Source: Algoriphagus pacificus
Lineage (GTDB): Bacteria; Bacteroidota; Bacteroidia; Cytophagales; Cyclobacteriaceae
DNA: 64,000 bases
Assembly (NCBI RefSeq): GCF_017254845.1
Contig: NZ_JAFKCU010000002.1
Location: 558,001 to 622,000, forward strand
Reading direction: 5' to 3'
Shown: piece by piece, positions 1 through 64,000 of the stretch
Layout: each line of letters begins with the position of its first letter
How positions within the stretch are numbered: position 1 is the first letter of the stretch
Notes under the pieces: model-generated
What the model saw: the letters and a program-made list of their open reading frames with translations, nothing else
Told to the model about the DNA's origin: nothing
Database searches by the model: none
Translations under genes and position numbers: made by a program

Positions 1-125
1 CCCTTGAATTCAGGTCTTACTATTTCGAAATAAGGGTCTGTAACTTTTTGAAGGGGAGCATTTTGGGCAAATGAAGTAGCGCTAATGACTAGCAAAAATA
101 GAGGAAAGAAAACTTTGAATTTCAT
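1..125 (-). CDS. Secreted protein, N-terminal fragment (window edge)
   Basis: Reading from an ATG at 125 toward the window start gives about 41 residues. They begin with a basic residue and a hydrophobic stretch (MKFKVFFPLFLLVISA) followed by TSFAQN, a typical Bacteroidota signal peptide with cleavage near AQ-N. The mature part seen (from APLQKV) is too short to assign a family. The gene is cut off by the window edge, and no stop is seen in this frame. A secreted or outer-membrane protein is likely; the function is unknown. Confidence 0.7.
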   Translation of the reverse strand, partial: MKFKVFFPLFLLVISATSFAQNAPLQKVTDPYFEIVRPEFK

Positions 126-177
126 AATGGAAATGGAGCTTCAAGTTGGTTTATTGCCGCAAGATAGACTTTTGATT

Positions 178-783
178 TTATTTCTTGCCGAGTTTAAACC
201 GGACTTTATAAGTGGCATGAAGATACCATGGCATGGCATTATTCGCACCAAATGCTGATAAGCTGACAGCGTTTCTACGGTTTGGATTTTTTGAGTTCCA
301 CTCAGCTTCTAGTTCTAAAAATAAGCCGACTCGTTGGTATTTGTTGGTCACATAAGTGGGATAAGGCGATTCAGAACCATAGGGATAGGCATTAAATAGA
401 AAAGTTTCTCCGCCAAGCTGTAAGGATGGACCAGCGGCAATTGCCAAATTGAATCCGGACTTGCTTTGGATGATGTCGTATTTAAAAGAAGGGGTTATAA
501 AAATTCCAGAATATTGCTCCTTACTTTTTTGCCCCATCAACAAGGATGATTTTTCATAGTTTCCCAATGATTGATAAAATGTAAGACCGGCATTAAGTGA
601 AGTTCTTTTGCCTAATCCAAAATTCAATTCATTTGTGAAATTGAGTCCGTATAGTAGGTTCATGCTATCATGTGATAAGCCAAACCCCACTGCGTATTGA
701 AGCTTGGGTTTTTCCTGAGCGAAGGAAAGAAGTGGTAGCAAAGCAAGGAAAGAAATGATCAGAAGTAGTCTTTTTGTTTTCAT
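178..783 (-). CDS. Predicted outer-membrane beta-barrel protein
   Basis: This is a 201-residue protein. The open frame extends 18 codons upstream, but the ATG at 783 is the better start because the signal peptide (KTKRLLLIISFLALL..SFAQ) begins directly after it. The mature chain has alternating aromatic/hydrophobic strands: YAVGFGLSHDS, RTSLNAGLTFYQSL, SGIFITPSFKYDI, GFNLAIAAGPSLQLGG and LFLELEAEWN. It ends in YKVRFKLGKK. This pattern fits a small porin-like barrel of eight or so strands. No substrate can be inferred. It lies 52 bases from the start of the truncated secreted gene and points the same way, but no shared operon is proven. Confidence 0.75.
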   Translation of the reverse strand: MKTKRLLLIISFLALLPLLSFAQEKPKLQYAVGFGLSHDSMNLLYGLNFTNELNFGLGKRTSLNAGLTFYQSLGNYEKSSLLMGQKSKEQYSGIFITPSFKYDIIQSKSGFNLAIAAGPSLQLGGETFLFNAYPYGSESPYPTYVTNKYQRVGLFLELEAEWNSKNPNRRNAVSLSAFGANNAMPWYLHATYKVRFKLGKK

Positions 784-993
784 TGTCTCGTTTTTTAAAA
801 ATTGATACAACGAATAACTACTAAACTTTTCTAACACTAAATTTTATTTAATTTCTTTAACTAAAAGATTGTTAAATAGTTCTTAGCGAGATTTTTGATA
901 CCTGATCCTTGGACTGTACATGTATTAGAACTAAACTTTTTCTAAGTTTTCTGACTGGATTTTCCAATTTTTCAATCTTCCAATTTTCAAATT

Positions 994-1016
994 CTTCGAC
1001 TTCGCTCAGGCTGACC
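994..1016. repeat. REP-like interspersed sequence relic
   Basis: The 292-base gap between the barrel protein and guaA is AT-rich. It contains CTTCGACTTCGCTCAGGCTG, close to the CTTCGAC-n-GCTCAGG core of short palindromic elements found scattered between genes in many bacteria, including Bacteroidota. Just upstream are short imperfect direct repeats of the type CAATTTTTCAA/CAATTTTCAA (967-990). Only one half is present, so this is at best a degenerate copy. Nothing else is recognised in the gap except a weak -7-like TACCTTTG at 1071-1078, right before the guaA start. Confidence 0.35.
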
Positions 1017-1081
1017 AAACATTATTCTGGAAAATTTATCAGAACATTTCCTCAATTTGCCTGACCTGCTTACCTTTGCGC

Positions 1082-2611
1082 ATGGCAGAACAAATCTTGA
1101 TCCTTGATTTCGGTTCTCAGTACACACAACTCATCGCCCGAAGAGTTAGAGAGCTGAATGTTTATTGTGAAATTCACCCGTTTAATAAAGTTCCTGAGAT
1201 TACCTCCGACATTAAAGGAGTAATTCTTTCCGGTTCTCCTTGCTCAGTAAGAGACGAAGGTTCTCCGGATCTTGATCTGGACGCTTTGAGAGGAAAATTA
1301 CCCCTTTTGGGAGTATGTTACGGTTCTCAGCTTTTAGCTCAGAAGTATGGAGGAGAGGTTCTTCCATCAGAAATCAGAGAATACGGTCGTGCGAATTTGA
1401 GCCATATCGATACACATTTCGATTTGCTTAAAGAAATGAGCCATGGATCTCAGGTTTGGATGTCGCATGGTGATACGATCAAAGAACTTCCAGATAATTT
1501 TGAAGTAATAGCTAGTACTAGTTCGGTTCGTGTAGCTGCTTTCAAAGTAAAAGAAGAAGAAACTTACGGTATTCAGTTTCACCCTGAAGTAACTCACTCC
1601 ACAGAAGGTAAAAATCTGTTGAGAAATTTCGTGGTTAATATCTGTGGATGTGCACAGGATTGGACTTCGGACGTATTCATTGATGCAACGATTGCAGATC
1701 TGAAGGCTAAAATTGGTTCCGAAAAAGTGGTTATGGGACTTTCTGGAGGTGTTGATTCATCTGTAGCTGCCACATTGATCCACCGAGCAATTGGAGATCA
1801 GTTGACTTGCGTTTTTGTGGACAATGGATTGCTTCGCAAAAATGAATTTGAAGAAGTGCTGGATTCCTACAAACACATGGGATTGAATGTGATTGGAGTT
1901 GATGCCAAAGATCGTTTTTATAAGGCTTTAGAAGGGTTGACAGATCCTGAAGCAAAAAGAAAAGCAATTGGAAGAGTCTTTATCGAAGTGTTTGATGATG
2001 AGGCTCATAAGATAGAAGGAGTGAAGTGGTTAGGTCAAGGAACGATCTATCCAGATGTGATAGAATCAGTGTCTGTAAAGGGACCTTCTGCAACGATCAA
2101 ATCTCACCACAATGTGGGAGGATTACCCGATTTCATGAAACTTTCGGTTGTAGAGCCATTGAATACTTTGTTCAAAGATGAAGTTCGTGAAGTGGGAAGA
2201 GCCTTGGAAATTGTCGAAACCATTATTGGAAGACATCCTTTCCCAGGTCCAGGATTAGGTATCAGGATTTTGGGGGATATCACAGCTGAGAAAGTAAAGA
2301 CCCTTCAAGAAGTAGATTACATATTTATTCAAGGCCTAAAAGATCATGGACTTTATGATCAGGTTTGGCAAGCTGGAGCTATGTTGCTTCCTATCCAATC
2401 TGTAGGTGTAATGGGAGATGAGCGTACCTATGAGAAGGTCGTGGCCTTGAGAGCCGTTGGATCTGTCGATGGGATGACTGCTGATTGGATTCACCTTCCT
2501 TATGAATTCTTGGGTAAAATCTCCAATGAAATCATCAACAGAGTGAAAGGTGTCAATCGAGTGGTTTATGACATTTCTTCTAAACCACCAGCAACTATCG
2601 AGTGGGAATAA
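1082..2611 (+). CDS. guaA: GMP synthase (glutamine-hydrolysing)
   Basis: The product (509 residues) converts XMP to GMP with glutamine and ATP, the last step of GMP synthesis in the cytosol. An N-terminal class I glutamine amidotransferase domain carries the nucleophile Cys79 in GVCYGSQ and the His167/Glu169 pair in HPEVTH. An ATP-pyrophosphatase domain follows with the P-loop SGGVDSS (221-227), and the C-terminal XMP-binding/dimerisation domain has [11 protein letters not shown] and ends in KPPATIEWE. Length is normal for GuaA. A TTG two codons upstream also opens the frame, but ATG 1082 gives the usual MAEQ start. A strong terminator follows, so it is probably monocistronic. Confidence 0.98.
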
Positions 2612-2639
2612 TCTAAAAGATTGTATTATAAAATGTTAA

Positions 2640-2666
2640 AACCCGAAGGCTACTCTTCGGGTTTTT
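2640..2666 (+). terminator. Intrinsic terminator of guaA
   Basis: The arms AACCCGAAG and CTTCGGGTT pair around a six-base loop and are followed by a T run, 28 bases after the guaA stop. Confidence 0.9.
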
Positions 2667-2692
2667 CAATTTAAGAACGTTTCGGCCTAAAC

Positions 2693-2722
2693 TTTGGGTT
2701 TGAAAATATTGGGTTAAATTTG
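2693..2722 (+). promoter_or_regulatory. Bacteroidota sigma-A type promoter
   Basis: TTTG at 2693-2696 and TAAATTTG at 2715-2722 are separated by 18 bases. This matches the Bacteroidota -33 TTTG / -7 TAnnTTTG consensus. It lies 38 bases before the start of the next gene and directly behind the guaA terminator, so it likely drives the 2760-5708 operon. Transcription would start near 2727. Confidence 0.65.
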
Positions 2723-2759
2723 CAAACCCTGTTTTGATGTTTGATTCACCTTCAGCTAC

Positions 2760-4412
2760 ATGAGAAAATATTTCTTATTACTATCCGCTTTTTTTCTGAT
2801 CACTTTCAGCTTTGCCCAGAATGTACCTGCGGATTATCAAAAAGCCCAATCTTTTTTGGCCTCAAAAAACTATTGGGAAGCCATGCCGCTTTTCAGGGAA
2901 TTTTTAGATTCAGATAAATATGGGAATCTATCAAATTATGCTGCATATCATCTCGGAGAGGCGGCTATAGGTGCCAATCAACCCGCTCAGGCAATCACAG
3001 CTTTGCAGACAGTTTCCAATAAAGTTTGGACAAAGGCAGATGAATCAAAATACATGTTGGCGCTGGCTTATTTCCAGAACCAACAAAATATAGAGGCTCT
3101 CAAAGCTATCAAAGGCATCAAAAAAGATAATGTGAAGAAGATGGCAGAAAATGCCAGTTTCGAAAACTTGAAAAAGACCAGCGCAAGCTTTTTGGTAGCC
3201 AATCTTCAGGAATTCAAAGAAAATAAAGGATACACTGCTGCTGTCAAAGCTGTTTTGGAAAGCCAAACGATTCTTTCAGCAACCGAAAGAGCTGCTTATT
3301 ATGAACTTCAGGGAAATGCCGGTGGAGGCGTAAATGAAGTGAAGGATATGGTGATGGATATCGTCGTGATTTTGCCATTTACTACCTCTGGTTCGGCTTC
3401 TATTTCTTCGGTTGAACCATCTAGTTTTGTTTTCGAATTGTATCAAGGGATTGATTTTGCGATTCAAAGATTAAAAGAAGAAGGTAAGCAAGTGACCTTG
3501 CACACATTTGATTCCAAGAGAGATTTGGACCGTTTACGAGAGCTTTTGAATGATCCTGTTGTGGCCAAAGCTGATGCGATCATCGGGCCTATTTATCCAG
3601 ATGAAGTGGATCTAGTGAGTTCTTTCGCAGAAACCGCAAAAATTCCATTAATTCATCCGCTTTCTAATCTTGGAGAGCGCTTTGAAAATACTCAATACAG
3701 TTACTTGTTCAGACCATCGGTACAATCAATCGCTGATGGAGTGGTAGAAACCCTTCAGAATCAAAATTGGGGTAGGAAAGTAGCAATTGGCTACAGTGGG
3801 AGTTCGAGGGATGAAAGATTGGGAATGCTTTTGAATGAAAAATTGACTGCAAAAGGCTTTTCTGTTATCGAAACTCAGCAAGTAAACCCACGAAATGTCA
3901 TTGACTTTTTGCAAAAGCAAGGTGTCAGAGCTGGAATGGATAGTGCAGAACTGGATGTGGATCAGATCATTTTATTAACTGATGATCCGACTATCGCTCA
4001 ACCGACATTTGGACTGATGGAGTCAGTGACGGCATCCGTGCCTTTCTTGGTAATGGATTCTTGGCTCGGCTTCAATTTTGCAAATTTCGAGATGTTGGAG
4101 TATCCTAACTTCCACTTCATTTCTAATAATACTCCGAAATTCAATGCCGACGGCATGCAGCAATTCAAGGATAATTTCTTTACCAAAAACCTGAATTATC
4201 CTAGTCTCAATGCTGTTTTAGGGAGGGAATTGATTTATTGGTTATCTACCAATATGAGTCCTTCCAAAGGCTTTGATCTAAGAAGAAATCTCGATCAAAG
4301 CGTCTTCCAAGTAGGAAAAGTAACCTGGGGATTTAATTTCCAGAATAGCAATAACAACAAATATGTGCCTGTTTTCAAGATGGAAGCAGGAGAGTTGAAA
4401 CCTTTACAGTAA
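2760..4412 (+). CDS. TPR / periplasmic-binding-protein-type receptor (LpoA/LivJ-like)
   Basis: This is a 550-residue secreted protein with a signal peptide (LLLSAFFLITFSFAQ). Residues 25-185 form TPR-like helical repeats (YQKAQSFLASKNYWEAMPLF, AAYHLGEAAI, ALAYFQNQQN). From about 200 to the end there is a type I periplasmic-binding fold: VVILPFTTSG, FVFELYQGIDFAIQ, ADAIIGPIYPDEV, IPLIHPLSNLGE, SYLFRPSVQSIADG. The TPR-plus-Peripla_BP layout resembles LpoA-type activators of cell-wall synthases and Bacteroidota ABC substrate-binding proteins. No permease genes are nearby, so a sensing or scaffold role is as likely as transport. It is followed after 3 bases by hemL, so the two are co-transcribed. 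Confidence 0.85.
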   Translation: MRKYFLLLSAFFLITFSFAQNVPADYQKAQSFLASKNYWEAMPLFREFLDSDKYGNLSNYAAYHLGEAAIGANQPAQAITALQTVSNKVWTKADESKYMLALAYFQNQQNIEALKAIKGIKKDNVKKMAENASFENLKKTSASFLVANLQEFKENKGYTAAVKAVLESQTILSATERAAYYELQGNAGGGVNEVKDMVMDIVVILPFTTSGSASISSVEPSSFVFELYQGIDFAIQRLKEEGKQVTLHTFDSKRDLDRLRELLNDPVVAKADAIIGPIYPDEVDLVSSFAETAKIPLIHPLSNLGERFENTQYSYLFRPSVQSIADGVVETLQNQNWGRKVAIGYSGSSRDERLGMLLNEKLTAKGFSVIETQQVNPRNVIDFLQKQGVRAGMDSAELDVDQIILLTDDPTIAQPTFGLMESVTASVPFLVMDSWLGFNFANFEMLEYPNFHFISNNTPKFNADGMQQFKDNFFTKNLNYPSLNAVLGRELIYWLSTNMSPSKGFDLRRNLDQSVFQVGKVTWGFNFQNSNNNKYVPVFKMEAGELKPLQ

Positions 4413-4415
4413 TTC

Positions 4416-5708
4416 ATGCAAATTTCAGAAAGCAAAAGGCTGTTTGCCCACGCCCAAAACTTTATTCCTGGTGGAGTGAATTCCCCAGTAAGAGCTTTTC
4501 GAGCCGTTGGCGGAGAACCTCTTTTTATTAAAAAGGCAGAAGGACCTTACCTCATCGATGAAGATGGGAACCAATTTATAGAATTGATCAATAGCTGGGG
4601 CCCAATGATTTTGGGACACAACCATCCCATGATCAAAGATGCTGTGGTTAAAGCCATGGAGGAAGGAACCTCTTTTGGTGCACCAACTGCCAAAGAAGTA
4701 GAAATTGCTGAATTGATTGTAAGTATGGTGCCTTCTGTGGAGAAGGTAAGAATGGTGAACTCCGGAACAGAGGCAACCATGTCTGCAATCCGAGTGGCAA
4801 GAGGATATACCGGAAGAGACAAATTCATCAAAATGGAAGGACATTACCATGGACATGGTGATTCCTTTTTGATCTCGGCTGGTTCTGGTGCCATAACCAT
4901 GGGGAATCCTGATTCACCTGGTGTTACTCAGGGAACAGCAAAAGACACTCTGCTAGCTCCTTACAATGACTTAGACGCCATCGAAATATTGGTTTCAGCC
5001 AATAAAGGAGAAATAGCAGCTTTGATCTTAGAACCAGTACCGGGTAATATGGGGCTTTGCCTTCCAAAGCCTGGTTATTTACAAGGTTTAAGAGATATCT
5101 GTACTCGGGAAGGAATCGTTTTGATTTTTGACGAGGTAATGACTGGCTTTAGATTGGCAAAAGGCGGTGCTCAGGAATTGTTCGGGGTCACTCCGGATAT
5201 GACTACTCTCGGTAAAATCATCGGAGGCGGAATGCCTGTAGGTGCCTACGGTGGTAAGAAAGAGATTATGGAGTTTGTTTCTCCGGCAGGACCTGTTTAC
5301 CAAGCGGGCACTCTTTCTGGTAACCCAATCGCCATGGCTGCTGGTTTAGCCATGTTGAAGCATCTCAACGAACACCCTGAAGAATATGCGAGATTGAACC
5401 ACATCGGTGAATTGATTAGTGATGGGATTATTGCTATAAATAAGGAACTAGGATTTGATTTTACAGTGAATCGATTGGGAAGCATGTACTCTCTGTTTTT
5501 CACAAGTCAGGAAGTAAACGATTTTGCATCAGCCAAACTTTCAGATACTGCTTTATTCGGCAAATATTTTCAAGCTATGCTCAAGAGAGGAGTTTATTTG
5601 GCTCCATCGCAATTCGAAAGTTTATTCCTATCGACCGCGCTTTCAGATGAGATTATCCAGAAGATTTTGGATGCTCATCGCGAAAGTATCAAAGAGATAA
5701 TGAATTGA
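4416..5708 (+). CDS. hemL: Glutamate-1-semialdehyde 2,1-aminomutase
   Basis: This PLP enzyme (430 residues) converts glutamate-1-semialdehyde to 5-aminolevulinate in the C5 route to haem. Diagnostic stretches are FIPGGVNSPVRAF near the N terminus, VNSGTEATMSAIRVARG, the cofactor aspartate in FDEVMTGFR (about 239) and the Schiff-base lysine Lys267 in TTLGKIIGGGMPVGAYGG. Length matches the family. It starts 3 bases after the receptor gene. The enzyme supplying its substrate, glutamyl-tRNA reductase (hemA), is also in this window, about 24 kb away at 29095-30363. Confidence 0.97.
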   Translation: MQISESKRLFAHAQNFIPGGVNSPVRAFRAVGGEPLFIKKAEGPYLIDEDGNQFIELINSWGPMILGHNHPMIKDAVVKAMEEGTSFGAPTAKEVEIAELIVSMVPSVEKVRMVNSGTEATMSAIRVARGYTGRDKFIKMEGHYHGHGDSFLISAGSGAITMGNPDSPGVTQGTAKDTLLAPYNDLDAIEILVSANKGEIAALILEPVPGNMGLCLPKPGYLQGLRDICTREGIVLIFDEVMTGFRLAKGGAQELFGVTPDMTTLGKIIGGGMPVGAYGGKKEIMEFVSPAGPVYQAGTLSGNPIAMAAGLAMLKHLNEHPEEYARLNHIGELISDGIIAINKELGFDFTVNRLGSMYSLFFTSQEVNDFASAKLSDTALFGKYFQAMLKRGVYLAPSQFESLFLSTALSDEIIQKILDAHRESIKEIMN

Positions 5709-5712
5709 TCAT

Positions 5713-5737
5713 AAACCGGCTTCTGGCCGGTTTTTTT
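5713..5737 (+). terminator. Intrinsic terminator of hemL
   Basis: AAACCGGC, a TTCT loop and GGCCGG (an imperfect mirror) are followed by seven T, 5 bases after the hemL stop. The stop of the converging DUF3667 gene is 2 bases further on. Confidence 0.88.
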
Positions 5738-5738
5738 A

Positions 5739-6824
5739 TTAAAAAGTAATGAGTGAAATATAAAGCTCTAAAGTGACTGCGGACATCAAAACTGTGAAGT
5801 AAAAGAAACCTAAGATCCAAAGTTTCAATAGAGTCTTAAACCAACCCTGTTTGGATACATTTTTCATCGATAAATAGGTATAAGTCGTAACCCATATAAA
5901 GCTCGCGATAAAAATAAGTGCAATTCCTATTTCAACTTTTACGATCCAAAGAATCGCCAATCCATAAACGATATAGGCAAAGGAATGAAGATGCAAACCA
6001 TGGATCAGGTGTTCTACATAGAATTTTTTGCTTCTATAGTTGATGATCCAAAGAAGAAACGCAAAAAAAGGAAGTAGAATAAACATCATCAAAGGCAGGT
6101 TTTGAACTGCACTGGATATGAAAAGACTTGAATTGGCAACGAATCTTCTCCGCTGTTCTGAATCCAGTCCCACTAGGATATCAAATGAGGTTTTTGAAAT
6201 GGCACTATCAAACGCAGAATCTGAGATTTCAGGATCCACAGAAAGGCGTCTTAACTCTCTCCAATCGCTTTTACCTTGACTTATAGTGTCTTCAACCGCT
6301 TGGTTGAATTTTTCTATATTATCAAGCTTAATAGTTGCAGAATCCATGCTGATTCCTAGCTTTTTCAATTCATCCAATTCTCCAGTTCTATTTAGAGAAT
6401 CCAAGGCTTTTCCTGCATCCATGTTAAACTTGACCATTCCTCCCGTGCTTTGATCGATTTTCTCTGGACTTAGAGTTCCAGTCATGAACTGATCCACCAC
6501 ATCATTTGGTATTGCCAAAGCAGCGATGAAAAAGTAGAAAAGAGAACTGATCAGATAAAGCCGAATCGGATGAATGTATTTTCTTCTTTTTCCTTCATTG
6601 AAAGTAATTGTCAGCCTTCCTGGATGGAGAAAAAAAGCTGGTAAAGTCTGGAAAAAGACCGTCTCAAAATTCAGGTAATTTGAAATGAAATCCTGTACAA
6701 AAGTGAAAATGGAGACTTTTTGATCTTTGTTTTCCTGTCCGCAATTTGGGCAGAAATTGGTGTCGGGGCTTAGCTCCAAACCACAATTCAGGCATTGATC
6801 AAGTTTCCGGTTGTTGTTTTTCAA
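5739..6824 (-). CDS. DUF3667 family zinc-ribbon membrane protein
   Basis: This 361-residue protein has an N-terminal zinc ribbon with two CxxC pairs (CLNCG and CPNCG, residues 11-33). The DUF3667 core follows (FISNYLNFETVFFQTLPAFF, LHPGRLTITFNEGKRRKYIHP, IRLYLISSLFYFF), then a polar loop and about four C-terminal membrane helices (LPLMMFILLPFFAFLLWII, LHSFAYIVYGLAILWIV and two more). The family is common in Bacteroidota and its role is unknown. The start must be TTG at 6824: no in-frame ATG precedes the ribbon, and an in-frame TGA lies just upstream. Confidence 0.85.
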   Translation of the reverse strand: MKNNNRKLDQCLNCGLELSPDTNFCPNCGQENKDQKVSIFTFVQDFISNYLNFETVFFQTLPAFFLHPGRLTITFNEGKRRKYIHPIRLYLISSLFYFFIAALAIPNDVVDQFMTGTLSPEKIDQSTGGMVKFNMDAGKALDSLNRTGELDELKKLGISMDSATIKLDNIEKFNQAVEDTISQGKSDWRELRRLSVDPEISDSAFDSAISKTSFDILVGLDSEQRRRFVANSSLFISSAVQNLPLMMFILLPFFAFLLWIINYRSKKFYVEHLIHGLHLHSFAYIVYGLAILWIVKVEIGIALIFIASFIWVTTYTYLSMKNVSKQGWFKTLLKLWILGFFYFTVLMSAVTLELYISLITF

Positions 6825-6916
6825 TGGGTGGATTTTTCAAGGAAATTTAAGCATTCGGGGAGAAAAGTAAAGCCAGCTTCAATCATTCGTTTTAAATTAG
6901 CATTAAAAAAATATTC

Positions 6917-7273
6917 ATGTCAGTTAAAGTTTACGGAATCAAGAATTGCAATACAATGAAGAAAGCATTTGATTTTCTTCAAGAAAAAGGAGTGGATTAC
7001 GAATTCATAGATTACAAAAAACAGAAGCCTTCCAAGGATTTATTGAAAGGCTTTTTGAAAAAGACCGATTTAGAATCTTTGGTAAATAAAAAAGGGACTA
7101 CCTATCGGAAACAAGACGAGGAAACGAAAGAAGCTTTGAATTCTACTGATCAGGCGCTTGAAATTTTGGTGGAAAATTCAAGTATGATCAAAAGGCCTGT
7201 CATTGTTTATCCTGATGGCAAATTGACTTTGGGGTTTGACTCCGATGAAATTAGCAAGCACCTCGGTCAATAA
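6917..7273 (+). CDS. ArsC/Spx-family (YffB-like) thioredoxin-fold protein
   Basis: A 118-residue protein of the ArsC/Spx superfamily. It starts VKVYGIKNCNTMKKAFDFL, with a single active-site-like cysteine (about Cys11) followed by T-M-K-K, then FIDYKKQKPS and a cis-proline region IKRPVIVYPDGKLTLGF. Members include arsenate reductases and the YffB/MgsR-like proteins, whose targets are mostly unknown. No arsenic genes adjoin it, so arsenate reduction is not supported. Its last 7 bases overlap the convergent cytochrome-domain gene. Confidence 0.85.
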   Translation: MSVKVYGIKNCNTMKKAFDFLQEKGVDYEFIDYKKQKPSKDLLKGFLKKTDLESLVNKKGTTYRKQDEETKEALNSTDQALEILVENSSMIKRPVIVYPDGKLTLGFDSDEISKHLGQ

Positions 7274-8649
7274 ACGATTGTATCTGTCGGTAAGGCTGGT
7301 AGTTGATACTTCCCGATTTCAAGGTAGAAACTGAATTTCCCTGGATTTTCGGTTTCTGCCGCGGGCGTATCAAAAGCAAAAACTTTTTCAAGGCTAGGAT
7401 GATTATTCAAACTACCTATTCTTCCAATATCAATTTTGGTTTTATTCAGATATAAATGTTTTAGCTGTTTATTGGCTTCTAGCTTTTCTAAGGAACTTCC
7501 ATCAATAGCAGTTTCATTCAGCTTTAAAACCGTCAGGTTAGGTAATGTGCCCAAACTATCCAAAATCTGGTTTGAAACCTGAGTTCCAGTAAGGTCAAGG
7601 TAAACGATCTGATTTTGTACAGGCTTTAAGTTGAACCAATCACTATCTGAAAAAGACTGAAAATTGATACAGGAAATCATCAACCAATTAGATTCCTCCG
7701 CTACAGTCTCCGCAAAAAAACCAGCCTCTTTCAAATCTGAAATACTTGACTCGCTGGCAGCTTCTACTTCTGTGACAGGATAGAATGGTTTTACTTCTTT
7801 GTAGAAAAAAGGCTCCAGAGTTTCTGTTGTGATTTTTGCCTCTCCAAGTTTTGAGTCAGTAGTTCCTCCTAAATCTATCCACGCTTTTATCAGCTCGATT
7901 TCCTCCTTTAGAGGCTGTTTTTTTTCTTTTGGAGGCATATGATCTTCGTCTTCCTTGGGAAGGATCAGTCGACTAAAAAGCGGACTTGATTTAGCATTTC
8001 CGGCTGTCATCACAGTTCCATCCTCACCACCCTCCATTAAGACCTGATAACTAGTAAGATCCAGATCCCCTTTTTTATTTTTTGGATTATGGCAGCTCTT
8101 GCAGTTTTGATTTAGAATTGGCTGGACCACTTGCTCGAAATAAGCTAATTCCTCCCAGCCCTGCTCAGGAATAATCAGTTGTTTTTCTGGTTCCAGTTCA
8201 TAACCCAAGGCTCCTTGGATCTCTGATGGCAAAACTTCTATTAAATATTCCTCTCCATGTGTGATATTTCCTCCTAAATGACCTGTGAAAAGCAAAAGCC
8301 CAAAGAGCCCAGCTGATTTGATTTTAAAATAGCTAGGAAAGGAATTGAGTTTATTGGTTTCATAAAAAAGCCAAAAGGCCGTCAATGCTGTACACCAACC
8401 CAAAATGAAATGGAACTGAACAGTTTCCCAGGTGTAGCCTTCGTATTGATACTGAAGAAATCCAGAAATAGACGATAATACAGCCGCAATTCCACCAAGT
8501 AGGAATGCTATTTTGATAGAGGAAAAATGTTTTGATTCGTCCTTCCCAGACAGGAAAACCAAGATGATTCCAAAGGCTAAAATACCGATAGGAAGGTGAA
8601 CCAGAATCGGATGAAACCTACCGAAAAGGGGTAAAATAAAATCAATCAT
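7267..8649 (-). CDS. DUF2231 membrane domain + PSCyt1 haem domain + leucine-rich repeats
   Basis: This 460-residue protein has three parts. Residues 1-135 are a DUF2231-type membrane domain with several helices and histidine motifs (RFHPILVHLPIG, GHLGGNITHGEEYL). Residues 165-255 are a planctomycete-type cytochrome c domain with one haem site (CKSCH, Cys183/Cys186/His187) and the distal DHMPPKEKKQ. From about 330 to the end there are leucine-rich repeats (YLDLTGTQVSN, LTVLKLNETAID, LKHLYLNKTKID). It is probably an inner-membrane protein with a periplasmic haem and an LRR sensor or binding domain. It is the last gene of the minus-strand run from 13857 and overlaps the preceding gene by 8 bases. 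Confidence 0.88.
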   Translation of the reverse strand: MIDFILPLFGRFHPILVHLPIGILAFGIILVFLSGKDESKHFSSIKIAFLLGGIAAVLSSISGFLQYQYEGYTWETVQFHFILGWCTALTAFWLFYETNKLNSFPSYFKIKSAGLFGLLLFTGHLGGNITHGEEYLIEVLPSEIQGALGYELEPEKQLIIPEQGWEELAYFEQVVQPILNQNCKSCHNPKNKKGDLDLTSYQVLMEGGEDGTVMTAGNAKSSPLFSRLILPKEDEDHMPPKEKKQPLKEEIELIKAWIDLGGTTDSKLGEAKITTETLEPFFYKEVKPFYPVTEVEAASESSISDLKEAGFFAETVAEESNWLMISCINFQSFSDSDWFNLKPVQNQIVYLDLTGTQVSNQILDSLGTLPNLTVLKLNETAIDGSSLEKLEANKQLKHLYLNKTKIDIGRIGSLNNHPSLEKVFAFDTPAAETENPGKFSFYLEIGKYQLPALPTDTIVY

Positions 8650-9517
8650 TTGCGAAGCGTTCTTGAATAGCTTTCATGATAAAGACATTGGCTTCCCATT
8701 GATCTGCAATAGGTTTATTGGTAAAAGGTATGGTAGGCAAATAAGGAGGTGGACCAAATTCTGTAGTGATGGTAAAGGTTTCATCATCCGAATTTCTGAT
8801 GATCTCTTCCCAGATATCTAAATGTACTTTTAAAGCATTTTTCCACTCAGGTGCAGCCGGATTGTTTACTTGCGGTCCCTCAGCAAATCCTACTCTAGCG
8901 TGAATATGCTCCACCGAAGGCATGATTTTTTGGAGTTGAGAATCGGTTTTCTGAATGAGTTTCTCATGTACAACCATCCAATGACTGATATCCAAGTTAT
9001 ATTTCAATTCTGGAAACTTTTCCAACATGGAAACTGCAGCAGGCAGGGTATAGGAAAATCTTCCTCGATGGGTCTCATGAATGATTGGAATTCCAGATGC
9101 CTTTGCAAGTCGATCTGCTATTTTCAAAAACTCCAGATTTTGCTCTTCTGTCCAGAAATCACTTCCCGTATGATTATTGATTTTTACTGGATTCCATCCG
9201 ATGATTTCCTGAAGGCCTTTTTCATAGGCTCTGAGAGATTGCTCAAAGGGAAGGCTTTTATTGGTTCCGTTAAGGAAAATAACTTTCAACCCATATTTAT
9301 CAAGTCCATTTTTCAGAGTTGCTCTTGCCTCATCAGATCCTGGCATCCAAACTTCAATTCCATCGTATCCATCAGATTTAACCTTGGCAAGAAATTCATC
9401 CATGGGCAATTGATTGCCCCAATCCGTCTGGAAAAACATCAGTTTCTTTTGAGCCAAAAGGCTGTATGGTAACATTCCCAGTAAAATAACCAGGAGGATT
9501 TTTGTGATTGCGTGCAT
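8642..9517 (-). CDS. Secreted sugar phosphate isomerase/epimerase-like TIM barrel
   Basis: A 291-residue protein with a signal peptide (ITKILLVILLGMLPYSLLAQ). The rest is a xylose-isomerase/AP-endonuclease-2 type TIM barrel: DGYDGIEVWMPGSDE, PVKINNHTGSDFW, GIPIIHETHRGRFSYT, LKYNLDISHWMVV, VEHIHARVGFAEGPQ, TITTEFGPPPY. The conserved His/Glu/Asp residues that bind the metal in this family are present (HETHRG, DISHW, HIHARVG). Export is unusual for an isomerase but common in Bacteroidota and Planctomycetes clusters that oxidise or epimerise sugars outside the cytoplasm. It lies between, and is tightly linked to, the cytochrome-domain and DUF1501 genes, so a shared pathway is likely. Confidence 0.87.
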   Translation of the reverse strand: MHAITKILLVILLGMLPYSLLAQKKLMFFQTDWGNQLPMDEFLAKVKSDGYDGIEVWMPGSDEARATLKNGLDKYGLKVIFLNGTNKSLPFEQSLRAYEKGLQEIIGWNPVKINNHTGSDFWTEEQNLEFLKIADRLAKASGIPIIHETHRGRFSYTLPAAVSMLEKFPELKYNLDISHWMVVHEKLIQKTDSQLQKIMPSVEHIHARVGFAEGPQVNNPAAPEWKNALKVHLDIWEEIIRNSDDETFTITTEFGPPPYLPTIPFTNKPIADQWEANVFIMKAIQERFAND

Positions 9518-9519
9518 GC

Positions 9520-11028
9520 TTAGGCTACAATTTTTCGGATTAATTCACCTTCAACATCCGTTAGGCGGAACGGTCTTCCTTGGAAATCATAAGTGAATTT
9601 TTCATGATCAAAACCCATCAAATGTAAAATGGTCGCATGGATATCATGAACAGAAACCTGCTCCCCAATTCCCGAAAAACCAAAATCATCGGTTATGCCA
9701 TAGCTAGCTCCTTTTTTGATACCTCCTCCAGCCATCCACATAGTAAATGCGTCTCCGTGGTGATCTCTTCCCAAGAAGCTTTGGGTTTTCCCTTCTCGGT
9801 TTTCCTGCATCGGAGTTCTGCCAAATTCTCCTCCCCAGACCACCAAAGTATCTTCCAATAATCCTCTTTGCTTCAAATCCAGCAAAAGAGCAGACATCGG
9901 TCGGTCTATTTCACGACATTTATTTCGAAGCCCCATGTCAATAGAGCCATCATGGTCTGTACCATGTGTATCCCAGCCCCAATCATATAACTGCACAAAG
10001 CGAACTCCCTTTTCTACCAATTTTCTAGCTAATAAACAGTTATTGGCAAAAGATTCAGCCCCAGGTTTAGTGCCATATAGCTCGTGAATGTATTCAGGTT
10101 CCTCATTGATATTCATTACTTCGGGAACCTCGATCTGCATTCGGTATGCCATTTCGTATTGGTTGATTCTGGCCAAAATTTCAGGATCACCATAGGCATT
10201 AAATTCCTCTTTATTTACATCGTTGATAGCGGTAACCAGATTTTTCTTCATGTCCCTAGACATACCATCTGGATCTTTCAAGTATAACACAGGGTCTCCC
10301 TTCGAGCGGCATTGCACTCCTTGGTATACAGAAGGTAGAAATCCACTTCCCCAGACACTCTTTCCGGCATCAGGCGTTTTTCCACCTGAAGTCAAGACCA
10401 CAAACCCTGGTAAATTTTGATTTTCTGTTCCTAGCCCATAAGTAACCCAGCTTCCCAAACTCGGTCTGCCAAGTCTTGGACTTCCTGTTTGCATGAAAAG
10501 CTGCGCAGGACCATGATTGAATTGATCGGTATGAACTGCTTTTAGAAATGCCACTTCATCAACCACCTTTGAAAAGTGGGGGAGAAAGTCAGAAACCCAA
10601 GCTCCTGATTCTCCATGCTGCGCAAAATTTGCCTGAGGTCCCAAGAGATTAGGGACTCCTCGGATAAAGGCGAATTTTCTTCCTTCCAAAAGTGATTCAG
10701 GACAAGGCTGATTGTGATATTTTGCTAATTCGGGTTTGAAATCAAATAGTTCTAATTGAGAAGGCGCACCTGCCATGTGGAGGTAAATGATTGACTTGGC
10801 TTTTCCTGCAAATGGTGGAGGTAAAGGAGCCAAAGGATTTAGATCCCTTTCACTCAAATTCAAACCAGATGACCCAGATTTGGAACCCCCTAAATCGCAC
10901 CCAAACATCAATGGAGCAAGTGCTAAACCGCCCATTTTACTGACACAATCCATCAAGAAATGTCGTCTGGTTTGCCTTTCCAGTTTCTGCTGGTTGAGCT
11001 CTTGAATCAACTTTTCGACTTGTTTCAT
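9520..11028 (-). CDS. DUF1501 family protein (sulfatase-like fold, exported)
   Basis: A 502-residue protein. Near the N terminus QTRRHFLMDCVSKMGGLALA gives a twin-arginine-like signal, with a possible lipobox cysteine in MFGCDLG. The body has DUF1501 hallmarks: SIIYLHMAGAPSQLELFDFKP, VSDFLPHF, GPAQLFMQTGSPRLGRPSLG, LYDWGWDTHGTDHD, VVWGGEFGRTP and GRDHHGDAFTMWMAGGG. This family has an alkaline-phosphatase/sulfatase-type fold and unknown activity. It nearly always sits beside DUF1549/DUF1553 cytochromes, as it does here (90 bases downstream of one). Two bases separate it from the isomerase-like gene. Confidence 0.93.
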   Translation of the reverse strand: MKQVEKLIQELNQQKLERQTRRHFLMDCVSKMGGLALAPLMFGCDLGGSKSGSSGLNLSERDLNPLAPLPPPFAGKAKSIIYLHMAGAPSQLELFDFKPELAKYHNQPCPESLLEGRKFAFIRGVPNLLGPQANFAQHGESGAWVSDFLPHFSKVVDEVAFLKAVHTDQFNHGPAQLFMQTGSPRLGRPSLGSWVTYGLGTENQNLPGFVVLTSGGKTPDAGKSVWGSGFLPSVYQGVQCRSKGDPVLYLKDPDGMSRDMKKNLVTAINDVNKEEFNAYGDPEILARINQYEMAYRMQIEVPEVMNINEEPEYIHELYGTKPGAESFANNCLLARKLVEKGVRFVQLYDWGWDTHGTDHDGSIDMGLRNKCREIDRPMSALLLDLKQRGLLEDTLVVWGGEFGRTPMQENREGKTQSFLGRDHHGDAFTMWMAGGGIKKGASYGITDDFGFSGIGEQVSVHDIHATILHLMGFDHEKFTYDFQGRPFRLTDVEGELIRKIVA

Positions 11029-11118
11029 GTGTTTATAATTTTATTTCAAAGGCCTTTTGAAATCCCGCATGGATTCTAATCATTTCAAAGATTTTCGCTG
11101 AATTCATGTTCGATTTCA

Positions 11119-13857
11119 TTAAGGTTTGGTAAGGAATTCATCCAGATTCATTAAAGCATTTGCCACCACGGTCATTGAAGCTAATTCAGGTGTTATTTGC
11201 ATATCTTTCAGCAAAACAAACTCATTCATAGCGGTCGAATCATTCTTGAATTCTTTGAAAGATTCTTGATATAAGCTTGTCAGCACCTTTAGTTTTTGTT
11301 CTGAAATTGGCACCAGCATCAGTTTTTCATAGCCATAAGCAATTGCTTTTGACGGATTAGGATTCTGATCAATCATTAATTTTCCCAGGTGAGAAGCAGC
11401 TTCTAGATAGACCGGATCATTTAAAGTCACTAAGGCTTGCAAAGGCGTATTCGTTACAATCCTTCTACTGATACAAACTTCCCTACTGCCTGCATCGAAA
11501 GTAATAAAAGATGGGTAGGGGCTCGTTCGCTTAATAAAGGTATAAACTCCTCGTCTATAGCGATCCTCGCCTTCGGCTTCTTTCCAGGACTCTCCATTAT
11601 AAACTGTCTGCCAAATCCCTTCTGGCTGTGGAGGTTTGACACTTGGTCCATACATTTTGTGGGAAAGGAGCTCAGCACTGGCAAGTGCCTGATCTCGGAT
11701 CTGCTCTGCACTCAATCTCACTCGAGGCCCTCTTGCATACCATTTATTTTGAGGGTCTTTGGCGAAAAGTTCAGGAGAAACTACTGAGCTTTGTTTATAA
11801 GTTTTGGAAGTGACAATCTGTTTAATCAGTTTTTTGATACTCCAATCGTAGCTTGTCATCGTTTCCCAGGCCAGATAATCCAATAATTCTGGATGTGAGG
11901 CAGGATCTGATTGAGTGCCCATATCTTCCAGCGTACTCACCAAACCTCTTCCAAAAAGCTGGTCCCAAACCCGGTTTACCAATGTTCTTGAGGTTAAAGG
12001 ATTTTCCTGATCCACCATCCAGTAAGCAAAACCTAATCTGTTTTTTGGCCATTCAGATTTCCAGGAATTCAGTTCTTTTGGAACTCCAGGAGAAACCTTT
12101 TCACCGAGCATCAACCAGTTACCTCGCTCAAAAACCCGGGTTTCCCGTTTCATGTACTCTGGATTCTCTATCAGAATTGGTAGTTTGGTTCCTTTGAATT
12201 CCAGTATGTTTTGCCATGAGTTCTGGATAGAATCATACCCGTTTTGATCTTCGCCAGGAAGAGTTGGAACAAAAGCAAACCAGACGATAATGGATGTGGT
12301 CTGCTGAGGTTTAGCATTTGGATTGAAAACAGAAATATATAGATCGTTTTGACCTTGGATTTCTTTGAATGGGAAAGCACCGATAACTTCACCTTTGGTC
12401 TTATTGATGGTAAACTGCGAAAGGATTTCCCCTTCAGGCCCATCTTTTTGAATAGTGATTTTCGAACCGTCCATCCCAGTTCGGTAATTCATCAATAGCT
12501 GATCAGAACCTTGTGTGTCGATATTTTTTAGATATGCAGAGCCTCCTGACCATATTCCGAGCCACTTGGTGTCGACCAATTCCGCTTTGTCAAAATCAGT
12601 TGCAATATGTGCCTCATATTTCGGTTCGAAGAAAGTCAGAAAATCCTTTCTCTTTTTGGCTGCTTCTTCACCTTTGTATTCCTCTACCCAATTCAAGATT
12701 TTGCCTATGTCAGTCTTTTCCTTAACCGAGTAAAAGCGAAGTCTTGGTTCCTCATCATGCGTATCTTCATCACGGGTATTGTTAAAGAATGCCGCAGATT
12801 CATAAAACTCCTCCTGCCGAATAGGATCATAAGGATGACTGTGACACTGCACGCATGCCATTGTGGTGCTTTGCCATACTTCGTAAGTTGTATTTAGTCT
12901 GTCCAGCACTGCAGACACTCTGAACTCTTCATCTTGGGTTCCACCTTCATCGTTATTCATGGTATTTCGATGAAAGGCCGTAGCGGTTAATTGTTCTTCC
13001 GTAGGATTTGGCAGTAAATCTCCTGCTAGCTGCTCTATTGTAAATTGATCAAAGGGCTTGTCTTTATTGAAGGATTTAATCACATAGTCCCTAAAAGGCC
13101 AAAGAGTTCTGGATACATCTCTTTCATATCCCTTGGTATCGGCATATCTGGCAAGATCCAGCCACCAGCTTGCCCATTTTTCCCCGTAAGTTGGCTGTGC
13201 CAATAAATAGTCCACAGCTTCATCATAACTGATTTTTCCATTTTCATAGAGTGAAATCAAGGAATCAGACGGAGGCAAACCTGTGATATCCAAAGAAACT
13301 CTTCTTAGTAGTTTATTGGAATTTTCTACAGGAGAAAAAGCTAAACCAAATTCTTCTAGCTTTTCTTCTACATAAAAATCAATGGGGTTTGGGTTTTGGG
13401 ATCCAGAGTTACCTGAAATTCCTGCTTGAAAGATTTCCTGAACTTCTTTTGGTTCCTCGACAGGCTCATAAGCCCAGTGTTTCCCCCAGTTTGCGCCTTG
13501 TTTGATCCAGGTTTTCAAAAGATCGATTTCTTCTTCAGAAAGCGGCTCCTTATCATAAGGCATTCGCAATTCTGGATCAGACTCAGTCAGTCTTTTGATC
13601 AACTCACTGTTATTAGGATCTCCTGGAATGATAGCCGGATGACCTGATTCAGTGATCGCCAAAGCCTCTTCACGAAAAAGCACACTGAACCCTCCGTTTT
13701 TTTTGACACCTCCATGACAAGAGATGCAATGTTTGTTCAGGATAGGTTTTATCTGAGTGCTGAAATCTAATTCCTTTTCATTCCCAAAAAGCAGGAAGCC
13801 AAAGACTGTCAAAACAACAGCAGTACTGAGTAATATGTAAATTCTTGTGCTTGACAT
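11119..13857 (-). CDS. PSD1 / planctomycete cytochrome c protein (PSCyt1-DUF1549-DUF1553)
   Basis: A 912-residue exported protein. The open frame begins at 13887, but ATG 13857 places the membrane segment (IYILLSTAVVLTVFGFLLFG) directly at the N terminus. PSCyt1 comes first, with haem site CISCH (Cys44/Cys47/His48) and LRMPYDKEPLSEEEIDLLKTW. The DUF1549 domain follows (DITGLPP, WASWWLDLARYADTKGYERD, FDQFTIEQLAGDLLP). A second CxxCH (MACVQCHSHPYDP) lies near residue 338, and the DUF1553 domain is C-terminal (LVNRVWDQLFGRGLV, RGPRVRLSAEQIRDQALA, FDAGSREVC). The family is rich in Planctomycetes and Bacteroidota that degrade complex carbohydrates; its exact chemistry is unknown. It is the first gene of the run down to 7267. 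Confidence 0.95.
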   Translation of the reverse strand: MSSTRIYILLSTAVVLTVFGFLLFGNEKELDFSTQIKPILNKHCISCHGGVKKNGGFSVLFREEALAITESGHPAIIPGDPNNSELIKRLTESDPELRMPYDKEPLSEEEIDLLKTWIKQGANWGKHWAYEPVEEPKEVQEIFQAGISGNSGSQNPNPIDFYVEEKLEEFGLAFSPVENSNKLLRRVSLDITGLPPSDSLISLYENGKISYDEAVDYLLAQPTYGEKWASWWLDLARYADTKGYERDVSRTLWPFRDYVIKSFNKDKPFDQFTIEQLAGDLLPNPTEEQLTATAFHRNTMNNDEGGTQDEEFRVSAVLDRLNTTYEVWQSTTMACVQCHSHPYDPIRQEEFYESAAFFNNTRDEDTHDEEPRLRFYSVKEKTDIGKILNWVEEYKGEEAAKKRKDFLTFFEPKYEAHIATDFDKAELVDTKWLGIWSGGSAYLKNIDTQGSDQLLMNYRTGMDGSKITIQKDGPEGEILSQFTINKTKGEVIGAFPFKEIQGQNDLYISVFNPNAKPQQTTSIIVWFAFVPTLPGEDQNGYDSIQNSWQNILEFKGTKLPILIENPEYMKRETRVFERGNWLMLGEKVSPGVPKELNSWKSEWPKNRLGFAYWMVDQENPLTSRTLVNRVWDQLFGRGLVSTLEDMGTQSDPASHPELLDYLAWETMTSYDWSIKKLIKQIVTSKTYKQSSVVSPELFAKDPQNKWYARGPRVRLSAEQIRDQALASAELLSHKMYGPSVKPPQPEGIWQTVYNGESWKEAEGEDRYRRGVYTFIKRTSPYPSFITFDAGSREVCISRRIVTNTPLQALVTLNDPVYLEAASHLGKLMIDQNPNPSKAIAYGYEKLMLVPISEQKLKVLTSLYQESFKEFKNDSTAMNEFVLLKDMQITPELASMTVVANALMNLDEFLTKP

Positions 13858-13934
13858 GGGTTTATCGCTGAATGGAAAAATAACCATTTTATGATAAGTT
13901 CTAAAGTCTTTGGGGGTTAGTGGTAAAATACAAT

Positions 13935-13966
13935 AAAAAAACGCCTGAATTTTATAACTCAGGCGC
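13935..13966 (-). terminator. Intrinsic terminator of the threonine dehydrogenase gene
   Basis: On the minus strand CGCCTGA and TCAGGCG pair around TTATAAAAT and are followed by a T run (A run at 13935-13940 on the plus strand). It lies 6 bases past the stop of the minus-strand gene at 13972. Confidence 0.9.
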
Positions 13967-13971
13967 TTATT

Positions 13972-14919
13972 TTAAAACTTATAATTGGGGAGATTTTTTA
14001 GAATGTCTTCGGTCATTTTGTCCAAATCATATTCTGGTTGCCAACCCCAGTCCTTGGTAGCATGGGAATCATCAATGCTATCAGGCCAGCTATCTGCAAT
14101 TGCCTGGCGGAAATCAGGTTTATATTCTATTTGAAAATCTGGGATATGTTTTAAAATGCTCTGATAAATCTCCTTTGGAGCGAAACTCATTGAGGAAAGA
14201 TTGTAGCTGGATCTGATTTTTACAGTATCGGTCGGGGCATGCATTAAATCTAATGTCGCTTTGATGGCGTCAGGCATATACATCATCGGCAAATAACTGT
14301 CTTCTCGAAGGAAACAATTGAATTTTTCGCCTGCTAAAGCTTTATGATAAATATCTACTGCATAATCTGTGGTACCACCTCCTGGAAGTGACTTATATCC
14401 GATCAGACCAGGATATCGAAGGCTTCTTACATCCACATTGAATTTTTGAAAATAATATTCGCACCATCTTTCACCGGCTTGCTTGGAGATACCATAGACA
14501 GTGTTAGGTTCTTTCACACAATACTGAGGTGTATTTACTTTTGGCGTATTAGGACCAAAAACCGCAATAGAAGATGGCCAATAAACCTTGTCCAGTTTGA
14601 ACTCCTTTGCTATTTCCAACACAAACAGCAAACTGTCCATGTTTAAATCCCAGGCAAAAAGTGGGTTTTTCTCCCCTGTCGCTGATAAAACAGCAGCCAA
14701 GTGATATATCTGCTTGACATTTTCGGATTTGACCAGCTTTCTGGCAGCCTCTTTATCCATGATGTCCAATACCTCAAACTTGCAATAGTCGAATTTGGAA
14801 CGGGCTGATTCATTTAAATCTGTGGCGATAACTTGCTCACCACCATAAAGATCACTAAGAGATTTGGTAAGTTCAGAACCAAGTTGTCCGGCGGCGCCGA
14901 TGACAAGGATTTTTTCCAT
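13972..14919 (-). CDS. tdh: NAD-dependent L-threonine 3-dehydrogenase (extended SDR type)
   Basis: A 315-residue extended short-chain dehydrogenase. It has the N-terminal NAD motif VIGAAGQLGSEL, the acidic residue after beta-2 (ATDLNES), and the catalytic pair in TVYGISKQAGERW (Tyr and Lys). RYPGLIGYKSLPGGGTTDYAV and LPMMYMPDAIKATLDLM are diagnostic of the SDR-type threonine dehydrogenase family. It oxidises threonine to 2-amino-3-ketobutyrate. The neighbour at 15075 (divergent) encodes the ligase that uses this product, which strongly supports the call. The frame opens at a TTG at 14934; ATG 14919 is preferred. A -7-like TACTTTTG lies on the minus strand at 14988-14995. Confidence 0.92.
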   Translation of the reverse strand: MEKILVIGAAGQLGSELTKSLSDLYGGEQVIATDLNESARSKFDYCKFEVLDIMDKEAARKLVKSENVKQIYHLAAVLSATGEKNPLFAWDLNMDSLLFVLEIAKEFKLDKVYWPSSIAVFGPNTPKVNTPQYCVKEPNTVYGISKQAGERWCEYYFQKFNVDVRSLRYPGLIGYKSLPGGGTTDYAVDIYHKALAGEKFNCFLREDSYLPMMYMPDAIKATLDLMHAPTDTVKIRSSYNLSSMSFAPKEIYQSILKHIPDFQIEYKPDFRQAIADSWPDSIDDSHATKDWGWQPEYDLDKMTEDILKNLPNYKF

Positions 14920-15074
14920 GGTAAATTCTTTCAAAAAGAGCCCAAAGGGGAGCTTTAGGTTTTTGTTTATATTTGGGATAACAATCGCAAAAGTAAGAAA
15001 AATATAAAGTCTAGCAGGACTTTTTGATTGACGGAAAATAAGAGATTTTGAACTATTAATCCTTTTTATTCAAC

Positions 15075-16268
15075 ATGTACGATAGAATAAAACCCAAATT
15101 GGTAGAAGAGCTTAAAGGCATCGAAGAAGCGGGACTATTTAAAAAAGAGCGTGTCATAACCTCTCCACAAGCGGCAGAAATCACAATCACAGGAGGTCAG
15201 AAAGTACTGAATTTTTGTGCCAATAATTATTTGGGGCTTTCATCGCATCCCAAAGTAATTGAAGCTGCAAAAGCTGCCATTGATTCTCACGGATTTGGAA
15301 TGTCCTCTGTAAGATTTATCTGCGGAACACAGGATATCCATAAAGAGCTTGAGAAGAAAATTTCTGAGTTCCTTGGCACTGAAGACACCATTCTATACGC
15401 GGCGGCTTTTGATGCCAATGGAGGTGTATTTGAGCCGATTTTAGGTCCGGAAGATGCTATTATTTCGGATGCTTTAAACCATGCTTCAATTATCGATGGC
15501 GTGAGACTTTGTAAAGCCATGCGATTCAGATACGAGCATAATAACATGGCTGACCTCGAGCAACAGCTGAAAGATGCCGATGCAAAAGGAGCGAAACAAA
15601 AAATTATTGTGACAGATGGAGTTTTCTCCATGGATGGAACAATTGCTCAACTTGATAAAATCGTGGAGTTGGCAGAAAAATACGGTGCATTAGTCATGTC
15701 TGATGAATGCCACTCAACTGGATTTATGGGTAAAACCGGACGTGGTGTTCACGAGCATTGTGGAGTGATGGGTAAGATTGATATCATCACTGGTACATTA
15801 GGAAAAGCTTTGGGTGGAGCATCTGGAGGTTTTACTTCAGGTAGAAAAGAGATCATTGAGTTATTGCGTCAGCGATCCAGACCTTATTTGTTCTCTAATA
15901 CTTTGGCACCATCCATTACTGGAGCTTCCATAGCAGTATTTGATTTGTTGACTGAAACAACTGCTTTGAGAGATAAACTGGAAGAAAACACTCAGTATTT
16001 TAGAGCTAAAATGACTGAAGCAGGATTTGATATGAAGCCGGGTACACACCCGATTGTTCCAGTTATGCTATATGATGCGGTACTTTCACAAAAAATGGCT
16101 GAAAAACTTCTCGAAAAAGGAATATATGTAATCGGGTTCTATTATCCGGTTGTACCAAAAGGTCAAGCAAGAATAAGAGTTCAGATTTCAGCTGGGCATG
16201 AGAGACATCATTTGGATCAAGCCATTGAAGCTTTCACTGAAGTAGGAAAAGAATTGGGAGTAATTTGA
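15075..16268 (+). CDS. kbl: Glycine C-acetyltransferase (2-amino-3-ketobutyrate CoA ligase)
   Basis: This 397-residue PLP enzyme of the alpha-oxoamine synthase family splits 2-amino-3-ketobutyrate with CoA into glycine and acetyl-CoA. Motifs are [51 protein letters not shown], the cofactor aspartate in [13 protein letters not shown] and the Schiff-base Lys244 in [13 protein letters not shown]. The family also contains 8-amino-7-oxononanoate and serine palmitoyl synthases. [14 protein letters not shown], the length and the divergent tdh gene favour Kbl. A 155-base intergenic region separates the two starts. Confidence 0.95.
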
Positions 16269-16312
16269 TGATTGCCAAAACAATAACTTCTATTTAATTG
16301 AAGGAAAATCAT

Positions 16313-16352
16313 AAAAAAGCCGGAAATCTAAATTAGGTTTCCGGCTTTTTTA
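16313..16352 (+). terminator. Bidirectional terminator between kbl and the M15-like gene
   Basis: AAAAAGCCGGAAA pairs with TTTCCGGCTTTTT around CTAAATTAGG. There is a T run on both strands, so it can stop kbl and the gene converging from 17144. Confidence 0.9.
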
Positions 16353-16418
16353 TGTCTTTTCGGCTAATGAATATTGTGCTATTCTCTAAATTTTAAAAGA
16401 AATAAAACTAGATAATGT

Positions 16419-17144
16419 TTATCTAACGGTGACATGGTAGCAGCTTTGTTTTCTTTCTTTGATGAAGAAAATTTTGCCTGCATCCTGAAATTCATTTAGA
16501 ATCGTTTCCAATTTTTTCTGGGTATTTCTGCTGAATCGCTTCTTTCCGTTAAATCTGATGTAAGAGATGTCAAATGAAACTCCATATGAGTGGGAGCTGA
16601 CTCCGGATGTTGCATTGCGATTTCTCTTTCTTAAACTTTGCTGTTGTTCTGGAGTCCTAGTGACAGAAGTGAGCGTAAAAAAGCTTTTATCATCTGTAAT
16701 TATTTGAAAAGCCAGTCCTAATTCCTCCAAAATCGTTTTTGAATAGGGGGTAACGAAAGGATGACTATGGGTTAGCTTCATCACTTCATATCCTTTTCCT
16801 TTATCTATTGGAACAAGTTTTTCTTCCCTGATTAGGTCATAAAAGTGATCCTCGCTTTCGATAATTCCAATCCCGTTATATTCCGCAGCATAAAGATGCT
16901 TGTCATATTCTTTAGTAATAAGCTGTTCGGGAATAGGAGGGATCACCCTAGGTATTGGAACTTCAATTTCGATAGGCTCTTCTATTTCTGATCTTTTTCT
17001 AGCTGACTCAGAATCATTGGTTAGAATAGAATAGGTTTCTTTCAATTGCTTCTTCAATTCAGGTATGTACGCCTGTGTTGCCCAAGCCCCTGCCGAAAAA
17101 AGTATAAAAACGATGGCAAGTTGAACGAAATGAGGTTTTTTCAT
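16419..17144 (-). CDS. DUF5715 / M15-like peptidase-type protein
   Basis: A 241-residue protein with an N-terminal membrane or signal segment (FVQLAIVFILFSAGAWATQA). The C-terminal half resembles the LAS/M15 (VanY, D-Ala-D-Ala carboxypeptidase) fold: FTLTSVTRTPEQQQSL, then SSHSYGVSFDISY, which matches the SxHxxGxAxD zinc-binding signature, and a terminal YHVTVR that would supply the last histidine. A periplasmic cell-wall role is therefore likely. The family in Bacteroidota is usually labelled DUF5715, and activity is unproven. The 253 bases upstream hold no gene, only an A-rich stretch and the cdaA terminator. Confidence 0.75.
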   Translation of the reverse strand: MKKPHFVQLAIVFILFSAGAWATQAYIPELKKQLKETYSILTNDSESARKRSEIEEPIEIEVPIPRVIPPIPEQLITKEYDKHLYAAEYNGIGIIESEDHFYDLIREEKLVPIDKGKGYEVMKLTHSHPFVTPYSKTILEELGLAFQIITDDKSFFTLTSVTRTPEQQQSLRKRNRNATSGVSSHSYGVSFDISYIRFNGKKRFSRNTQKKLETILNEFQDAGKIFFIKERKQSCYHVTVR

Positions 17145-17355
17145 GAGTGAAGATTACTTTTTATCAAATTTTTAGAGTGATAGGTTTTATCCGAAGCAAA
17201 GATTAAACCAGCTTAGGTACTCGCTAAAACTAAATTTAATTTTTCTAGCATTCCTATTAGAGTTAACTGGAAAACAACTTGCTTTATTATATCACAAATG
17301 CCCAGAAGAAATTTTTTTATGGGGGAATGCTTTTATGAGAGGTAATCAAAAAGGA

Positions 17356-17398
17356 AAATTTAAAAAATAAAAAAAAGACAAGTGGAGGCTTGTCTTTT
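17356..17398 (-). terminator. Terminator of folP-cdaA, stem runs into the stop codon
   Basis: On the minus strand AAAAGACAAG pairs with CTTGTCTTTT around a five-base loop, followed by a T-rich tract (A-rich at 17356-17373). The first stem base is the last base of the cdaA stop codon, so the terminator begins where translation ends. Confidence 0.85.
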
Positions 17399-18276
17399 TA
17401 TTGTGATTTGCTGGTCATCGCCAGCTTTCTTTTTTTCTTCATTTCGTAATCCTCGATATTTTCAAATCGGCTATCGACGTCTTCATTGTTCAAATAGTCA
17501 TTGATAGTTTCCCTGACTTCTTGGAAAGATAAATTGTGAAGGATTTTTCCATTTTTAGCCATAGACAATTGACCTGTTTCTTCAGAAACGATCAAAACCA
17601 ATGTATCGGTAGCTTCAGACATTCCTATTGCAGCTCTGTGTCTTAATCCAAACTGAGCAGGAACTTCCCTCTCGGTAACGGGTAGGATACATCTGGCTGC
17701 TTTGATTTTGCCATTATAAATGATCACAGCTCCATCGTGTAAAGGACTGTATTTATTGAAAATAGAAATCAAAAGTCTTTTGGAAAGGTCAGCGTCCAAA
17801 ATATCTCCACTTTCTGCATAAAATTTCAATTCTGTACTGCTGGAAATTACCATCAAAGCACCTGTATTACTACCGGCTAGAGTTTTTGAGGCATCAATGA
17901 TAGGACTGATATTGAATGCCGAATTTTCTCGCTTTCGCCAGAAAAATAAAATGTCTTTCCAAACATTATCGTCTGACAAGAAAGATGATCTACCTATCAA
18001 CAAAAGGAATTTTCTTATTTCTGGAGCAAAAATGATAATTGCAGCAATCACACCAACTCCCATGAACTGACCCAATATGGCTGAAAGGAGCTCCATTCTG
18101 AGGGCCCGAACCAATAAATAAATAAGGTAAATGGAGAGGAAGCCTAAAAAGATTTTAATGGCCACACTACCTTTCAACAATTTGTAAATCTGATATAATA
18201 GCGCAGCAACCAACGCAATATCAATCATATTGACGATGGAAATGTCTAAAAATCCGATTTTAAATAGTAGGATCAA
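17398..18276 (-). CDS. cdaA: Diadenylate cyclase CdaA (cyclic-di-AMP synthase)
   Basis: This 292-residue membrane enzyme makes c-di-AMP from two ATP. Three N-terminal membrane segments span residues 17-90. The DAC domain has GALMVISSS, LHDGAVIIYNGKI (DGA at 181-183) and FGLRHRAAIGMSE (RHR at 212-214), the residues needed for nucleotide binding and cyclisation. The start is TTG at 18276, overlapping the folP stop as TTGA; the first ATG (18228) would cut the first segment. The folP-cdaA pairing replaces the cdaA-cdaR-glmM operon of Firmicutes. No phosphodiesterase gene is in the window. Confidence 0.95.
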   Translation of the reverse strand: MILLFKIGFLDISIVNMIDIALVAALLYQIYKLLKGSVAIKIFLGFLSIYLIYLLVRALRMELLSAILGQFMGVGVIAAIIIFAPEIRKFLLLIGRSSFLSDDNVWKDILFFWRKRENSAFNISPIIDASKTLAGSNTGALMVISSSTELKFYAESGDILDADLSKRLLISIFNKYSPLHDGAVIIYNGKIKAARCILPVTEREVPAQFGLRHRAAIGMSEATDTLVLIVSEETGQLSMAKNGKILHNLSFQEVRETINDYLNNEDVDSRFENIEDYEMKKKRKLAMTSKSQ

Positions 18277-19154
18277 GGGTAAATTGTGTGATATAATTTA
18301 ATTGTTTCTTTAGCTTCTTTTACGTCATGTACTCTAAGGATGTTTGCACCTTGACAGAGCGCAAACATGTGCAAAGCAGTGGTCCCATTTAATGCTTCAT
18401 CGGGTTCTACTTGCAAAGTTTTATAAATCATCGATTTGCGGGATAAGCCCACCAAAATCGGTAATGATAAACACTGAAAATGGCTCAAATTTTTGAGCAA
18501 CCAAAAGTTTTGCTGGATGCTTTTTGCAAATCCAAAACCTGGATCAATAATTACATCTTTGATGCCAAACTTTTTGAATTGTTCCAGTTTTTCAGCGAAA
18601 TAGTTCAATATTTCTCCTAAAATATCGGAATAATTCGTTAGTTCTTGCATATTCTTAGGATTACCCCGCATATGCATCGCTATATAAGGAACTTTTAACG
18701 ATCCCACTGCTGGGAGCATTTCAGGATCTAATTCGCCAGCTGAAATATCATTGACAATATGAGCTCCTGCTTTAATTGCTTCAACAGCTACTTTGGAACG
18801 AAAAGTATCAATTGAAATTAATGTGTCGGGGAAATTTTCGCTGATCCAGCGAATTGCTGGTAAAACTCTGTCCAATTCTTCTGTTTCCGAAACCTCAGCT
18901 GCTCCTGGACGAGTGCTATAACCTCCCACATCAAGAATGTCAGCTCCTTCGCTGACGAATCTTGCCACCTGCTCATAGAACTCATTAGAATTTGGATTGG
19001 TTCTGCTTTTTCCAAAAAAAGAGTCAGGTGTTACATTTAAAATACCCATTATCTTGGGACTGTTCCAAACATGAAGCCGTCCGTTGATTTGAAATGTATA
19101 TTTTTGGGGAAATAATTTATCTTCGAAAGAAGAAACTCCCTTATCAGGAAACAT
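18273..19154 (-). CDS. folP: Dihydropteroate synthase
   Basis: The product (293 residues) condenses p-aminobenzoate with the pterin diphosphate in folate synthesis. It is a TIM barrel with the two family signatures: IMGILNVTPDSFF (pterin loop) and ADILDVGGYSTRPGA. SIDTFRSKVA, VNDISAG, DPGFGFAKS, PILVGLSRKSM and the closing ILRVHDVKEA also fit. The start at 19154 leaves only 17 bases to the start of the divergent DUF1599 gene, so each promoter probably lies within or against the opposite gene. It is translationally coupled to cdaA by a TTGA overlap. Confidence 0.97.
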   Translation of the reverse strand: MFPDKGVSSFEDKLFPQKYTFQINGRLHVWNSPKIMGILNVTPDSFFGKSRTNPNSNEFYEQVARFVSEGADILDVGGYSTRPGAAEVSETEELDRVLPAIRWISENFPDTLISIDTFRSKVAVEAIKAGAHIVNDISAGELDPEMLPAVGSLKVPYIAMHMRGNPKNMQELTNYSDILGEILNYFAEKLEQFKKFGIKDVIIDPGFGFAKSIQQNFWLLKNLSHFQCLSLPILVGLSRKSMIYKTLQVEPDEALNGTTALHMFALCQGANILRVHDVKEAKETIKLYHTIYP

Positions 19155-19171
19155 TAAAACTTATATAAATT

Positions 19172-19720
19172 TTGGAGACTCAAACTAGCAACGAATATAC
19201 ACAAGTTATCAGCCGTTGTAAAGAATTATTTCGTAAGAAAACTATTGATTATGGTACTGCTTGGAGAGTTTTGAGACTTTCCTCAATCACTGATCAGATT
19301 TTTATAAAAGCCCAAAGAATTCGATCTATCCAAGAAAAGGGAAGCCAAAAAGTGAATGACCCGATTGTGGATGAGTTTGTTGGGATTATCAATTACTGTC
19401 TCATAGCCCTTCTTCAAATCAGTTTTTCAGAAGATGAAAGAATGGAGATTCCTTTTGAGGATTTAGAGCCTACTTATGATAAATGGGCTTTTGAAACAAA
19501 AAGTCTTCTTGAAAATAAAAACCATGATTACGGAGAGGCCTGGCGGGATATGCGAGTTAGCTCTATGACAGATATTATTTTAATGAAACTTTTGAGAGTA
19601 AAACAAATAGAGGATAATGCTGGAAAGACGCTTGTTTCTGAAGGAATTGAAGCCAATTATCAGGATATGATCAATTACTCTGTATTTTGCTTGATCAAAT
19701 TAGGATATCACCATGATTAA
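19172..19720 (+). CDS. DUF1599 protein (nucleotide-modification-associated domain), tandem repeat
   Basis: A 182-residue protein made of two copies of the same unit. Copy 1 has CKELFRKKTIDYGTAWRVLR then SSITDQIFIKAQRIRSI. Copy 2 has KSLLENKNHDYGEAWRDMR then SSMTDIILMKLLRVKQI. The repeated DYGxAWR and SSxTDxIxxKxxR motifs point to an MazG-like all-alpha nucleotide-binding fold; the function is not established. The start is TTG at 19172, since no ATG precedes the first repeat in this frame. It overlaps the next gene by 8 bases and heads a three-gene operon. Confidence 0.87.
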   Translation: METQTSNEYTQVISRCKELFRKKTIDYGTAWRVLRLSSITDQIFIKAQRIRSIQEKGSQKVNDPIVDEFVGIINYCLIALLQISFSEDERMEIPFEDLEPTYDKWAFETKSLLENKNHDYGEAWRDMRVSSMTDIILMKLLRVKQIEDNAGKTLVSEGIEANYQDMINYSVFCLIKLGYHHD

Positions 19721-20813
19721 AGAAGCATTTCTATGGATTCTCCGGCTATTAGTTGGAGGATTATTTATTTTCTCCGGACTAATAAAAGTCAATGATCCTG
19801 TCGGCACAGCCATCAAGCTTGAAGAATATTTCGATGTTTTTTCCAACGACATAGCAGGGTTCTTTTATTATCTAAAGCCATTTGCGCTTTATATAGGAGT
19901 CTTCTTGGTAGTGGTAGAGGTAGTTTTGGGAGTCATGCTGATCCTGGGTGTGAGGAGTAAACTCACTGTCTGGGCATTAGGACTCATGATTTTGTTTTTT
20001 ACATTTCTGACATTCTATTCTGCCTATTTCAACAAAGTAACAGATTGTGGATGCTTCGGTGATGCGATTAAATTGACCCCTTGGGAGTCTTTTTACAAAG
20101 ACATTATTTTACTAGTGATGATTAGCTTTTTGTTTTTCTTTAGGGAAAGCCTTCCAAAAAGTTCTCCCAAGTGGGCAAAGAGTATTGTTGGAGCCGTAAT
20201 GATCATTTCATTTGTGCTTTCAATTACAGCAATAAGAAATTTGCCATTTATAGATTTCCGAGCTTATAAAGTGGGAGTTAATATCCCAGAAGCGATGCAG
20301 CCTTCCGCTCCTTTGCTTTATTCCTATGTTATGAAAAAAGACGGGGAGACTGTGACTTTTGACCAATATCCTACAGATGAAAGTTATGAGTTTGTCGAGA
20401 TGAATCTGAAAAACCCAGAGAACCTACCAAAGATTTCAGATTTTGCTGTTTGGAATGAAGATGGTGATTATTCAGCCGAAATGTTTAACGGAAATAAAGT
20501 GGTTTTCTTGGTCAGTAACATGTCCAAAATGAATGAGGATCATCTTCCAGAAATGGATGCTTTGGTTCAAAACCTTAATGGGTCACCTGTAGAAGTGGTC
20601 TTTGTCGGAGCAGCTACTCAAGAAGAAATCAATCAACTTATTGCATCTAGAAATTGGGGCATTACTGGACTTCAAGCTGATGCTACTGTTGTCAAGACTA
20701 TGATTCGAGCTAATCCTGGAATTATGGTTTTGAAAAATGGAGTTGTTTTAGCAAAATTTCATCATAACAATACCCCGGAAGCAGGGGAGGTGATCGATTT
20801 ATTTGTTCCATGA
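19713..20813 (+). CDS. DoxX/MauE-type membrane protein with C-terminal thioredoxin-like domain (BT_3928 family)
   Basis: This 366-residue protein starts with a DoxX/MauE-like four-helix membrane domain (ILRLLVGGLFIFSGLIKVNDP, LYIGVFLVVVEVVLGVML, LTVWALGLMILFFTFL, DIILLVMISFLFFF). A conserved CGCFGDAIKLTPW loop with a Cys pair joins helices 3 and 4. A fifth segment follows near 155. The C-terminal 130 residues look like a degenerate thioredoxin fold (VVFLVSNMSKMNEDHLPEM, VEVVFVGAAT, PGIMVLKNGVVLAKFHHN) without a CxxC. MauE relatives pass electrons to periplasmic disulphide systems; a redox role is inferred. It overlaps DUF1599 by 8 bases and aroK by 4. Confidence 0.85.
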   Translation: MIKEAFLWILRLLVGGLFIFSGLIKVNDPVGTAIKLEEYFDVFSNDIAGFFYYLKPFALYIGVFLVVVEVVLGVMLILGVRSKLTVWALGLMILFFTFLTFYSAYFNKVTDCGCFGDAIKLTPWESFYKDIILLVMISFLFFFRESLPKSSPKWAKSIVGAVMIISFVLSITAIRNLPFIDFRAYKVGVNIPEAMQPSAPLLYSYVMKKDGETVTFDQYPTDESYEFVEMNLKNPENLPKISDFAVWNEDGDYSAEMFNGNKVVFLVSNMSKMNEDHLPEMDALVQNLNGSPVEVVFVGAATQEEINQLIASRNWGITGLQADATVVKTMIRANPGIMVLKNGVVLAKFHHNNTPEAGEVIDLFVP

Positions 20814-21340
20814 AAAAACAACTGAAGGTTGTCTTAATTGGTCTACCAGGATCTGGAAAAAGTACCTTTGGACGTCAGCTTGCAAGCGTCTTAGACTTTC
20901 CATATTATGATCTGGATAATTTGATTGAGGAAAATTATTCAATGAGAATTCCAGAGATTTTTTCCCAATATGGAGAAGGAACCTTTAGAGAATGGGAGAC
21001 TGAATCTTTAAAAAAGGTATTGGAACAGGATGAATCCTATGTCCTGGCTTCAGGAGGAGGGTGTCCATGTTTTAATGACAATATGGACCTAATCAATCAG
21101 CATGGGATATCGGTTTACTTAGATGTGCCCTTGGAAGAGATTTCTTCTAGGCTTGGGGGATCGAAAGTTCAGAATAGACCTATGTTTAGAGGATTGGATC
21201 AAGGAGAAATTACTTTGAAATTGAAAAGTCTACTCGCTGATCGGGAATATTTTTATGACCAGGCAAAAATAAAGCTCAGCGGTGAAGATTTCTCCGCTGA
21301 GCTTTTAATGTCGGAATTGATTAATCTGCTTAAAAATTAA
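20810..21340 (+). CDS. aroK: Shikimate kinase
   Basis: The product (176 residues) phosphorylates shikimate with ATP in aromatic amino-acid synthesis. The P-loop GLPGSGKST is at 11-19. The shikimate-binding Asp is in YYDLDNLIE (about 34), an Arg is in GEGTFREWE (about 60), the glycine loop is LASGGGCPCF (about 80) and the lid Arg is in QNRPMF. Length is normal. It overlaps the DoxX-family gene as ATGA. Its last 11 bases overlap the convergent outer-membrane gene, and a strong hairpin used by that gene lies within its coding sequence. Confidence 0.97.
   Translation: MKKQLKVVLIGLPGSGKSTFGRQLASVLDFPYYDLDNLIEENYSMRIPEIFSQYGEGTFREWETESLKKVLEQDESYVLASGGGCPCFNDNMDLINQHGISVYLDVPLEEISSRLGGSKVQNRPMFRGLDQGEITLKLKSLLADREYFYDQAKIKLSGEDFSAELLMSELINLLKN
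21262..21305 (-). terminator. Terminator of the FadL-like gene embedded in the aroK coding region
   Basis: A perfect 12-base stem (AAAGCTCAGCGG at 21271-21282, CCGCTGAGCTTT at 21294-21305) has an 11-base loop. On the minus strand it is followed by TATTTTTG. It sits 25 bases past the stop of the minus-strand gene but encodes aroK residues near KLSGEDFSAEL on the plus strand. The plus-strand side lacks a good T run, so it should mainly act on the minus strand. Confidence 0.75.
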
Positions 21341-22841
21341 AGCCTACCGTAAGCATTCCGGTAAATATTTTATTCTCTAACTCTGTAACAGGCCCAATGT
21401 TATTGTTTTGAGCATCTAAAACTTGATAGCTGCTGTATAGGCCTTTAGAAGATTGATTTATAAGCGCCAAGTCAATGGAGAATTTATTGAATTTGGCTCC
21501 TATACCACCACTGATTTGATTTGTGCTTCTATCGAATTCAGAATTAGCTATTGGGTCACCATAGTAAGCATAGCCTCCTCTCAGTCTTAGAACATTGAAT
21601 CTAAACTCAGCTCCGAAACGATAGTTGATCGTGCTTGTGTAAGTACTTTTAATCGCTTGGTTATCGGGGCCTTCGTCAAAGTCTCTGCTTTTTATATTAG
21701 CATTGCTATAATCTACCCAATCCAAATCAGCAGATATAAAACCGTTTTTACCTAAGAAAAAAGTGGCTCCTCCACCTAGTTTCAACGGGGTGTTAAGATT
21801 ATAGGAACCTAAAATAAAATCCGAAACTGCTTCAACTCTACCCAGTGTAACCCCTTCCTGCTCAAATTCATAATTATCATAATTAGCAGTCATACTAGCC
21901 TCGTATTCTTCATTCAAGGCATACCAAGTAGGGGTCTGGAATGTGAACCCTAAATTCACATAATCAATAGGTTTGTAGATCAAGCCTAAGTTTAAATTGA
22001 TTCCAGAACCATTGATGTATAGTCTTTCACCCAAAGAAGAGCTTATTAAAGGACCGTCTGGAAATTCTTCATTATAAGTTTTTATTGAAGAAAAAGTTAA
22101 GTTTCTAATACCCAAGGAACCTCCGACAAATACTTTATGATTGAAATTTGCTCCATAACTGAAAGTGATTTGATTAGAATTACCCTCTTGACGCACATTT
22201 TCATCTTGAAATGGAAATCCCGTTACGAATGAATCATAGGTGTTTGGATTGTTTATTACATTCCCGTTATCATCAAAAATTATAGGATTGATTTGGTAGG
22301 TACTGTAGGCCAGTCCCGTGATTCCAAATGATTCAATCTGTGACTCAGGAATTCCATTTGCATCTTGTAAATAGAAATCAATAATGGAAGTATTCCCTAT
22401 TTCATCAGAGAAAAAGCCATATTCTGTATTGAAATTGGCTATCCTTTGAATACTGATACCGAACGCCCCTCCTTTAAATCCACTTCTTCCTAAATCCAAT
22501 TTTGGATTAGCCATCACATAACTCAAGTTAGGAAGATTGAAATTGGTAGTACTGTATGACTTATTTTGATCGAGATAGATGGTATTAACTTTCCAATCTG
22601 AATATCCTAAAGAAACACTAGCTTCTGAAGTTCTAAAGAAACCAAGTCCGGCAGGGTTACCTGCGATATTGGAAACATCTCCTCCAATCGACCATTGCGT
22701 CCCGCCAATTCCCATGATTCTTGATGAACCACTAGGTTTAACATGACCAAATCTATAGGCGTCTTCATAATATCCGCTTTGCGCGAAAAGAGCATGTCCT
22801 GTCAGGAATAGACAAGAGAAAATAAGGATTTTTAACCTCAT
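21330..22841 (-). CDS. OmpP1/FadL-type outer-membrane protein
   Basis: A 503-residue outer-membrane protein with signal peptide IFSCLFLTGHALFAQ. It has the FadL-family start YEDAYRFGHVKPSGSSRIMGIGG, then GGDVSNIAGNPAGLGFFRTSE. Many amphipathic strands follow, and it ends in FTGMLTVGFNF with a terminal aromatic residue, as expected of barrels inserted by BamA. The NPAGLG motif is characteristic of this long-chain fatty-acid/hydrocarbon channel family. The substrate here is unknown. It is convergent with aroK and appears monocistronic. Confidence 0.87.
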   Translation of the reverse strand: MRLKILIFSCLFLTGHALFAQSGYYEDAYRFGHVKPSGSSRIMGIGGTQWSIGGDVSNIAGNPAGLGFFRTSEASVSLGYSDWKVNTIYLDQNKSYSTTNFNLPNLSYVMANPKLDLGRSGFKGGAFGISIQRIANFNTEYGFFSDEIGNTSIIDFYLQDANGIPESQIESFGITGLAYSTYQINPIIFDDNGNVINNPNTYDSFVTGFPFQDENVRQEGNSNQITFSYGANFNHKVFVGGSLGIRNLTFSSIKTYNEEFPDGPLISSSLGERLYINGSGINLNLGLIYKPIDYVNLGFTFQTPTWYALNEEYEASMTANYDNYEFEQEGVTLGRVEAVSDFILGSYNLNTPLKLGGGATFFLGKNGFISADLDWVDYSNANIKSRDFDEGPDNQAIKSTYTSTINYRFGAEFRFNVLRLRGGYAYYGDPIANSEFDRSTNQISGGIGAKFNKFSIDLALINQSSKGLYSSYQVLDAQNNNIGPVTELENKIFTGMLTVGFNF

Positions 22842-22902
22842 TGAATCTGTAATTTGTTTATTTATCTAACGGCAGTATTTGCCAAAAGTGACGAGAAAGT
22901 TC

Positions 22903-22927
22903 AAAAAAAAAGGGGAATTAATTTCCC
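22903..22927 (-). terminator. Terminator overlapping the lipoprotein stop codon
   Basis: AAGGGGAAAT and ATTCCCCTT form a near-perfect minus-strand hairpin followed by eight T (A run at 22903-22910). The stop codon of the lipoprotein gene lies in the loop and stem. Confidence 0.82.
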
Positions 22928-24258
22928 CTTCCTCCTCTGGATGATCCGCTGGAGACGCTGCCTCCGCTGCTTCTGGATCCTCCAGTGCTCATGCCACTTC
23001 CACCGGAACTTCTACTTGGAGTAGAGAAAACAGGTGATGATGATCTACTTGGACTTACACTTCTAGACGGTGAACTGTAAGTTGGTGATGTTCTAGAAGG
23101 AATATTACTTCTATTGTAAGAAGGACTAGAAGATCTATTATATGATGGACTAGATGATCTTGTATAGCTACCAGAATTTCTACTTGGACTATACATTGAA
23201 TTTGATGATCTAGAATTAGTGCCTGAATAAGAAGGTCTTGCTGTTGGCATAGCACTTCTTGTAGATCTAATTGTTGAAGATCTATTTATAGCAGGAGAAC
23301 TTACATTTCTCGTAGTTCCCACTCTAGATCTGCTATTTCCAGAATAATAATCATTCTGAGAGTTACCAAAATCTCTTGAAGTTGCTCTTGAACTATTTGA
23401 GCTACTTACCAACCTTCTATTAGTAGGAGAGTTTAATGCTTCTCTTCTTGCTTGAGCTCTTGAAGTATTCGGTAAGATCGCAGAACTTCTAGATCCAACT
23501 CCAGCGTTAGCCAAAGTTGCTCCTCTTGTTCCTCTTGCACCTCTTACTACTCTTCTGTCTCCATATTCTCCTCCAGGAAGAACATAGATAGGTCTATTGT
23601 AACCATAGCCAGGATAATATCCGTAACCAGGATAACCAAAACCAGGATAGAAACCACCACCCCATGCATAGCTAGGACCCCAGAACGAACCCATTCCAAA
23701 ACCAAGGCTAAAACCAATATTAAATCCAGGTCTGAAACCGTAAGATGGATACATTAAACCAGGCATGTAGAAAGGATCATAAAATGGACTATATCCAAAC
23801 CCTCCCATACCCCAAGGACTAAATCCAGCCATATAACCTAGGCTGAAACTCATTGGTGGGAAAAATCCAGTATTATAACTTGAAGATGTATTTCCTACTC
23901 TATAATTATCATAAGCATTGATATCAGCTGTATTCTCTTCCATACCTTCATCAAAATAAACCATATCGTTGGATAAGGTATCTTCTGAAGTGGTGTATCT
24001 AGCAATGTATTCTGGATTTACATTTCTAGAACTGAAATTTTCATTTGGATAAGTTTCAGAATCAACTGAGCTCAAACGTTCAAAAGAATCAGGATTGTTG
24101 TTTTGAACAGCAAATTCTGTCGCAAGTTTTGCGTCAGATGCCATAAAATACATATTGTCCTGCTCTCCTCCTGTCATAGCTAATTTATTAGTGCTACAAG
24201 CACTTATAGCCAAAGCTCCAAGGATTACTGATGATGTGAGAATTGATAATTTCTTCAT
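22918..24258 (-). CDS. Low-complexity Ser/Arg- and Gly/Tyr-rich lipoprotein
   Basis: A 446-residue protein with a lipoprotein signal (VILGALAISACSTNK; Cys about 21). Residues 20-120 are acidic and polar. Residues 130-230 are extremely rich in Gly, Tyr, Phe and Pro (GFYPGFGYPGYGYYPGYGY). From 235 to the end it is Ser/Arg/Asn/Pro-rich with short repeats such as SSSPSYNRS and SRSSGGS, and it ends RSSGGSVSSGSSRGGRGN. This composition suggests a disordered, basic, possibly adhesive or matrix-interacting cell-surface tail. No family domain is recognised. It is probably monocistronic, with a terminator at its stop. Confidence 0.8.
   Translation of the reverse strand: MKKLSILTSSVILGALAISACSTNKLAMTGGEQDNMYFMASDAKLATEFAVQNNNPDSFERLSSVDSETYPNENFSSRNVNPEYIARYTTSEDTLSNDMVYFDEGMEENTADINAYDNYRVGNTSSSYNTGFFPPMSFSLGYMAGFSPWGMGGFGYSPFYDPFYMPGLMYPSYGFRPGFNIGFSLGFGMGSFWGPSYAWGGGFYPGFGYPGYGYYPGYGYNRPIYVLPGGEYGDRRVVRGARGTRGATLANAGVGSRSSAILPNTSRAQARREALNSPTNRRLVSSSNSSRATSRDFGNSQNDYYSGNSRSRVGTTRNVSSPAINRSSTIRSTRSAMPTARPSYSGTNSRSSNSMYSPSRNSGSYTRSSSPSYNRSSSPSYNRSNIPSRTSPTYSSPSRSVSPSRSSSPVFSTPSRSSGGSGMSTGGSRSSGGSVSSGSSRGGRGN
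22930..23330. repeat. Degenerate short repeats coding for the Ser-rich tail
   Basis: This stretch of the lipoprotein gene repeats purine/pyrimidine patterns such as AGATCTATTATATGATGGAC and GATGATCTACTTGGAC with small variations. It encodes repeats of the SxSPSYNRSS type. Expansion or contraction by slipped pairing is plausible. Confidence 0.55.
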
Positions 24259-24380
24259 AGTTGAAGTTTGATTGTTACTATCTTATACGTGAGCAAAAGT
24301 GAAGGGTTATACTTTTTACTTTATATTTGCCCAGCTCAATTTAACAAAAATAAGGACAATTAGTATCTCAATCAATTATA

Positions 24381-25862
24381 ATGAGTAAAGGACTACCTAA
24401 GAGAAGTGAAGATTATTCACTTTGGTACAACGAATTAGTGAAAAGAGCCGATTTGGCTGAAAATTCCGCAGTGAGAGGCTGTATGGTAATCAAACCTTAT
24501 GGGTATTCCATTTGGGAGAAGATGCAGGCAGAATTGGATAGAATGTTTAAAGAAACAGGACATACCAATGCCTATTTTCCTCTTTTTATCCCCAAATCAT
24601 ATTTGAGTAAAGAAGCCAGCCATGTGGAGGGATTTGCTAAAGAATGTGCTGTTGTCACTCATTACAGGTTAAAAAATGCTGAAGATGGCAGTGGCGTTAT
24701 TGTGGATCCTGAAGCAAAGCTGGAAGAAGAATTAATTGTCAGACCAACTTCAGAAACTGTCATTTGGAGTACTTATAAAAACTGGATCCAATCTTACAGA
24801 GACCTTCCTCTATTGGTAAATCAATGGGCCAATGTGGTCAGATGGGAAATGAGAACCAGACTTTTCTTGAGGACCGCAGAATTTCTTTGGCAAGAAGGTC
24901 ATACTGCTCATGCTTCTGCAAAAGAGGCCATGGAAGAAACTGAGCAAATGATGAATGTTTATGCACAATTTGCTGAAGAGTTTATGGCATTGCCTGTTGT
25001 AAGAGGAAGAAAAACAGAAAACGAGCGTTTTGCCGGGGCCGATGATACCTTGTGTATTGAAGCGATGATGCAAGATGGAAAAGCATTGCAAGCTGGGACT
25101 TCCCACTTTTTAGGGCAAAATTTCGCAAAGGCATTCGATGTGAAGTTTGCTACTAAAGAAGGCGGATTAGATTATGTCTGGGGAACTTCTTGGGGTGTCA
25201 GCACCCGTCTGATGGGTGCTTTGATCATGGCGCATTCGGATGATAATGGACTTGTGTTGCCTCCTAAATTGGCTCCTATCCAAGTCGTGATCATTCCAAT
25301 TTACAGGAAGGATGAAGAATTCGAAGCGATTTCAGAGAAAGCAAAAGAAATCATGGCTGAACTGAGAAAAGCAGGTATATCTGTGAAATATGATAATAGG
25401 GACACACATAAGCCTGGTTTCAAATTTGCCGAATATGAACTAAAAGGAGTTCCTTTAAGAATTGCAATAGGACCTCGCGATTTGGAAAATGGTACCATAG
25501 AAATCGCTAGAAGAGATAATCTTTCGAAGTCTCAATTTGAATTATCTTCCCAGCCTATTGCTGAGAAAATTACTGAGATGCTGGATGAGATTCAGAACTC
25601 TATTTATTCCAAAGCCTTCAATTTCAGAGAGGAAATGACTACCGAGGTTAATTCTTGGGAAGAGTTTAAAGAAGTTTTGGAAAACAAAGGTGGATTCTTG
25701 TCAGCCCATTGGGATGGAACTTCTGAAACAGAAGATAAAATAAAGGAATTGACAAAAGCGACAATCAGATGCATTCCTTTAGCTAGGAAAGAGGAAGATG
25801 GGAATTGTGTATTCACAGGAAAGCCATCCAAAGGCAGAGTATATTTTGCAAAAGCCTATTAA
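24381..25862 (+). CDS. proS: Prolyl-tRNA synthetase (archaeal/eukaryotic-like type)
   Basis: A 493-residue class II aminoacyl-tRNA synthetase that charges tRNA-Pro. It lacks the large insertion domain of the E. coli type. It has [21 protein letters not shown], motif 1/2 regions ([51 protein letters not shown]), motif 3 ([17 protein letters not shown]), an anticodon-binding domain (VVIIPIY) and the typical C-terminal zinc-like extension ending FAKAY. A -7-like TATATTTG lies at 24322-24329. A terminator follows at once. Confidence 0.97.
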
Positions 25863-25867
25863 TATTA

Positions 25868-25894
25868 AACCCGGATTTAAATTCCGGGTTTTTT
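25868..25894 (+). terminator. Intrinsic terminator of proS
   Basis: AACCCGGA and TTCCGGGTT pair around TTTAAA and are followed by a T run, 6 bases after the proS stop. Confidence 0.9.
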
Positions 25895-25954
25895 AATTTT
25901 TATGGGACACACTATCTAGGATTCTCGTATTTTAGGATTCTACTTGAATGTGAC

Positions 25955-26413
25955 ATGACTATTTTAATTCTTGCTACTCTATTGACAATCGGTTTGATCC
26001 TAATGATCGCTGAGGTTTTATTTATCCCTGGGACCACCATTGTAGGGATTTTTGGACTTATTGTAAGCTTGGTTGGTATTGGTTATGCATTTATTAGTTA
26101 TGACGCGGCTACTGCCTGGATGATTACTGGGGTTGCAACTTTGCTAAATGTTGCAGCAATTGTGTATAGTTTCAGGTCTGGAGTTTGGAATAAGTTTTCC
26201 CTTAAGACCACCAACCAAGGCGGAGCTTTTGATGGAAGAACCAATGGATTGCAAATCGGGATGCCAGGAAAAGCAGTTTCCGATATCAAGCCAATAGGAA
26301 AAGCATCAATTTCAGGTAATATCTATGAGGTGAAGTCAGAATCATGTTACATCACTGTAGGTTCAGAAATAACCGTCATCAAAATCGAAAACAATAAAAT
26401 TTTAGTCAAATAA
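25955..26413 (+). CDS. NfeD-like membrane protein
   Basis: A 153-residue protein starting at ATG 25955 (MTILILATLLTIG). The frame is open further upstream into proS, but that part overlaps proS and its terminator. Membrane helices span about 2-25, 27-48 and 54-73. A C-terminal OB-fold (NfeD) domain follows (GMPGKAVSDIKPIGKASI, YEVKSESCYITVGSEITVI). NfeD proteins pair with flotillins to organise membrane microdomains, and a FloA gene begins 3 bases downstream. It is a short NfeD without the protease domain found in long forms. Confidence 0.9.
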   Translation: MTILILATLLTIGLILMIAEVLFIPGTTIVGIFGLIVSLVGIGYAFISYDAATAWMITGVATLLNVAAIVYSFRSGVWNKFSLKTTNQGGAFDGRTNGLQIGMPGKAVSDIKPIGKASISGNIYEVKSESCYITVGSEITVIKIENNKILVK

Positions 26414-26416
26414 ATT

Positions 26417-27427
26417 ATGGATCCAAATAGTTCAATGTTTATACTGATTGCTGCATTAGCTGGCATCGTATTACTTTTCATCTTCCTTTATTTTGTGCCG
26501 GTCAATCTCTGGATAACAGCTCAATTTTCAAATGTAAGAGTAGGCCTTTTAGAATTGGTGGGGATGAGAATCAGAAAAGTTCCGCCAAGTGTTATTGTTA
26601 ATTCATTGATTACTGCCACCAAAGCAGGATTACAATTGACGACAAACGATCTGGAAACGCATTACTTGGCTGGAGGAAATGTGCCAAATGTAATCAGGGC
26701 TTTGATTTCTGCTGACAAAGCAAATATCAACCTGACATTCAAGCAAGCTACTGCCATCGATTTGGCAGGTAGAGACGTATTTGAGGCTGTTCAAATCTCT
26801 GTAAACCCGAAAGTTATCAATACTCCAAATGTGGCGGCTGTAGCAGCAGATGGTATTCAATTGATTGCAAAAGCAAGAGTGACAGTAAGAGCAAATATTG
26901 CTCAATTGGTTGGTGGAGCAGGAGAGGAGACCATCTTGGCTAGAGTTGGAGAAGGGATTGTAACTTCTATTGGTTCTGCTTCAAATCATAAAAGCGTTCT
27001 CGAAAACCCTGATAAAATCTCCAAATTGGTTTTGGAAAGAGGTTTGGATGCGGGTACAGCTTTTGAAATTCTTTCAATCGATATTGCTGATATAGATGTA
27101 GGAACTAACATTGGTGCCAAACTGCAAATCGATCAAGCATCAGCTGATTTGAAAGTTGCGGAAGCCAAAGCAGAAGAAAGAAGAGCAATGGCGGTGGCAT
27201 TGGAGCAAGAGATGCGAGCCAAGAATGTGGAAATGCGTGCGAAAGTAGTCGAGGCTGAAGCTGAAGTTCCGAAGGCCTTGGCAGAAGCTTTTAGAAGTGG
27301 CCAATTAGGTGTGATGGATTACTATCGAATGGAAAACATCAAGTCTGATACCTCAATGAGGGATTCAATTGCAAAGTCTGATTCTGACAGCAAGGATAGC
27401 GGAAAAGGCAAAACAGATAAAAAATAA
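26417..27427 (+). CDS. floA: Flotillin-like protein FloA
   Basis: A 336-residue SPFH-type membrane scaffold of the YqfA/FloA family. It has a hydrophobic anchor at 7-29 ([19 protein letters not shown]), then the diagnostic [57 protein letters not shown] and GVGEGIV-like core. A heptad helical region rich in A/E/K ([18 protein letters not shown]) and a charged tail complete it. It is expected on the inner face of the inner membrane in detergent-resistant domains, together with the NfeD partner encoded just upstream. Confidence 0.95.
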
Positions 27428-27428
27428 A

Positions 27429-27451
27429 AAAAGGGACTCAGTCCCTTTTTT
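27429..27451. terminator. Bidirectional terminator shared by floA and the WG-repeat gene
   Basis: AAAGGGAC and GTCCCTTT pair around TCA, with an A run on one side and a T run on the other. It lies 2 bases past the floA stop. It also contains the stop codon and last codons of the opposite-strand gene. Confidence 0.85.
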
Positions 27452-29003
27452 TATTTTTCTTTCCGGTAGGTTCTGGAGCTACCAGAACTACTGGTTCGTA
27501 AAGATTTTTAGTCAGAATTTTTCCAGTACTTGGATCCAGCTTTAAATCCTCAAAAGCAAGTGGTAGAAGGATTTCTCCAGAATCTGAGATCAAGCCTGTT
27601 TTACCGTCTTTTTGAACGATAATCATGTCTCTTTGATCTCTTCGGATATTTTCGAATTCCACTGGAATCATTTCATTTCCCTTAGGATCAAGGATCCCTG
27701 ACTTACCAGCTTTTTCCACTAAAAAATATCCGTCTTTAGTTCTAGAAATTTGATCAAAACCTTCCTTGGTTACAGTTTCTCCTAGATTATTAAGAAGGTA
27801 ATAATTTGTGTTTGCTCTTGCTATAGCCAAGCCTTTAGTAAATGGTTTGATTTCATCCCAAGTTGGACTTGTCAGGGTTTCTCCATTAGGTTTGATCAAT
27901 CCCCATTGTCCACCTAATTTGTAAGCAGCCAAAGATTCTGAGAATAAGGTGACATCATTATACTGAGGCTGAATGACCCATTCTCCAACAGAATTTACAA
28001 AACCGATAGCATTTTGATCCATTGCTGGAAAGAGGCCATCAGAACCCATTAATATTTTATTCAGCGGAGCATTAGGTCTTACTAGCCAACCTTTTTTACC
28101 CAATAATCCCAAGTTTCCATCTCTGAAGCGCACATTATAGAGGTTCTCATCGATTTGAGTGACTTCTTCCATTCCTACGGCATCTAGAAGGATTCCATCT
28201 TCTTCCATGACTCTCCTTAGCTTTCCATGGATAAACTCGAGCATCAAACCATTTTCCAAGGTGATTTTATGAAATGAGTTATAGCGAACATTTGCGCTGA
28301 TATCATTTCCCTCGATGAGTAAAAACTGGTTTTCATCAAAACCAAAATAAAAATTACCGCGATTGTGCTTCAGTTCGTCAACAACTGGATCCATCACATA
28401 ATCACCTTCTCGATTGATCAATCCATACCCTGAAGCTTCTTTTGCCAATAAAAAATCACCTTCAGAGTCCTCTAATAATTCAAAAGCTTTCTCACCAGAA
28501 TTGGAAAGAGGAATGAAATATTCACCTCCGATTTTTGTAATCAACATGCCGGTTTTGGTAAGCTTGGCTTCATCCAATCTGCCCAGTGGAGTGGTTTTCC
28601 CACTTCCTCTTTCGAAGATCCAATAATTGTTTCCTTTTCTGGCTAACAATAAATTGAAATAAGTCTGAATCTCATCGTATTCAAGTGGCAAGACTTGCTG
28701 ACCGTATTCATGGAAAGCTCCGATTCCATTTGGTCCTTTTACCAAAATCCAGGGTTCTAAGTATTGATAGATTTCATAGCCTTGAAGTGAAACAGCAGGC
28801 TTGAGATCGGCTGAAAGCAGGCTTAAAACGGAGTCTTTTTTACCGATTCTGACAGTTTCGCTCAAGATGTCCAACTGATCATAAAGTAACCTTGACTCAA
28901 GTTTGAATTGATCGTTGTAGACCTCCCAGGTTTGCGCTTGCGAATGAGTAATGGATAATAATGTGAAAAGACAGAGGCTATAAATACCTAATTTCTTGCT
29001 CAT
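27438..29003 (-). CDS. WG-repeat secreted protein
   Basis: A 521-residue protein with a signal peptide (YSLCLFTLLSITHSQAQ). It is built of degenerate WG (KWG) repeats of about 50-60 residues: GYGLINREGDYVMDPVVDEL, GNLGLLGKKGWLV, AIGFVNSVGEWVIQPQYNDV, GQWGLIKPNGETL, GKSGILDPKGNEMIPVEFEN and GKTGLISDSGEILLPLAFEDL. The repeat class is beta-rich and likely a binding surface; the ligand is unknown. It ends in a basic tail (GKKNKKRD) encoded inside the shared terminator. Confidence 0.88.
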   Translation of the reverse strand: MSKKLGIYSLCLFTLLSITHSQAQTWEVYNDQFKLESRLLYDQLDILSETVRIGKKDSVLSLLSADLKPAVSLQGYEIYQYLEPWILVKGPNGIGAFHEYGQQVLPLEYDEIQTYFNLLLARKGNNYWIFERGSGKTTPLGRLDEAKLTKTGMLITKIGGEYFIPLSNSGEKAFELLEDSEGDFLLAKEASGYGLINREGDYVMDPVVDELKHNRGNFYFGFDENQFLLIEGNDISANVRYNSFHKITLENGLMLEFIHGKLRRVMEEDGILLDAVGMEEVTQIDENLYNVRFRDGNLGLLGKKGWLVRPNAPLNKILMGSDGLFPAMDQNAIGFVNSVGEWVIQPQYNDVTLFSESLAAYKLGGQWGLIKPNGETLTSPTWDEIKPFTKGLAIARANTNYYLLNNLGETVTKEGFDQISRTKDGYFLVEKAGKSGILDPKGNEMIPVEFENIRRDQRDMIIVQKDGKTGLISDSGEILLPLAFEDLKLDPSTGKILTKNLYEPVVLVAPEPTGKKNKKRD

Positions 29004-29030
29004 TGAGGCGGGGATATTTTATGAAGGTCC

Positions 29031-29061
29031 CAAATATAAAATGACCAAAGGTTTTAACAAT
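29031..29061 (-). promoter_or_regulatory. Candidate promoter of the WG-repeat gene
   Basis: On the minus strand TATATTTG (29031-29038) matches the Bacteroidota -7 element and is preceded after 19 bases by ATTG (29058-29061), one mismatch from TTTG. It overlaps the hemA terminator, so termination and initiation share the same 35 bases. Confidence 0.4.
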
Positions 29062-29073
29062 CCTTTGGTCATT
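29039..29073 (-). terminator. Intrinsic terminator of hemA
   Basis: AAATGACCAAAGG pairs with CCTTTGGTCATTT (13 bases) around a nine-base loop, 20 bases past the hemA stop. The T tract is short (TTTTATATTTG). Confidence 0.75.
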
Positions 29074-29094
29074 TCTCTTTTAAGTTTTTATGAA

Positions 29095-30363
29095 TTACTT
29101 TTTGATGTTTTCCCTATCTAGGTTAAATAGATCTGAGATAATCTCGATCATTTCCTCGGCTTGATCTCTTTTGCAAGCTGCCCTCAGTTGGACAACAGGA
29201 ACTTTCAGAATCTTCTGCATCATGCTTTTTGTAATCTTATCGATTACCGCAAATTCCTTTTCATCAGCATTTTTCATGTATCTGCTTAATTCTTCAAGGC
29301 GAATCTGCTCAAGCGTTTGCTTTAACTTATTGATGGTAGGAGATACCATCATTTCTTTTTTCCAATTATAGAACTCCTCGATGCTTTCTCCGATAATTTC
29401 TTCTACCAAAGGAATTGAAGCTAAACGCTTTTCTAAAGCTTCAGAGGTTTTACTTCGGATATTGTCCACATTATAAAGAATGACTCCTGGTACATCTTCC
29501 ACAGAAGTTTCAATGCTTCTTGGAACAGAAAGGTCAATCAATAATTTATAACTCGGAATCTCAAATTTCTTAATGAGCTCCTTGGTGATGAAAGGTTCAT
29601 TTTTCATGATAGAGCAAACGATCACATCTGCATCTTTCATGGCGTCCACACAATTTTCAAATGGGACAACTTCAAAACCAAGTGGACCAGCAATTTCTTC
29701 AGCTTTAGCAAGAGTTCTATTGGTTACTTTCACTTGGGCATTGGGAAGGTAGACCATGTTTTTGGCCACATCCTCTCCAATTTCACCAACACCGATCAAT
29801 AAAATTCTTGGCTGGTAGGTGTTCGAAGTCAGGCTTTCAATGAGCTCAATGGCTGCATATGAAAGTGAAGCCGCTCCCTCACGGAAACTCGTTTCTTGAA
29901 CAATTCGCTTATTCGTAAAGAAAACTGTATGCATCAGACGATGAAGAAAAGGACCTGCCATTTCTAAATCAGCTGATGCCTGATATGCTCTTTTTACTTG
30001 GTTTGAAATCTGAATGTCTCCGACAACTTGAGCTTCTAATCCCATGGAGACTCTAAAAAGATGAGAGATTGCTACCCTGTCATCGTTGTAAATCTGGAAA
30101 TACTCCAAATAATTTACAATGTCGTGAAGACCTTTTTCCAGCCCTACTAACTTGATGATTTCGGTACTAAGATCCAGATCATGACTGTAATAAACCTCAG
30201 TTCTATTGCAGGTAGAAAGAATCAGCACATCATTCAAGCTAAAAAACTCTTTTAGCTTGATTAGAATGCGCTCGATCTCCTGATCGCTGAGAGCGATAAT
30301 CTCCCGGATCTGGACTGGTGCAGTCTTATGTGATAAACTTAATGCTCTGAACTTGATTTGCAT
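29095..30363 (-). CDS. hemA: Glutamyl-tRNA reductase
   Basis: The product (422 residues) reduces Glu-tRNA to glutamate-1-semialdehyde with NADPH, the first committed step of C5 haem synthesis. The catalytic Cys52 is in LILSTCNRTEVYY. Domain markers are SHKTAPVQIRE, GLEAQVVGDIQISNQVK, the NADPH-binding ILLIGVGEIGEDVA, KVTNRTLAKAEE and IDLSVPRSIE. The C-terminal helical dimerisation domain follows. A -7-like TAAATTTG lies on the minus strand at 30381-30388. HemL is encoded at 4416 in the same window. Confidence 0.97.
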   Translation of the reverse strand: MQIKFRALSLSHKTAPVQIREIIALSDQEIERILIKLKEFFSLNDVLILSTCNRTEVYYSHDLDLSTEIIKLVGLEKGLHDIVNYLEYFQIYNDDRVAISHLFRVSMGLEAQVVGDIQISNQVKRAYQASADLEMAGPFLHRLMHTVFFTNKRIVQETSFREGAASLSYAAIELIESLTSNTYQPRILLIGVGEIGEDVAKNMVYLPNAQVKVTNRTLAKAEEIAGPLGFEVVPFENCVDAMKDADVIVCSIMKNEPFITKELIKKFEIPSYKLLIDLSVPRSIETSVEDVPGVILYNVDNIRSKTSEALEKRLASIPLVEEIIGESIEEFYNWKKEMMVSPTINKLKQTLEQIRLEELSRYMKNADEKEFAVIDKITKSMMQKILKVPVVQLRAACKRDQAEEMIEIISDLFNLDRENIKK

Positions 30364-30562
30364 GGGTACAAGTCTTGCTGCAAATTTAATATACTCTGAA
30401 TAGGTATAAGCCTTTTTTGCGAAGCGATCTTACAATTTGGAATTCGTCTAAATAACAAATTTTAATTATTCACAAATTTCAGGATTATTGAAATCAAATG
30501 CCAATATTCTTAAATTATAGGTGATTGACAGAATCAATCGGAATCATATTAGCGATTTTTTT

Positions 30563-31243
30563 ATGAAAGGCAATTTATTTTTCTGGCTTAAGTCCTACTT
30601 CGGTTTTTCCAATAAGGAGTCGAGAGGTTTTTTATTCTTGCTCCCATTTTTGACTATCCTGATTTTATTTCCCAGTGTTTTTGATTTGATCAAGAAGAAA
30701 GAGTCTGTTGAATTTGAAGCTCACTATCTCAAGCAAATTGATTCTCTTGAGAAAGCCGGAATCCAATTGTTGCAATCTCCAGATCCTGTTTTTAATTATT
30801 CAGATACCATCAAAGGAAAACCAGAATCCAAACAATCTGAGAATTTAAATCGAATATCAATCCTAGAAGCAGATTCAGTCACTTTACAAATTGTTCCTGG
30901 AATCGGTCCTGGATTGGCTGGGAGAATTATCAAGTATAAAATTCAATTGGGTGGCTTCCATAGTCCTGATCAATTGTTAGAAATTTATGGATTGAAAGAA
31001 GAAACCGTTCAGGAGCTTTGGAAGTATTTCGAGTTTGAGCCTTTGGTTTTCCAAAAACTCAACATAAATGACTTAGAGGTGGCTGATTTGGCTAAACATC
31101 CATACATATCCTATGCTGAGGCAAAAGTAATTTTTGCCTACAGAAACCAACATGGAAATTACCGATCTGCCGATGATTTGAAACAGATCAAAATCTTTAA
31201 GGAATCCTGGATTGATCAGTTAAGACCTTATTTGGCTTTTTGA
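30563..31243 (+). CDS. ComEA-like helix-hairpin-helix protein
   Basis: A 226-residue protein from ATG 30563; the frame also opens at GTG 30521, giving 14 extra residues. One membrane segment (FLFLLPFLTILILF) near residue 27 anchors it, followed by a charged linker. Two helix-hairpin-helix units follow: TLQIVPGIGPGLAGRIIKYK with FHSPDQLLEIYGL, and LEVADLAKHPYISYAEAKVI with YRSADDLKQIKIF. Relatives bind DNA non-specifically, as ComEA does in uptake. The topology would put the HhH part outside the cytoplasm. No competence genes are nearby. It overlaps the amidohydrolase gene by 16 bases at the 3-prime end. Confidence 0.82.
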   Translation: MKGNLFFWLKSYFGFSNKESRGFLFLLPFLTILILFPSVFDLIKKKESVEFEAHYLKQIDSLEKAGIQLLQSPDPVFNYSDTIKGKPESKQSENLNRISILEADSVTLQIVPGIGPGLAGRIIKYKIQLGGFHSPDQLLEIYGLKEETVQELWKYFEFEPLVFQKLNINDLEVADLAKHPYISYAEAKVIFAYRNQHGNYRSADDLKQIKIFKESWIDQLRPYLAF

Positions 31244-32910
31244 TAAACTGTTTCTCCTCCTATAATCGTAGCCCAAATAGGCAAGTCTCGAAGTTTCTCG
31301 GAATCTTCCACCATGATATCATTTTCCATGATTACTAAATCAGCCAATTTTCCTGCCTCTATACTGCCTTTTAGATTTTCTTCGAAATTCGCATAGGCTG
31401 CCCAGATTGTCATTCCTTTCAAAGCTTCCTCGCGAGTCAGTTTATTTTCTGTCTGAAAGCCTTCATCCGGCCAATTGTTTTTGTCCTTTCTCGCTACTGC
31501 AGCATGAAATCCGTAAAGTGGATTGATAAATTCAACAGGAAAGTCACTGCCTAATGCAATTATTCCATTTTGGTCAAGTAACTCTTTGAAAATATAAGCA
31601 TGCTTAATTCTCTCAGGGCCCAATCGCTGTTCTGCCCAATACATGTCTGAAGTTGCGTGGGTAGGCTGAACTGATGGGATGACACTGTATTCTGCAAATT
31701 TCGAAACATCATCAGGATTGACTACTTGGGCATGTTCGATTCTCCATCTCAAGTCATTTTTACCTTTCAATACCTTAGCATAAATGTCCAATAATGTTCT
31801 GTTGGCAGAATCACCGATGCAATGTGTATTCATCTGAAAACCCTGAGCATGCATTTTTTCTGCGAGATCCAGAAATTCTTCAGGTTTACTCAAAAGGAAA
31901 CCCATTTCTTCAGGCTTATCTGTATATGGTTTTAATAATGCGGCGCCTCTTGATCCCAAAGCACCATCTCCATAGATTTTAAAACTTCGGATAGTCAGAT
32001 TATCATCTTGGTAAATTCCTTGCTCAAAATAATAGTCCATGTTTTCCTTCGTAGGATTTACCATGGCATAGATTCTCATTTTCAAAGAAGAATCTGCATA
32101 CATTTTTTTGAAAAGATCAATGGTACTTCTATTTAATCCCGCATCAACTACAGAAGTTAAACCTACCTCAAAGCAATTCTTTTGAGCATCAAGTAATGAT
32201 TTTCTTGCTTGCTGTTCGGTGGTTGCTGGAATTTTATCCGTTATTAAATCGATGGCGTTATCGACCAAAACTCCCGTGGTTTTGCCATTTTCAACAAGAA
32301 CACTTCCGCCCAAAAGTTTTGTAGAGGCAGTAATTCCTCCGATACTCAAAGCTTTTCCGTTTACTAAAGCTGCGTGACCATCGATGCGCGAAAGGATCAC
32401 TGGTTTATCAGGAAACAGTTCATCTAATAGTTCACGGTTTGGAAACTCTTGTCCTTCCCAAAGATTTTGATCCCAACCTCGACCCAAAATCCAAGCCTCA
32501 TCAGGATTTGCATCAGCATAGACTTTAACACGCTGAATCAACTCTTCAAAACTCTTTGCGCCAACCAAGTCAACTACGCGAAGACCTTCTCCATATCTAA
32601 AGAAGTGGGTATGCGCATCGATAAAACCAGGATAAACTGATTTTCCTTCCAAATCGATAGTTTCAAGTGCTTCATATTTGGAGCTGATGTCATCATTAGA
32701 GCCAACGGCTACAAACTTCCCGTCCTTAATGGCCAAAGCCTGAGCAATTTCAAATTCAGGATTGACTGTATAGACGGTTCCTCCGAAATAAATTTTATCA
32801 ACCAGAGTTTTTGGTTCCTGACAGGAGAAATTCAAAACCAAAGCGCACAAGGCGAAAAACGAACAAAACTTTATGTATTTCTTCAATTCGTATTGGGTTT
32901 TAATGCACAT
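31228..32910 (-). CDS. Exported amidohydrolase (YtcJ-type, Amidohydro_3)
   Basis: A 560-residue metal-dependent hydrolase with a lipoprotein-like signal (FFALCALVLNFSCQ). The amidohydrolase start VYPGFIDAHTHFFRYGEGL supplies the HxH metal ligands. GRGWDQNLW, ILSRIDGHAALVN, IYGDGALGSRGAAL, MNTHCIGDSANR, RIEHAQVV, IALGSDFPVE and the closing GSIEAGKLADLVIME fit the YtcJ family. Substrates in the family are mostly unknown amide or ester compounds. Only 9 bases separate its start from the divergent HsdR-N gene, and it converges on the HhH gene with no terminator seen. Confidence 0.9.
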   Translation of the reverse strand: MCIKTQYELKKYIKFCSFFALCALVLNFSCQEPKTLVDKIYFGGTVYTVNPEFEIAQALAIKDGKFVAVGSNDDISSKYEALETIDLEGKSVYPGFIDAHTHFFRYGEGLRVVDLVGAKSFEELIQRVKVYADANPDEAWILGRGWDQNLWEGQEFPNRELLDELFPDKPVILSRIDGHAALVNGKALSIGGITASTKLLGGSVLVENGKTTGVLVDNAIDLITDKIPATTEQQARKSLLDAQKNCFEVGLTSVVDAGLNRSTIDLFKKMYADSSLKMRIYAMVNPTKENMDYYFEQGIYQDDNLTIRSFKIYGDGALGSRGAALLKPYTDKPEEMGFLLSKPEEFLDLAEKMHAQGFQMNTHCIGDSANRTLLDIYAKVLKGKNDLRWRIEHAQVVNPDDVSKFAEYSVIPSVQPTHATSDMYWAEQRLGPERIKHAYIFKELLDQNGIIALGSDFPVEFINPLYGFHAAVARKDKNNWPDEGFQTENKLTREEALKGMTIWAAYANFEENLKGSIEAGKLADLVIMENDIMVEDSEKLRDLPIWATIIGGETVYQKAK

Positions 32911-32919
32911 ATTTGAAGT

Positions 32920-33393
32920 ATGAAACAGGATTTAAATCGTGTTCAGCTACCGATTCTTAACCTTCCGCCTTTTGAACCTAAGCTTCAGGAAATTGACGGG
33001 AAATTAGGGATTTTTGACAGTCTCAGAAAGAAGTATTTGATATTAACTCCAGAAGAATGGGTGCGGCAGCATTGGATTAATTATTTAATTCATCATTTGT
33101 CATTTCCTAAAGGTTTGGTAGCGTTGGAAAAGGGCTTGACTTATAATCAACTCCAGAAGCGAACGGACTTGGTGGTGTGGAATAATGAAGGAAATCCTTA
33201 TTTGTTGATCGAGTGCAAGGCGCCTCAAATAAAGCTTTCTCAAAAAACGATGGAGCAAGCCTGCCTTTACCACCAGGAAATCAAATCAAAGTTTCTGATA
33301 ATCAGTAATGGACAACAACATGTTAGTTTGGAATGGAATGCAGATGAAAAGAAATTTATCCAGTTGAAGCATTTCCCATCCACTCCTAATTAG
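32920..33393 (+). CDS. Orphan type I restriction HsdR N-terminal-like nuclease domain protein
   Basis: A 157-residue protein that consists only of the HSDR_N_2 domain: RKKYLILTPEEWVRQHWINY, then the PD-(D/E)xK-like core RTDLVVWNNEG..YLLIECKAP with Asp, Glu and Lys in the expected order, followed by KLSQKTMEQACLYH and FLIISNGQQH. No helicase, HsdM or HsdS gene is nearby. Stand-alone copies are conserved in Bacteroidota and are not obviously restriction enzymes. A nuclease role in DNA repair or defence is possible but unproven. Confidence 0.85.
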   Translation: MKQDLNRVQLPILNLPPFEPKLQEIDGKLGIFDSLRKKYLILTPEEWVRQHWINYLIHHLSFPKGLVALEKGLTYNQLQKRTDLVVWNNEGNPYLLIECKAPQIKLSQKTMEQACLYHQEIKSKFLIISNGQQHVSLEWNADEKKFIQLKHFPSTPN

Positions 33394-33453
33394 TGATTTA
33401 CTTATGATTTATCTCAGTCTTTTTTTAACTTTTACCCAAATAAATAGCCAGAT

Positions 33454-34167
33454 ATGAGCGGACATGCATCAAATACACCATGTGAACTTTGTGCAAGTAG
33501 GAAATACTCCCTCTTCTCGGATTTGTCAGAGCAACAGGTTTGTACAATTTCGGATCACAAAAACCTGATTTCTCATAGAAAAGGTCAGATTCTCTATTAT
33601 GAAGGCACAAATCCTTTGGGCATTTTCTGCATCAATTCCGGGGTGGTGAAAGTTTATAAAACCGCTTCCAATGGCAAAGAGCAAATTTTGCATCTTGCCC
33701 AAAAAGGGGATTTCCTTGGTTATTCTGCGCTCCTTGGAGAGGAAAATTATTCAAACTCTGCAATGATTGTGGAGGATGCCAAAATATGCTTTATTCCAAA
33801 AGAGGCTTTCCTAAATACACTTTTTAATAATACACCATTCTTCAAAAGAATCACCAAAGCCCTCAGCCATGAATTGGGTGTGATGGAGGAAAAACTCACA
33901 GATGCCACTCAAAAAAGCATCCGCGAAAGGCTTGCATTTACGATTTTACAGCTAGCCAATTCTTATGGTGTGGATGGAGGAGAAAATCAAAAAATAGATT
34001 TGATTTTGAGTAGGGAGGAGATTGCAGGTATCGTAGGAACAGCTACAGAATCAGTGATTCGTTTACTTTCTGAGTTCAAAAAAGATAACCTGATCGAACT
34101 GGATGGGAAAAAGATTATCGTGAAAGATAAAAGAGGCCTAGCTAGACTATCCGATTTTTACGCGTAA
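33454..34167 (+). CDS. Crp/Fnr-family transcriptional regulator
   Basis: A 237-residue regulator. The N terminus holds His4, Cys10, Cys13 (CELC) and Cys30, which could bind an Fe-S cluster as in FNR, though the spacing differs. A cyclic-nucleotide-binding-like beta roll covers about 35-145 (GQILYYEGTNPLGIFCINSG, AQKGDFLGYSALL). The C-terminal winged helix contains LSREEIAGIVGTATESVIRLLSEFKK. It heads the redox gene run that begins at 34204 and likely senses oxygen or redox state. Its own start is 60 bases after the HsdR-N gene. Confidence 0.93.
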   Translation: MSGHASNTPCELCASRKYSLFSDLSEQQVCTISDHKNLISHRKGQILYYEGTNPLGIFCINSGVVKVYKTASNGKEQILHLAQKGDFLGYSALLGEENYSNSAMIVEDAKICFIPKEAFLNTLFNNTPFFKRITKALSHELGVMEEKLTDATQKSIRERLAFTILQLANSYGVDGGENQKIDLILSREEIAGIVGTATESVIRLLSEFKKDNLIELDGKKIIVKDKRGLARLSDFYA

Positions 34168-34203
34168 TCTGAACCCAAAGAGACTTTCCCAAGTTGGAAT
34201 GAT

Positions 34204-34719
34204 ATGAAATCCAATAATCATTTCGGTTCCATCCTTTCATACCTTTTTATCTTTGTCAGTTTCTTTCTGCTGTCAAATTTTTCTCTTGGTCAGTCCTTGG
34301 CCTACAGGACTCTCCTGAATGGATTATATGACAATAAATTTCCTGTAGTTCACCCAACTCAGATTAAAAGCCTTTCTAATTACCAGGTTCTCGACACTCG
34401 AGAGAAGGAAGAATATGAAGTTTCTCATTTGAAAGGTGCCAAATGGGTGGGTTATGATACGTTCAACTTAGAAAATCTAGAAGGTTTGGATAAAGAAAAA
34501 CCCGTTTTGGTTTATTGCACAGTTGGAGCTAGATCCCAGGAAATTGGAAAGAAACTAAAAGAAAACGGCTTTAAAAATGTGTATAACCTCTATGGAGGAA
34601 TTATCCAATGGTCTAATGATGAACTTCCATTATATAAGGATAGTATTCCCACAAATGAGGTCCATACCTATACAAAATCCTGGGGGATATGGTTGAATCA
34701 TGGCAAGAAGGTCTATTGA
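34204..34719 (+). CDS. Exported rhodanese-domain protein
   Basis: A 171-residue protein with a signal or anchor segment (ILSYLFIFVSFFLLSNFSLG). One rhodanese domain follows: YQVLDTREKEEYEVSHLKGA, then the active-site loop VYCTVGARSQEI with the catalytic Cys, and NVYNLYGGIIQWSNDE. It probably moves sulfur or senses sulfane sulfur in the periplasm. It is 36 bases after the Crp/Fnr gene, in the same direction. Confidence 0.92.
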   Translation: MKSNNHFGSILSYLFIFVSFFLLSNFSLGQSLAYRTLLNGLYDNKFPVVHPTQIKSLSNYQVLDTREKEEYEVSHLKGAKWVGYDTFNLENLEGLDKEKPVLVYCTVGARSQEIGKKLKENGFKNVYNLYGGIIQWSNDELPLYKDSIPTNEVHTYTKSWGIWLNHGKKVY

Positions 34720-34819
34720 AGAAATTCTTTGTCTTTGGCACGACAAATGGCTAAACAAGGTCATCTTCTCCCTAATCAAACTCGTAAGTGATGAAAAAAG
34801 AAATAATGAATCATATTAA
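34700..34819 (+). CDS. Possible 39-residue small protein overlapping rhodanese and DUF547 genes
   Basis: An ATG at 34700 opens a frame of 39 codons (starts MARRSIEEILCLWHDKWL). It begins inside the last codons of the rhodanese gene and ends inside the first codons of the DUF547 gene, so it bridges the only gap between them. The composition is protein-like (amphipathic, basic). No family is recognised, and it may be fortuitous. Confidence 0.25.
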   Translation: MARRSIEEILCLWHDKWLNKVIFSLIKLVSDEKRNNESY

Positions 34820-35630
34820 AACTTATTTATTAGCCGGATTGGCATTCTTCTATTTGTCTTGCCAGAACTCCAATTCCGAAGTAAAAGGAAATTTAAAGGA
34901 TGAAGCGAAGCCCGTTGAAATGAATTCTTCAGAAGCAGCGGAAGTAGTAAACGGCCCAAACCATCAACCTTGGAGTGATCTATTGAAAAAGCATGTCAAC
35001 TCATCAGGAATGGTTGATTACGAAGGTTTTATTAAGGATAAAGCAAAATTGGAAGCCTATCTGAAAACGCTAAGCAGTGCTCGTCCAGATAAAAATACCT
35101 GGTCTCGAGAAGAACAATTAGCTTATTGGATCAATGCCTACAATGCCTTTACAGTGAAATTGATTGTAGATAATTATCCTACTAAAAGTATAAAGGATTT
35201 AGGTCCAGCCTTGAAAATTCCATTGGTCAGCGATGTGTGGCATTATAAATTCTTCCAAATTGAAGGGGAGGATTTCAGCCTAGATGAGATTGAGCATGGG
35301 ATCTTAAGGAAGGAATTTGATGAGCCAAGAATTCATTTTGCAGTTAATTGTGCTTCTATTTCCTGTCCACCTTTATTGAATGAAGCTTTTTTTCCTTCGA
35401 AACTTGACCAGCAATTGAATTCTCAAGCTGTTGCCTTTATCAATGGCGGAGTCAGAAATAAAATCAGCCAAAATTCGGTACAGCTTTCTTCCATATTTTC
35501 TTGGTTCAAGGGAGATTTTACAGATAATGGAAGTTTGATCGATTTTTTGAACAAGTATAGCAAGGTAAAAATTGATAAGAATGCTAAAATCAGTTATTTA
35601 GATTACGATTGGAATCTGAACAAACAATAA
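34791..35630 (+). CDS. DUF547 lipoprotein
   Basis: A lipoprotein of about 279 residues. Starts are possible at GTG 34788, ATG 34791 or ATG 34806. The last gives the cleanest lipoprotein signal (IKTYLLAGLAFFYLSCQ, lipobox LSC). The DUF547 domain has MVDYEGFIKDKAKLEAYL, EEQLAYWINAYNAFTVKLIV, SLDEIEHGILRKEF, and IHFAVNCASISCPPLLNEAF with two conserved cysteines. It resembles a papain-like fold family of unknown activity. In other Bacteroidota DUF547 genes accompany rhodanese, FAD oxidoreductase and glycosyltransferase genes, as here. Confidence 0.9.
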   Translation: MKKEIMNHIKTYLLAGLAFFYLSCQNSNSEVKGNLKDEAKPVEMNSSEAAEVVNGPNHQPWSDLLKKHVNSSGMVDYEGFIKDKAKLEAYLKTLSSARPDKNTWSREEQLAYWINAYNAFTVKLIVDNYPTKSIKDLGPALKIPLVSDVWHYKFFQIEGEDFSLDEIEHGILRKEFDEPRIHFAVNCASISCPPLLNEAFFPSKLDQQLNSQAVAFINGGVRNKISQNSVQLSSIFSWFKGDFTDNGSLIDFLNKYSKVKIDKNAKISYLDYDWNLNKQ

Positions 35631-35653
35631 GGTATTCTTAAAGCCAGATCTAC

Positions 35654-37009
35654 ATGAAAAATAATCGCCACGTTGTCATCATAGGCAATGGGATTTCTGG
35701 GGTGACTTGTGCCCGTCAACTGAGGAAATTGGACTCACATGTCAAGATCACTTTGATCTCTGGAGAGTCGAAATATTTCTTCTCACGGACGGCACTCATG
35801 TATGTCTACATGGGGCATATGAAATTCGAACATACCCAACCTTATGAACCCTGGTTTTGGGAAAAAAATAGAATCGATTTAGTTGAAGGTTGGGTAGAGT
35901 CGGTGGATTTTACTTCCAAAACCCTTCATTTTAAGTCTGGGGACAACTTAGCTTATGACGATTTGGTGATAGCCACGGGTTCCAAGCCGAACAAATTTGG
36001 ATGGCCAGGTCAGGATCTAATGGGAGTTCAGGGATTGTATTCCAAACAGGATTTAGAATCGATGGAGTCACTCACAAAAGAAGGAGTCAATCGAGCGGTT
36101 ATCGTGGGTGGAGGATTAATAGGAATTGAGATGGCAGAAATGCTCGCCTACAAGAAAATCCCTGTGACTTTTTTAGTCCGTGAATCTGGTTTTTGGAATA
36201 ACATTTTACCAAAAGAGGAATCTGAATTAGTAGGTAGACATATCTTAGAGCATCATATTGACTTAAGACTTGAGGAGGAATTGGCAGAAATAATTTCTGA
36301 TCAAAACGGTAGAGTTAAAGCTGTGAAAACGAAATCAGGAGAAGAAATCCTTTGCCAATTCGTAGGCTTGACTGCAGGAGTAAGTCCAAATATTGATTTT
36401 CTTAAAAATTCAGTTCTCGAGGTAAATCGAGGAGTAAAAGTGGATTTCCATTTCCAAACAAATATTCCAAATGTCTATGCAATTGGGGATTGTGCGGAAT
36501 TCCATCAGGCTCCGGCGGAGGATAGACGTCCAATTGAGCAAGTTTGGTATACAGGTAGAATGCATGGCGAAACCTTGGCATATACGCTGAATGGTCAAGC
36601 CACCGCATATAAACCCGGCGTATGGTTTAATTCAGCCAAATTTCTGGACATTGAATATCAGACCTATGGGACAGTTCCTCCTATTTGGTCCGCAGAAGAA
36701 ATAACTTCATTTTACTGGGAGCATTCCTCTGGGAAAGTAGCTTTTCGACTTTTGATGAATAAATCCGGTGAAATAAAAGGCGTCAATAATTTTGGTTTCA
36801 GATTGCGTCATGAGTTTTTTGATCGGGCGATCAAAGAAAAATGGAAGGGAGAAAATGTGATTTCTAAGTTAGAGAAAGCCAATTTTGACCCTGAGTTTTT
36901 TGCTCCCTATTATCTGGAAATTCAAAAGTCCTTTAATGCACAGTTTGGTACTTCTATCCAAACAAGTAAAAAAACTTTCATCCAAAAACTATTCGGAGCT
37001 AGCGTATGA
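35654..37009 (+). CDS. FAD/NAD(P)-dependent pyridine-nucleotide disulphide oxidoreductase-type protein
   Basis: A 451-residue flavoprotein. It has FAD-binding VVIIGNGISGVTCARQLRK at the N terminus, YDDLVIATGSKPNKF, the NAD(P) site AVIVGGGLIGIEMAEML and the second FAD motif VYAIGDCAEF. It lacks an obvious redox-active CxxxxC pair. It resembles nitrite reductase or rubredoxin reductase-type NADH oxidoreductases with an extra C-terminal domain of about 130 residues. It overlaps the next gene, a polyferredoxin membrane protein, as ATGA, so the two may pass electrons to each other. Confidence 0.9.
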   Translation: MKNNRHVVIIGNGISGVTCARQLRKLDSHVKITLISGESKYFFSRTALMYVYMGHMKFEHTQPYEPWFWEKNRIDLVEGWVESVDFTSKTLHFKSGDNLAYDDLVIATGSKPNKFGWPGQDLMGVQGLYSKQDLESMESLTKEGVNRAVIVGGGLIGIEMAEMLAYKKIPVTFLVRESGFWNNILPKEESELVGRHILEHHIDLRLEEELAEIISDQNGRVKAVKTKSGEEILCQFVGLTAGVSPNIDFLKNSVLEVNRGVKVDFHFQTNIPNVYAIGDCAEFHQAPAEDRRPIEQVWYTGRMHGETLAYTLNGQATAYKPGVWFNSAKFLDIEYQTYGTVPPIWSAEEITSFYWEHSSGKVAFRLLMNKSGEIKGVNNFGFRLRHEFFDRAIKEKWKGENVISKLEKANFDPEFFAPYYLEIQKSFNAQFGTSIQTSKKTFIQKLFGASV

Positions 37010-38550
37010 AATTCATTCAAAAAATAGGGATACTCTTGTTTCTGATTGGAGTGATTGCGTTTTCGGTGATTCCTTTTCTGGGAACTTATACCTTGGAAAA
37101 AGAACAGGTCTTTTCACAAACAAAGGACATCCATCAGGAAAAAATGGTCGAAATCCTAGAGCCTATGTACGGGAAGGAATACAACTCTAATTTTTCATTT
37201 CTCAGTGATTTCAATACCAATTTTAATTCTTACAACGATGCACTAAAAGAGCAAGCTCTTTGGGATCAGGTGATTTGGGATGATTATAGTTTTCCCTTAG
37301 CCAAAGCAAGTTTGCACAGCCCTGTCAAAGATCAGCCCTTGCTGTTCTTGATGCTTTCAATCGGATTAGCTATGATCGGAGGATTACTTTACAATCTTCC
37401 TAAATATTCTGGAGAACCTGCCGGAATCAAAAACAATGGGATTTTTCATTCAGCTATGAAAAACCGCGGTTGGATGGGGATGATTACCGGTGCCTATTTG
37501 ATTTTATTTTACATCATTTTGTACTGGTTTCCAGCCTACATCGTCAATCTCGTAGCAATGGTAGATCCAATCAGTATTTTGCTGAGTGGTAATCCTGCCA
37601 GTCAATGGTTTCTCTACGGCTTGATCTATACAATTGCGATTCTAGTGATGGGAATCCGCATGTTTCGAAAATACAGAGGGAATAAATATCAGCAACTCAG
37701 AACGGCTTCTGTCATGTTTTTCCAAACAGCATTTGCCTTCTTGATACCAGAGATTTTAGTGCTTTTTAATCAGCCCTATTTCGATTTTAAGAATATTTGG
37801 CCTCTAGATTATGACTTCTTCTATGCTTACCAAATCGACACATTTCTGAGCGGTGGAGGAGTAGGAATGTTTATGTTGATATGGGGGATTCTTCTGATTA
37901 TCATCGGGGTTCCAGTTTTTACTTATTTCTTTGGAAAGCGATGGTATTGTTCCTGGGTGTGTGGATGCGGAGGTTTAGCAGAAACAGTTGGAGATCCATA
38001 CAGACAGCTGTCTGATAAGAGTTTAAAAGCCTGGAAATACGAGCGTATAATCATTCACAGTGTTTTGGTTCTGGCTGTTGTAATGACTGTTTTGACGATT
38101 GCAAACTACTTTTCCGGATTCGGTTTGTTGGGAAATGTCACGAACCAGTTACATTCGTTCTATGGTTTTGCCATCGGTTCGGCATTTGCAGGTGTAGTCG
38201 GAACAGGGTTTTATCCATTCATGGGCAACCGAGTTTGGTGTAGATTTGGGTGTCCGCTAGCTGCTTATCTAGGACTTGTCCAGCGCTTCAAGTCAAGATT
38301 CAGGATTACTACTAATGGTGGACAATGCATATCTTGTGGCAACTGTTCTACCTATTGTGAAATGGGAATCGACGTGAGATGGTACGCACAGCGCGGCCAA
38401 AACATCGTACGATCCAGTTGTGTTGGCTGTGGAGTTTGCTCTTCTGTTTGCCCAAGAGGAGTTTTGAAACTCGAAAATGATTCAGAAGATGGCAGGATCA
38501 ATGAATTGCCCATTATTATTGGAAATGATTCCATAAAGTTGAACGCCTAA
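37006..38550 (+). CDS. Membrane polyferredoxin (NapH/CcoG/NosR-like 4Fe-4S protein)
   Basis: A 514-residue protein with about seven membrane helices and a cluster-binding C terminus. Cysteines occur in WYCSWVCGCGG (315, 319, 321), RVWCRFGCPLAA (412, 416), CISCGNCSTYC (441-451) and CVGCGVCSSVCP (472-482). The last two are classic 4Fe-4S motifs and the first two match the NapH/NosR type. It is likely to carry electrons across or along the inner membrane from the flavoprotein encoded upstream to an unknown acceptor. It ends exactly where the first glycosyltransferase gene starts. Confidence 0.93.
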   Translation: MKFIQKIGILLFLIGVIAFSVIPFLGTYTLEKEQVFSQTKDIHQEKMVEILEPMYGKEYNSNFSFLSDFNTNFNSYNDALKEQALWDQVIWDDYSFPLAKASLHSPVKDQPLLFLMLSIGLAMIGGLLYNLPKYSGEPAGIKNNGIFHSAMKNRGWMGMITGAYLILFYIILYWFPAYIVNLVAMVDPISILLSGNPASQWFLYGLIYTIAILVMGIRMFRKYRGNKYQQLRTASVMFFQTAFAFLIPEILVLFNQPYFDFKNIWPLDYDFFYAYQIDTFLSGGGVGMFMLIWGILLIIIGVPVFTYFFGKRWYCSWVCGCGGLAETVGDPYRQLSDKSLKAWKYERIIIHSVLVLAVVMTVLTIANYFSGFGLLGNVTNQLHSFYGFAIGSAFAGVVGTGFYPFMGNRVWCRFGCPLAAYLGLVQRFKSRFRITTNGGQCISCGNCSTYCEMGIDVRWYAQRGQNIVRSSCVGCGVCSSVCPRGVLKLENDSEDGRINELPIIIGNDSIKLNA

Positions 38551-40020
38551 ATGATCTTTCTTTACCTTTTGATAGGGATATATGTACTGGGAATGCTGTT
38601 CATCTTTGTGTACAGTTTGGCCCAGGGAAATCTTTTATGGAATTTTTGGAAGGCCCGAAAAAAGTTAGCCAGCGCCTCTACTAAACATCTGGAAAATTGG
38701 CCAAAGGTGACGATGCAGTTACCTGTTTACAATGAACTCTATGTGGTAGAGCGATTGATTGAGGCAGTTTCCAAGATGAATTACCCAAAAGAACTTTTGG
38801 AGGTACAACTTCTCGATGATAGTACAGATGCGACTGCAGGACTGATTCTTGAAGAGATCAAAAAATATCCCGAAATCAATTTTCAATACATCCATCGAGT
38901 GGATAGATCTGGATTCAAAGCTGGAGCATTAAAAGCCGGTCTTGAAAAGGCAACAGGAGAGTTCATTGCAATTTTCGATGCTGATTTTGTCCCAGATCCG
39001 GATTTTTTGCTGAAGACTTTGCCTTTTTTCAGTTCTGAAAAAATAGGAATGGTTCAGACCCGTTGGACGCATCTCAATCGGAATTATTCCCTTTTAACAC
39101 GATTACAAGCTTTTGCCTTAGATGCTCACTTTCTGATCGAGCAAATGGGTAGAAATAACCAACAAGCCTTTATCAACTTCAATGGAACTGGAGGAATATG
39201 GCGAAAGAGTTGTATTCTCGATGCAGGAAATTGGCATGATGATACCTTGACTGAGGATCTGGATCTGAGCTATAGAGCCCAGAGAAAAGGTTGGGAATTT
39301 GTCTACCGGCCAGAAATTGAATCTCCTGCCGAGCTTCCACCTATAATGTCTGCAGTCAAATCCCAGCAATTTCGTTGGACCAAAGGCGGAGCCGAATGTG
39401 CCGTGAAGCATATTCGAGGAGTAATGGGAGAAAAATTACCATTTCGGGTAAAATTCCATGCCTTCGCTCACTTATTTAATAGCAGTATTTTCATTGCCAT
39501 TTTATTGGTGAGTTTTAGCAGTATTGGAGTTTGGTGGGCAGGGATTAAAGGCCTGATCCCAGAGTCCTTGTTCAAATTGGCGGGAGTATTTATGATCGGT
39601 TTCGTGATCATCGCCGGCGTTTATCTGGTTTCTTACTTCTATGCGAGAAGGTCTTTTATTAAAAGTTTGGGCCAGGTTTTTTGGCAGTTGCCTTTGTTCT
39701 TGTCCGTCTCGATGGGTTTGGCATTGCATAATGCGCAGGCAGTTTGGGAAGGACTTTCTGGTAAAAAATCCCCTTTTATCAGGACGCCAAAATTTAATTT
39801 AGAAGATGGAAAAAGAGGATTGAAAACCAACCCGTATATAAATTTCAGAATTCCAGTCACCACCTATTTTGAAGGCTTGTTTGCGCTTCTCTTTTGGGGG
39901 ATGGTGTTTCTTCATTTTCAATGGAAAACCTTCGAAATGCTACCGTTTCACCTGATGCTTGCGATGGGGTATAGTTTGGTATTTATCACTTCATTCAAAG
40001 CTTATAGTCTTGGAAAATAA
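38551..40020 (+). CDS. Membrane GT2 glycosyltransferase (cellulose-synthase / glucosylceramide-synthase-like)
   Basis: A 489-residue processive-type GT2. An N-terminal helix is followed by the catalytic domain with VTMQLPVYNELYVVERLI, LLDDSTDAT (Asp89/90), IFDADFVPD (DxD at 143-145), TLTEDLDLSYRAQ (Glu235/Asp236) and the QxxRW motif SQQFRWTKGG (272-276). Four or more C-terminal helices follow. It uses a UDP-sugar to extend a lipid or polysaccharide acceptor. It abuts the polyferredoxin gene with zero spacing and overlaps the next GT2 by 11 bases. Confidence 0.93.
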   Translation: MIFLYLLIGIYVLGMLFIFVYSLAQGNLLWNFWKARKKLASASTKHLENWPKVTMQLPVYNELYVVERLIEAVSKMNYPKELLEVQLLDDSTDATAGLILEEIKKYPEINFQYIHRVDRSGFKAGALKAGLEKATGEFIAIFDADFVPDPDFLLKTLPFFSSEKIGMVQTRWTHLNRNYSLLTRLQAFALDAHFLIEQMGRNNQQAFINFNGTGGIWRKSCILDAGNWHDDTLTEDLDLSYRAQRKGWEFVYRPEIESPAELPPIMSAVKSQQFRWTKGGAECAVKHIRGVMGEKLPFRVKFHAFAHLFNSSIFIAILLVSFSSIGVWWAGIKGLIPESLFKLAGVFMIGFVIIAGVYLVSYFYARRSFIKSLGQVFWQLPLFLSVSMGLALHNAQAVWEGLSGKKSPFIRTPKFNLEDGKRGLKTNPYINFRIPVTTYFEGLFALLFWGMVFLHFQWKTFEMLPFHLMLAMGYSLVFITSFKAYSLGK

Positions 40021-40720
40021 TCCTCAATCACTTTCGGCAAAAATCATTGATGTTATTATTCCTGCATACAATGAGGAAAAGTCCATCCCTTTGGTGATTC
40101 GTGAGATTCCTAATTTTGTGAGGAATGTGGTTGTAGCAAATAATAACTCAACTGATCATACTAAAGAGGCAGCAGAAAAAGAAGGGGCTGTAGTCGTTTT
40201 TGAACCACAAAAAGGATACGGGAAGGCTTGTTTGACAGCGATGGATTGGATCAAGAACCAGGAAGTCCAACCAGACATCGTAGTTTTCCTTGATGGGGAT
40301 TACAGTGATTATCCTAAAGAAATGACCGACTTGGTTCGGCCAATTATAAACGGTGAGGCAGACATGGTCATTGGATCCAGAGCTAAAGGACAGAAAGAAG
40401 CTGGCTCTATGACTTTCCCTCAGATCTTCGGAAATTGGTTGGCTACAACACTCATGCGGTACATTCAAAAAGCACAATTTTCTGATTTGGGACCTTTTCG
40501 AGCTATAGATTGGCAAAAGCTGCTTTCTTTAAATATGGTAGATCAAAATTTTGGTTGGACCATTGAGATGCAAATCAAAGCTCATAAAAAAGAGTTGCGG
40601 TACACAGAGATTCCTGTGAATTACAGAAAAAGGATTGGAGTTTCTAAAGTAAGTGGAACCGTAAAAGGGGTTATTGGTGCCGGATACAAAATAATTTTGA
40701 CCATTTTTAAGTATTGGTAA
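40010..40720 (+). CDS. GT2 glycosyltransferase (DPM1/GtrB-like)
   Basis: A 236-residue GT2 with IIDVIIPAYNEEKSIPLVI, VVANNNSTDHTKEAA, GKACLTAMDWI, VVFLDGDYSDYPKEM (DGD), VIGSRAKG and IEMQIKAHKKELRYTEIPVNYRKR. There are no C-terminal membrane helices, so it is a cytosolic or peripheral enzyme that probably makes a polyprenyl-phosphate sugar. The best start is TTG 40010 (MENNPQSL..), which overlaps the previous stop; the open frame extends 17 codons further into that gene. The GT-C enzyme encoded at 41604 could use the lipid-linked sugar. Confidence 0.9.
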   Translation: MENNPQSLSAKIIDVIIPAYNEEKSIPLVIREIPNFVRNVVVANNNSTDHTKEAAEKEGAVVVFEPQKGYGKACLTAMDWIKNQEVQPDIVVFLDGDYSDYPKEMTDLVRPIINGEADMVIGSRAKGQKEAGSMTFPQIFGNWLATTLMRYIQKAQFSDLGPFRAIDWQKLLSLNMVDQNFGWTIEMQIKAHKKELRYTEIPVNYRKRIGVSKVSGTVKGVIGAGYKIILTIFKYW

Positions 40721-40731
40721 ACAGAATTAGG

Positions 40732-41607
40732 ATGAGACAATTGACGATCATATTCATGCTTTTAGCGCTAGTAAGCTGTGGAGGAAATCCAAGAAGCGGT
40801 GTGGATGAAGATCAATTTTCCAGCTATTGGTATCAAGGAAAAGCAGAAATCAATGTTTTTGATCTGGAACAGTATCGCTACGGTGAGATGCGAGAGGGGA
40901 CGGCTGTAATGATTTTTGTGACGGAGGATTTTTCGAGAAGAAAGCAGGTGAAATTGGATAATCCTCAGGAGGCTGGTGCTGATGCAAGGAAGGTCTTGAA
41001 ATTGAATATGACCCGGGAATTTATCACGGGAGTGTATCCCTACAATACCATGCTTTCGGTTTTTACTCCGGTTTATGATGAGGAAAATGCCTTTAAAATC
41101 ACGGCATCAATGACAGAATGGTGTGGTCAGTCTTTCACGCAAATGAATTGGAAAAATGGCTCATACAGAGCACAATTGTTTTCTTATTTCGAATCTGAAG
41201 GAGACCAGGAACTCAAACTAGAAGGACCTAGCGAAGATGAAATTTTTAATACCATTCGTTTGAATCCTTCGATTGTTCCAGAAGGAGATGTGAGACTTAT
41301 TCCATCCTTGATTTTCCAGAGGTTTTCCCATATTCCTCTCAAAGTAGAAAGAGCTAAAATCACCAAAAGAAAGATCAGCGGAAATCAGGTGGAATTAAGC
41401 TTGGATTATAAAACTATCAACAGAAGACTTTTGGTGCGATACCAGGAGTTTTTTCCTTATGAAATACTTAGCTGGGAAGAGATCCAAAACAAACCAGATG
41501 GAAGCGTGGAGCGGACAATTGCCACACGAAGAAATATGGAAATGCTGGATTATTGGAATAAAAACAAACTTCAAGATGAAGAGCTGAGAAGGGCTCTTGG
41601 GCTTTGA
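40732..41607 (+). CDS. Lipoprotein of unknown function
   Basis: A 291-residue protein from ATG 40732 with a lipoprotein signal (IIFMLLALVSCGGN). The mature part has YWYQGKAEINVFDLEQYRYG, GTAVMIFVTEDFS, FITGVYPYNTMLSVFTPV, ITASMTEWCGQSFTQMNW and LIPSLIFQRFSH. It looks like a beta-rich, single-domain septum- or envelope-associated protein. No family name can be given with confidence. It is in the same operon as the glycosyltransferases and overlaps the next gene as TTGA. Confidence 0.8.
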   Translation: MRQLTIIFMLLALVSCGGNPRSGVDEDQFSSYWYQGKAEINVFDLEQYRYGEMREGTAVMIFVTEDFSRRKQVKLDNPQEAGADARKVLKLNMTREFITGVYPYNTMLSVFTPVYDEENAFKITASMTEWCGQSFTQMNWKNGSYRAQLFSYFESEGDQELKLEGPSEDEIFNTIRLNPSIVPEGDVRLIPSLIFQRFSHIPLKVERAKITKRKISGNQVELSLDYKTINRRLLVRYQEFFPYEILSWEEIQNKPDGSVERTIATRRNMEMLDYWNKNKLQDEELRRALGL

Positions 41608-42959
41608 AAATCAATTGGAAGCTGATTCTTCAGGTAATAATTTGGTTATGCCTGCTGATCGGTATTTTTTTACTTAGTCCTATCTCAAGGCAACATTTCT
41701 ATACAACATTGATCGTATACACATGTTGTTTCCTCCTGATGTACATCTTCTACAGACTGGTTTCCAATTCAAAAAGTAAGTTTTGGTGGTGGTTTCTAGG
41801 AGGTTTAGCATTGCGATTCGTTTTGATTTTCTCTTTCCCCACTTGGTCCGACGATTATGCCAGATTTTTGTGGGATGGTGAGTTGGTTTCCATGAGCCAA
41901 AATCCATATAAAGAAACCCCTGAGAATTGGGTAGCTGAAAATTCTGAATCCAAGACAGCCTATTTAGATCACCTCTTTAGAGTGATGAATTCACCGGCTT
42001 ACTATTCTGTCTATCCTCCATCCAATCAATTGATATTTTGGCTTGGGTCAATAGGGGCAAATCAAGATATCAAACAGGGAATTATTACGCTTCGAATTCT
42101 TTTGATTTTGGGAGAAATCGGGGTTTTTTGGCTTCTCTTTAGTCTTTTGCGAGATTCCCACTTAGGCAATAAATCAGTGATTTTATACTGGTTTAATCCT
42201 CTGGTGATTCTTGAGATTACAGGAAATCTACACTTCGAAGGATTGGTACTTGCAGCACTTCTGCTTTCGCTCTGGGCTTTGAAGCAAAGTAAATTGGCTG
42301 CTTCGGGTGCTTTTTGGTCTTTGGCAATTGGAATAAAAATCCTACCATTAATGCTTGGTCCTTCTTTGCTAGGGTCATCTGTTTTCAGAAAATCAAAGGT
42401 TTTTTGGGTGACTTCTGGACTTGTGCTTATCGCTTTGTTCTCACCTTTGATTTGGGATGGTTCTTGGGCAAATCTCTTAGAAAGTATTCGATTGTATCAA
42501 GGGAAATTTGAATTCAATGCATCAATTTATTACCTCTTGAGGGAAGTTGGATTTTGGATCAAAGGCTACAATACAATTGCAGTTTTGACCAAAGGACTAA
42601 GTATGCTGACCTTTGCTTCCCTAGTTTATTTGGCTTGGAAGAAACAACCCAAAACTTATTCTCAACTTGCTGGAGTTTGGACGCTCAGTTATTTGATTTA
42701 CTTGATTCTTCAACCTGTGGTCCATCCTTGGTATATCATTCCTGCATTTGGCTTGAGTCTTTTGACTAAAATGAAATCTCTAGGCTTTTGGACTTTTTCG
42801 GTGATCTTCTCGTATCAAGCCTATGGCAATCCGAATAATTATGAAAACCCATGGTTTTTATTCCTTGAGTATGGAATAGTAGCTTTGGCCTTGATTTGGG
42901 ATTATAAAGAGGGAAATTTTAATTTCAGGACTGATACATTGGCTATCCATGAAAAATAA
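41604..42959 (+). CDS. GT-C mannosyltransferase-like membrane protein
   Basis: A 451-residue protein with about ten membrane helices. The first periplasmic loop after helix 3 holds SFPTWSDDYARFLWDGELV, an acidic motif typical of GT-C enzymes that use polyprenyl-phosphate sugars. NPLVILEITGNLHFEGLVLA and IGIKILPLMLGP resemble the alpha-mannosyltransferases of the GT87/MptB type. Translation must start at TTG 41604, overlapping the previous stop. The likely donor-forming enzyme is the GT2 encoded at 40010. The product is probably a cell-surface glycan or glycolipid. Confidence 0.82.
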   Translation: MKINWKLILQVIIWLCLLIGIFLLSPISRQHFYTTLIVYTCCFLLMYIFYRLVSNSKSKFWWWFLGGLALRFVLIFSFPTWSDDYARFLWDGELVSMSQNPYKETPENWVAENSESKTAYLDHLFRVMNSPAYYSVYPPSNQLIFWLGSIGANQDIKQGIITLRILLILGEIGVFWLLFSLLRDSHLGNKSVILYWFNPLVILEITGNLHFEGLVLAALLLSLWALKQSKLAASGAFWSLAIGIKILPLMLGPSLLGSSVFRKSKVFWVTSGLVLIALFSPLIWDGSWANLLESIRLYQGKFEFNASIYYLLREVGFWIKGYNTIAVLTKGLSMLTFASLVYLAWKKQPKTYSQLAGVWTLSYLIYLILQPVVHPWYIIPAFGLSLLTKMKSLGFWTFSVIFSYQAYGNPNNYENPWFLFLEYGIVALALIWDYKEGNFNFRTDTLAIHEK

Positions 42960-43692
42960 TTTAAGTACATATTCATTAATTGGAATTCTTTGTGGCTTAA
43001 TGCTTTACTGTACCCCAAGTGCAGAGAAAAAGGCTAAAAACATCATTGAAAATTCCATTGAAGCCCATGGAGGTCAAGAAGCTTGGGACAATTTAGAATC
43101 CCTGAAATTTAGAAAAAAGACGAAGCTTTTACTTGAAGATGGATCTGTTGAAAGTGAGACAGATCAATGGATCCAGTTCCGAATGAAACCTTATTTCGAG
43201 GGCAGTATTTCTTGGGTAAGCGATAGTGTGGAGCACATTTCCGTTTTTGATGGAGCTCAGATGAAATACACCATGGGAGGAAATGCAGTTCAGAATTCAG
43301 ATTTTTTGAAAAGTAAAAAGAAAGATTTTGATGCGGCATTCTATGTAATTGGTCAACCATGGAAACTTTTGGAGGACGAATCTGCCACACTCACCTACGG
43401 GGGTCAAAAAAATCTTGATTCGGGAAAACTTGTTGAAACAGTTAGAGTAAACTATGGGCCAGAGCAGGATGTATGGTGGTATTACTTTGATCCGGTTTCT
43501 TTTGAAATGGTTGGAAATGAAGTGCAATTGAAGGACCACAGAAGCTATCTTGAGAATAATTCCATGGTGAAAGCCGAGCCATTCTTGTTTTACGGCAAAA
43601 GAAGTAGCTATAGAGTTGATGAAAACGGCAAAAAGTTATTTCTAAGAGCGGAGTATGAGTATTCTGATTTTGAAATTAAAATTAGAGAATAG
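42949..43692 (+). CDS. DUF6503-like lipoprotein (paralogue 1)
   Basis: A 247-residue lipoprotein (IGILCGLMLYCTPS). The motif AKNIIENSIEAHGGQEAWDNL is followed by a LolA-like beta sheet: SLKFRKKTKLLL, VEHISVFDGAQMKY, AAFYVIGQPWKL, VWWYYFDPVSFEMVGNEV. It shares its start with the next gene and is probably its tandem paralogue. Proteins of this kind are found in Bacteroidota envelopes; their ligand is unknown. It overlaps the GT-C gene by 11 bases. Confidence 0.82.
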   Translation: MKNNLSTYSLIGILCGLMLYCTPSAEKKAKNIIENSIEAHGGQEAWDNLESLKFRKKTKLLLEDGSVESETDQWIQFRMKPYFEGSISWVSDSVEHISVFDGAQMKYTMGGNAVQNSDFLKSKKKDFDAAFYVIGQPWKLLEDESATLTYGGQKNLDSGKLVETVRVNYGPEQDVWWYYFDPVSFEMVGNEVQLKDHRSYLENNSMVKAEPFLFYGKRSSYRVDENGKKLFLRAEYEYSDFEIKIRE

Positions 43693-43718
43693 AATTATTA
43701 AAGAATAATTACCCTACA

Positions 43719-44471
43719 ATGATGAAGAGTTTAATGCCCCTGATGATCCTATTGCTTTGTGGTTTATCAGCTTGTGACACACGTACTGAAGCCCAAAAAA
43801 TTGTCGATAAGGCAATAGAAGCGCATGGTGGGAAAGCCTATGAAGACTCAAAGATTGAGTTTGATTTCAGAGACATGCATTATACGATCTATAAAACCCC
43901 CAGTACTTTTGAATACATCAGAGAGTTTTCTCATGAGTCAGGACAGGTCAAAGATGTATTGAATAACGCTGGTTTTACCCGAACTGTGAATGGGGTAGAA
44001 TTAGACACTTTGAATGCAGAATGGATTGGCAAGTACACGCGATCTGTCAATTCAGTAGCCTATTTTGCTTTCCTTCCTTATGGGTTAAATGATCCTGCTG
44101 CAATCAAGACTGATTTGGGAATCACTGAAATCAAGGGTGAAGAATACCACTTGATCAAAGTAACTTTTCAACAAGATGGAGGAGGAGAGGATTTTGAAGA
44201 TGAGTTTTTGTACTGGTTCGGGAAAGACGATTACCTGATGGATTACATGGCTTATTATTATTTGACTGATGGAGGAGGAGTGAGAATGCGATCCGTGACC
44301 GAAGTGAATGAAGTTGGAGGGATTCGTTTTCAAAATTACCTGAATCTGAAACCTGAAGTGGAAAAGACTCCTGTGGATCAAATGCAGCAATTGTATCTAG
44401 ATGGTAAATTGGAAGTGCTTTCAGAAATAAATACGGAGAATATTAAGGTAGAGAAGCTTTCAAAAAAGTAG
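43719..44471 (+). CDS. DUF6503-like lipoprotein (paralogue 2)
   Basis: A 250-residue lipoprotein (LMILLLCGLSACDT) with AQKIVDKAIEAHGGKAYEDS, matching the motif in paralogue 1. It continues with FEYIREFSHESGQVK, SVAYFAFLPYGLND, ITEIKGEEYHLIKVTF and EFLYWFGKDDYLMDYMAYYY. The fold is likely LolA-like. ATG codons at 43719 and 43722 are both possible. It lies 26 bases after paralogue 1 and 1 base before the hydrolase-OsmC fusion. Confidence 0.85.
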   Translation: MMKSLMPLMILLLCGLSACDTRTEAQKIVDKAIEAHGGKAYEDSKIEFDFRDMHYTIYKTPSTFEYIREFSHESGQVKDVLNNAGFTRTVNGVELDTLNAEWIGKYTRSVNSVAYFAFLPYGLNDPAAIKTDLGITEIKGEEYHLIKVTFQQDGGGEDFEDEFLYWFGKDDYLMDYMAYYYLTDGGGVRMRSVTEVNEVGGIRFQNYLNLKPEVEKTPVDQMQQLYLDGKLEVLSEINTENIKVEKLSKK

Positions 44472-44472
44472 A

Positions 44473-45696
44473 ATGAATCCTAAAAAACTGACATTTAAGA
44501 ATCGAAAGGGGATTGAGCTTGCCGCTCATTTGTATGATCCATTGGATCAAAAACCCAGATTCTATGCAGTTTTTGCCCATTGTTTTACCTGCTCCCAAAA
44601 TTTCTCTGCAGTTCGAAAAATCAGTACCTCATTATCACAGCAAGGTATAGCAGTATTGAGTTTTGATTTCACTGGATTGGGTAGGAGCGAAGGGGAGTTC
44701 GAACAAAGTAATTTCTCGTCAAACATCACAGATTTAATAGATGCAGCTGAATTTTTAGAAAAAGAATACGAGGCTCCAAGCATGTTGGTAGGACATTCTT
44801 TGGGAGGCGCAGCCGTTCTTTATGCAAGTTTTGAACTACCAAATGTCGAAGCAGTAGTGACAATTGGAGCTCCGGCATTCCCTGGACATGTCAAACATTT
44901 GTTTCAGGAAAGCCTGGATAAAATCGAAGAATTGGGAAATGCTGAAGTAAGAATTGGAGGAAGACCTTTCCGGGTTTCCAAAGAATTTATTGAGGATTTG
45001 GAGCAAAAGCCACTCGAAAGCATGCTGAAAAAACTGAAGAAATCCCTGCTAATAATCCATTCTCCTCAAGACGAAATTGTAGGAATAAATAACGCAGCGG
45101 ACTTATATCAGGCAGCCATGCATCCCAAAAGTTTTATTTCATTGGATGGCTCTGATCATATGGTTTCAAAAGCAACGGATAGTGAATACCTGGGAGAAGT
45201 AATTGCGAGTTGGAGTAAGCGATATGTATTTATAAAAGTAGCGGAAGGTGCTGTTTTTGATTTAGGTGGAAATCAGGTAAAAGTCAGATTATCTGGACCA
45301 GGATATACTACCGAGATCAAAACTCCTTATCATCATTTGATTGCAGATGAACCATTAGAAGTTGGTGGAGATAATTTGGGGCCAAACCCATATGATTTTT
45401 TAATGGCTTCCTTGGGTAGTTGTACTGCTATGACTCTAAAAATGTATGCGGGAAGGAAAAATTGGCCACTTCAGGAAGTGACTGTTTTTTTAAATCATGA
45501 CAAAGTGCATGTGAATGACAGTAAGAATCCCTCTGAAAAGGATTCCAAAGTCAGCCGATTTACAAGGTTGATTGAATTAGAAGGGGATTTGTCGGAAGAA
45601 CAGCGACAAAGACTGCTTGAAATTTCGCATCGCTGTCCAGTTCATCGTACATTAGAGGAAGATATTGTTATTCAGACACTTTTGAAAAAAGCATGA
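44473..45696 (+). CDS. Alpha/beta-hydrolase-OsmC fusion protein
   Basis: A 407-residue two-domain protein. Residues 1-250 are an alpha/beta hydrolase with nucleophile Ser109 in LVGHSLGGAAV, an acid in HSPQDEIVG and His in LDGSDHMVSK. Residues 255-405 are an OsmC/Ohr domain with the peroxidatic-type Cys in ASLGSCTAMTLKMYAG and a second in SHRCPVHRTLE. The fusion is a known arrangement in bacteria and joins esterase-like and thiol peroxidase activities. Substrates are unknown; organic hydroperoxides of lipids are plausible. It overlaps the GH113-like gene as ATGA. Confidence 0.93.
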   Translation: MNPKKLTFKNRKGIELAAHLYDPLDQKPRFYAVFAHCFTCSQNFSAVRKISTSLSQQGIAVLSFDFTGLGRSEGEFEQSNFSSNITDLIDAAEFLEKEYEAPSMLVGHSLGGAAVLYASFELPNVEAVVTIGAPAFPGHVKHLFQESLDKIEELGNAEVRIGGRPFRVSKEFIEDLEQKPLESMLKKLKKSLLIIHSPQDEIVGINNAADLYQAAMHPKSFISLDGSDHMVSKATDSEYLGEVIASWSKRYVFIKVAEGAVFDLGGNQVKVRLSGPGYTTEIKTPYHHLIADEPLEVGGDNLGPNPYDFLMASLGSCTAMTLKMYAGRKNWPLQEVTVFLNHDKVHVNDSKNPSEKDSKVSRFTRLIELEGDLSEEQRQRLLEISHRCPVHRTLEEDIVIQTLLKKA

Positions 45697-46730
45697 AACC
45701 TTGGTATACCAAATATTTATTGAGTTCCCTCGCCATTTTTATAGCAATGGGTATGATTTGGTGGACCATTCCGGAAGAGCAATTGCTGGAAACAGCTGAA
45801 AAATGGAAAGGCGTCTGCTGGGTAGGGAGTAGAGCTCCTTTGGAAGGAAATGAGCTAAGAGCACTAAAAGCGACGGGTGCAAATGCTTTATCGCAAACTC
45901 CTTTTGGGTGGCAAAATGGCGTGAATAATCCTGAAATCCGATGGGAAGTGAATGCCGAAAGACAGTGGTGGGGTGAGACAGCAAAAGGAATCCAAGCAAC
46001 GCATGATTCTTCGCAGGTATTGGGAATCATGAATATGCTGAAGCCTCATTTATGGGTAAGAGGAAGTTGGCCAGGTGAAATAGAAATGTTGGACGAGGGA
46101 GATTGGGAACTCTGGTTTGAGAATTATAGAGGTTTTATCCTCGATTATGCAAAGCTAGCTGAATCGCTGAAAATCCCGATGCTTTGTATCGGAACCGAAT
46201 TAGAAAAAACTTCCCAACGGGAGGAAGATTGGAGAAAAGTAATTGCTCAAATCAGGAAAGTCTATTCTGGAAAATTAGTTTACGCAGCCAATTTCACAGA
46301 ATTCGATAAAATCAAATTTTGGGATGAACTGGATTACATTGGGATTCAGGCATATTTCCCTTTGGCAGATAAACATAATCCTGGTTTAGAGGAATTAAAG
46401 GCTGGATGGGAAAAGCAAATGCCTAAAATCGAAAAGGTTGTTAGAAAATATAAGAAGCCAGTGATTTTTACGGAAATTGGCTATTGCAATACGGTTGATG
46501 CCGCGATTGAACCTTGGGTTTGGCCTAATGAAAGAATGGAAGTCGAATTTTCTGAAGCGGCACAGGCACGATGCTATGAAGCATTTTTTGAGTCGGCTTG
46601 GCCAAAGTCCTGGCTTGCTGGAGTGTTTTTTTGGAAGTGGTACCCCAATCGCCATGATAGGGAACCAGATTTTACTCCACAAGGAAAAGAGGCAGAAGCT
46701 GTAATGACAAAGTATTTCTCGATTGAATGA
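45693..46730 (+). CDS. GH113-like TIM-barrel glycoside hydrolase
   Basis: A 345-residue protein with an N-terminal membrane anchor (YLLSSLAIFIAMGMIWWTI), then a TIM barrel: GVCWVGSRAPLEG, GIMNMLKPHLWVRGSWPG. The catalytic pair fits GH113: Glu169 in LCIGTELEKTS as acid/base and Glu261 in PVIFTEIGYCN as nucleophile. LDYIGIQAYFPL and GVFFWKWYPNR are also typical. GH113 members are beta-mannanases. A role in remodelling a glycan made by the upstream glycosyltransferases is inferred. Confidence 0.88.
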   Translation: MKPWYTKYLLSSLAIFIAMGMIWWTIPEEQLLETAEKWKGVCWVGSRAPLEGNELRALKATGANALSQTPFGWQNGVNNPEIRWEVNAERQWWGETAKGIQATHDSSQVLGIMNMLKPHLWVRGSWPGEIEMLDEGDWELWFENYRGFILDYAKLAESLKIPMLCIGTELEKTSQREEDWRKVIAQIRKVYSGKLVYAANFTEFDKIKFWDELDYIGIQAYFPLADKHNPGLEELKAGWEKQMPKIEKVVRKYKKPVIFTEIGYCNTVDAAIEPWVWPNERMEVEFSEAAQARCYEAFFESAWPKSWLAGVFFWKWYPNRHDREPDFTPQGKEAEAVMTKYFSIE

Positions 46731-46793
46731 ATAAAATCAAAGTTCTTAAATCGATTTGCTTTTAGGTCAATTAGTTAATAAAATTAAAATGTT

Positions 46794-46820
46794 AGCCCTT
46801 AAACTATTTAAGGCTTTTTT
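46794..46820 (+). terminator. Terminator closing the 33.4-46.7 kb gene run
   Basis: AGCC(C)TTAAA pairs with TTTAAGGCT around CTA with one bulged C, followed by a T run. It is 63 bases after the glycosidase stop. The 153-base gap is otherwise AT-rich, with no clear promoter. Confidence 0.7.
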
Positions 46821-46883
46821 ACTTAATATATTATAACTAAATAGCCCAACAGTAAGCTTTTTAGTAAACAAACCAACTACCAC

Positions 46884-49562
46884 ATGCGAAAGCAACTTTT
46901 ATTGTTGATTGTTTTTTTGACCAGTGCGAATTCGATTTCTCTTTTTGGTCAAGAAACTTTGCCCCAAAAAATCCAAAGCTATTTTGAAACTTACCAAAAA
47001 GAATATCCAGTAGAAAAGGCATACCTGCACTTGGATAAAAACACCTACACCCTGGGAGAAGATCTTTGGTTTAGTGCCTATTTGACTGCTGGAAGTAGTC
47101 AAATCCCATCTCCTTTGAGCTCTACGCTTTATGTGGATTTATTCGACGGTGATGGATTGCTAATAGAGCAGAAAATAATCCGATTAGAAAGTGGAAGAGG
47201 GAAAGGTGATTTTACCTTTCCGGCTTTTGGTAAACCCGGTATTTATCAATTAAAAGCCTATACTTCCTGGATGAGGAATTTTGGGGAAGAATATTTTTTT
47301 AATTCCAAAATTAATGTGGTCGATGGAGCAGGTGGATCATTTCTACCAAAAATTGATTTTACAAGCATATCTGCAGCCGATGGAAAGGTAACTTATAAAG
47401 CGGATCTGATTGTGATCGATAGCGAGGGCAACCCTCTTGCTGGAAAGACTGTCGAAATCATCGCAAAAGCTGGAGATGATGAATTATACAAACAAGAACT
47501 GCCTCTAAACTCGCAAGGCCAAGTAAGTTTTACTTTTACAATACCAGAGAAAGCCAACCCATCACAACATTTGGAATTGACTTTCATGGAAAATGAAAGC
47601 TATTCAGTTACTCAGAAACTACGTTTGCCATACAGTTTAACTTTGGCAGATATCCAATTTCTACCTGAAGGTGGACATTCTGTGATTGGCAAAAAGTCCA
47701 TTTTCGGCTTTCGAGCGATTTATCCTGATGGGATGCCAGCTGATATCCAAGGCTTAATTGAAGGAAGTGATGTTTCATTCGAAAGTAATTTTGCCGGTTT
47801 GGGAAAATTTGAATTCACTCCATCACAATCAAGCTATCCAGTTAAAATCACTGAAAAAACCACCACCCAGGAAATCAGTATCGATCTTTCTAAAATTGAT
47901 CCACAAGGATTGGTTATGCAAGTGGTCAATAATCCAGCTGCAAGCTATTTAACTGCATTTGTACAGGGGGAATCCGACTCAAATTCACTTTTGCTGGTCT
48001 CCCAAACTCGGGGAATTATCAATTATATGATCCAAGGTACTTTGGCAAATGGTGTCTGGGGAGTACGTATCCCTAAAGAGAATTTGATCTCAGGTATCAA
48101 CCAAATCACCGTGATGAGTGAAGAAGGAAAACCGCTTTTGGAGCGATTGGTTTTTATCCAAAAAGAAGATCAAATACAGGTAGACATTGCAAAGAATGGG
48201 AATATTACTCCTAGAGAAAAAATCAGCCTAAATCTAAAATCAACATTTACAGGGACACCAAACCCTGGTAGTTTCTCTGTGGCAGTCTTGGATGCTGCTC
48301 AGGTAAATGAAAGTGAACTGGAGGCAGGCGATATTTTTTCTACTCTTCTTTTGACTTCAGATTTATCTGCTGAAATCTATCAACCGGGGAGGTATTTCAA
48401 AGATAACTCTTCTGAGACCCAAGAGGCATTGGACTTAGTAATGTTGACCCATGGTTGGAGAAGATTTGAGTGGTCTGATGTTCTCGCAGGAGATTTTCCA
48501 AAAGTTGAGCAGTTCATTGAGAGAGGAATTAATATAGAAGGTCAAGTAAGTGATGCAGAAGATACAAAAAAGGGCCTTTCTGGTGGGAAAATTACGGCAT
48601 TAGTAGGAGAAGGAATTGAAATTGTGTCCTCAGAGTATGGTCCTAATGGACGCTTCATTTTCAGAGATTTGGACTATTTAGATTCTGCCTCGGTTACGAT
48701 CACTGCCGAAGATTCACGGCTCAAAAACTTTGTAAACGTATCTGTGATTCAGCCTGAACCTGTTTTTAATTCAATCGAAGGAAATTATACTCGAGAAGTA
48801 ATTTGGCCTGAAGGACTTGTGGCAACTTATCGAGAACGCATGATGATGCAGCAACTAAATAAGGAGAAGGATATTGTCGATTTGGAAGGAGTGACTGTTG
48901 AAGCGAAAACTATCGAACGCGAGGAAGAGGAAATCAAAAAAATCTATGGTTCGGGTGATGTGACACTTGATCCAGAAAAGATTCCATCTTCTGTTGGTTT
49001 TACAAATGTCTTCCAATTGATTCAAGGAAGAGTCTCTGGTGTTCAGGTTTTTGTCTCAGGTCTGGATGTCAATGTCACGATTCGTGGCGTAGGATCACTA
49101 GGAGGCTCTGGTACACAACCATTGTATCTGTTGGATAATATACCCGTTGATGCCTCTACTTTGCTCACAATTAGTCCAAGAGATGTATCTAATGTAGATG
49201 TGTTCAAAGACCCTGCGAAGACGGCTATTTTTGGTGCGCAAGGAGCAAATGGTGTAATCGCAGTTTACACTAAAACCGGTGCTGGCATAGGAAAAAGCGT
49301 GGGAGGTACTTTGGTGACGAAGTACGGTGGATACGCAGTTTCAAGGGAGTTTTACCTTCCAAAATATGACACGAAAACAGTTGAAAATGCGATCAAAGAT
49401 GCCCGTGCCACCATTTATTGGAATCCTCTAGTGGATACTGGAGAAAATGGTGAAACTCTTCTAGAGTTTTATAATACTGATATTGCTTCAGAGCAAATAA
49501 TCATTGTTGAAGGAATTGACCCTGAGGGTAGGTTGGGCCGTGCAGTTCGGATTTTAAAATAG
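46884..49562 (+). CDS. Large surface protein: MG2-like domains with C-terminal TonB-plug-like domain
   Basis: An 892-residue exported protein (signal LLLIVFLTSANSISLFGQ). Residues 35-150 form a macroglobulin-like MG2 domain (AYLHLDKNTYTLGEDLWFSAYL, GIYQLKAYTSWMRNFG). Further Ig-like units follow to about 680, including NPGSFSVAVLDAAQV and LVMLTHGWRRFEW. A TonB-receptor plug domain covers about 690-800 (FQLIQGRVSGVQVF, VNVTIRGVGSLGG, LYLLDNIPVDA, VDVFKDPAKTAIFGAQGANG). A short tail follows, with no beta barrel. Such proteins are known in Bacteroidota, but what the plug does without a barrel is not. Confidence 0.87.
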   Translation: MRKQLLLLIVFLTSANSISLFGQETLPQKIQSYFETYQKEYPVEKAYLHLDKNTYTLGEDLWFSAYLTAGSSQIPSPLSSTLYVDLFDGDGLLIEQKIIRLESGRGKGDFTFPAFGKPGIYQLKAYTSWMRNFGEEYFFNSKINVVDGAGGSFLPKIDFTSISAADGKVTYKADLIVIDSEGNPLAGKTVEIIAKAGDDELYKQELPLNSQGQVSFTFTIPEKANPSQHLELTFMENESYSVTQKLRLPYSLTLADIQFLPEGGHSVIGKKSIFGFRAIYPDGMPADIQGLIEGSDVSFESNFAGLGKFEFTPSQSSYPVKITEKTTTQEISIDLSKIDPQGLVMQVVNNPAASYLTAFVQGESDSNSLLLVSQTRGIINYMIQGTLANGVWGVRIPKENLISGINQITVMSEEGKPLLERLVFIQKEDQIQVDIAKNGNITPREKISLNLKSTFTGTPNPGSFSVAVLDAAQVNESELEAGDIFSTLLLTSDLSAEIYQPGRYFKDNSSETQEALDLVMLTHGWRRFEWSDVLAGDFPKVEQFIERGINIEGQVSDAEDTKKGLSGGKITALVGEGIEIVSSEYGPNGRFIFRDLDYLDSASVTITAEDSRLKNFVNVSVIQPEPVFNSIEGNYTREVIWPEGLVATYRERMMMQQLNKEKDIVDLEGVTVEAKTIEREEEEIKKIYGSGDVTLDPEKIPSSVGFTNVFQLIQGRVSGVQVFVSGLDVNVTIRGVGSLGGSGTQPLYLLDNIPVDASTLLTISPRDVSNVDVFKDPAKTAIFGAQGANGVIAVYTKTGAGIGKSVGGTLVTKYGGYAVSREFYLPKYDTKTVENAIKDARATIYWNPLVDTGENGETLLEFYNTDIASEQIIIVEGIDPEGRLGRAVRILK

Positions 49563-49800
49563 GCAATTGTCTCTACCCTAAGGGAATCTAACCTTATTGA
49601 AATGCTTCCTTAGGCAAACTTTTCACTTCTATTGTCTTCGAGTTTAATATTTTCCTAGTCATCAATTTCTATTAATTCTCTCGGTTTTTATTTGTCAAGG
49701 AATGAGTTTTTAGTTCGATAAAAATCATTTGCAATGTCCTGTGACTTATTAAAAATAGTTTAAATTGAAATTATATAATTGATTGACAGAAGATTAAACT
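49563..49800. other. AT-rich intergenic region before the STAND island
   Basis: These 238 bases hold no gene. There are two copies of the palindrome-like CCTAAGG (at about 49576 and 49609) facing each other. The end is very AT-rich, and no clear TAnnTTTG element is seen. It probably contains the promoter of the island starting at 49801. Confidence 0.4.
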
Positions 49801-51489
49801 ATGAAGACAATCAGGATTTTTATTGCTTCTTCTTCGGAATTGAAAGAAGACAGAGATGATTTTAGACTTTTTATTAGCAATCAAAATGATCTATTGCATA
49901 AGAAGGGGATTTACCTTGAGTTAGTCCAATGGGAAGAATTCTTAGATTCTATTTCTGATTCCAGGCTGCAGGATGAATACAATCAGGCTATCAGGAGTTG
50001 TGATATTGTGGTCTGTTTGTTTTTCACCAAAGTTGGAAAATATACAGAGGAGGAGTTTGATACTGCGTATGATGTATTCAAAAAACAAGGCAGGCCAAAG
50101 ATTTGGACCTATTTTAAAGATGCACCAGTCAATACGGGGACACTTTCAGAGGAGGTAAATTCACTTTTTGCCTTTAAAAAGAAGATAGGAGATTTAGGTC
50201 ATTTTTATACATCCTATACCAGTATAGATAATTTGGTGAATAAATATCGAAGTCAATTGGATCGGTATTTTGCAGATTCTGAAACTGGAGGAAATACGAA
50301 GTCAGACGGAGGTACTTCAGAGGAGAAAAAGGAAATTCCAAACCGATTCAATGAAGTCCTGACTGATCAGTTAGTAAATGCTATTAGCAATCATAATAGA
50401 AGAGTAAAAGAGTTTTTAAGCGAAAATCCTGATTGGAAGGAAAACGCTCATTTGATTCAAACTGCAAAAAGACTGATTATCAATGGCTATGTTGGAGTGA
50501 TCGGTGTGCAAATCCGGAAGTTGATGTCTATTGGGGAGGAGGATTTTTCTGAAAGTAAAATGAAACGCTATCTGGAAAATTGCCAGGTAACTGCAAAAAG
50601 GACGCTTCAACTGATCTGCTATGCATTGATTTCTTCTCTGTGGGACCATCAATTGACCAAAAAAGCGAAGCTGACTACAACACAAAATGAAGTTTTATCA
50701 AAGTTTTTTAGAAATGCGGCTGAAGAGGATATTTTGGATTTACTGGAGCTTTTGAAAGTTTTGCTCGAAATATATTCTGAAAATCAATTCGACTTTTTGA
50801 TTTCAGAATCTTTTGATCTTCTTCCTAAAATTGAAACCAATTCTGAATTTTATTTGGCTTGTACCAATCTGCATGAAGTCTCGGCTCTGCTAAAAGAATC
50901 CAATTATTCACTAGATGATTGTGTGAAGGTGGAATTAAGCCTAGCCAGGGTTTTGGAGGAAATGAGTTTCCTGGCCGAATATAGAATGATTTCTATCAAT
51001 GAGATAGACTTTAACCAGCAGAGAAATGATGAAGAGGGGCTATACCTTCACAATTACGTGCTCCTGGATGGCGAGATCCAATTTAATACCAGCCAAAGTA
51101 AAGTTCGAAGGGAAAATTCGCCATTGATTTCACATGCAGTGATTTTATTCAAGGACAATTACCGAAAAAACATCAATCTAGGTCCTTTCATCATCGACTT
51201 CAATGGCATGGCATTGACCGGAGGTTCTAAAATCTGCTTTTATTCTTATTGCAATACCTACGATGACATGAATCTCAACTTCAGTTTCATTGAGGATAAT
51301 AGCAGAGTTGTCATCAGAAAGTCTGACAATCCTAAACCGGAAGATTCTGATTTAAATGCTTTAAACAAGTGGCTTTCTATGAAAGAGAATAGAAAGGATA
51401 TGAATTTTGATAAGGTCTATAGCTTGTTCTATCAGGCCAAAAAAACTCTGACAGGAATAGAAGAAGAGTCTACTGAGGATCAATTTTAA
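49801..51489 (+). CDS. TIR/DUF4062-like N-terminal domain protein, component 1 of STAND island
   Basis: A 562-residue cytosolic protein without signal or membrane segments. Residues 1-157 form a Rossmann-like unit: TIRIFIASSSELKEDRDDF, IYLELVQWEEFLD, LQDEYNQAIRSCDIVVCLFF, KYTEEEFDTAYDVF, KIWTYFKDAP. This resembles DUF4062/TIR-type effector domains, with Glu83-85 a possible catalytic site. A low-complexity linker (160-180) leads to a helical middle (about 185-400), then a beta-rich end (VLLDGEIQFNTSQ, NLGPFIIDFNGMALTGG). The middle and end match nothing I recognise. It is followed after 11 bases by a STAND NTPase gene, so the two likely act together. TIR-like is inferred. Confidence 0.7.
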   Translation: MKTIRIFIASSSELKEDRDDFRLFISNQNDLLHKKGIYLELVQWEEFLDSISDSRLQDEYNQAIRSCDIVVCLFFTKVGKYTEEEFDTAYDVFKKQGRPKIWTYFKDAPVNTGTLSEEVNSLFAFKKKIGDLGHFYTSYTSIDNLVNKYRSQLDRYFADSETGGNTKSDGGTSEEKKEIPNRFNEVLTDQLVNAISNHNRRVKEFLSENPDWKENAHLIQTAKRLIINGYVGVIGVQIRKLMSIGEEDFSESKMKRYLENCQVTAKRTLQLICYALISSLWDHQLTKKAKLTTTQNEVLSKFFRNAAEEDILDLLELLKVLLEIYSENQFDFLISESFDLLPKIETNSEFYLACTNLHEVSALLKESNYSLDDCVKVELSLARVLEEMSFLAEYRMISINEIDFNQQRNDEEGLYLHNYVLLDGEIQFNTSQSKVRRENSPLISHAVILFKDNYRKNINLGPFIIDFNGMALTGGSKICFYSYCNTYDDMNLNFSFIEDNSRVVIRKSDNPKPEDSDLNALNKWLSMKENRKDMNFDKVYSLFYQAKKTLTGIEEESTEDQF

Positions 51490-51500
51490 TTTTTTAGCAA

Positions 51501-53486
51501 ATGGGAAGTCAGATAAAAAAATACCCTTTTAAGTTTCTTGATTCCTACCAGAAAGAGGATAAAAGTGTGTTTTTTGGAAGAGATGAAGAAATCAATTCCT
51601 TGTATGAAATGGTTTTTCAATCGGCTGTGGTTCTGGTATATGGAGCTTCTGGTACGGGTAAAACCAGTTTGATCAATTGTGGACTTGCTGGCAGGTTTCA
51701 GACTCATGATTGGCTGGAAATCATGGTTCGAAGAGGGAAAGATATCAATCAGTCTTTGGAAACTGCCTTGGCAAATTTAGGAGGGGATAAACAGTCGGTG
51801 ATTGATAAACAGAAATGGGAAAATGATTGGGAAGAGGAATTTGGAGTGGGTGATAAATCGTTAACACCACTCGCCAGATCAATCAAAACAATCTATCAAA
51901 AATCTTTCAGGCCAATCTATTTGATCTTTGATCAGTTTGAAGAGCTTTTTGTGCTGGGGACCAAACTTGAGCAGCAGACTTTTTTAGAGTCCATAAAAGG
52001 AATCTTAGAATCCAGGCAACCGGTAAAATTGATTTTTTCGATCAGAGAGGAATATTTGGGTTATTTGACTGAATTCGAAAGAGAAATTCCCCAACTGCTT
52101 CGGAAAAAGCTGAGAGTGGAACCGATGAACCTTGAAAAAGTCAAGCAAGTGATCATCGGAGCAGCTTCTTTCGAAAATTCCATTATTTCGATAAAGGCAG
52201 GAGAAGAAGATGCTGTGGCAGAAGCGATTTTCCAGAAAATAAAGGGGGATAAAAAGTCCTTGACGATTGCCTTACCATTCCTTCAGGTATTCCTGGATAA
52301 GCTTTACATGGAGATTAGCGGTGACGAAACCCGACAAAAACCAGCGGAGTTTTCACTGGCAAGTGTCAAGGAAATGGGAGAAATCGGTGACGTGCTAGGA
52401 AATTTTTTAGAGGATCAGGTTTCTCGAATTGCTGATGATCTTAATGGCAAATACGGAACAATCAACCAAGAACTTATCTGGAAAATTCTTTCTCCTTTTG
52501 CAACATTGGAAGGGACAAAAGAGCCCATTGGCAAGAATGAGTTGTTTGATCGACTTCCGGAATTTGAACAACAAATGGTTTTGGATGTTGTCCAGGCTTT
52601 TATCACGAGTAGGATACTCCGGTATAATGATACAAACGAGACCTATGAAATTGCGCATGATTCTTTAGCCAAACCTATAGCGGATAAAAGATCAGTAGAT
52701 GAGAAGGCTGTTTTGGAGGTAAAGAGATTGATTAAAAGTCAGGTAGGAGTAAAGGAGGAAGCAAGAGAGTTATTTACTGAAAAGCAATTGATCTTTTTAG
52801 AGCCTTACTTGGGGAAATTCAAGCTGAGCGAGGAGGAGAGTAATTGGGTCACAAAAAGCCGCGAATCTCTAAAGAACGAGAAACAAAAAGAGGCTAAAAG
52901 GAAGTATGAAGAACTGGTAAAAAGCAAGAAATCCATGTTCTTGAAAATTGCTGTTTTTGTTTTTGTGATCATCGCAGGGCTCTTTGTTTATTTGGCCATT
53001 CAGGCCCAGAAAAATGCGATTTTGGCTGAAGAGGAGGCTTTGGAAGCAAAAAAAGCCAATGATTATTCCAGTGAACTTCTAAGGCTGGTAATGGAAGGTA
53101 GAGGCGATCAATATGCCAATGTTAGCGATAGTTTACTCAAGCAGATTTTATACAGAGAAAGAACTGCTCCTTTATCTGAGTTAATTGAAGTCAAAGCTTC
53201 AGTAAGCCCTTCTAATGCAGGTGGAGAGAATAAGAATTATACTTTGTGGCTAGATATGCCATCTTTCAGAAAAGATGAAATCAAGGAAGTCCAATACAAT
53301 TTTTGCAGAGGTTTTGCGGATCGTTTGAGGATTTCAAAGGATCCAACATCTTCTTTTTCAATCGGGTATTTAGGTTGGGGATATTGTCCAATTATGAGGA
53401 TTGATGTTATCCTACAGTCTGGAGATACTATCCGAAAAGAGTTTTCATTCGAGAGATATTTTGAAGAAAATCCCCCAATCAACTAA
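51501..53486 (+). CDS. Membrane-anchored STAND NTPase with C-terminal YEATS-like domain
   Basis: A 661-residue protein. Residues 8-400 are a novel-STAND-1 type NTPase: FKFLDSYQKEDKSVFFGRDEE, Walker A YGASGTGKTS (Lys54, Thr55), Walker B IYLIFDQFEELF (Asp144, Glu147/148), sensor IREEYL (Arg182) and a winged-helix end TYEIAHDSLAKPIADKR. A charged coiled coil (453-478) leads to one membrane helix (FLKIAVFVFVIIAGLFVYL, 480-498). Lys-rich residues before it place the NTPase inside. Outside, a short helix precedes a beta domain (560-653: YTLWLDMPSFRKDEI, VQYNFCRG, SFSIGYLGWGYCPIMRIDVI) resembling prokaryotic YEATS. Relatives normally carry WD40 or TPR repeats here. Confidence 0.85.
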   Translation: MGSQIKKYPFKFLDSYQKEDKSVFFGRDEEINSLYEMVFQSAVVLVYGASGTGKTSLINCGLAGRFQTHDWLEIMVRRGKDINQSLETALANLGGDKQSVIDKQKWENDWEEEFGVGDKSLTPLARSIKTIYQKSFRPIYLIFDQFEELFVLGTKLEQQTFLESIKGILESRQPVKLIFSIREEYLGYLTEFEREIPQLLRKKLRVEPMNLEKVKQVIIGAASFENSIISIKAGEEDAVAEAIFQKIKGDKKSLTIALPFLQVFLDKLYMEISGDETRQKPAEFSLASVKEMGEIGDVLGNFLEDQVSRIADDLNGKYGTINQELIWKILSPFATLEGTKEPIGKNELFDRLPEFEQQMVLDVVQAFITSRILRYNDTNETYEIAHDSLAKPIADKRSVDEKAVLEVKRLIKSQVGVKEEARELFTEKQLIFLEPYLGKFKLSEEESNWVTKSRESLKNEKQKEAKRKYEELVKSKKSMFLKIAVFVFVIIAGLFVYLAIQAQKNAILAEEEALEAKKANDYSSELLRLVMEGRGDQYANVSDSLLKQILYRERTAPLSELIEVKASVSPSNAGGENKNYTLWLDMPSFRKDEIKEVQYNFCRGFADRLRISKDPTSSFSIGYLGWGYCPIMRIDVILQSGDTIRKEFSFERYFEENPPIN

Positions 53487-53492
53487 ACTTGA

Positions 53493-55184
53493 TCAATGGA
53501 TAATAGGAATTAATCCTGCTTGTTGGAGATATTCTTGAATCGTTAGGTTTTCAGTAAGCTCCAGTTCAGGCACTTCTCCAATATTATTTTGATGAAAGTG
53601 ATAAACCAAAACTGTCAGAGTTTTAGGAGCGACTACCAAGGCTTTCAAATCTTCGGGTAATTCCTTATAGCTATTTGACAAGATCTGTTCCGAAAATGGA
53701 GAAGAAAGACTATCATCGGAGGGCTTGGCTTGTTTTGTATCTATAATGAAAGAAAACATTCGATACTCAGATTCGATATCCATAAACATGGATTTGACAA
53801 TTTCGAAATAGGAAAATTGATTCTCACTTCCCATGCTTTCTACAAACCTCTTTTCCTCAGCTACTGGTGATCCATCTAAGTTGAATTTCTCCAAACTTGT
53901 AGCAAGTGCAAAACCCACTTGATTGAAATAATAATAATGTAATTGGCCTTTGTAACCTTTGTTTTCCAAAATGCTTTTGAAAAAAGCATCCACTTGACTT
54001 AAGCTTGCTAATCCTTGCTTATAGTTTGAAACAACATGTGTTGCAGAGGCTTTTGGTGGAGGACTTGGGAAGTAATTTTTTTCCATTTTTAAAGAGTATG
54101 GGATAGATTCTGGAACTGATTCCTCCATAATTGGTTGTTCAATACCTCCGATTTGCCCTAGGCCCGGTTTTGGTTTTAAAATGGGTTTTGGTCTATTCCC
54201 TCCTGATATTCCTCCTCCAGCGGGTTTAGTGGCTGTAATTTTCTTGGCAGTATTGTTAACTGACTTCTTCACTTCTTCGACTACTTCTGCGTTCAACTCA
54301 TTTTTAATGAATTCGTCTTTTACAGAATTCAGTCGGTTGATCCAATATTTATACTTTGAATTAAGTAATTCATGGTCTGCCTCTCTAGAGCTCCTATTTT
54401 TCAACAATGACATTAATTCCACATATCTAAAAATCACTTCAGCCCTCAAACCGGCATGATATGTAGGATCAATGCTGTTATAGCCACTTGCTACCTGAAC
54501 TACAGGATGAATTTGATTGTCTTGGACCAAAGTATTAATTGGTATTCCATAGCTTCTACTTATTAGTATCATGGAGTCCAAATCATAATCTTTTGAAAGC
54601 TTAGCCTTCCTTAAAAACCTTTGATAATCTAAGTACAGCTCCTCTTCGATTTGGTCATTAATCTTATCTTTTAATGATATGATATTGGTTTTGTGCTGAA
54701 AATCCGCCTCAAATGTGAATCCGATTAATTGATAAAAGGAGTTTTTTGGTTGATCGTAGAAAAGCAAATCATTCGTTTCTGAATTATTGTAATATTGAAT
54801 TGCATCATCTAATAAATTTTTCAATCGGATGACATAACTCTTTTTTTGCGGGTTATTTCTGGCAAGGCTGGCTTGGGTTCTTCTGTCAGAATAGAAAAAG
54901 TATGTCTGATTTAGATGATAAAGCGATTGAGTGAACTGATAAATAGTTTGGTTTCCTCTTATAAACTCAGGGGATTTGATTTTATCAAGTTCGTCTTTCT
55001 CAAACTTGAGGATTTTTTCTATCCTGGAGCGTTCTAAAGTATCAAAGTACAGGCTGGTCAAATACAAATTCATGTACGCTTGAGCCAAGGATGTAGAATC
55101 ATTTTCAGGGTTGGCTTTGCCTTCTTGAGCTTTTAGATTGCCACAAAGCAGAATGGCGAAAAAGAAAAAAATGAACAATTTCAT
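53493..55184 (-). CDS. Secreted two-domain protein of unknown family converging on the STAND gene
   Basis: A 563-residue protein with a signal peptide (FIFFFFAILLCGNLKAQ). Residues 25-315 are helical and Tyr/Asn-rich. A flexible Gly/Pro/Lys linker (KPILKPKPGLGQIGG, about 318-350) joins a C-terminal domain (375-555) with ASLSQVDAFFKSILENKGYK, HYYYFNQVGFALATSLEKF and LTVLVYHFHQN. I recognise neither domain by name. Its stop is only 6 bases from the STAND gene stop, with no terminator between. A periplasmic partner for the YEATS-like domain is possible. Confidence 0.75.
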   Translation of the reverse strand: MKLFIFFFFAILLCGNLKAQEGKANPENDSTSLAQAYMNLYLTSLYFDTLERSRIEKILKFEKDELDKIKSPEFIRGNQTIYQFTQSLYHLNQTYFFYSDRRTQASLARNNPQKKSYVIRLKNLLDDAIQYYNNSETNDLLFYDQPKNSFYQLIGFTFEADFQHKTNIISLKDKINDQIEEELYLDYQRFLRKAKLSKDYDLDSMILISRSYGIPINTLVQDNQIHPVVQVASGYNSIDPTYHAGLRAEVIFRYVELMSLLKNRSSREADHELLNSKYKYWINRLNSVKDEFIKNELNAEVVEEVKKSVNNTAKKITATKPAGGGISGGNRPKPILKPKPGLGQIGGIEQPIMEESVPESIPYSLKMEKNYFPSPPPKASATHVVSNYKQGLASLSQVDAFFKSILENKGYKGQLHYYYFNQVGFALATSLEKFNLDGSPVAEEKRFVESMGSENQFSYFEIVKSMFMDIESEYRMFSFIIDTKQAKPSDDSLSSPFSEQILSNSYKELPEDLKALVVAPKTLTVLVYHFHQNNIGEVPELELTENLTIQEYLQQAGLIPIIH

Positions 55185-55349
55185 TTTGCATGTAAATTAA
55201 ATGTTGACGAAGATTTCTATCTGAAATTTGAAAGAACAAAACTGATGTCTTAAAAAAACAATTAATTCAGAAATGAAAGTAAGAAATAAAATAGCTTCAT
55301 GAATATACAGCTTAATAATGGAAAAATTTCCTAGAAATATTTGATTTTC

Positions 55350-55364
55350 AGTGGTATGACCACT
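55350..55364. promoter_or_regulatory. Perfect palindrome AGTGGT-ATG-ACCACT
   Basis: Six-base arms with a three-base centre in an otherwise AT-rich spacer. It lies about 130 bases upstream of the DUF2892 gene. Possible operator; no regulator can be named. Confidence 0.35.
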
Positions 55365-55393
55365 TTTCTGCGCCAATTTAAATCAATCACTTC

Positions 55394-55409
55394 TGTGACT
55401 TTTGTCATG
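55394..55409. promoter_or_regulatory. Crp/Fnr-like site TGTGAC-TTTT-GTCATG
   Basis: Close to the TGTGA-N6-TCACA consensus, with mismatches in the right arm. It lies 85 bases before the DUF2892 start. A Crp/Fnr regulator is encoded at 33454 in this window. Confidence 0.35.
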
Positions 55410-55493
55410 TATCTTTAGATAAAGTATAGGTAGGTTTATTGAGTTGTAAATGTCTGCAACAGGTATTTATCATTCATCCAAACCTTAGAAATC

Positions 55494-55697
55494 ATGAAAA
55501 AAAATATGGGAAATGCAGATCGCGCTATTCGGTTGATAATAGCGGCAGTTTTGGTTCTACTCTATTTTTCCGGAAGTATTACTGGAACCCTAGGTGTTGT
55601 AGGCTTGATCGTGGGGATCATTTTTGCCCTGACAAGTTTGGTTAGTTATTGCCCTTTGTATTCTCTTTTTGGTATAAGAACATGTCCAAGTACCTAA
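55494..55697 (+). CDS. DUF2892 (YgaP-type) small membrane protein
   Basis: A 67-residue protein with two membrane helices (AIRLIIAAVLVLLYFSG and TLGVVGLIVGIIFALTSLV) and the family ending SYCPLYSLFGIRTCPS, with two conserved cysteines. It starts NMGNADRAIRL, the usual DUF2892 opening. Such domains occur alone or fused to rhodaneses (YgaP). A sulfur or redox link is suggested by the family. A terminator follows. Confidence 0.93.
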   Translation: MKKNMGNADRAIRLIIAAVLVLLYFSGSITGTLGVVGLIVGIIFALTSLVSYCPLYSLFGIRTCPST

Positions 55698-55728
55698 AAA
55701 GAACCAAATCTTAAGTTTAGGAAAATTG

Positions 55729-55759
55729 AAAGCCAGGGTATATTATTCTGGCTTTTTTT
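55729..55759 (+). terminator. Intrinsic terminator of the DUF2892 gene
   Basis: AAAGCCAG and CTGGCTTT pair around an 11-base loop and are followed by a T run, 32 bases past the stop. Confidence 0.88.
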
Positions 55760-55846
55760 GGTGATTAATTTGTCTTATAGCTTTACAAACGATTGATTTT
55801 TTTAAAAATAGAGTAGTTTTAAGCAGTAAATTCAAAAAATACCTAA

Positions 55847-57232
55847 ATGAAGAATAACAAAAGAAGGGAGTTTTTAAAAGCTTCCGGTTTAGCCGGACTT
55901 GGCTTGGTAGGTGCAGGTTCTGTTTTTGCAAATGATGTAAACCAACTTCCTGAACAGTTAAGAAAATACGCAGGAAGAGCACAGACTTTTAATATGTCGG
56001 GCTACGCAGCCCCAAAAATCGAAACGGTTAGAATCGGTATTGTTGGTTTGGGAATGAGAGGTCCAGGAGCTGTTGACCGATTGAGTAAAATTGATGGAGT
56101 GGAAATCAAAGCTCTTTGTGATCTTTTGCCTGAAAGAGTTGAAAAAGCTAAAGAGCAGTTGAAAGACACTTATCATAAACCAGATGGTTATTCTGGAAAG
56201 GTATATTCCTGGAAGGAAATGTTTGATAGACCCGACCTGGATTTGATTTATATCGCTACCCCTTGGGAATGGCATACTCCGATGGCTGTTTATGCGATGG
56301 AAGCTGGAAAGCACGCTGCTTGTGAGGTGCCTATAGCAAGAACTTTAGATGAATGCTGGCAGTTGGTTGAGACTTCTGAGCGGACCAAGAAGCATTGTAT
56401 GCAGTTAGAAAACTGTTGCTATGATTTCTTCGAGTTGATGACTTTGAAGATGGCAAGAGAAGGTTATTTCGGAGAAGTTCTTCATGTGGAAGGCGCTTAT
56501 ATCCATGATTTACTTGCTTTGAATTTTGATAAAAACGGCTATCAGGGAATGTGGCGTTTGAAGGAAAATTACCGGGATGGTAATCTTTACCCAACTCATG
56601 GTTTAGGTCCGATCTGTCAGATTTTGAATATCAACAGAGGGGATCAAATGGATTATTTGACTTCCGTTTCTTCGGATGATTTCATGATGAAATCAAAGGC
56701 TCAGGAACTTGCTGCCTCTGATAATTTCTTTTCCGACTTTGCCGCAAAAAGCTACAGAGGAAATATGAATACCACTGTCGTGAAGACAAAACATGGCAAA
56801 ACGATCATGATCCAGCACGACGTGACAAGTCCTCGTCCTTATTCCAGACTTCATGTGGTTAGTGGAACTGAAGGCTATGCTCAGAAATACCCAACTCCTC
56901 GAGTCGCTAAAGGTCATGGTTGGTTGAAAGAAGAAGAATTTAAAGATCTAGAGACAAAATATACTCCTGAAATCGTGCAGAAAGTTGGTGAATTAGCCAA
57001 GCAAGTAGGAGGTCATGGAGGAATGGACTTCATGATGGACTGGAGATTGATTGATTGCTTGAGAAATGGACTTCCTTTGGATCAAGATGTATATGATGGA
57101 GCACTTTGGAGCTGTATTTCTCCATTGAGCGAATGGTCTGTAGCTAACAGATCCAATTCAATTGATGTTCCTGATTTTACTGGTGGAAGCTGGAAAACAA
57201 ACAAGCCTGTTCCAATTACACTTAGAGGATAA
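55847..57232 (+). CDS. Tat-exported Gfo/Idh/MocA oxidoreductase (GH109-like)
   Basis: A 461-residue protein with a twin-arginine signal (KRREFLKASGLAGLGLVGAG). The Rossmann motif IGIVGLGMRGPGAVDRL binds NAD. DLIYIATPWEWHTPMAVYAM, HAACEVPIARTLDECWQLV (EVP in place of EKP) and GNLYPTHGLGPICQILNINRG are diagnostic of GH109, whose founders use NAD to cleave alpha-N-acetylgalactosamine by transient C3 oxidation. Substrate is not proven. It converges with the DUF2264-DUF1080-EEP operon, so a shared sugar pathway is plausible. Confidence 0.93.
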   Translation: MKNNKRREFLKASGLAGLGLVGAGSVFANDVNQLPEQLRKYAGRAQTFNMSGYAAPKIETVRIGIVGLGMRGPGAVDRLSKIDGVEIKALCDLLPERVEKAKEQLKDTYHKPDGYSGKVYSWKEMFDRPDLDLIYIATPWEWHTPMAVYAMEAGKHAACEVPIARTLDECWQLVETSERTKKHCMQLENCCYDFFELMTLKMAREGYFGEVLHVEGAYIHDLLALNFDKNGYQGMWRLKENYRDGNLYPTHGLGPICQILNINRGDQMDYLTSVSSDDFMMKSKAQELAASDNFFSDFAAKSYRGNMNTTVVKTKHGKTIMIQHDVTSPRPYSRLHVVSGTEGYAQKYPTPRVAKGHGWLKEEEFKDLETKYTPEIVQKVGELAKQVGGHGGMDFMMDWRLIDCLRNGLPLDQDVYDGALWSCISPLSEWSVANRSNSIDVPDFTGGSWKTNKPVPITLRG

Positions 57233-57250
57233 AAATTTAAAGTCCCTATA

Positions 57251-57280
57251 AAAAAGAAGCCCGCTGATTTCAGCGGGCTT
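57251..57280. terminator. Bidirectional terminator between the GH109-like and DUF2264 genes
   Basis: AAGCCCGCTG pairs with CAGCGGGCTT around ATTT. The better T run is on the minus strand (AAAAAA at 57250-57255 on the plus strand). Confidence 0.85.
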
Positions 57281-57283
57281 TAC

Positions 57284-58531
57284 TTATTTCAGAGCTTCGT
57301 CTCTTTTTATATTTTCACCTGACCAGATTTTTTTGCTGGTCCAGTATTCCGCAGAATCCGACCAGAATGCGTGGTTTTCTGATAATCCCAGAGGTAAAAA
57401 TCCTAAAGAACACAGATAAAGGCTTCCTGTACTGATGTAGGGTTCAGCCAATCCAGGTTGATGTCCTGCCAATCCCAATTGTAACCAACCGTTTTGATCA
57501 AAGGTGTCTTTTGCGGAGAAAAGCCGAGTGTAAACCGCAGTCAAAGCTGAACGGACTTGTCCATTGCTTATTTCCTCTGGAAGCATTTCTTTCCAAGCGA
57601 CTTCTGCCAGAGGCTGAAAAGCTCCTGATCGATAACAAATTGATCTTCCCAAAGCTGGGTATGTTCCTTCAGGTGAAATCATCATTTCCAATTGTCGAGA
57701 ATATCGAACCATGCGTTTTTTTGCCAATTTCAAATCTGACTTGTAAGCATTTTGCTTTTGTGCAGCAATTTCCAAGACCTGAATTAACATGGGCTGGATG
57801 ACGTATGAATTATAGTAATCCAAATGAAATTCTGGTCCATCTCCATACCATCCATCACCCAGATACCATTCCATGTGCTTTTTGATTGCAAAATCCATCC
57901 GCATCAAATCTCCTTGTTCTCCTACAAAAAACAGGAAAGCATCAATCATGGCACCGAATAAAAGCCAATTGCTGTAATAGGGCTTGATTGCTAGCTTTTG
58001 GGCTTGCAGTTCTTTGATGAGTCTTGCTTTGGTTTCTGGATCAAGTGGTTCCCAGAGTTGCTTCGGAGCCCGCATAATGCCATGAACTAAAAAAGCACCA
58101 TCTACAAGAGGTTGAGCGCCTTTGGTCCAATTAATATAATCGGGTGAATTTGGATCCACAGCATGGGCAATACTTTGAATCGCTTTTTTTCTTAAATCTG
58201 CCTGAAGCTCTTTTTCTTGATTATTGGTCTCTTCCAAAGCTAGCCATGGGGCCAGTCCAGCTAATAACCTTCCTATTGCTTCCAAATAAGTGACAGTGTC
58301 TCTATCCCCGTAGGCTCCTTCAGGTACTTCTACCGGCATCAAGGTCTTTAGTTTTCCTTGAGACATAGCGTCCAAAACCGGGTAAGAAATTTTATAAAGT
58401 AAATCCACCCAGATTTTTCTGTCATCCCCAGCTAGTGATTCTGGATTTTTGCTAAAAGCCTGATTTGAAAGTCCAAAAGCAGCACCCATTGCTGGCACTG
58501 ATTTGATAAAATCTCTTCGATTGAATGACAT
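57284..58531 (-). CDS. DUF2264 exported protein
   Basis: A 415-residue protein with a Tat signal (NRRDFIKSVPAMGAAFGL). The DUF2264 body has WVDLLYKISYPVLDAMSQG, YLEAIGRLLAGLAPWLALE, QPLVDGAFLVHGIMRAP, KPYYSNWLLFGAMIDAFL and HMEWYLGDGWYGDGPEFHLDYYNSYVI. The alpha/alpha-barrel fold resembles polysaccharide lyases and unsaturated glucuronyl hydrolases. Activity is not established. It lies 8 bases downstream of the DUF1080 gene, in the same operon. Confidence 0.93.
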   Translation of the reverse strand: MSFNRRDFIKSVPAMGAAFGLSNQAFSKNPESLAGDDRKIWVDLLYKISYPVLDAMSQGKLKTLMPVEVPEGAYGDRDTVTYLEAIGRLLAGLAPWLALEETNNQEKELQADLRKKAIQSIAHAVDPNSPDYINWTKGAQPLVDGAFLVHGIMRAPKQLWEPLDPETKARLIKELQAQKLAIKPYYSNWLLFGAMIDAFLFFVGEQGDLMRMDFAIKKHMEWYLGDGWYGDGPEFHLDYYNSYVIQPMLIQVLEIAAQKQNAYKSDLKLAKKRMVRYSRQLEMMISPEGTYPALGRSICYRSGAFQPLAEVAWKEMLPEEISNGQVRSALTAVYTRLFSAKDTFDQNGWLQLGLAGHQPGLAEPYISTGSLYLCSLGFLPLGLSENHAFWSDSAEYWTSKKIWSGENIKRDEALK

Positions 58532-58539
58532 GGATAAGC

Positions 58540-59415
58540 TTACTCGTTAGTTGTAGAAGTCTCAGATTTCAATAATTCTAAAACCGCTTTGTTTAACTTT
58601 TCATCTTGACCGATCAAATCATCCAGTTCCACAATAACAACTTTTCTGAAATCGATTGGATGGCTTTCGCTTTGCAGCGAGATAAATCCTTCTTTCAAAA
58701 GCATTCCGTCAATTTTTACAGCTGGATCAGATGGATTTACATTTCCGCCTCCGATTTGAGGTTTATTGTAGCTGAACACGGTATCTAAACCGACCATATG
58801 ATGAATCACAGAATCACCTAAAACAATGAAATTCGCAGTAACCCATTGGTCACCAGCATAAGTCTCAGAAGAAGAATTGATGCAATGTGGTGTGAATAAA
58901 GTGTCTGCTAAAACCACATTTGTTCCAGGAGTACAAAGGTTACAAGTACTTCTTTTATCAGTACCATTTCCTCCAAGAAACTGCGCTTCAACAGAAATTG
59001 GGAAATCCTGATCAACCAACATGGTTTTCGGATCTTGTCCGTGAAGCATGGCGCCGCTGTTTCTCCAAGCCCAACCTTCACCGCCATTGGCTTGCTCACC
59101 TACAAAACGGTATTGCACTTGCAGAACATAATTAGAGAAGGACTCATTGTAAAAAATATGACCGTATTGACGGTCAAACTGATCGTATCTATCGTATCGA
59201 ACCTGCATCATGCCATCTTCCACTCGGAAAGTATTGGCGAAATTATCATTCAATTCATGCTTGCTGATTTTTATACTCCAATCATTCAAATCCTTTCCAT
59301 TGAAAAGATCTCGCCATTCCAACTGGACTTTTTCTTCTTCCGTGGTGTTTTCGGTACTTGGGCTGCAGGCAAAAAGCGCTAGGCAGCTAAGAGCAATGCT
59401 GATAGGTTTTTTCAT
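58540..59415 (-). CDS. DUF1080 (3-keto-disaccharide hydrolase domain) lipoprotein
   Basis: A 291-residue lipoprotein (ALSCLALFACSPS). The DUF1080 lectin-like beta sandwich has WRDLFNGKDLNDWSIKI, FRVEDGMMQVRYDRYDQF, YVLQVQYRFVGEQANGGEGW, SGAMLHGQDPKTM, VSVEAQFLGG-like strands and a C-terminal FISLQSESHPIDFRKVVI. Some members hydrolyse 3-keto-glycosides. The gene sits between the EEP and DUF2264 genes and near a GH109-like oxidoreductase, which fits a 3-keto-sugar route. Confidence 0.93.
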   Translation of the reverse strand: MKKPISIALSCLALFACSPSTENTTEEEKVQLEWRDLFNGKDLNDWSIKISKHELNDNFANTFRVEDGMMQVRYDRYDQFDRQYGHIFYNESFSNYVLQVQYRFVGEQANGGEGWAWRNSGAMLHGQDPKTMLVDQDFPISVEAQFLGGNGTDKRSTCNLCTPGTNVVLADTLFTPHCINSSSETYAGDQWVTANFIVLGDSVIHHMVGLDTVFSYNKPQIGGGNVNPSDPAVKIDGMLLKEGFISLQSESHPIDFRKVVIVELDDLIGQDEKLNKAVLELLKSETSTTNE

Positions 59416-59416
59416 A

Positions 59417-60220
59417 TTATTTTAATTGTAAAGTGACAAGAACGGGATAATGATCCGAATGGGGGACATTCAGAACCTTGTAATCCAAGAGGGTAAATTT
59501 GCTAGAGTCAAACCAAACATAATCAATTCGGGCACCATTCTCTAAAGAACCATAAGTTGGAGCATAGGGTGTTGGCAAAGCCCCAGCATCTTTCCAAGGA
59601 CCTTTGATGCTTTTGTAAGCATTGGATTCTGGTCTAAAGTTTAAATCTCCCACCCAGACTGTAGGTAACTTTTGGTTTTCAGCGCGTTGACTGACAGCTG
59701 CTACTTGAGCAATTCTATTTTCTTCAAATTGATGGCATAAGTGGGTTCCTGCAAAAGCAATTTCCTTTCCTTTAGGAAGTGTATAAGTGACCCAAGCTGC
59801 AGCTCGAGGTTCGCCTCCAGCTGGTAAAGGAAGATTTTGGGTTTCGAATAATCCATTCCCTTTGGCTAAAATTCCTTCGCCATAACCACCTTCTGCATAA
59901 TCCATTGCCTTGGCAAAGTAGCCTAAGTATCCGGTTAATTCGGCTAATTTCTGAACCAAATCTACCTTAGATCCATAGACTCTGGCTGTTCTTATGGTCA
60001 TGCTGTCTACCTCTTGCAATGCCACTAAATCAGGCTGAAATTCCCTAATCAATGCAGCAATCTGTTCAATATTCCCTTCTCCGGCATTTACTGGATTTTC
60101 ACCATGGTAAATATTGTAGCTTAAAATTTTAATCGTTTCTCCGGATTTTTGAGCAGCTAGTGGCTGTGCAACTAGGATTAAAAAAAGAAGTGAGACGATG
60201 ATTTTAAACTGGAATTTCAT
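59417..60220 (-). CDS. Secreted endonuclease/exonuclease/phosphatase-family protein
   Basis: A 267-residue protein with a signal peptide (IIVSLLFLILVAQPLAAQ). EEP motifs are IKILSYNIYHGENP, LVALQEVDSM (catalytic Glu), FAGTHLCHQF, VWVGDLNFRPESNAY (Asp/Asn) and NVPHSDHYPVLVTL (SDH end). The family acts on phosphodiesters in nucleic acids, lipids or sugars. Export suggests an extracytoplasmic phosphodiester. It is the first gene of the three-gene operon ending at 57284, 1 base before DUF1080. Confidence 0.93.
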   Translation of the reverse strand: MKFQFKIIVSLLFLILVAQPLAAQKSGETIKILSYNIYHGENPVNAGEGNIEQIAALIREFQPDLVALQEVDSMTIRTARVYGSKVDLVQKLAELTGYLGYFAKAMDYAEGGYGEGILAKGNGLFETQNLPLPAGGEPRAAAWVTYTLPKGKEIAFAGTHLCHQFEENRIAQVAAVSQRAENQKLPTVWVGDLNFRPESNAYKSIKGPWKDAGALPTPYAPTYGSLENGARIDYVWFDSSKFTLLDYKVLNVPHSDHYPVLVTLQLK

Positions 60221-60408
60221 AATTCAAAAATGTGAAAAATTTGAAAATTGAATTTAAATAGGATTCTAAGAAGTTTCAGCCTTTCCATGTTGAATGGTGA
60301 ATAAATAAGGATGAAAGTGAAAAAGGCGGTAGATTCTACAAAATAGTTTTGATGGATGGAATCTATCCTGATCGATAAAAAGCTATCTTTCAAGGTAAAG
60401 TCTGAAAT

Positions 60409-62016
60409 ATGAAGAAAATCGGGATTTCCCTGATCATTTTGATACTACTTGCTTTTGCAGGAACATTTTATTTGGAGGTATGGCTTGCTAAAAAGATACC
60501 TGAAATCATCAATACCAATCCTGATAGGAATTATGATTTATTGTTTGAGGATGTAGAGATCAATCTTTTACAAAAAGGAGTAGAGCTTCAGACAATTGTA
60601 CTCGTTCCCCTCAATGATTCCCTAGCCACTAAAATGAATGGCTCTTTGAGAAGTATCCTGATGGGGAATGTGAATTTCATGGCTTTGATTTTTAATAGCA
60701 AACTGGAAATAGGGGAGATAAAATTGATTGAACCGGCTTTCAGACTCATTCAAAGCGATCGAAAAAGTAGCGCCAACGAAAGTTCTCAGGCTTTTCAGGA
60801 ATTATTTCAGGATCTTATTTCCAGAGGAGAAATTAGGAATTTTATCTTGGAAAAAGGAACTGCCGAAATGTTTATTGACAAGGATAGTCTATATCGATTT
60901 GGTCAATTTACAGATCTGAATATCATTGCACATGGCATAGAAACGGATTCAGTCATTGCCACATATGCAATTCCTTTCAAGCTTAAAAGCATCGTGACTA
61001 GTCTTAAAAACCTCAAGATCATCACAGATTATAATCAGGAATTCCGTGTCGAGGAGGCTAGTTTTAATTCAAGTGCCCAAACGGCTGATTTCAAAGGAAT
61101 ATCTCTTAAATATGACAATCAGATCTCAGGTGCCAGAGCTGAAGCAGATTTTCAAAAAGATCTAATTCAATTTGAAATCAAAGAATTTGGGCTGAGTCAG
61201 ATTGATGCAGAAAGTACCATTTATGGAAATTGGTCCATTTTCGCAGGATTGGCAAGCATTGATAGCCTGGTTTTGGAGGATTTGAGGGATAAAAATAAAC
61301 CTCGTCCAGAAGAACCAGAGAAACCGCTTTTTGAAGGGATGGTCGAGAATATTCCATTTCCGATCAAATTGGATTCAGTGAAAATTTCCAATTCCACTAT
61401 TTCTTACAAAGAGATTCCTATGGGTAAAGCCAGTCCAATTGTCTTGAATTTTCAAGAGATTAATGGGTTCATAACCAACTTGATTTCTACGGATTCTTTG
61501 CAAAAAGATGGTTTGATGAAAGTCGATGTTAGCTCAAATTTGAACGGGTACGCGCCGGTTTCGATGAGTATTGATATCCCTTATGGCACAAATTCCTTTG
61601 AGCTGGATGCGAGTATGGGAGGCTTTGATATGGTAGAACTGAATGAAATTTTTGAGCCTCTAGGGAAATTCAAAGTGGAGTCTGGTACCTTGAGAGGATT
61701 GAAATTGCACATGACTGCCAATGAAAAGGGTTCATCAAACCAGGTTAATTTCGACTATGAAAATCTGAAATTGGAAGTACTTAATTCGGATGGATCAAAG
61801 AAGGGGAAAAATGGGATTTTGTCTACAGTGGCTAATCTTATGACTTCGAAGGAAAATCTACCAGAAAATAAAAACTATAAAATCTCGAGGCATTGGACTA
61901 ACAGGAACCCTTATCGTGCACCATTTAATTTGATCTGGATTTCCACAAAAGATGGACTAATGGCCATTGTTCCATCTGGATTAGGAAATATTTTTATCTC
62001 TGATAATAAAAAGTAA
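60409..62016 (+). CDS. AsmA/DUF748-like envelope protein
   Basis: A 535-residue protein with a single N-terminal helix (ISLIILILLAFAGTFYLEVWL) and a long beta-rich chain: YDLLFEDVEINLLQKGVELQ, LNIIAHGIETDSV, ISLKYDNQISGARAEADF, GFDMVELNEIFEPL, FKVESGTLRGLKLHM, FDYENLKLEVL. The layout matches AsmA/DUF748 proteins that span the periplasm, some of which form bridges for phospholipids. The exact family is inferred from pattern only. A terminator follows. Confidence 0.75.
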   Translation: MKKIGISLIILILLAFAGTFYLEVWLAKKIPEIINTNPDRNYDLLFEDVEINLLQKGVELQTIVLVPLNDSLATKMNGSLRSILMGNVNFMALIFNSKLEIGEIKLIEPAFRLIQSDRKSSANESSQAFQELFQDLISRGEIRNFILEKGTAEMFIDKDSLYRFGQFTDLNIIAHGIETDSVIATYAIPFKLKSIVTSLKNLKIITDYNQEFRVEEASFNSSAQTADFKGISLKYDNQISGARAEADFQKDLIQFEIKEFGLSQIDAESTIYGNWSIFAGLASIDSLVLEDLRDKNKPRPEEPEKPLFEGMVENIPFPIKLDSVKISNSTISYKEIPMGKASPIVLNFQEINGFITNLISTDSLQKDGLMKVDVSSNLNGYAPVSMSIDIPYGTNSFELDASMGGFDMVELNEIFEPLGKFKVESGTLRGLKLHMTANEKGSSNQVNFDYENLKLEVLNSDGSKKGKNGILSTVANLMTSKENLPENKNYKISRHWTNRNPYRAPFNLIWISTKDGLMAIVPSGLGNIFISDNKK

Positions 62017-62043
62017 AAGCCCGTCACATTAACGGGCTTTTGG
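62014..62043. terminator. Bidirectional terminator between the AsmA-like and PRC-barrel genes
   Basis: AAAAGCCCGT pairs with ACGGGCTTTT around CACATTA, with A and T runs on either side. The first bases overlap the end of the AsmA-like stop codon. Confidence 0.85.
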
Positions 62044-62061
62044 AAAAAGAATTTATACTTC

Positions 62062-62436
62062 TTATAGAGCAGTAATTCTTCTTCTTTCGAATCCATAATA
62101 GGTATGGAGATCATCAATGAATTCGTGCTGAGGACCTTTTGGCCAGTTGTCACTGTCGAATCCTGGAGCTGCCTCCAGCTTTTCTTTTTCAACATTGACG
62201 ATAATCACATCCTTTTGCTGGGTATGAAAATGGAACGCTTGCCAAGGCAAAGCCAATAACTTTGTTCCTAAGTTTAAGAATCCTTCGTCAACAGCAAGCA
62301 CTGCATAAACTACATCACCTGTCTCGGAGTCTATCATCAAATCTTTGATTTTTCCGACTTTTTCGTCTCTTGCAGTTTTAACGGTGCAAGAACAGGTGGT
62401 AGAACTACTAATTGGAAAATGATAATCGGTATTCAT
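62062..62436 (-). CDS. PRC-barrel domain protein
   Basis: A 124-residue cytosolic protein. The PRC barrel has VKTARDEKVGKIKDLMIDSETG, VVYAVLAVDEGFLNLGTKLLALPWQAF and DVIIVNVEKEKLEAAPGFD. Small PRC-barrel proteins are linked to stress responses and RNA or ribosome binding; the role here is unknown. The last 35 residues (DLHTYYGFERRR) are an extra tail common in stress-induced forms. Confidence 0.88.
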   Translation of the reverse strand: MNTDYHFPISSSTTCSCTVKTARDEKVGKIKDLMIDSETGDVVYAVLAVDEGFLNLGTKLLALPWQAFHFHTQQKDVIIVNVEKEKLEAAPGFDSDNWPKGPQHEFIDDLHTYYGFERRRITAL

Positions 62437-62594
62437 GGTTTAGTTGGTTAAGTAAAACATTTATTGAATGTGATTACTATACAACTAATTCAATGCCGAC
62501 CTATAAAATGGCTTTCTGAGCTATTTTGAGGGCTTCAAGGTTTTTTACCCTGTGTGGTTTTTCAACCAATTGGGAAAAAGTATTCCAACTAATT

Positions 62595-63206
62595 TTATTT
62601 CATTCGTTTCTTCATTTCGACTGCGATTTCCTTTTCGGTTTCGAAAGGACTGGCCTCAAGTTGTTGGACGATATTTTTGTAGTTTACAGCATCCCGATTT
62701 TGGGAAAGTTTAGCACTGGAGTGGACTTCCTTTACTTTTAGCTCAACCCCAACCAAGCCTTTTAACTGACTCTCTAGATATTTTTCGCTCATTGTTTCCA
62801 CGGAAACTCTATTGGGTCTTCCTTCTTCAAATCTATCCACTAAAGATTTTAAATGATCCATCAATTCATCTCCTTCAATCAACCTTATCGTGCAATAGGC
62901 ATGAACAGCCAAATAATTCCAAGTGGGAACATTTTCATGATTATACCAAGAAGAAGAGATGTAGGCATGTGGACCCTGAAAAATCACCAAAACTTCCTCT
63001 TGTAATTCCTTCCAGTGGGGATTTGCTTTTGCAATATGACCATGTAAAATAGCCGCGCCATTTTTATCCTCAGAAAGCATTAAAGGAATATGAGTGGCCC
63101 AAGGTCTTCCCGAAATTGTGGAAACCAGCGTTGCAAAGGAATTTTTTTGGATGAATTCCACGATTTCTGGAGCTTCTTCCCAACGGTTCAGAGGATGGAT
63201 GTACAT
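62595..63206 (-). CDS. PaiB-like FMN-binding protein
   Basis: A 203-residue flavin-fold protein: MYIHPLNRWEEAPEIVEF, FATLVSTISGRPWATHIPLML, LHGHIAKANPHWKEL, EVLVIFQGPHAYISSSWYNH, VPTWNYLAVHAYCTIRLIEG and LKGLVGVELKVKEVHSSAKLSQNR. These are hallmarks of the PaiB/FMN-binding split-barrel family, named as negative regulators of sporulation and protease genes in Bacillus. Here it more likely binds FMN or haem. It stands alone. Confidence 0.93.
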   Translation of the reverse strand: MYIHPLNRWEEAPEIVEFIQKNSFATLVSTISGRPWATHIPLMLSEDKNGAAILHGHIAKANPHWKELQEEVLVIFQGPHAYISSSWYNHENVPTWNYLAVHAYCTIRLIEGDELMDHLKSLVDRFEEGRPNRVSVETMSEKYLESQLKGLVGVELKVKEVHSSAKLSQNRDAVNYKNIVQQLEASPFETEKEIAVEMKKRMK

Positions 63207-63305
63207 AGATTTTTGTATTAAAAACGGAAATTAAAAAAATCAAATTTTGAAGAGAGAGAAATAGCCCTTTATTTCACGAGAGATTATTTTTATTATTTTA
63301 GTTAT

Positions 63306-64000
63306 ATGAAAGAACAATCCTCGGATAAACTTGAGTTTGCAGCAAAATTTGTGAATAATACCGGTGCTCCGATTTTTCTCACCGGGAAAGCTGGGACCGG
63401 TAAAACCACTTTTTTGAGAGATTTGGCAAAACGCACGCACAAGCGGCATGTGATTCTTGCACCAACTGGGATCGCTGCCCTTCATGCAAAAGGCGTGACT
63501 ATCCATTCTCAGTTTCTTTTGCCCTTGGGTAGTTTTTTACCTGTTAGAGAGCCAGAGGGTAATTTTACCGATCAATATGGTTTTTATACCCAACATACCT
63601 TAAGCAGGAGACATCCTTTGAATCAGCTTCGCAAAAGTGTTTTGAAAGCTGTAGAACTCTTGGTTATTGACGAAGTGAGTATGCTTCGAGCAGATGTTTT
63701 GGATGCAATTGATTACCGAATGAAAAGTGTCAAAGGTAATTTTAGAGAGCCTTTTGGTGGCGTACAGGTATTGATGATCGGGGATTTATACCAATTGCCT
63801 CCGATAGTAAAAGATCATGAATGGCAGGTTTTGAATCGCTTTTATAACAGCATGCATTTTTTTGAGGCCAAAGCACTTCAGAATTCAGGTTTGGTTTACT
63901 TGGAATTGGACAAGATTTTTCGTCAACAAGACGATGAATTTATCAATGTATTGAATCACCTCCGAGACAACCAAGTAACGCAACAGGATGTGGATCTTTT
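63306..64000 (+). CDS. PIF1-type AAA helicase, N-terminal fragment (window edge)
   Basis: The first 231 codons of a larger gene. They start KEQSSDKLEFAAKFVNNT, then Walker A IFLTGKAGTGKTTFLRDL, APTGIAALHAKGVTIHSQF, Walker B LLVIDEVSMLRADV, FGGVQVLMIGDLYQLPPIV and LELDKIFRQQDDEFINVLN. This is the SF1B PIF1/RRM3-like helicase core found in Bacteroidota proteins, which often carry an extra C-terminal HTH or HRDC domain. No stop is reached before the window ends. Confidence 0.92.
   Translation, partial: MKEQSSDKLEFAAKFVNNTGAPIFLTGKAGTGKTTFLRDLAKRTHKRHVILAPTGIAALHAKGVTIHSQFLLPLGSFLPVREPEGNFTDQYGFYTQHTLSRRHPLNQLRKSVLKAVELLVIDEVSMLRADVLDAIDYRMKSVKGNFREPFGGVQVLMIGDLYQLPPIVKDHEWQVLNRFYNSMHFFEAKALQNSGLVYLELDKIFRQQDDEFINVLNHLRDNQVTQQDVDL

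Follow-up and report, generated by a model that had tools for sequence, protein, structure and literature searches.

Bacterial Avs and bNACHT proteins follow an NLR-like logic of sensor, STAND NTPase and effector, which they share with the A-B-C locus of Algoriphagus pacificus discussed here, but they hold all three parts within one cytosolic polypeptide. Other described systems are built differently. In those for which Kaur et al. (2021, PMC8195603) named nSTAND1, separately encoded effectors are coupled in trans to the switch via EADs, present on both proteins, and the N-terminal effectors are swapped. EACC1 (Kaur et al. 2020, PMC7159879) consists of two genes, a single-helix membrane component with short extensions and a second gene carrying a caspase. 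One target protein in a 2024 paper (PMC10907252) is predicted to have its NACHT and lectin domains in the periplasm. DUF4062 proteins were reported as antiphage NADases in a 2026 preprint (PMC13174449). Among them, the Swarozyc protein KpSwz is a single protein with a C-terminal HTH/winged module that binds a phage portal, and human TEP1, NWD1 and NWD2 hold DUF4062 beside NACHT, several of them with WD40, in one polypeptide; the activation of TEP1 and NWD1 is left as speculation in the preprint.

The locus lies in a stretch of 64,000 nucleotides, below called the window, from an Algoriphagus genome of 5.28 Mb. The initial annotation had described three adjacent genes, coding for a TIR/DUF4062-like protein, a membrane-spanning STAND NTPase with a YEATS-like domain and a secreted two-domain protein. 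An ORF scan agrees with this layout, placing gene A at 49801-51489 (+, 562 aa), gene B 11 bases further at 51501-53486 (+, 661 aa) and gene C at 53493-55184 (-, 563 aa), with the stops of the convergent B and C 6 bases apart. Since C lies on the strand opposite to A and B, it is not co-transcribed with them.

In comparison with nSTAND1/EAD systems, the locus shows the same nSTAND1 switch, separately encoded putative effectors that would be coupled in trans, and swapped N-terminal effectors, and EAD11 (the Pfam name) itself fills the effector position in 4 of 69 proteins related to A. However, coupling here seems to take place via a domain of ~370 residues without a Pfam family, rather than via a shared EAD. 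Pfam gave no EAD on A or B, and none was present on 44 STAND partners among the 25 families listed of 117. Unlike in those systems, as described in the available part of PMC8195603, the sensor is predicted to lie beyond a membrane helix or to be secreted. With EACC1 the locus has in common two genes, a membrane helix and, in relatives, a caspase-type effector, but its switch is a large STAND protein with a sensor predicted outside. The likeness to Swarozyc lies in a DUF4062-type domain as the likely executioner, although A differs from KpSwz, as the latter is described, in its larger C-terminal part and in being paired with a membrane STAND protein. Likewise, DUF4062 is linked to a STAND-class NTPase in TEP1, NWD1 and NWD2, and a propeller-type sensor is found in relatives of our locus, yet here two genes are involved, the NTPase is nSTAND1 and the sensor is predicted outside.

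It had also been claimed that no standard defence list describes such an arrangement. This holds in part. In PADLOC, A, B and C gave no hit to an Avs or bNACHT model at E<=1, and the only matches were to the candidates PDC-S60 (A, 7.1e-16) and PDC-S53 and, weakly, to mad8 (0.0059). The components, on the other hand, are familiar: STAND conflict systems built from nSTAND1, EADs and caspase-type effectors have been described (PMC8195603, PMC7159879), and DUF4062 is a reported antiphage NADase (PMC13174449). No description of the coupling domain, or of an alternation between fused and secreted sensors, was found in the available parts of PMC8195603, PMC7159879 and PMC10907252. We file A-B-C as a variant among the STAND conflict systems, outside Swarozyc, Avs and EACC1.

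The A-B pair and its putative coupling domain

The N-terminal domain of A (residues ~1-155, 49801..50265, +) matched both Pfam families implied by its first description, but each below the curated cut-off (DUF4062 with E 3.3e-4 and 21.2 bits against 24.7; TIR_2 with 0.0027), and for this reason A is labelled 'DUF4062-like' only. Its Glu85, a putative catalytic residue, is invariant in 22/22 and is a candidate counterpart of E97 of KpSwz and E1008 of TEP1 (PMC13174449). By analogy with such NADases, A may hydrolyse NAD+. The C-terminal two thirds of A, which gave no family in Pfam or NCBIfam, hold the coupling or adaptor domain (residues ~181-562, 50341..51486, +). This domain begins with helices, continues with a beta-rich part and ends with a final helix, its AF2 pLDDT is mostly >85 over residues 185-550, and it is kept in relatives with other N-termini.

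Gene B was confirmed as a STAND NTPase with a YEATS-like domain, both Pfam families being above their curated cut-offs with one helix between them. The nSTAND1 domain (residues ~1-395, 51501..52685, +; 3.3e-42 over 9-390) is followed by a single membrane helix, found by hydropathy scan (residues 483-501, 52947..53003, +; Kyte-Doolittle 19-residue mean of 2.68), and by a pYEATS domain predicted outside the cytoplasm (residues ~575-650, 53223..53450, +; 1.2e-15 over 579-648, 57.6 bits against a cut-off of 26.9). The P-loop residues G48, G51, G53 and K54 are invariant across 44 aligned STANDs, and all 44 STAND partners scanned, comprising that of the window and 43 from a list of 48 complete ones, matched Pfam nSTAND1.

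The pairing of adaptor and STAND genes extends well beyond the window. Among 196 family genomes, the three closest relatives of B sit downstream of genes with an A-like C-terminal domain and differing N-termini, these being absent in L002/L035, an AraC-type HTH in L003/L036 and a caspase in L004/L037. A four-row profile detected the adaptor domain in 28 of 390 order-level genomes. The family- and order-level stretches that were fetched, window included, hold 35 adaptor genes, counted as fetched matches only; 3 are situated at a contig end, while the other 32 have a STAND gene directly next (23), slightly later (1) or not at all (8). The last eight are caspase-type adaptor genes, all of one family (f2), without a STAND gene directly downstream or within the next two genes. 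One adaptor gene outside this count (L103), missed by the four-row profile but scoring 192 bits with a 27-row profile, also has a STAND gene as its immediate downstream neighbour.

A similar picture was obtained from 80 named loci, the best 80 of 99 confirmed out of 142 pattern matches, picked by similarity to the window. Twelve of them are from Algoriphagus and 68 from elsewhere, and several overlap with the genomes of the genus search. By their labels most of the 80 are Bacteroidota, with single records of KSB1, Heliobacteriaceae and Pseudomonadota. They comprise 83 adaptor genes, or 79 once the 4 without a downstream gene in the available sequence are set aside. According to our own STAND profile, a STAND gene directly follows 74 of these 79, is the second or third gene in 3 and is absent in 2; the median gap in the 74 pairs is 11.5 bases, and 28 pairs overlap. 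In a control set of other STAND loci of the same family, the adaptor matched in 0/16 (available flank, up to ~1.5 kb). The initial annotation had treated the triplet as the unit. The triplet does recur inside Algoriphagus, but what is widespread is the A-B pair, whose defining feature, the adaptor domain of A, was overlooked there.

Exchange of putative effector and sensor modules

The adaptor domain is joined to different N-terminal modules. Pfam at E<=1e-3 was applied to 69 adaptor proteins, namely that of the window and 68 others, excluding the 12 named Algoriphagus loci, the duplicate or cut L184 and L191 and the short L183. Besides the EAD11 proteins mentioned above, it found CHAT in 36 and Peptidase_C14, Peptidase_C25 and DUF4062 in 1 each, the last being the window itself. 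C14 in the effector position was noted for L037 and L088. Two Mucilaginibacter proteins (L157 and L165) were assigned to the DUF4062 group by our own profile only; in this genus a DUF4062-type adaptor protein is paired with a STAND-helix-WG/LRR protein, combining the same effector type with another sensor. As some relatives of A have no recognised N-terminal domain, and one (L036) carries an AraC-type HTH in the effector position, the output need not be lethal.

On the sensor side, the STAND tails behind the helix include pYEATS, WD40 and WG/LRR modules, and the same kinds of module are encoded, too, by genes of their own downstream of STANDs with short tails, there with signal-like N-termini. 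The separate LRR protein of L097, for example, shares 37% identity over 503 aa with the STAND tail of L099 (7e-78) and 40% over 338 aa with that of L105 (6e-66). A same-strand next gene with a signal-like N-terminus was present in 11/12 short-tail (<135 aa) versus 1/14 long-tail (at least 250 aa) STANDs (Fisher p 2.7e-5), with length cut-offs set after seeing the data and counts made by hand. The next gene matched WD40 or LRR in 8/12 versus 0/14 (Fisher 3.2e-4), and in a ninth short-tail case, L180, it matches WD40 in Pfam. Loci that lack a helix or a third gene, and those whose tails are of intermediate length, do not enter these counts.

The proposed layout of cytosol, membrane and outside is supported by the relatives. 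In the named loci, 75 STANDs have an NTPase aligned over at least 250 residues. A helix follows it within 200 residues in 55 of them, and 53 of these 55 helices have more K/R on the N-terminal (NTPase) side, with 1 equal and 1 fewer (means 6.1 vs 2.6). The remaining 20 of the 75 lack a helix in that interval, some of them being truncated at a contig end or broken into two ORFs. The charge bias, together with the homology of LRR/WG and WD40 tails to signal-bearing separate proteins, indicates an NTPase inside and a tail outside, and the part of B behind the helix is accordingly predicted outside the cytoplasm. The split, membrane-spanning architecture is well supported.

Gene C and the three-gene unit in Algoriphagus

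The secreted two-part protein first described is recognisable in C, where conservation blocks at residues 21-315 (the helical part) and 366-563 (the C-terminal domain) flank a variable linker, and the hydrophobic, signal-like N-terminus fits secretion; here and elsewhere, signal calls rest on a hydropathy rule. C gave no family in Pfam or NCBIfam. In relatives, its two parts show 34% and 52% identity versus 65-72% in the folded parts of A and B. However, the helix of B and the linker behind it diverge as well (38% and 52%), so fast divergence is not unique to C, and the pYEATS domain, at 72% mean identity to four genus relatives, equals the NTPase in conservation.

Within the genus, A, B and C behave as a unit. 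The C profile matched 13 of 73 Algoriphagus genomes and the full-length A profile 17, four at the DUF4062 N-terminus only, and the 13 genomes with full-length A are the same 13 as for C. C is consequently found in 13/13 full-length-A genomes versus 0/60 others (Fisher 1.2e-14, relatedness ignored). A and C lie ~2 kb apart on the same contig in 12/13 carriers, the exception being a 680-contig draft (G557) with the two on different contigs, and B is situated between them in every fetched carrier stretch long enough to show it. Such triplets recur in relatives at 30-89% protein identity. In 7/7 fetched non-carriers the site is empty, and the flanking 345-aa gene and GH109-type gene, the latter present in 72/73 genus genomes, adjoin directly. 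Nine window genes were compared with the 17-kb locus of A. oliviformis (L140), where A, B and C alone were present; in G546, by contig position apparently the same genome, A-B-C and the GH109-type gene occupy different contigs. Carriers do not form one clade, as non-carriers are interleaved with them in a tree of three flanking proteins (20 rows, one, L140, without data). The identical set of 13 genomes, the empty sites and the A. oliviformis locus show that the three genes were gained or lost together, and apparently moved together once. Absence of co-location would have spoken against the initial annotation, and A and C instead proved common to the same genomes.

Beyond the genus, the C family was absent from the available stretches around the 68 named adaptor loci from elsewhere, and the triplet including C was seen only in Algoriphagus within the genomes and loci searched. 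The C-terminal domain of C also occurs in 7 other genomes (of 326), with no STAND or adaptor match in the stretch fetched around it.

Proposed relay and alternative explanations

We propose, with a probability of roughly 60%, that A-B-C is a split STAND (NLR-like) relay across the inner membrane, in which sensing outside frees a cytosolic effector. B would be the switch, a cytosolic nSTAND1 tethered by one helix to the outside pYEATS domain. C may be a secreted, fast-evolving partner read by the pYEATS end, either as a co-sensor or as a guarded component. A would be the executioner, its C-terminal domain docking on the NTPase of B; once activated, B would oligomerise and gather the DUF4062/TIR-like domains of A, which could then hydrolyse NAD+ and cause cell arrest or death. 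Relatives would retain nSTAND1 and the docking domain but exchange the executioner for a CHAT or caspase protease, an EAD11 recruiter or an AraC-type HTH, and the outside sensor for WD40 or LRR/WG modules, which are either fused or secreted as proteins of their own. The relay may serve in conflict with a phage, a predator or a competitor.

Alternatively, the system could monitor envelope status or development, with pYEATS, WD40 or LRR sensing outside leading to regulated proteolysis, NAD+ signalling or transcription in the absence of an invader. The AraC-type HTH of L036 fits such a switch, as do the mostly fixed position in the genus, with the GH109-type flank at 11/12 carrier loci compared, and the surroundings, where 0/10 genes flanking A-B-C had a PADLOC match at E<=0.001, giving no sign of a defence island. 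We nevertheless consider it rather unlikely, given the patchy presence with a clean empty site, the fast divergence of C, and effector slots filled mostly by CHAT, but also by caspase, DUF4062-like and EAD11 modules, which are module types of conflict systems (PMC8195603, PMC7159879, PMC10907252).

It is also conceivable, though doubtful, that A and B are the working system, and that C is not a sensor but a brake holding B off, or an unrelated secreted passenger that is merely linked. The opposite strand of C, its absence from the available stretches around other adaptor loci and the separate occurrence of its C-terminal domain are in line with this. On the other hand, C follows full-length A exactly, and the two stay together in A. 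oliviformis, where the usual flanks are missing; in other lineages a secreted-type partner is encoded on the same strand. A brake would still be compatible with these facts. That the helix of B is a mere anchor and pYEATS a cytoplasmic domain for internal sensing, as in Avs or bNACHT, agrees with known bacterial NLR-like sensors acting inside the cell, but is highly improbable in view of the K/R bias and the signal-like N-termini borne by homologous sensor modules.

Returning to the split relay, a wider proposal is put forward tentatively, at somewhat below even odds: the A-B class may be a previously undescribed, receptor-type bacterial NLR, in which a transmembrane nSTAND1 reads the periplasm or surface via exchangeable sensors, fused or secreted, and triggers cytosolic death effectors, likewise exchangeable, via a common docking domain, judging an attack before or during breach of the envelope. 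A-B would then be a bacterial, split counterpart of TEP1 and NWD1, with their DUF4062 and STAND NTPase. The swap pattern, in which one docking domain is combined with many effectors and sensors, opens effector prediction to testing, and any unknown N-terminal module on the adaptor domain becomes a candidate effector. To our knowledge, the bacterial NLR-like proteins characterised so far detect their triggers inside the cell; if our reading is true, a membrane switch with its sensor outside and its executioner inside would extend NLR logic to surveillance of the surface and the envelope.

Flank and C gene of the Algoriphagus island

In the other carriers of the island that were compared, the gene for A, the protein with a DUF4062/TIR-like N-terminus and a C-terminal adaptor domain, lies directly 3' of a conserved 345-aa gene, while in the window the two are separated by an 892-aa gene (46884-49562) with a SusC/RagA-like signature and, by a weak match, an MG2-like part.

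Regarding C, the secreted-type two-part protein, its N-terminal part is duplicated in three Algoriphagus genomes, with C genes of 841 aa in L145 and 858 aa in A. oliviformis (L140). Its C-terminal domain, with a motif near FPWPPPKASA, recurs in proteins at L218:7340-8902 and in loci L219-L224, none of which is fitted by a Pfam family in this domain. One of the proteins sharing it holds a HETGH stretch, and lipoprotein-like ones come from another family.

Other nSTAND1-like and adaptor-like proteins

Many genomes of the window's family encode other nSTAND1-like proteins (L007-L020), often of about 1050 aa and preceded by different genes. At another site, the window's own genome holds a weak adaptor-like match (contig C1:961456-961716, E 3.7e-4) in a 300-aa frame.

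In the order-level family f2, caspase-type adaptor proteins of about 606 aa occur without an adjoining STAND NTPase gene (L084-L090, L092, L093; in L085 the contig stops after the adaptor gene). In six of these loci, the adaptor gene lies downstream of a 123-aa gene whose product has a hydrophobic helix.

Genes following CHAT-adaptor/STAND pairs

Such pairs can be followed by a further gene, a guanylate-cyclase/TPR gene in L176 (11336-13612) and, after a STAND with a WD40 tail, a caspase (Peptidase_C14) in L098 (11794-13506). The hydrophobic N-terminus of this caspase suggests that L098 perhaps places a protease outside as well as inside.
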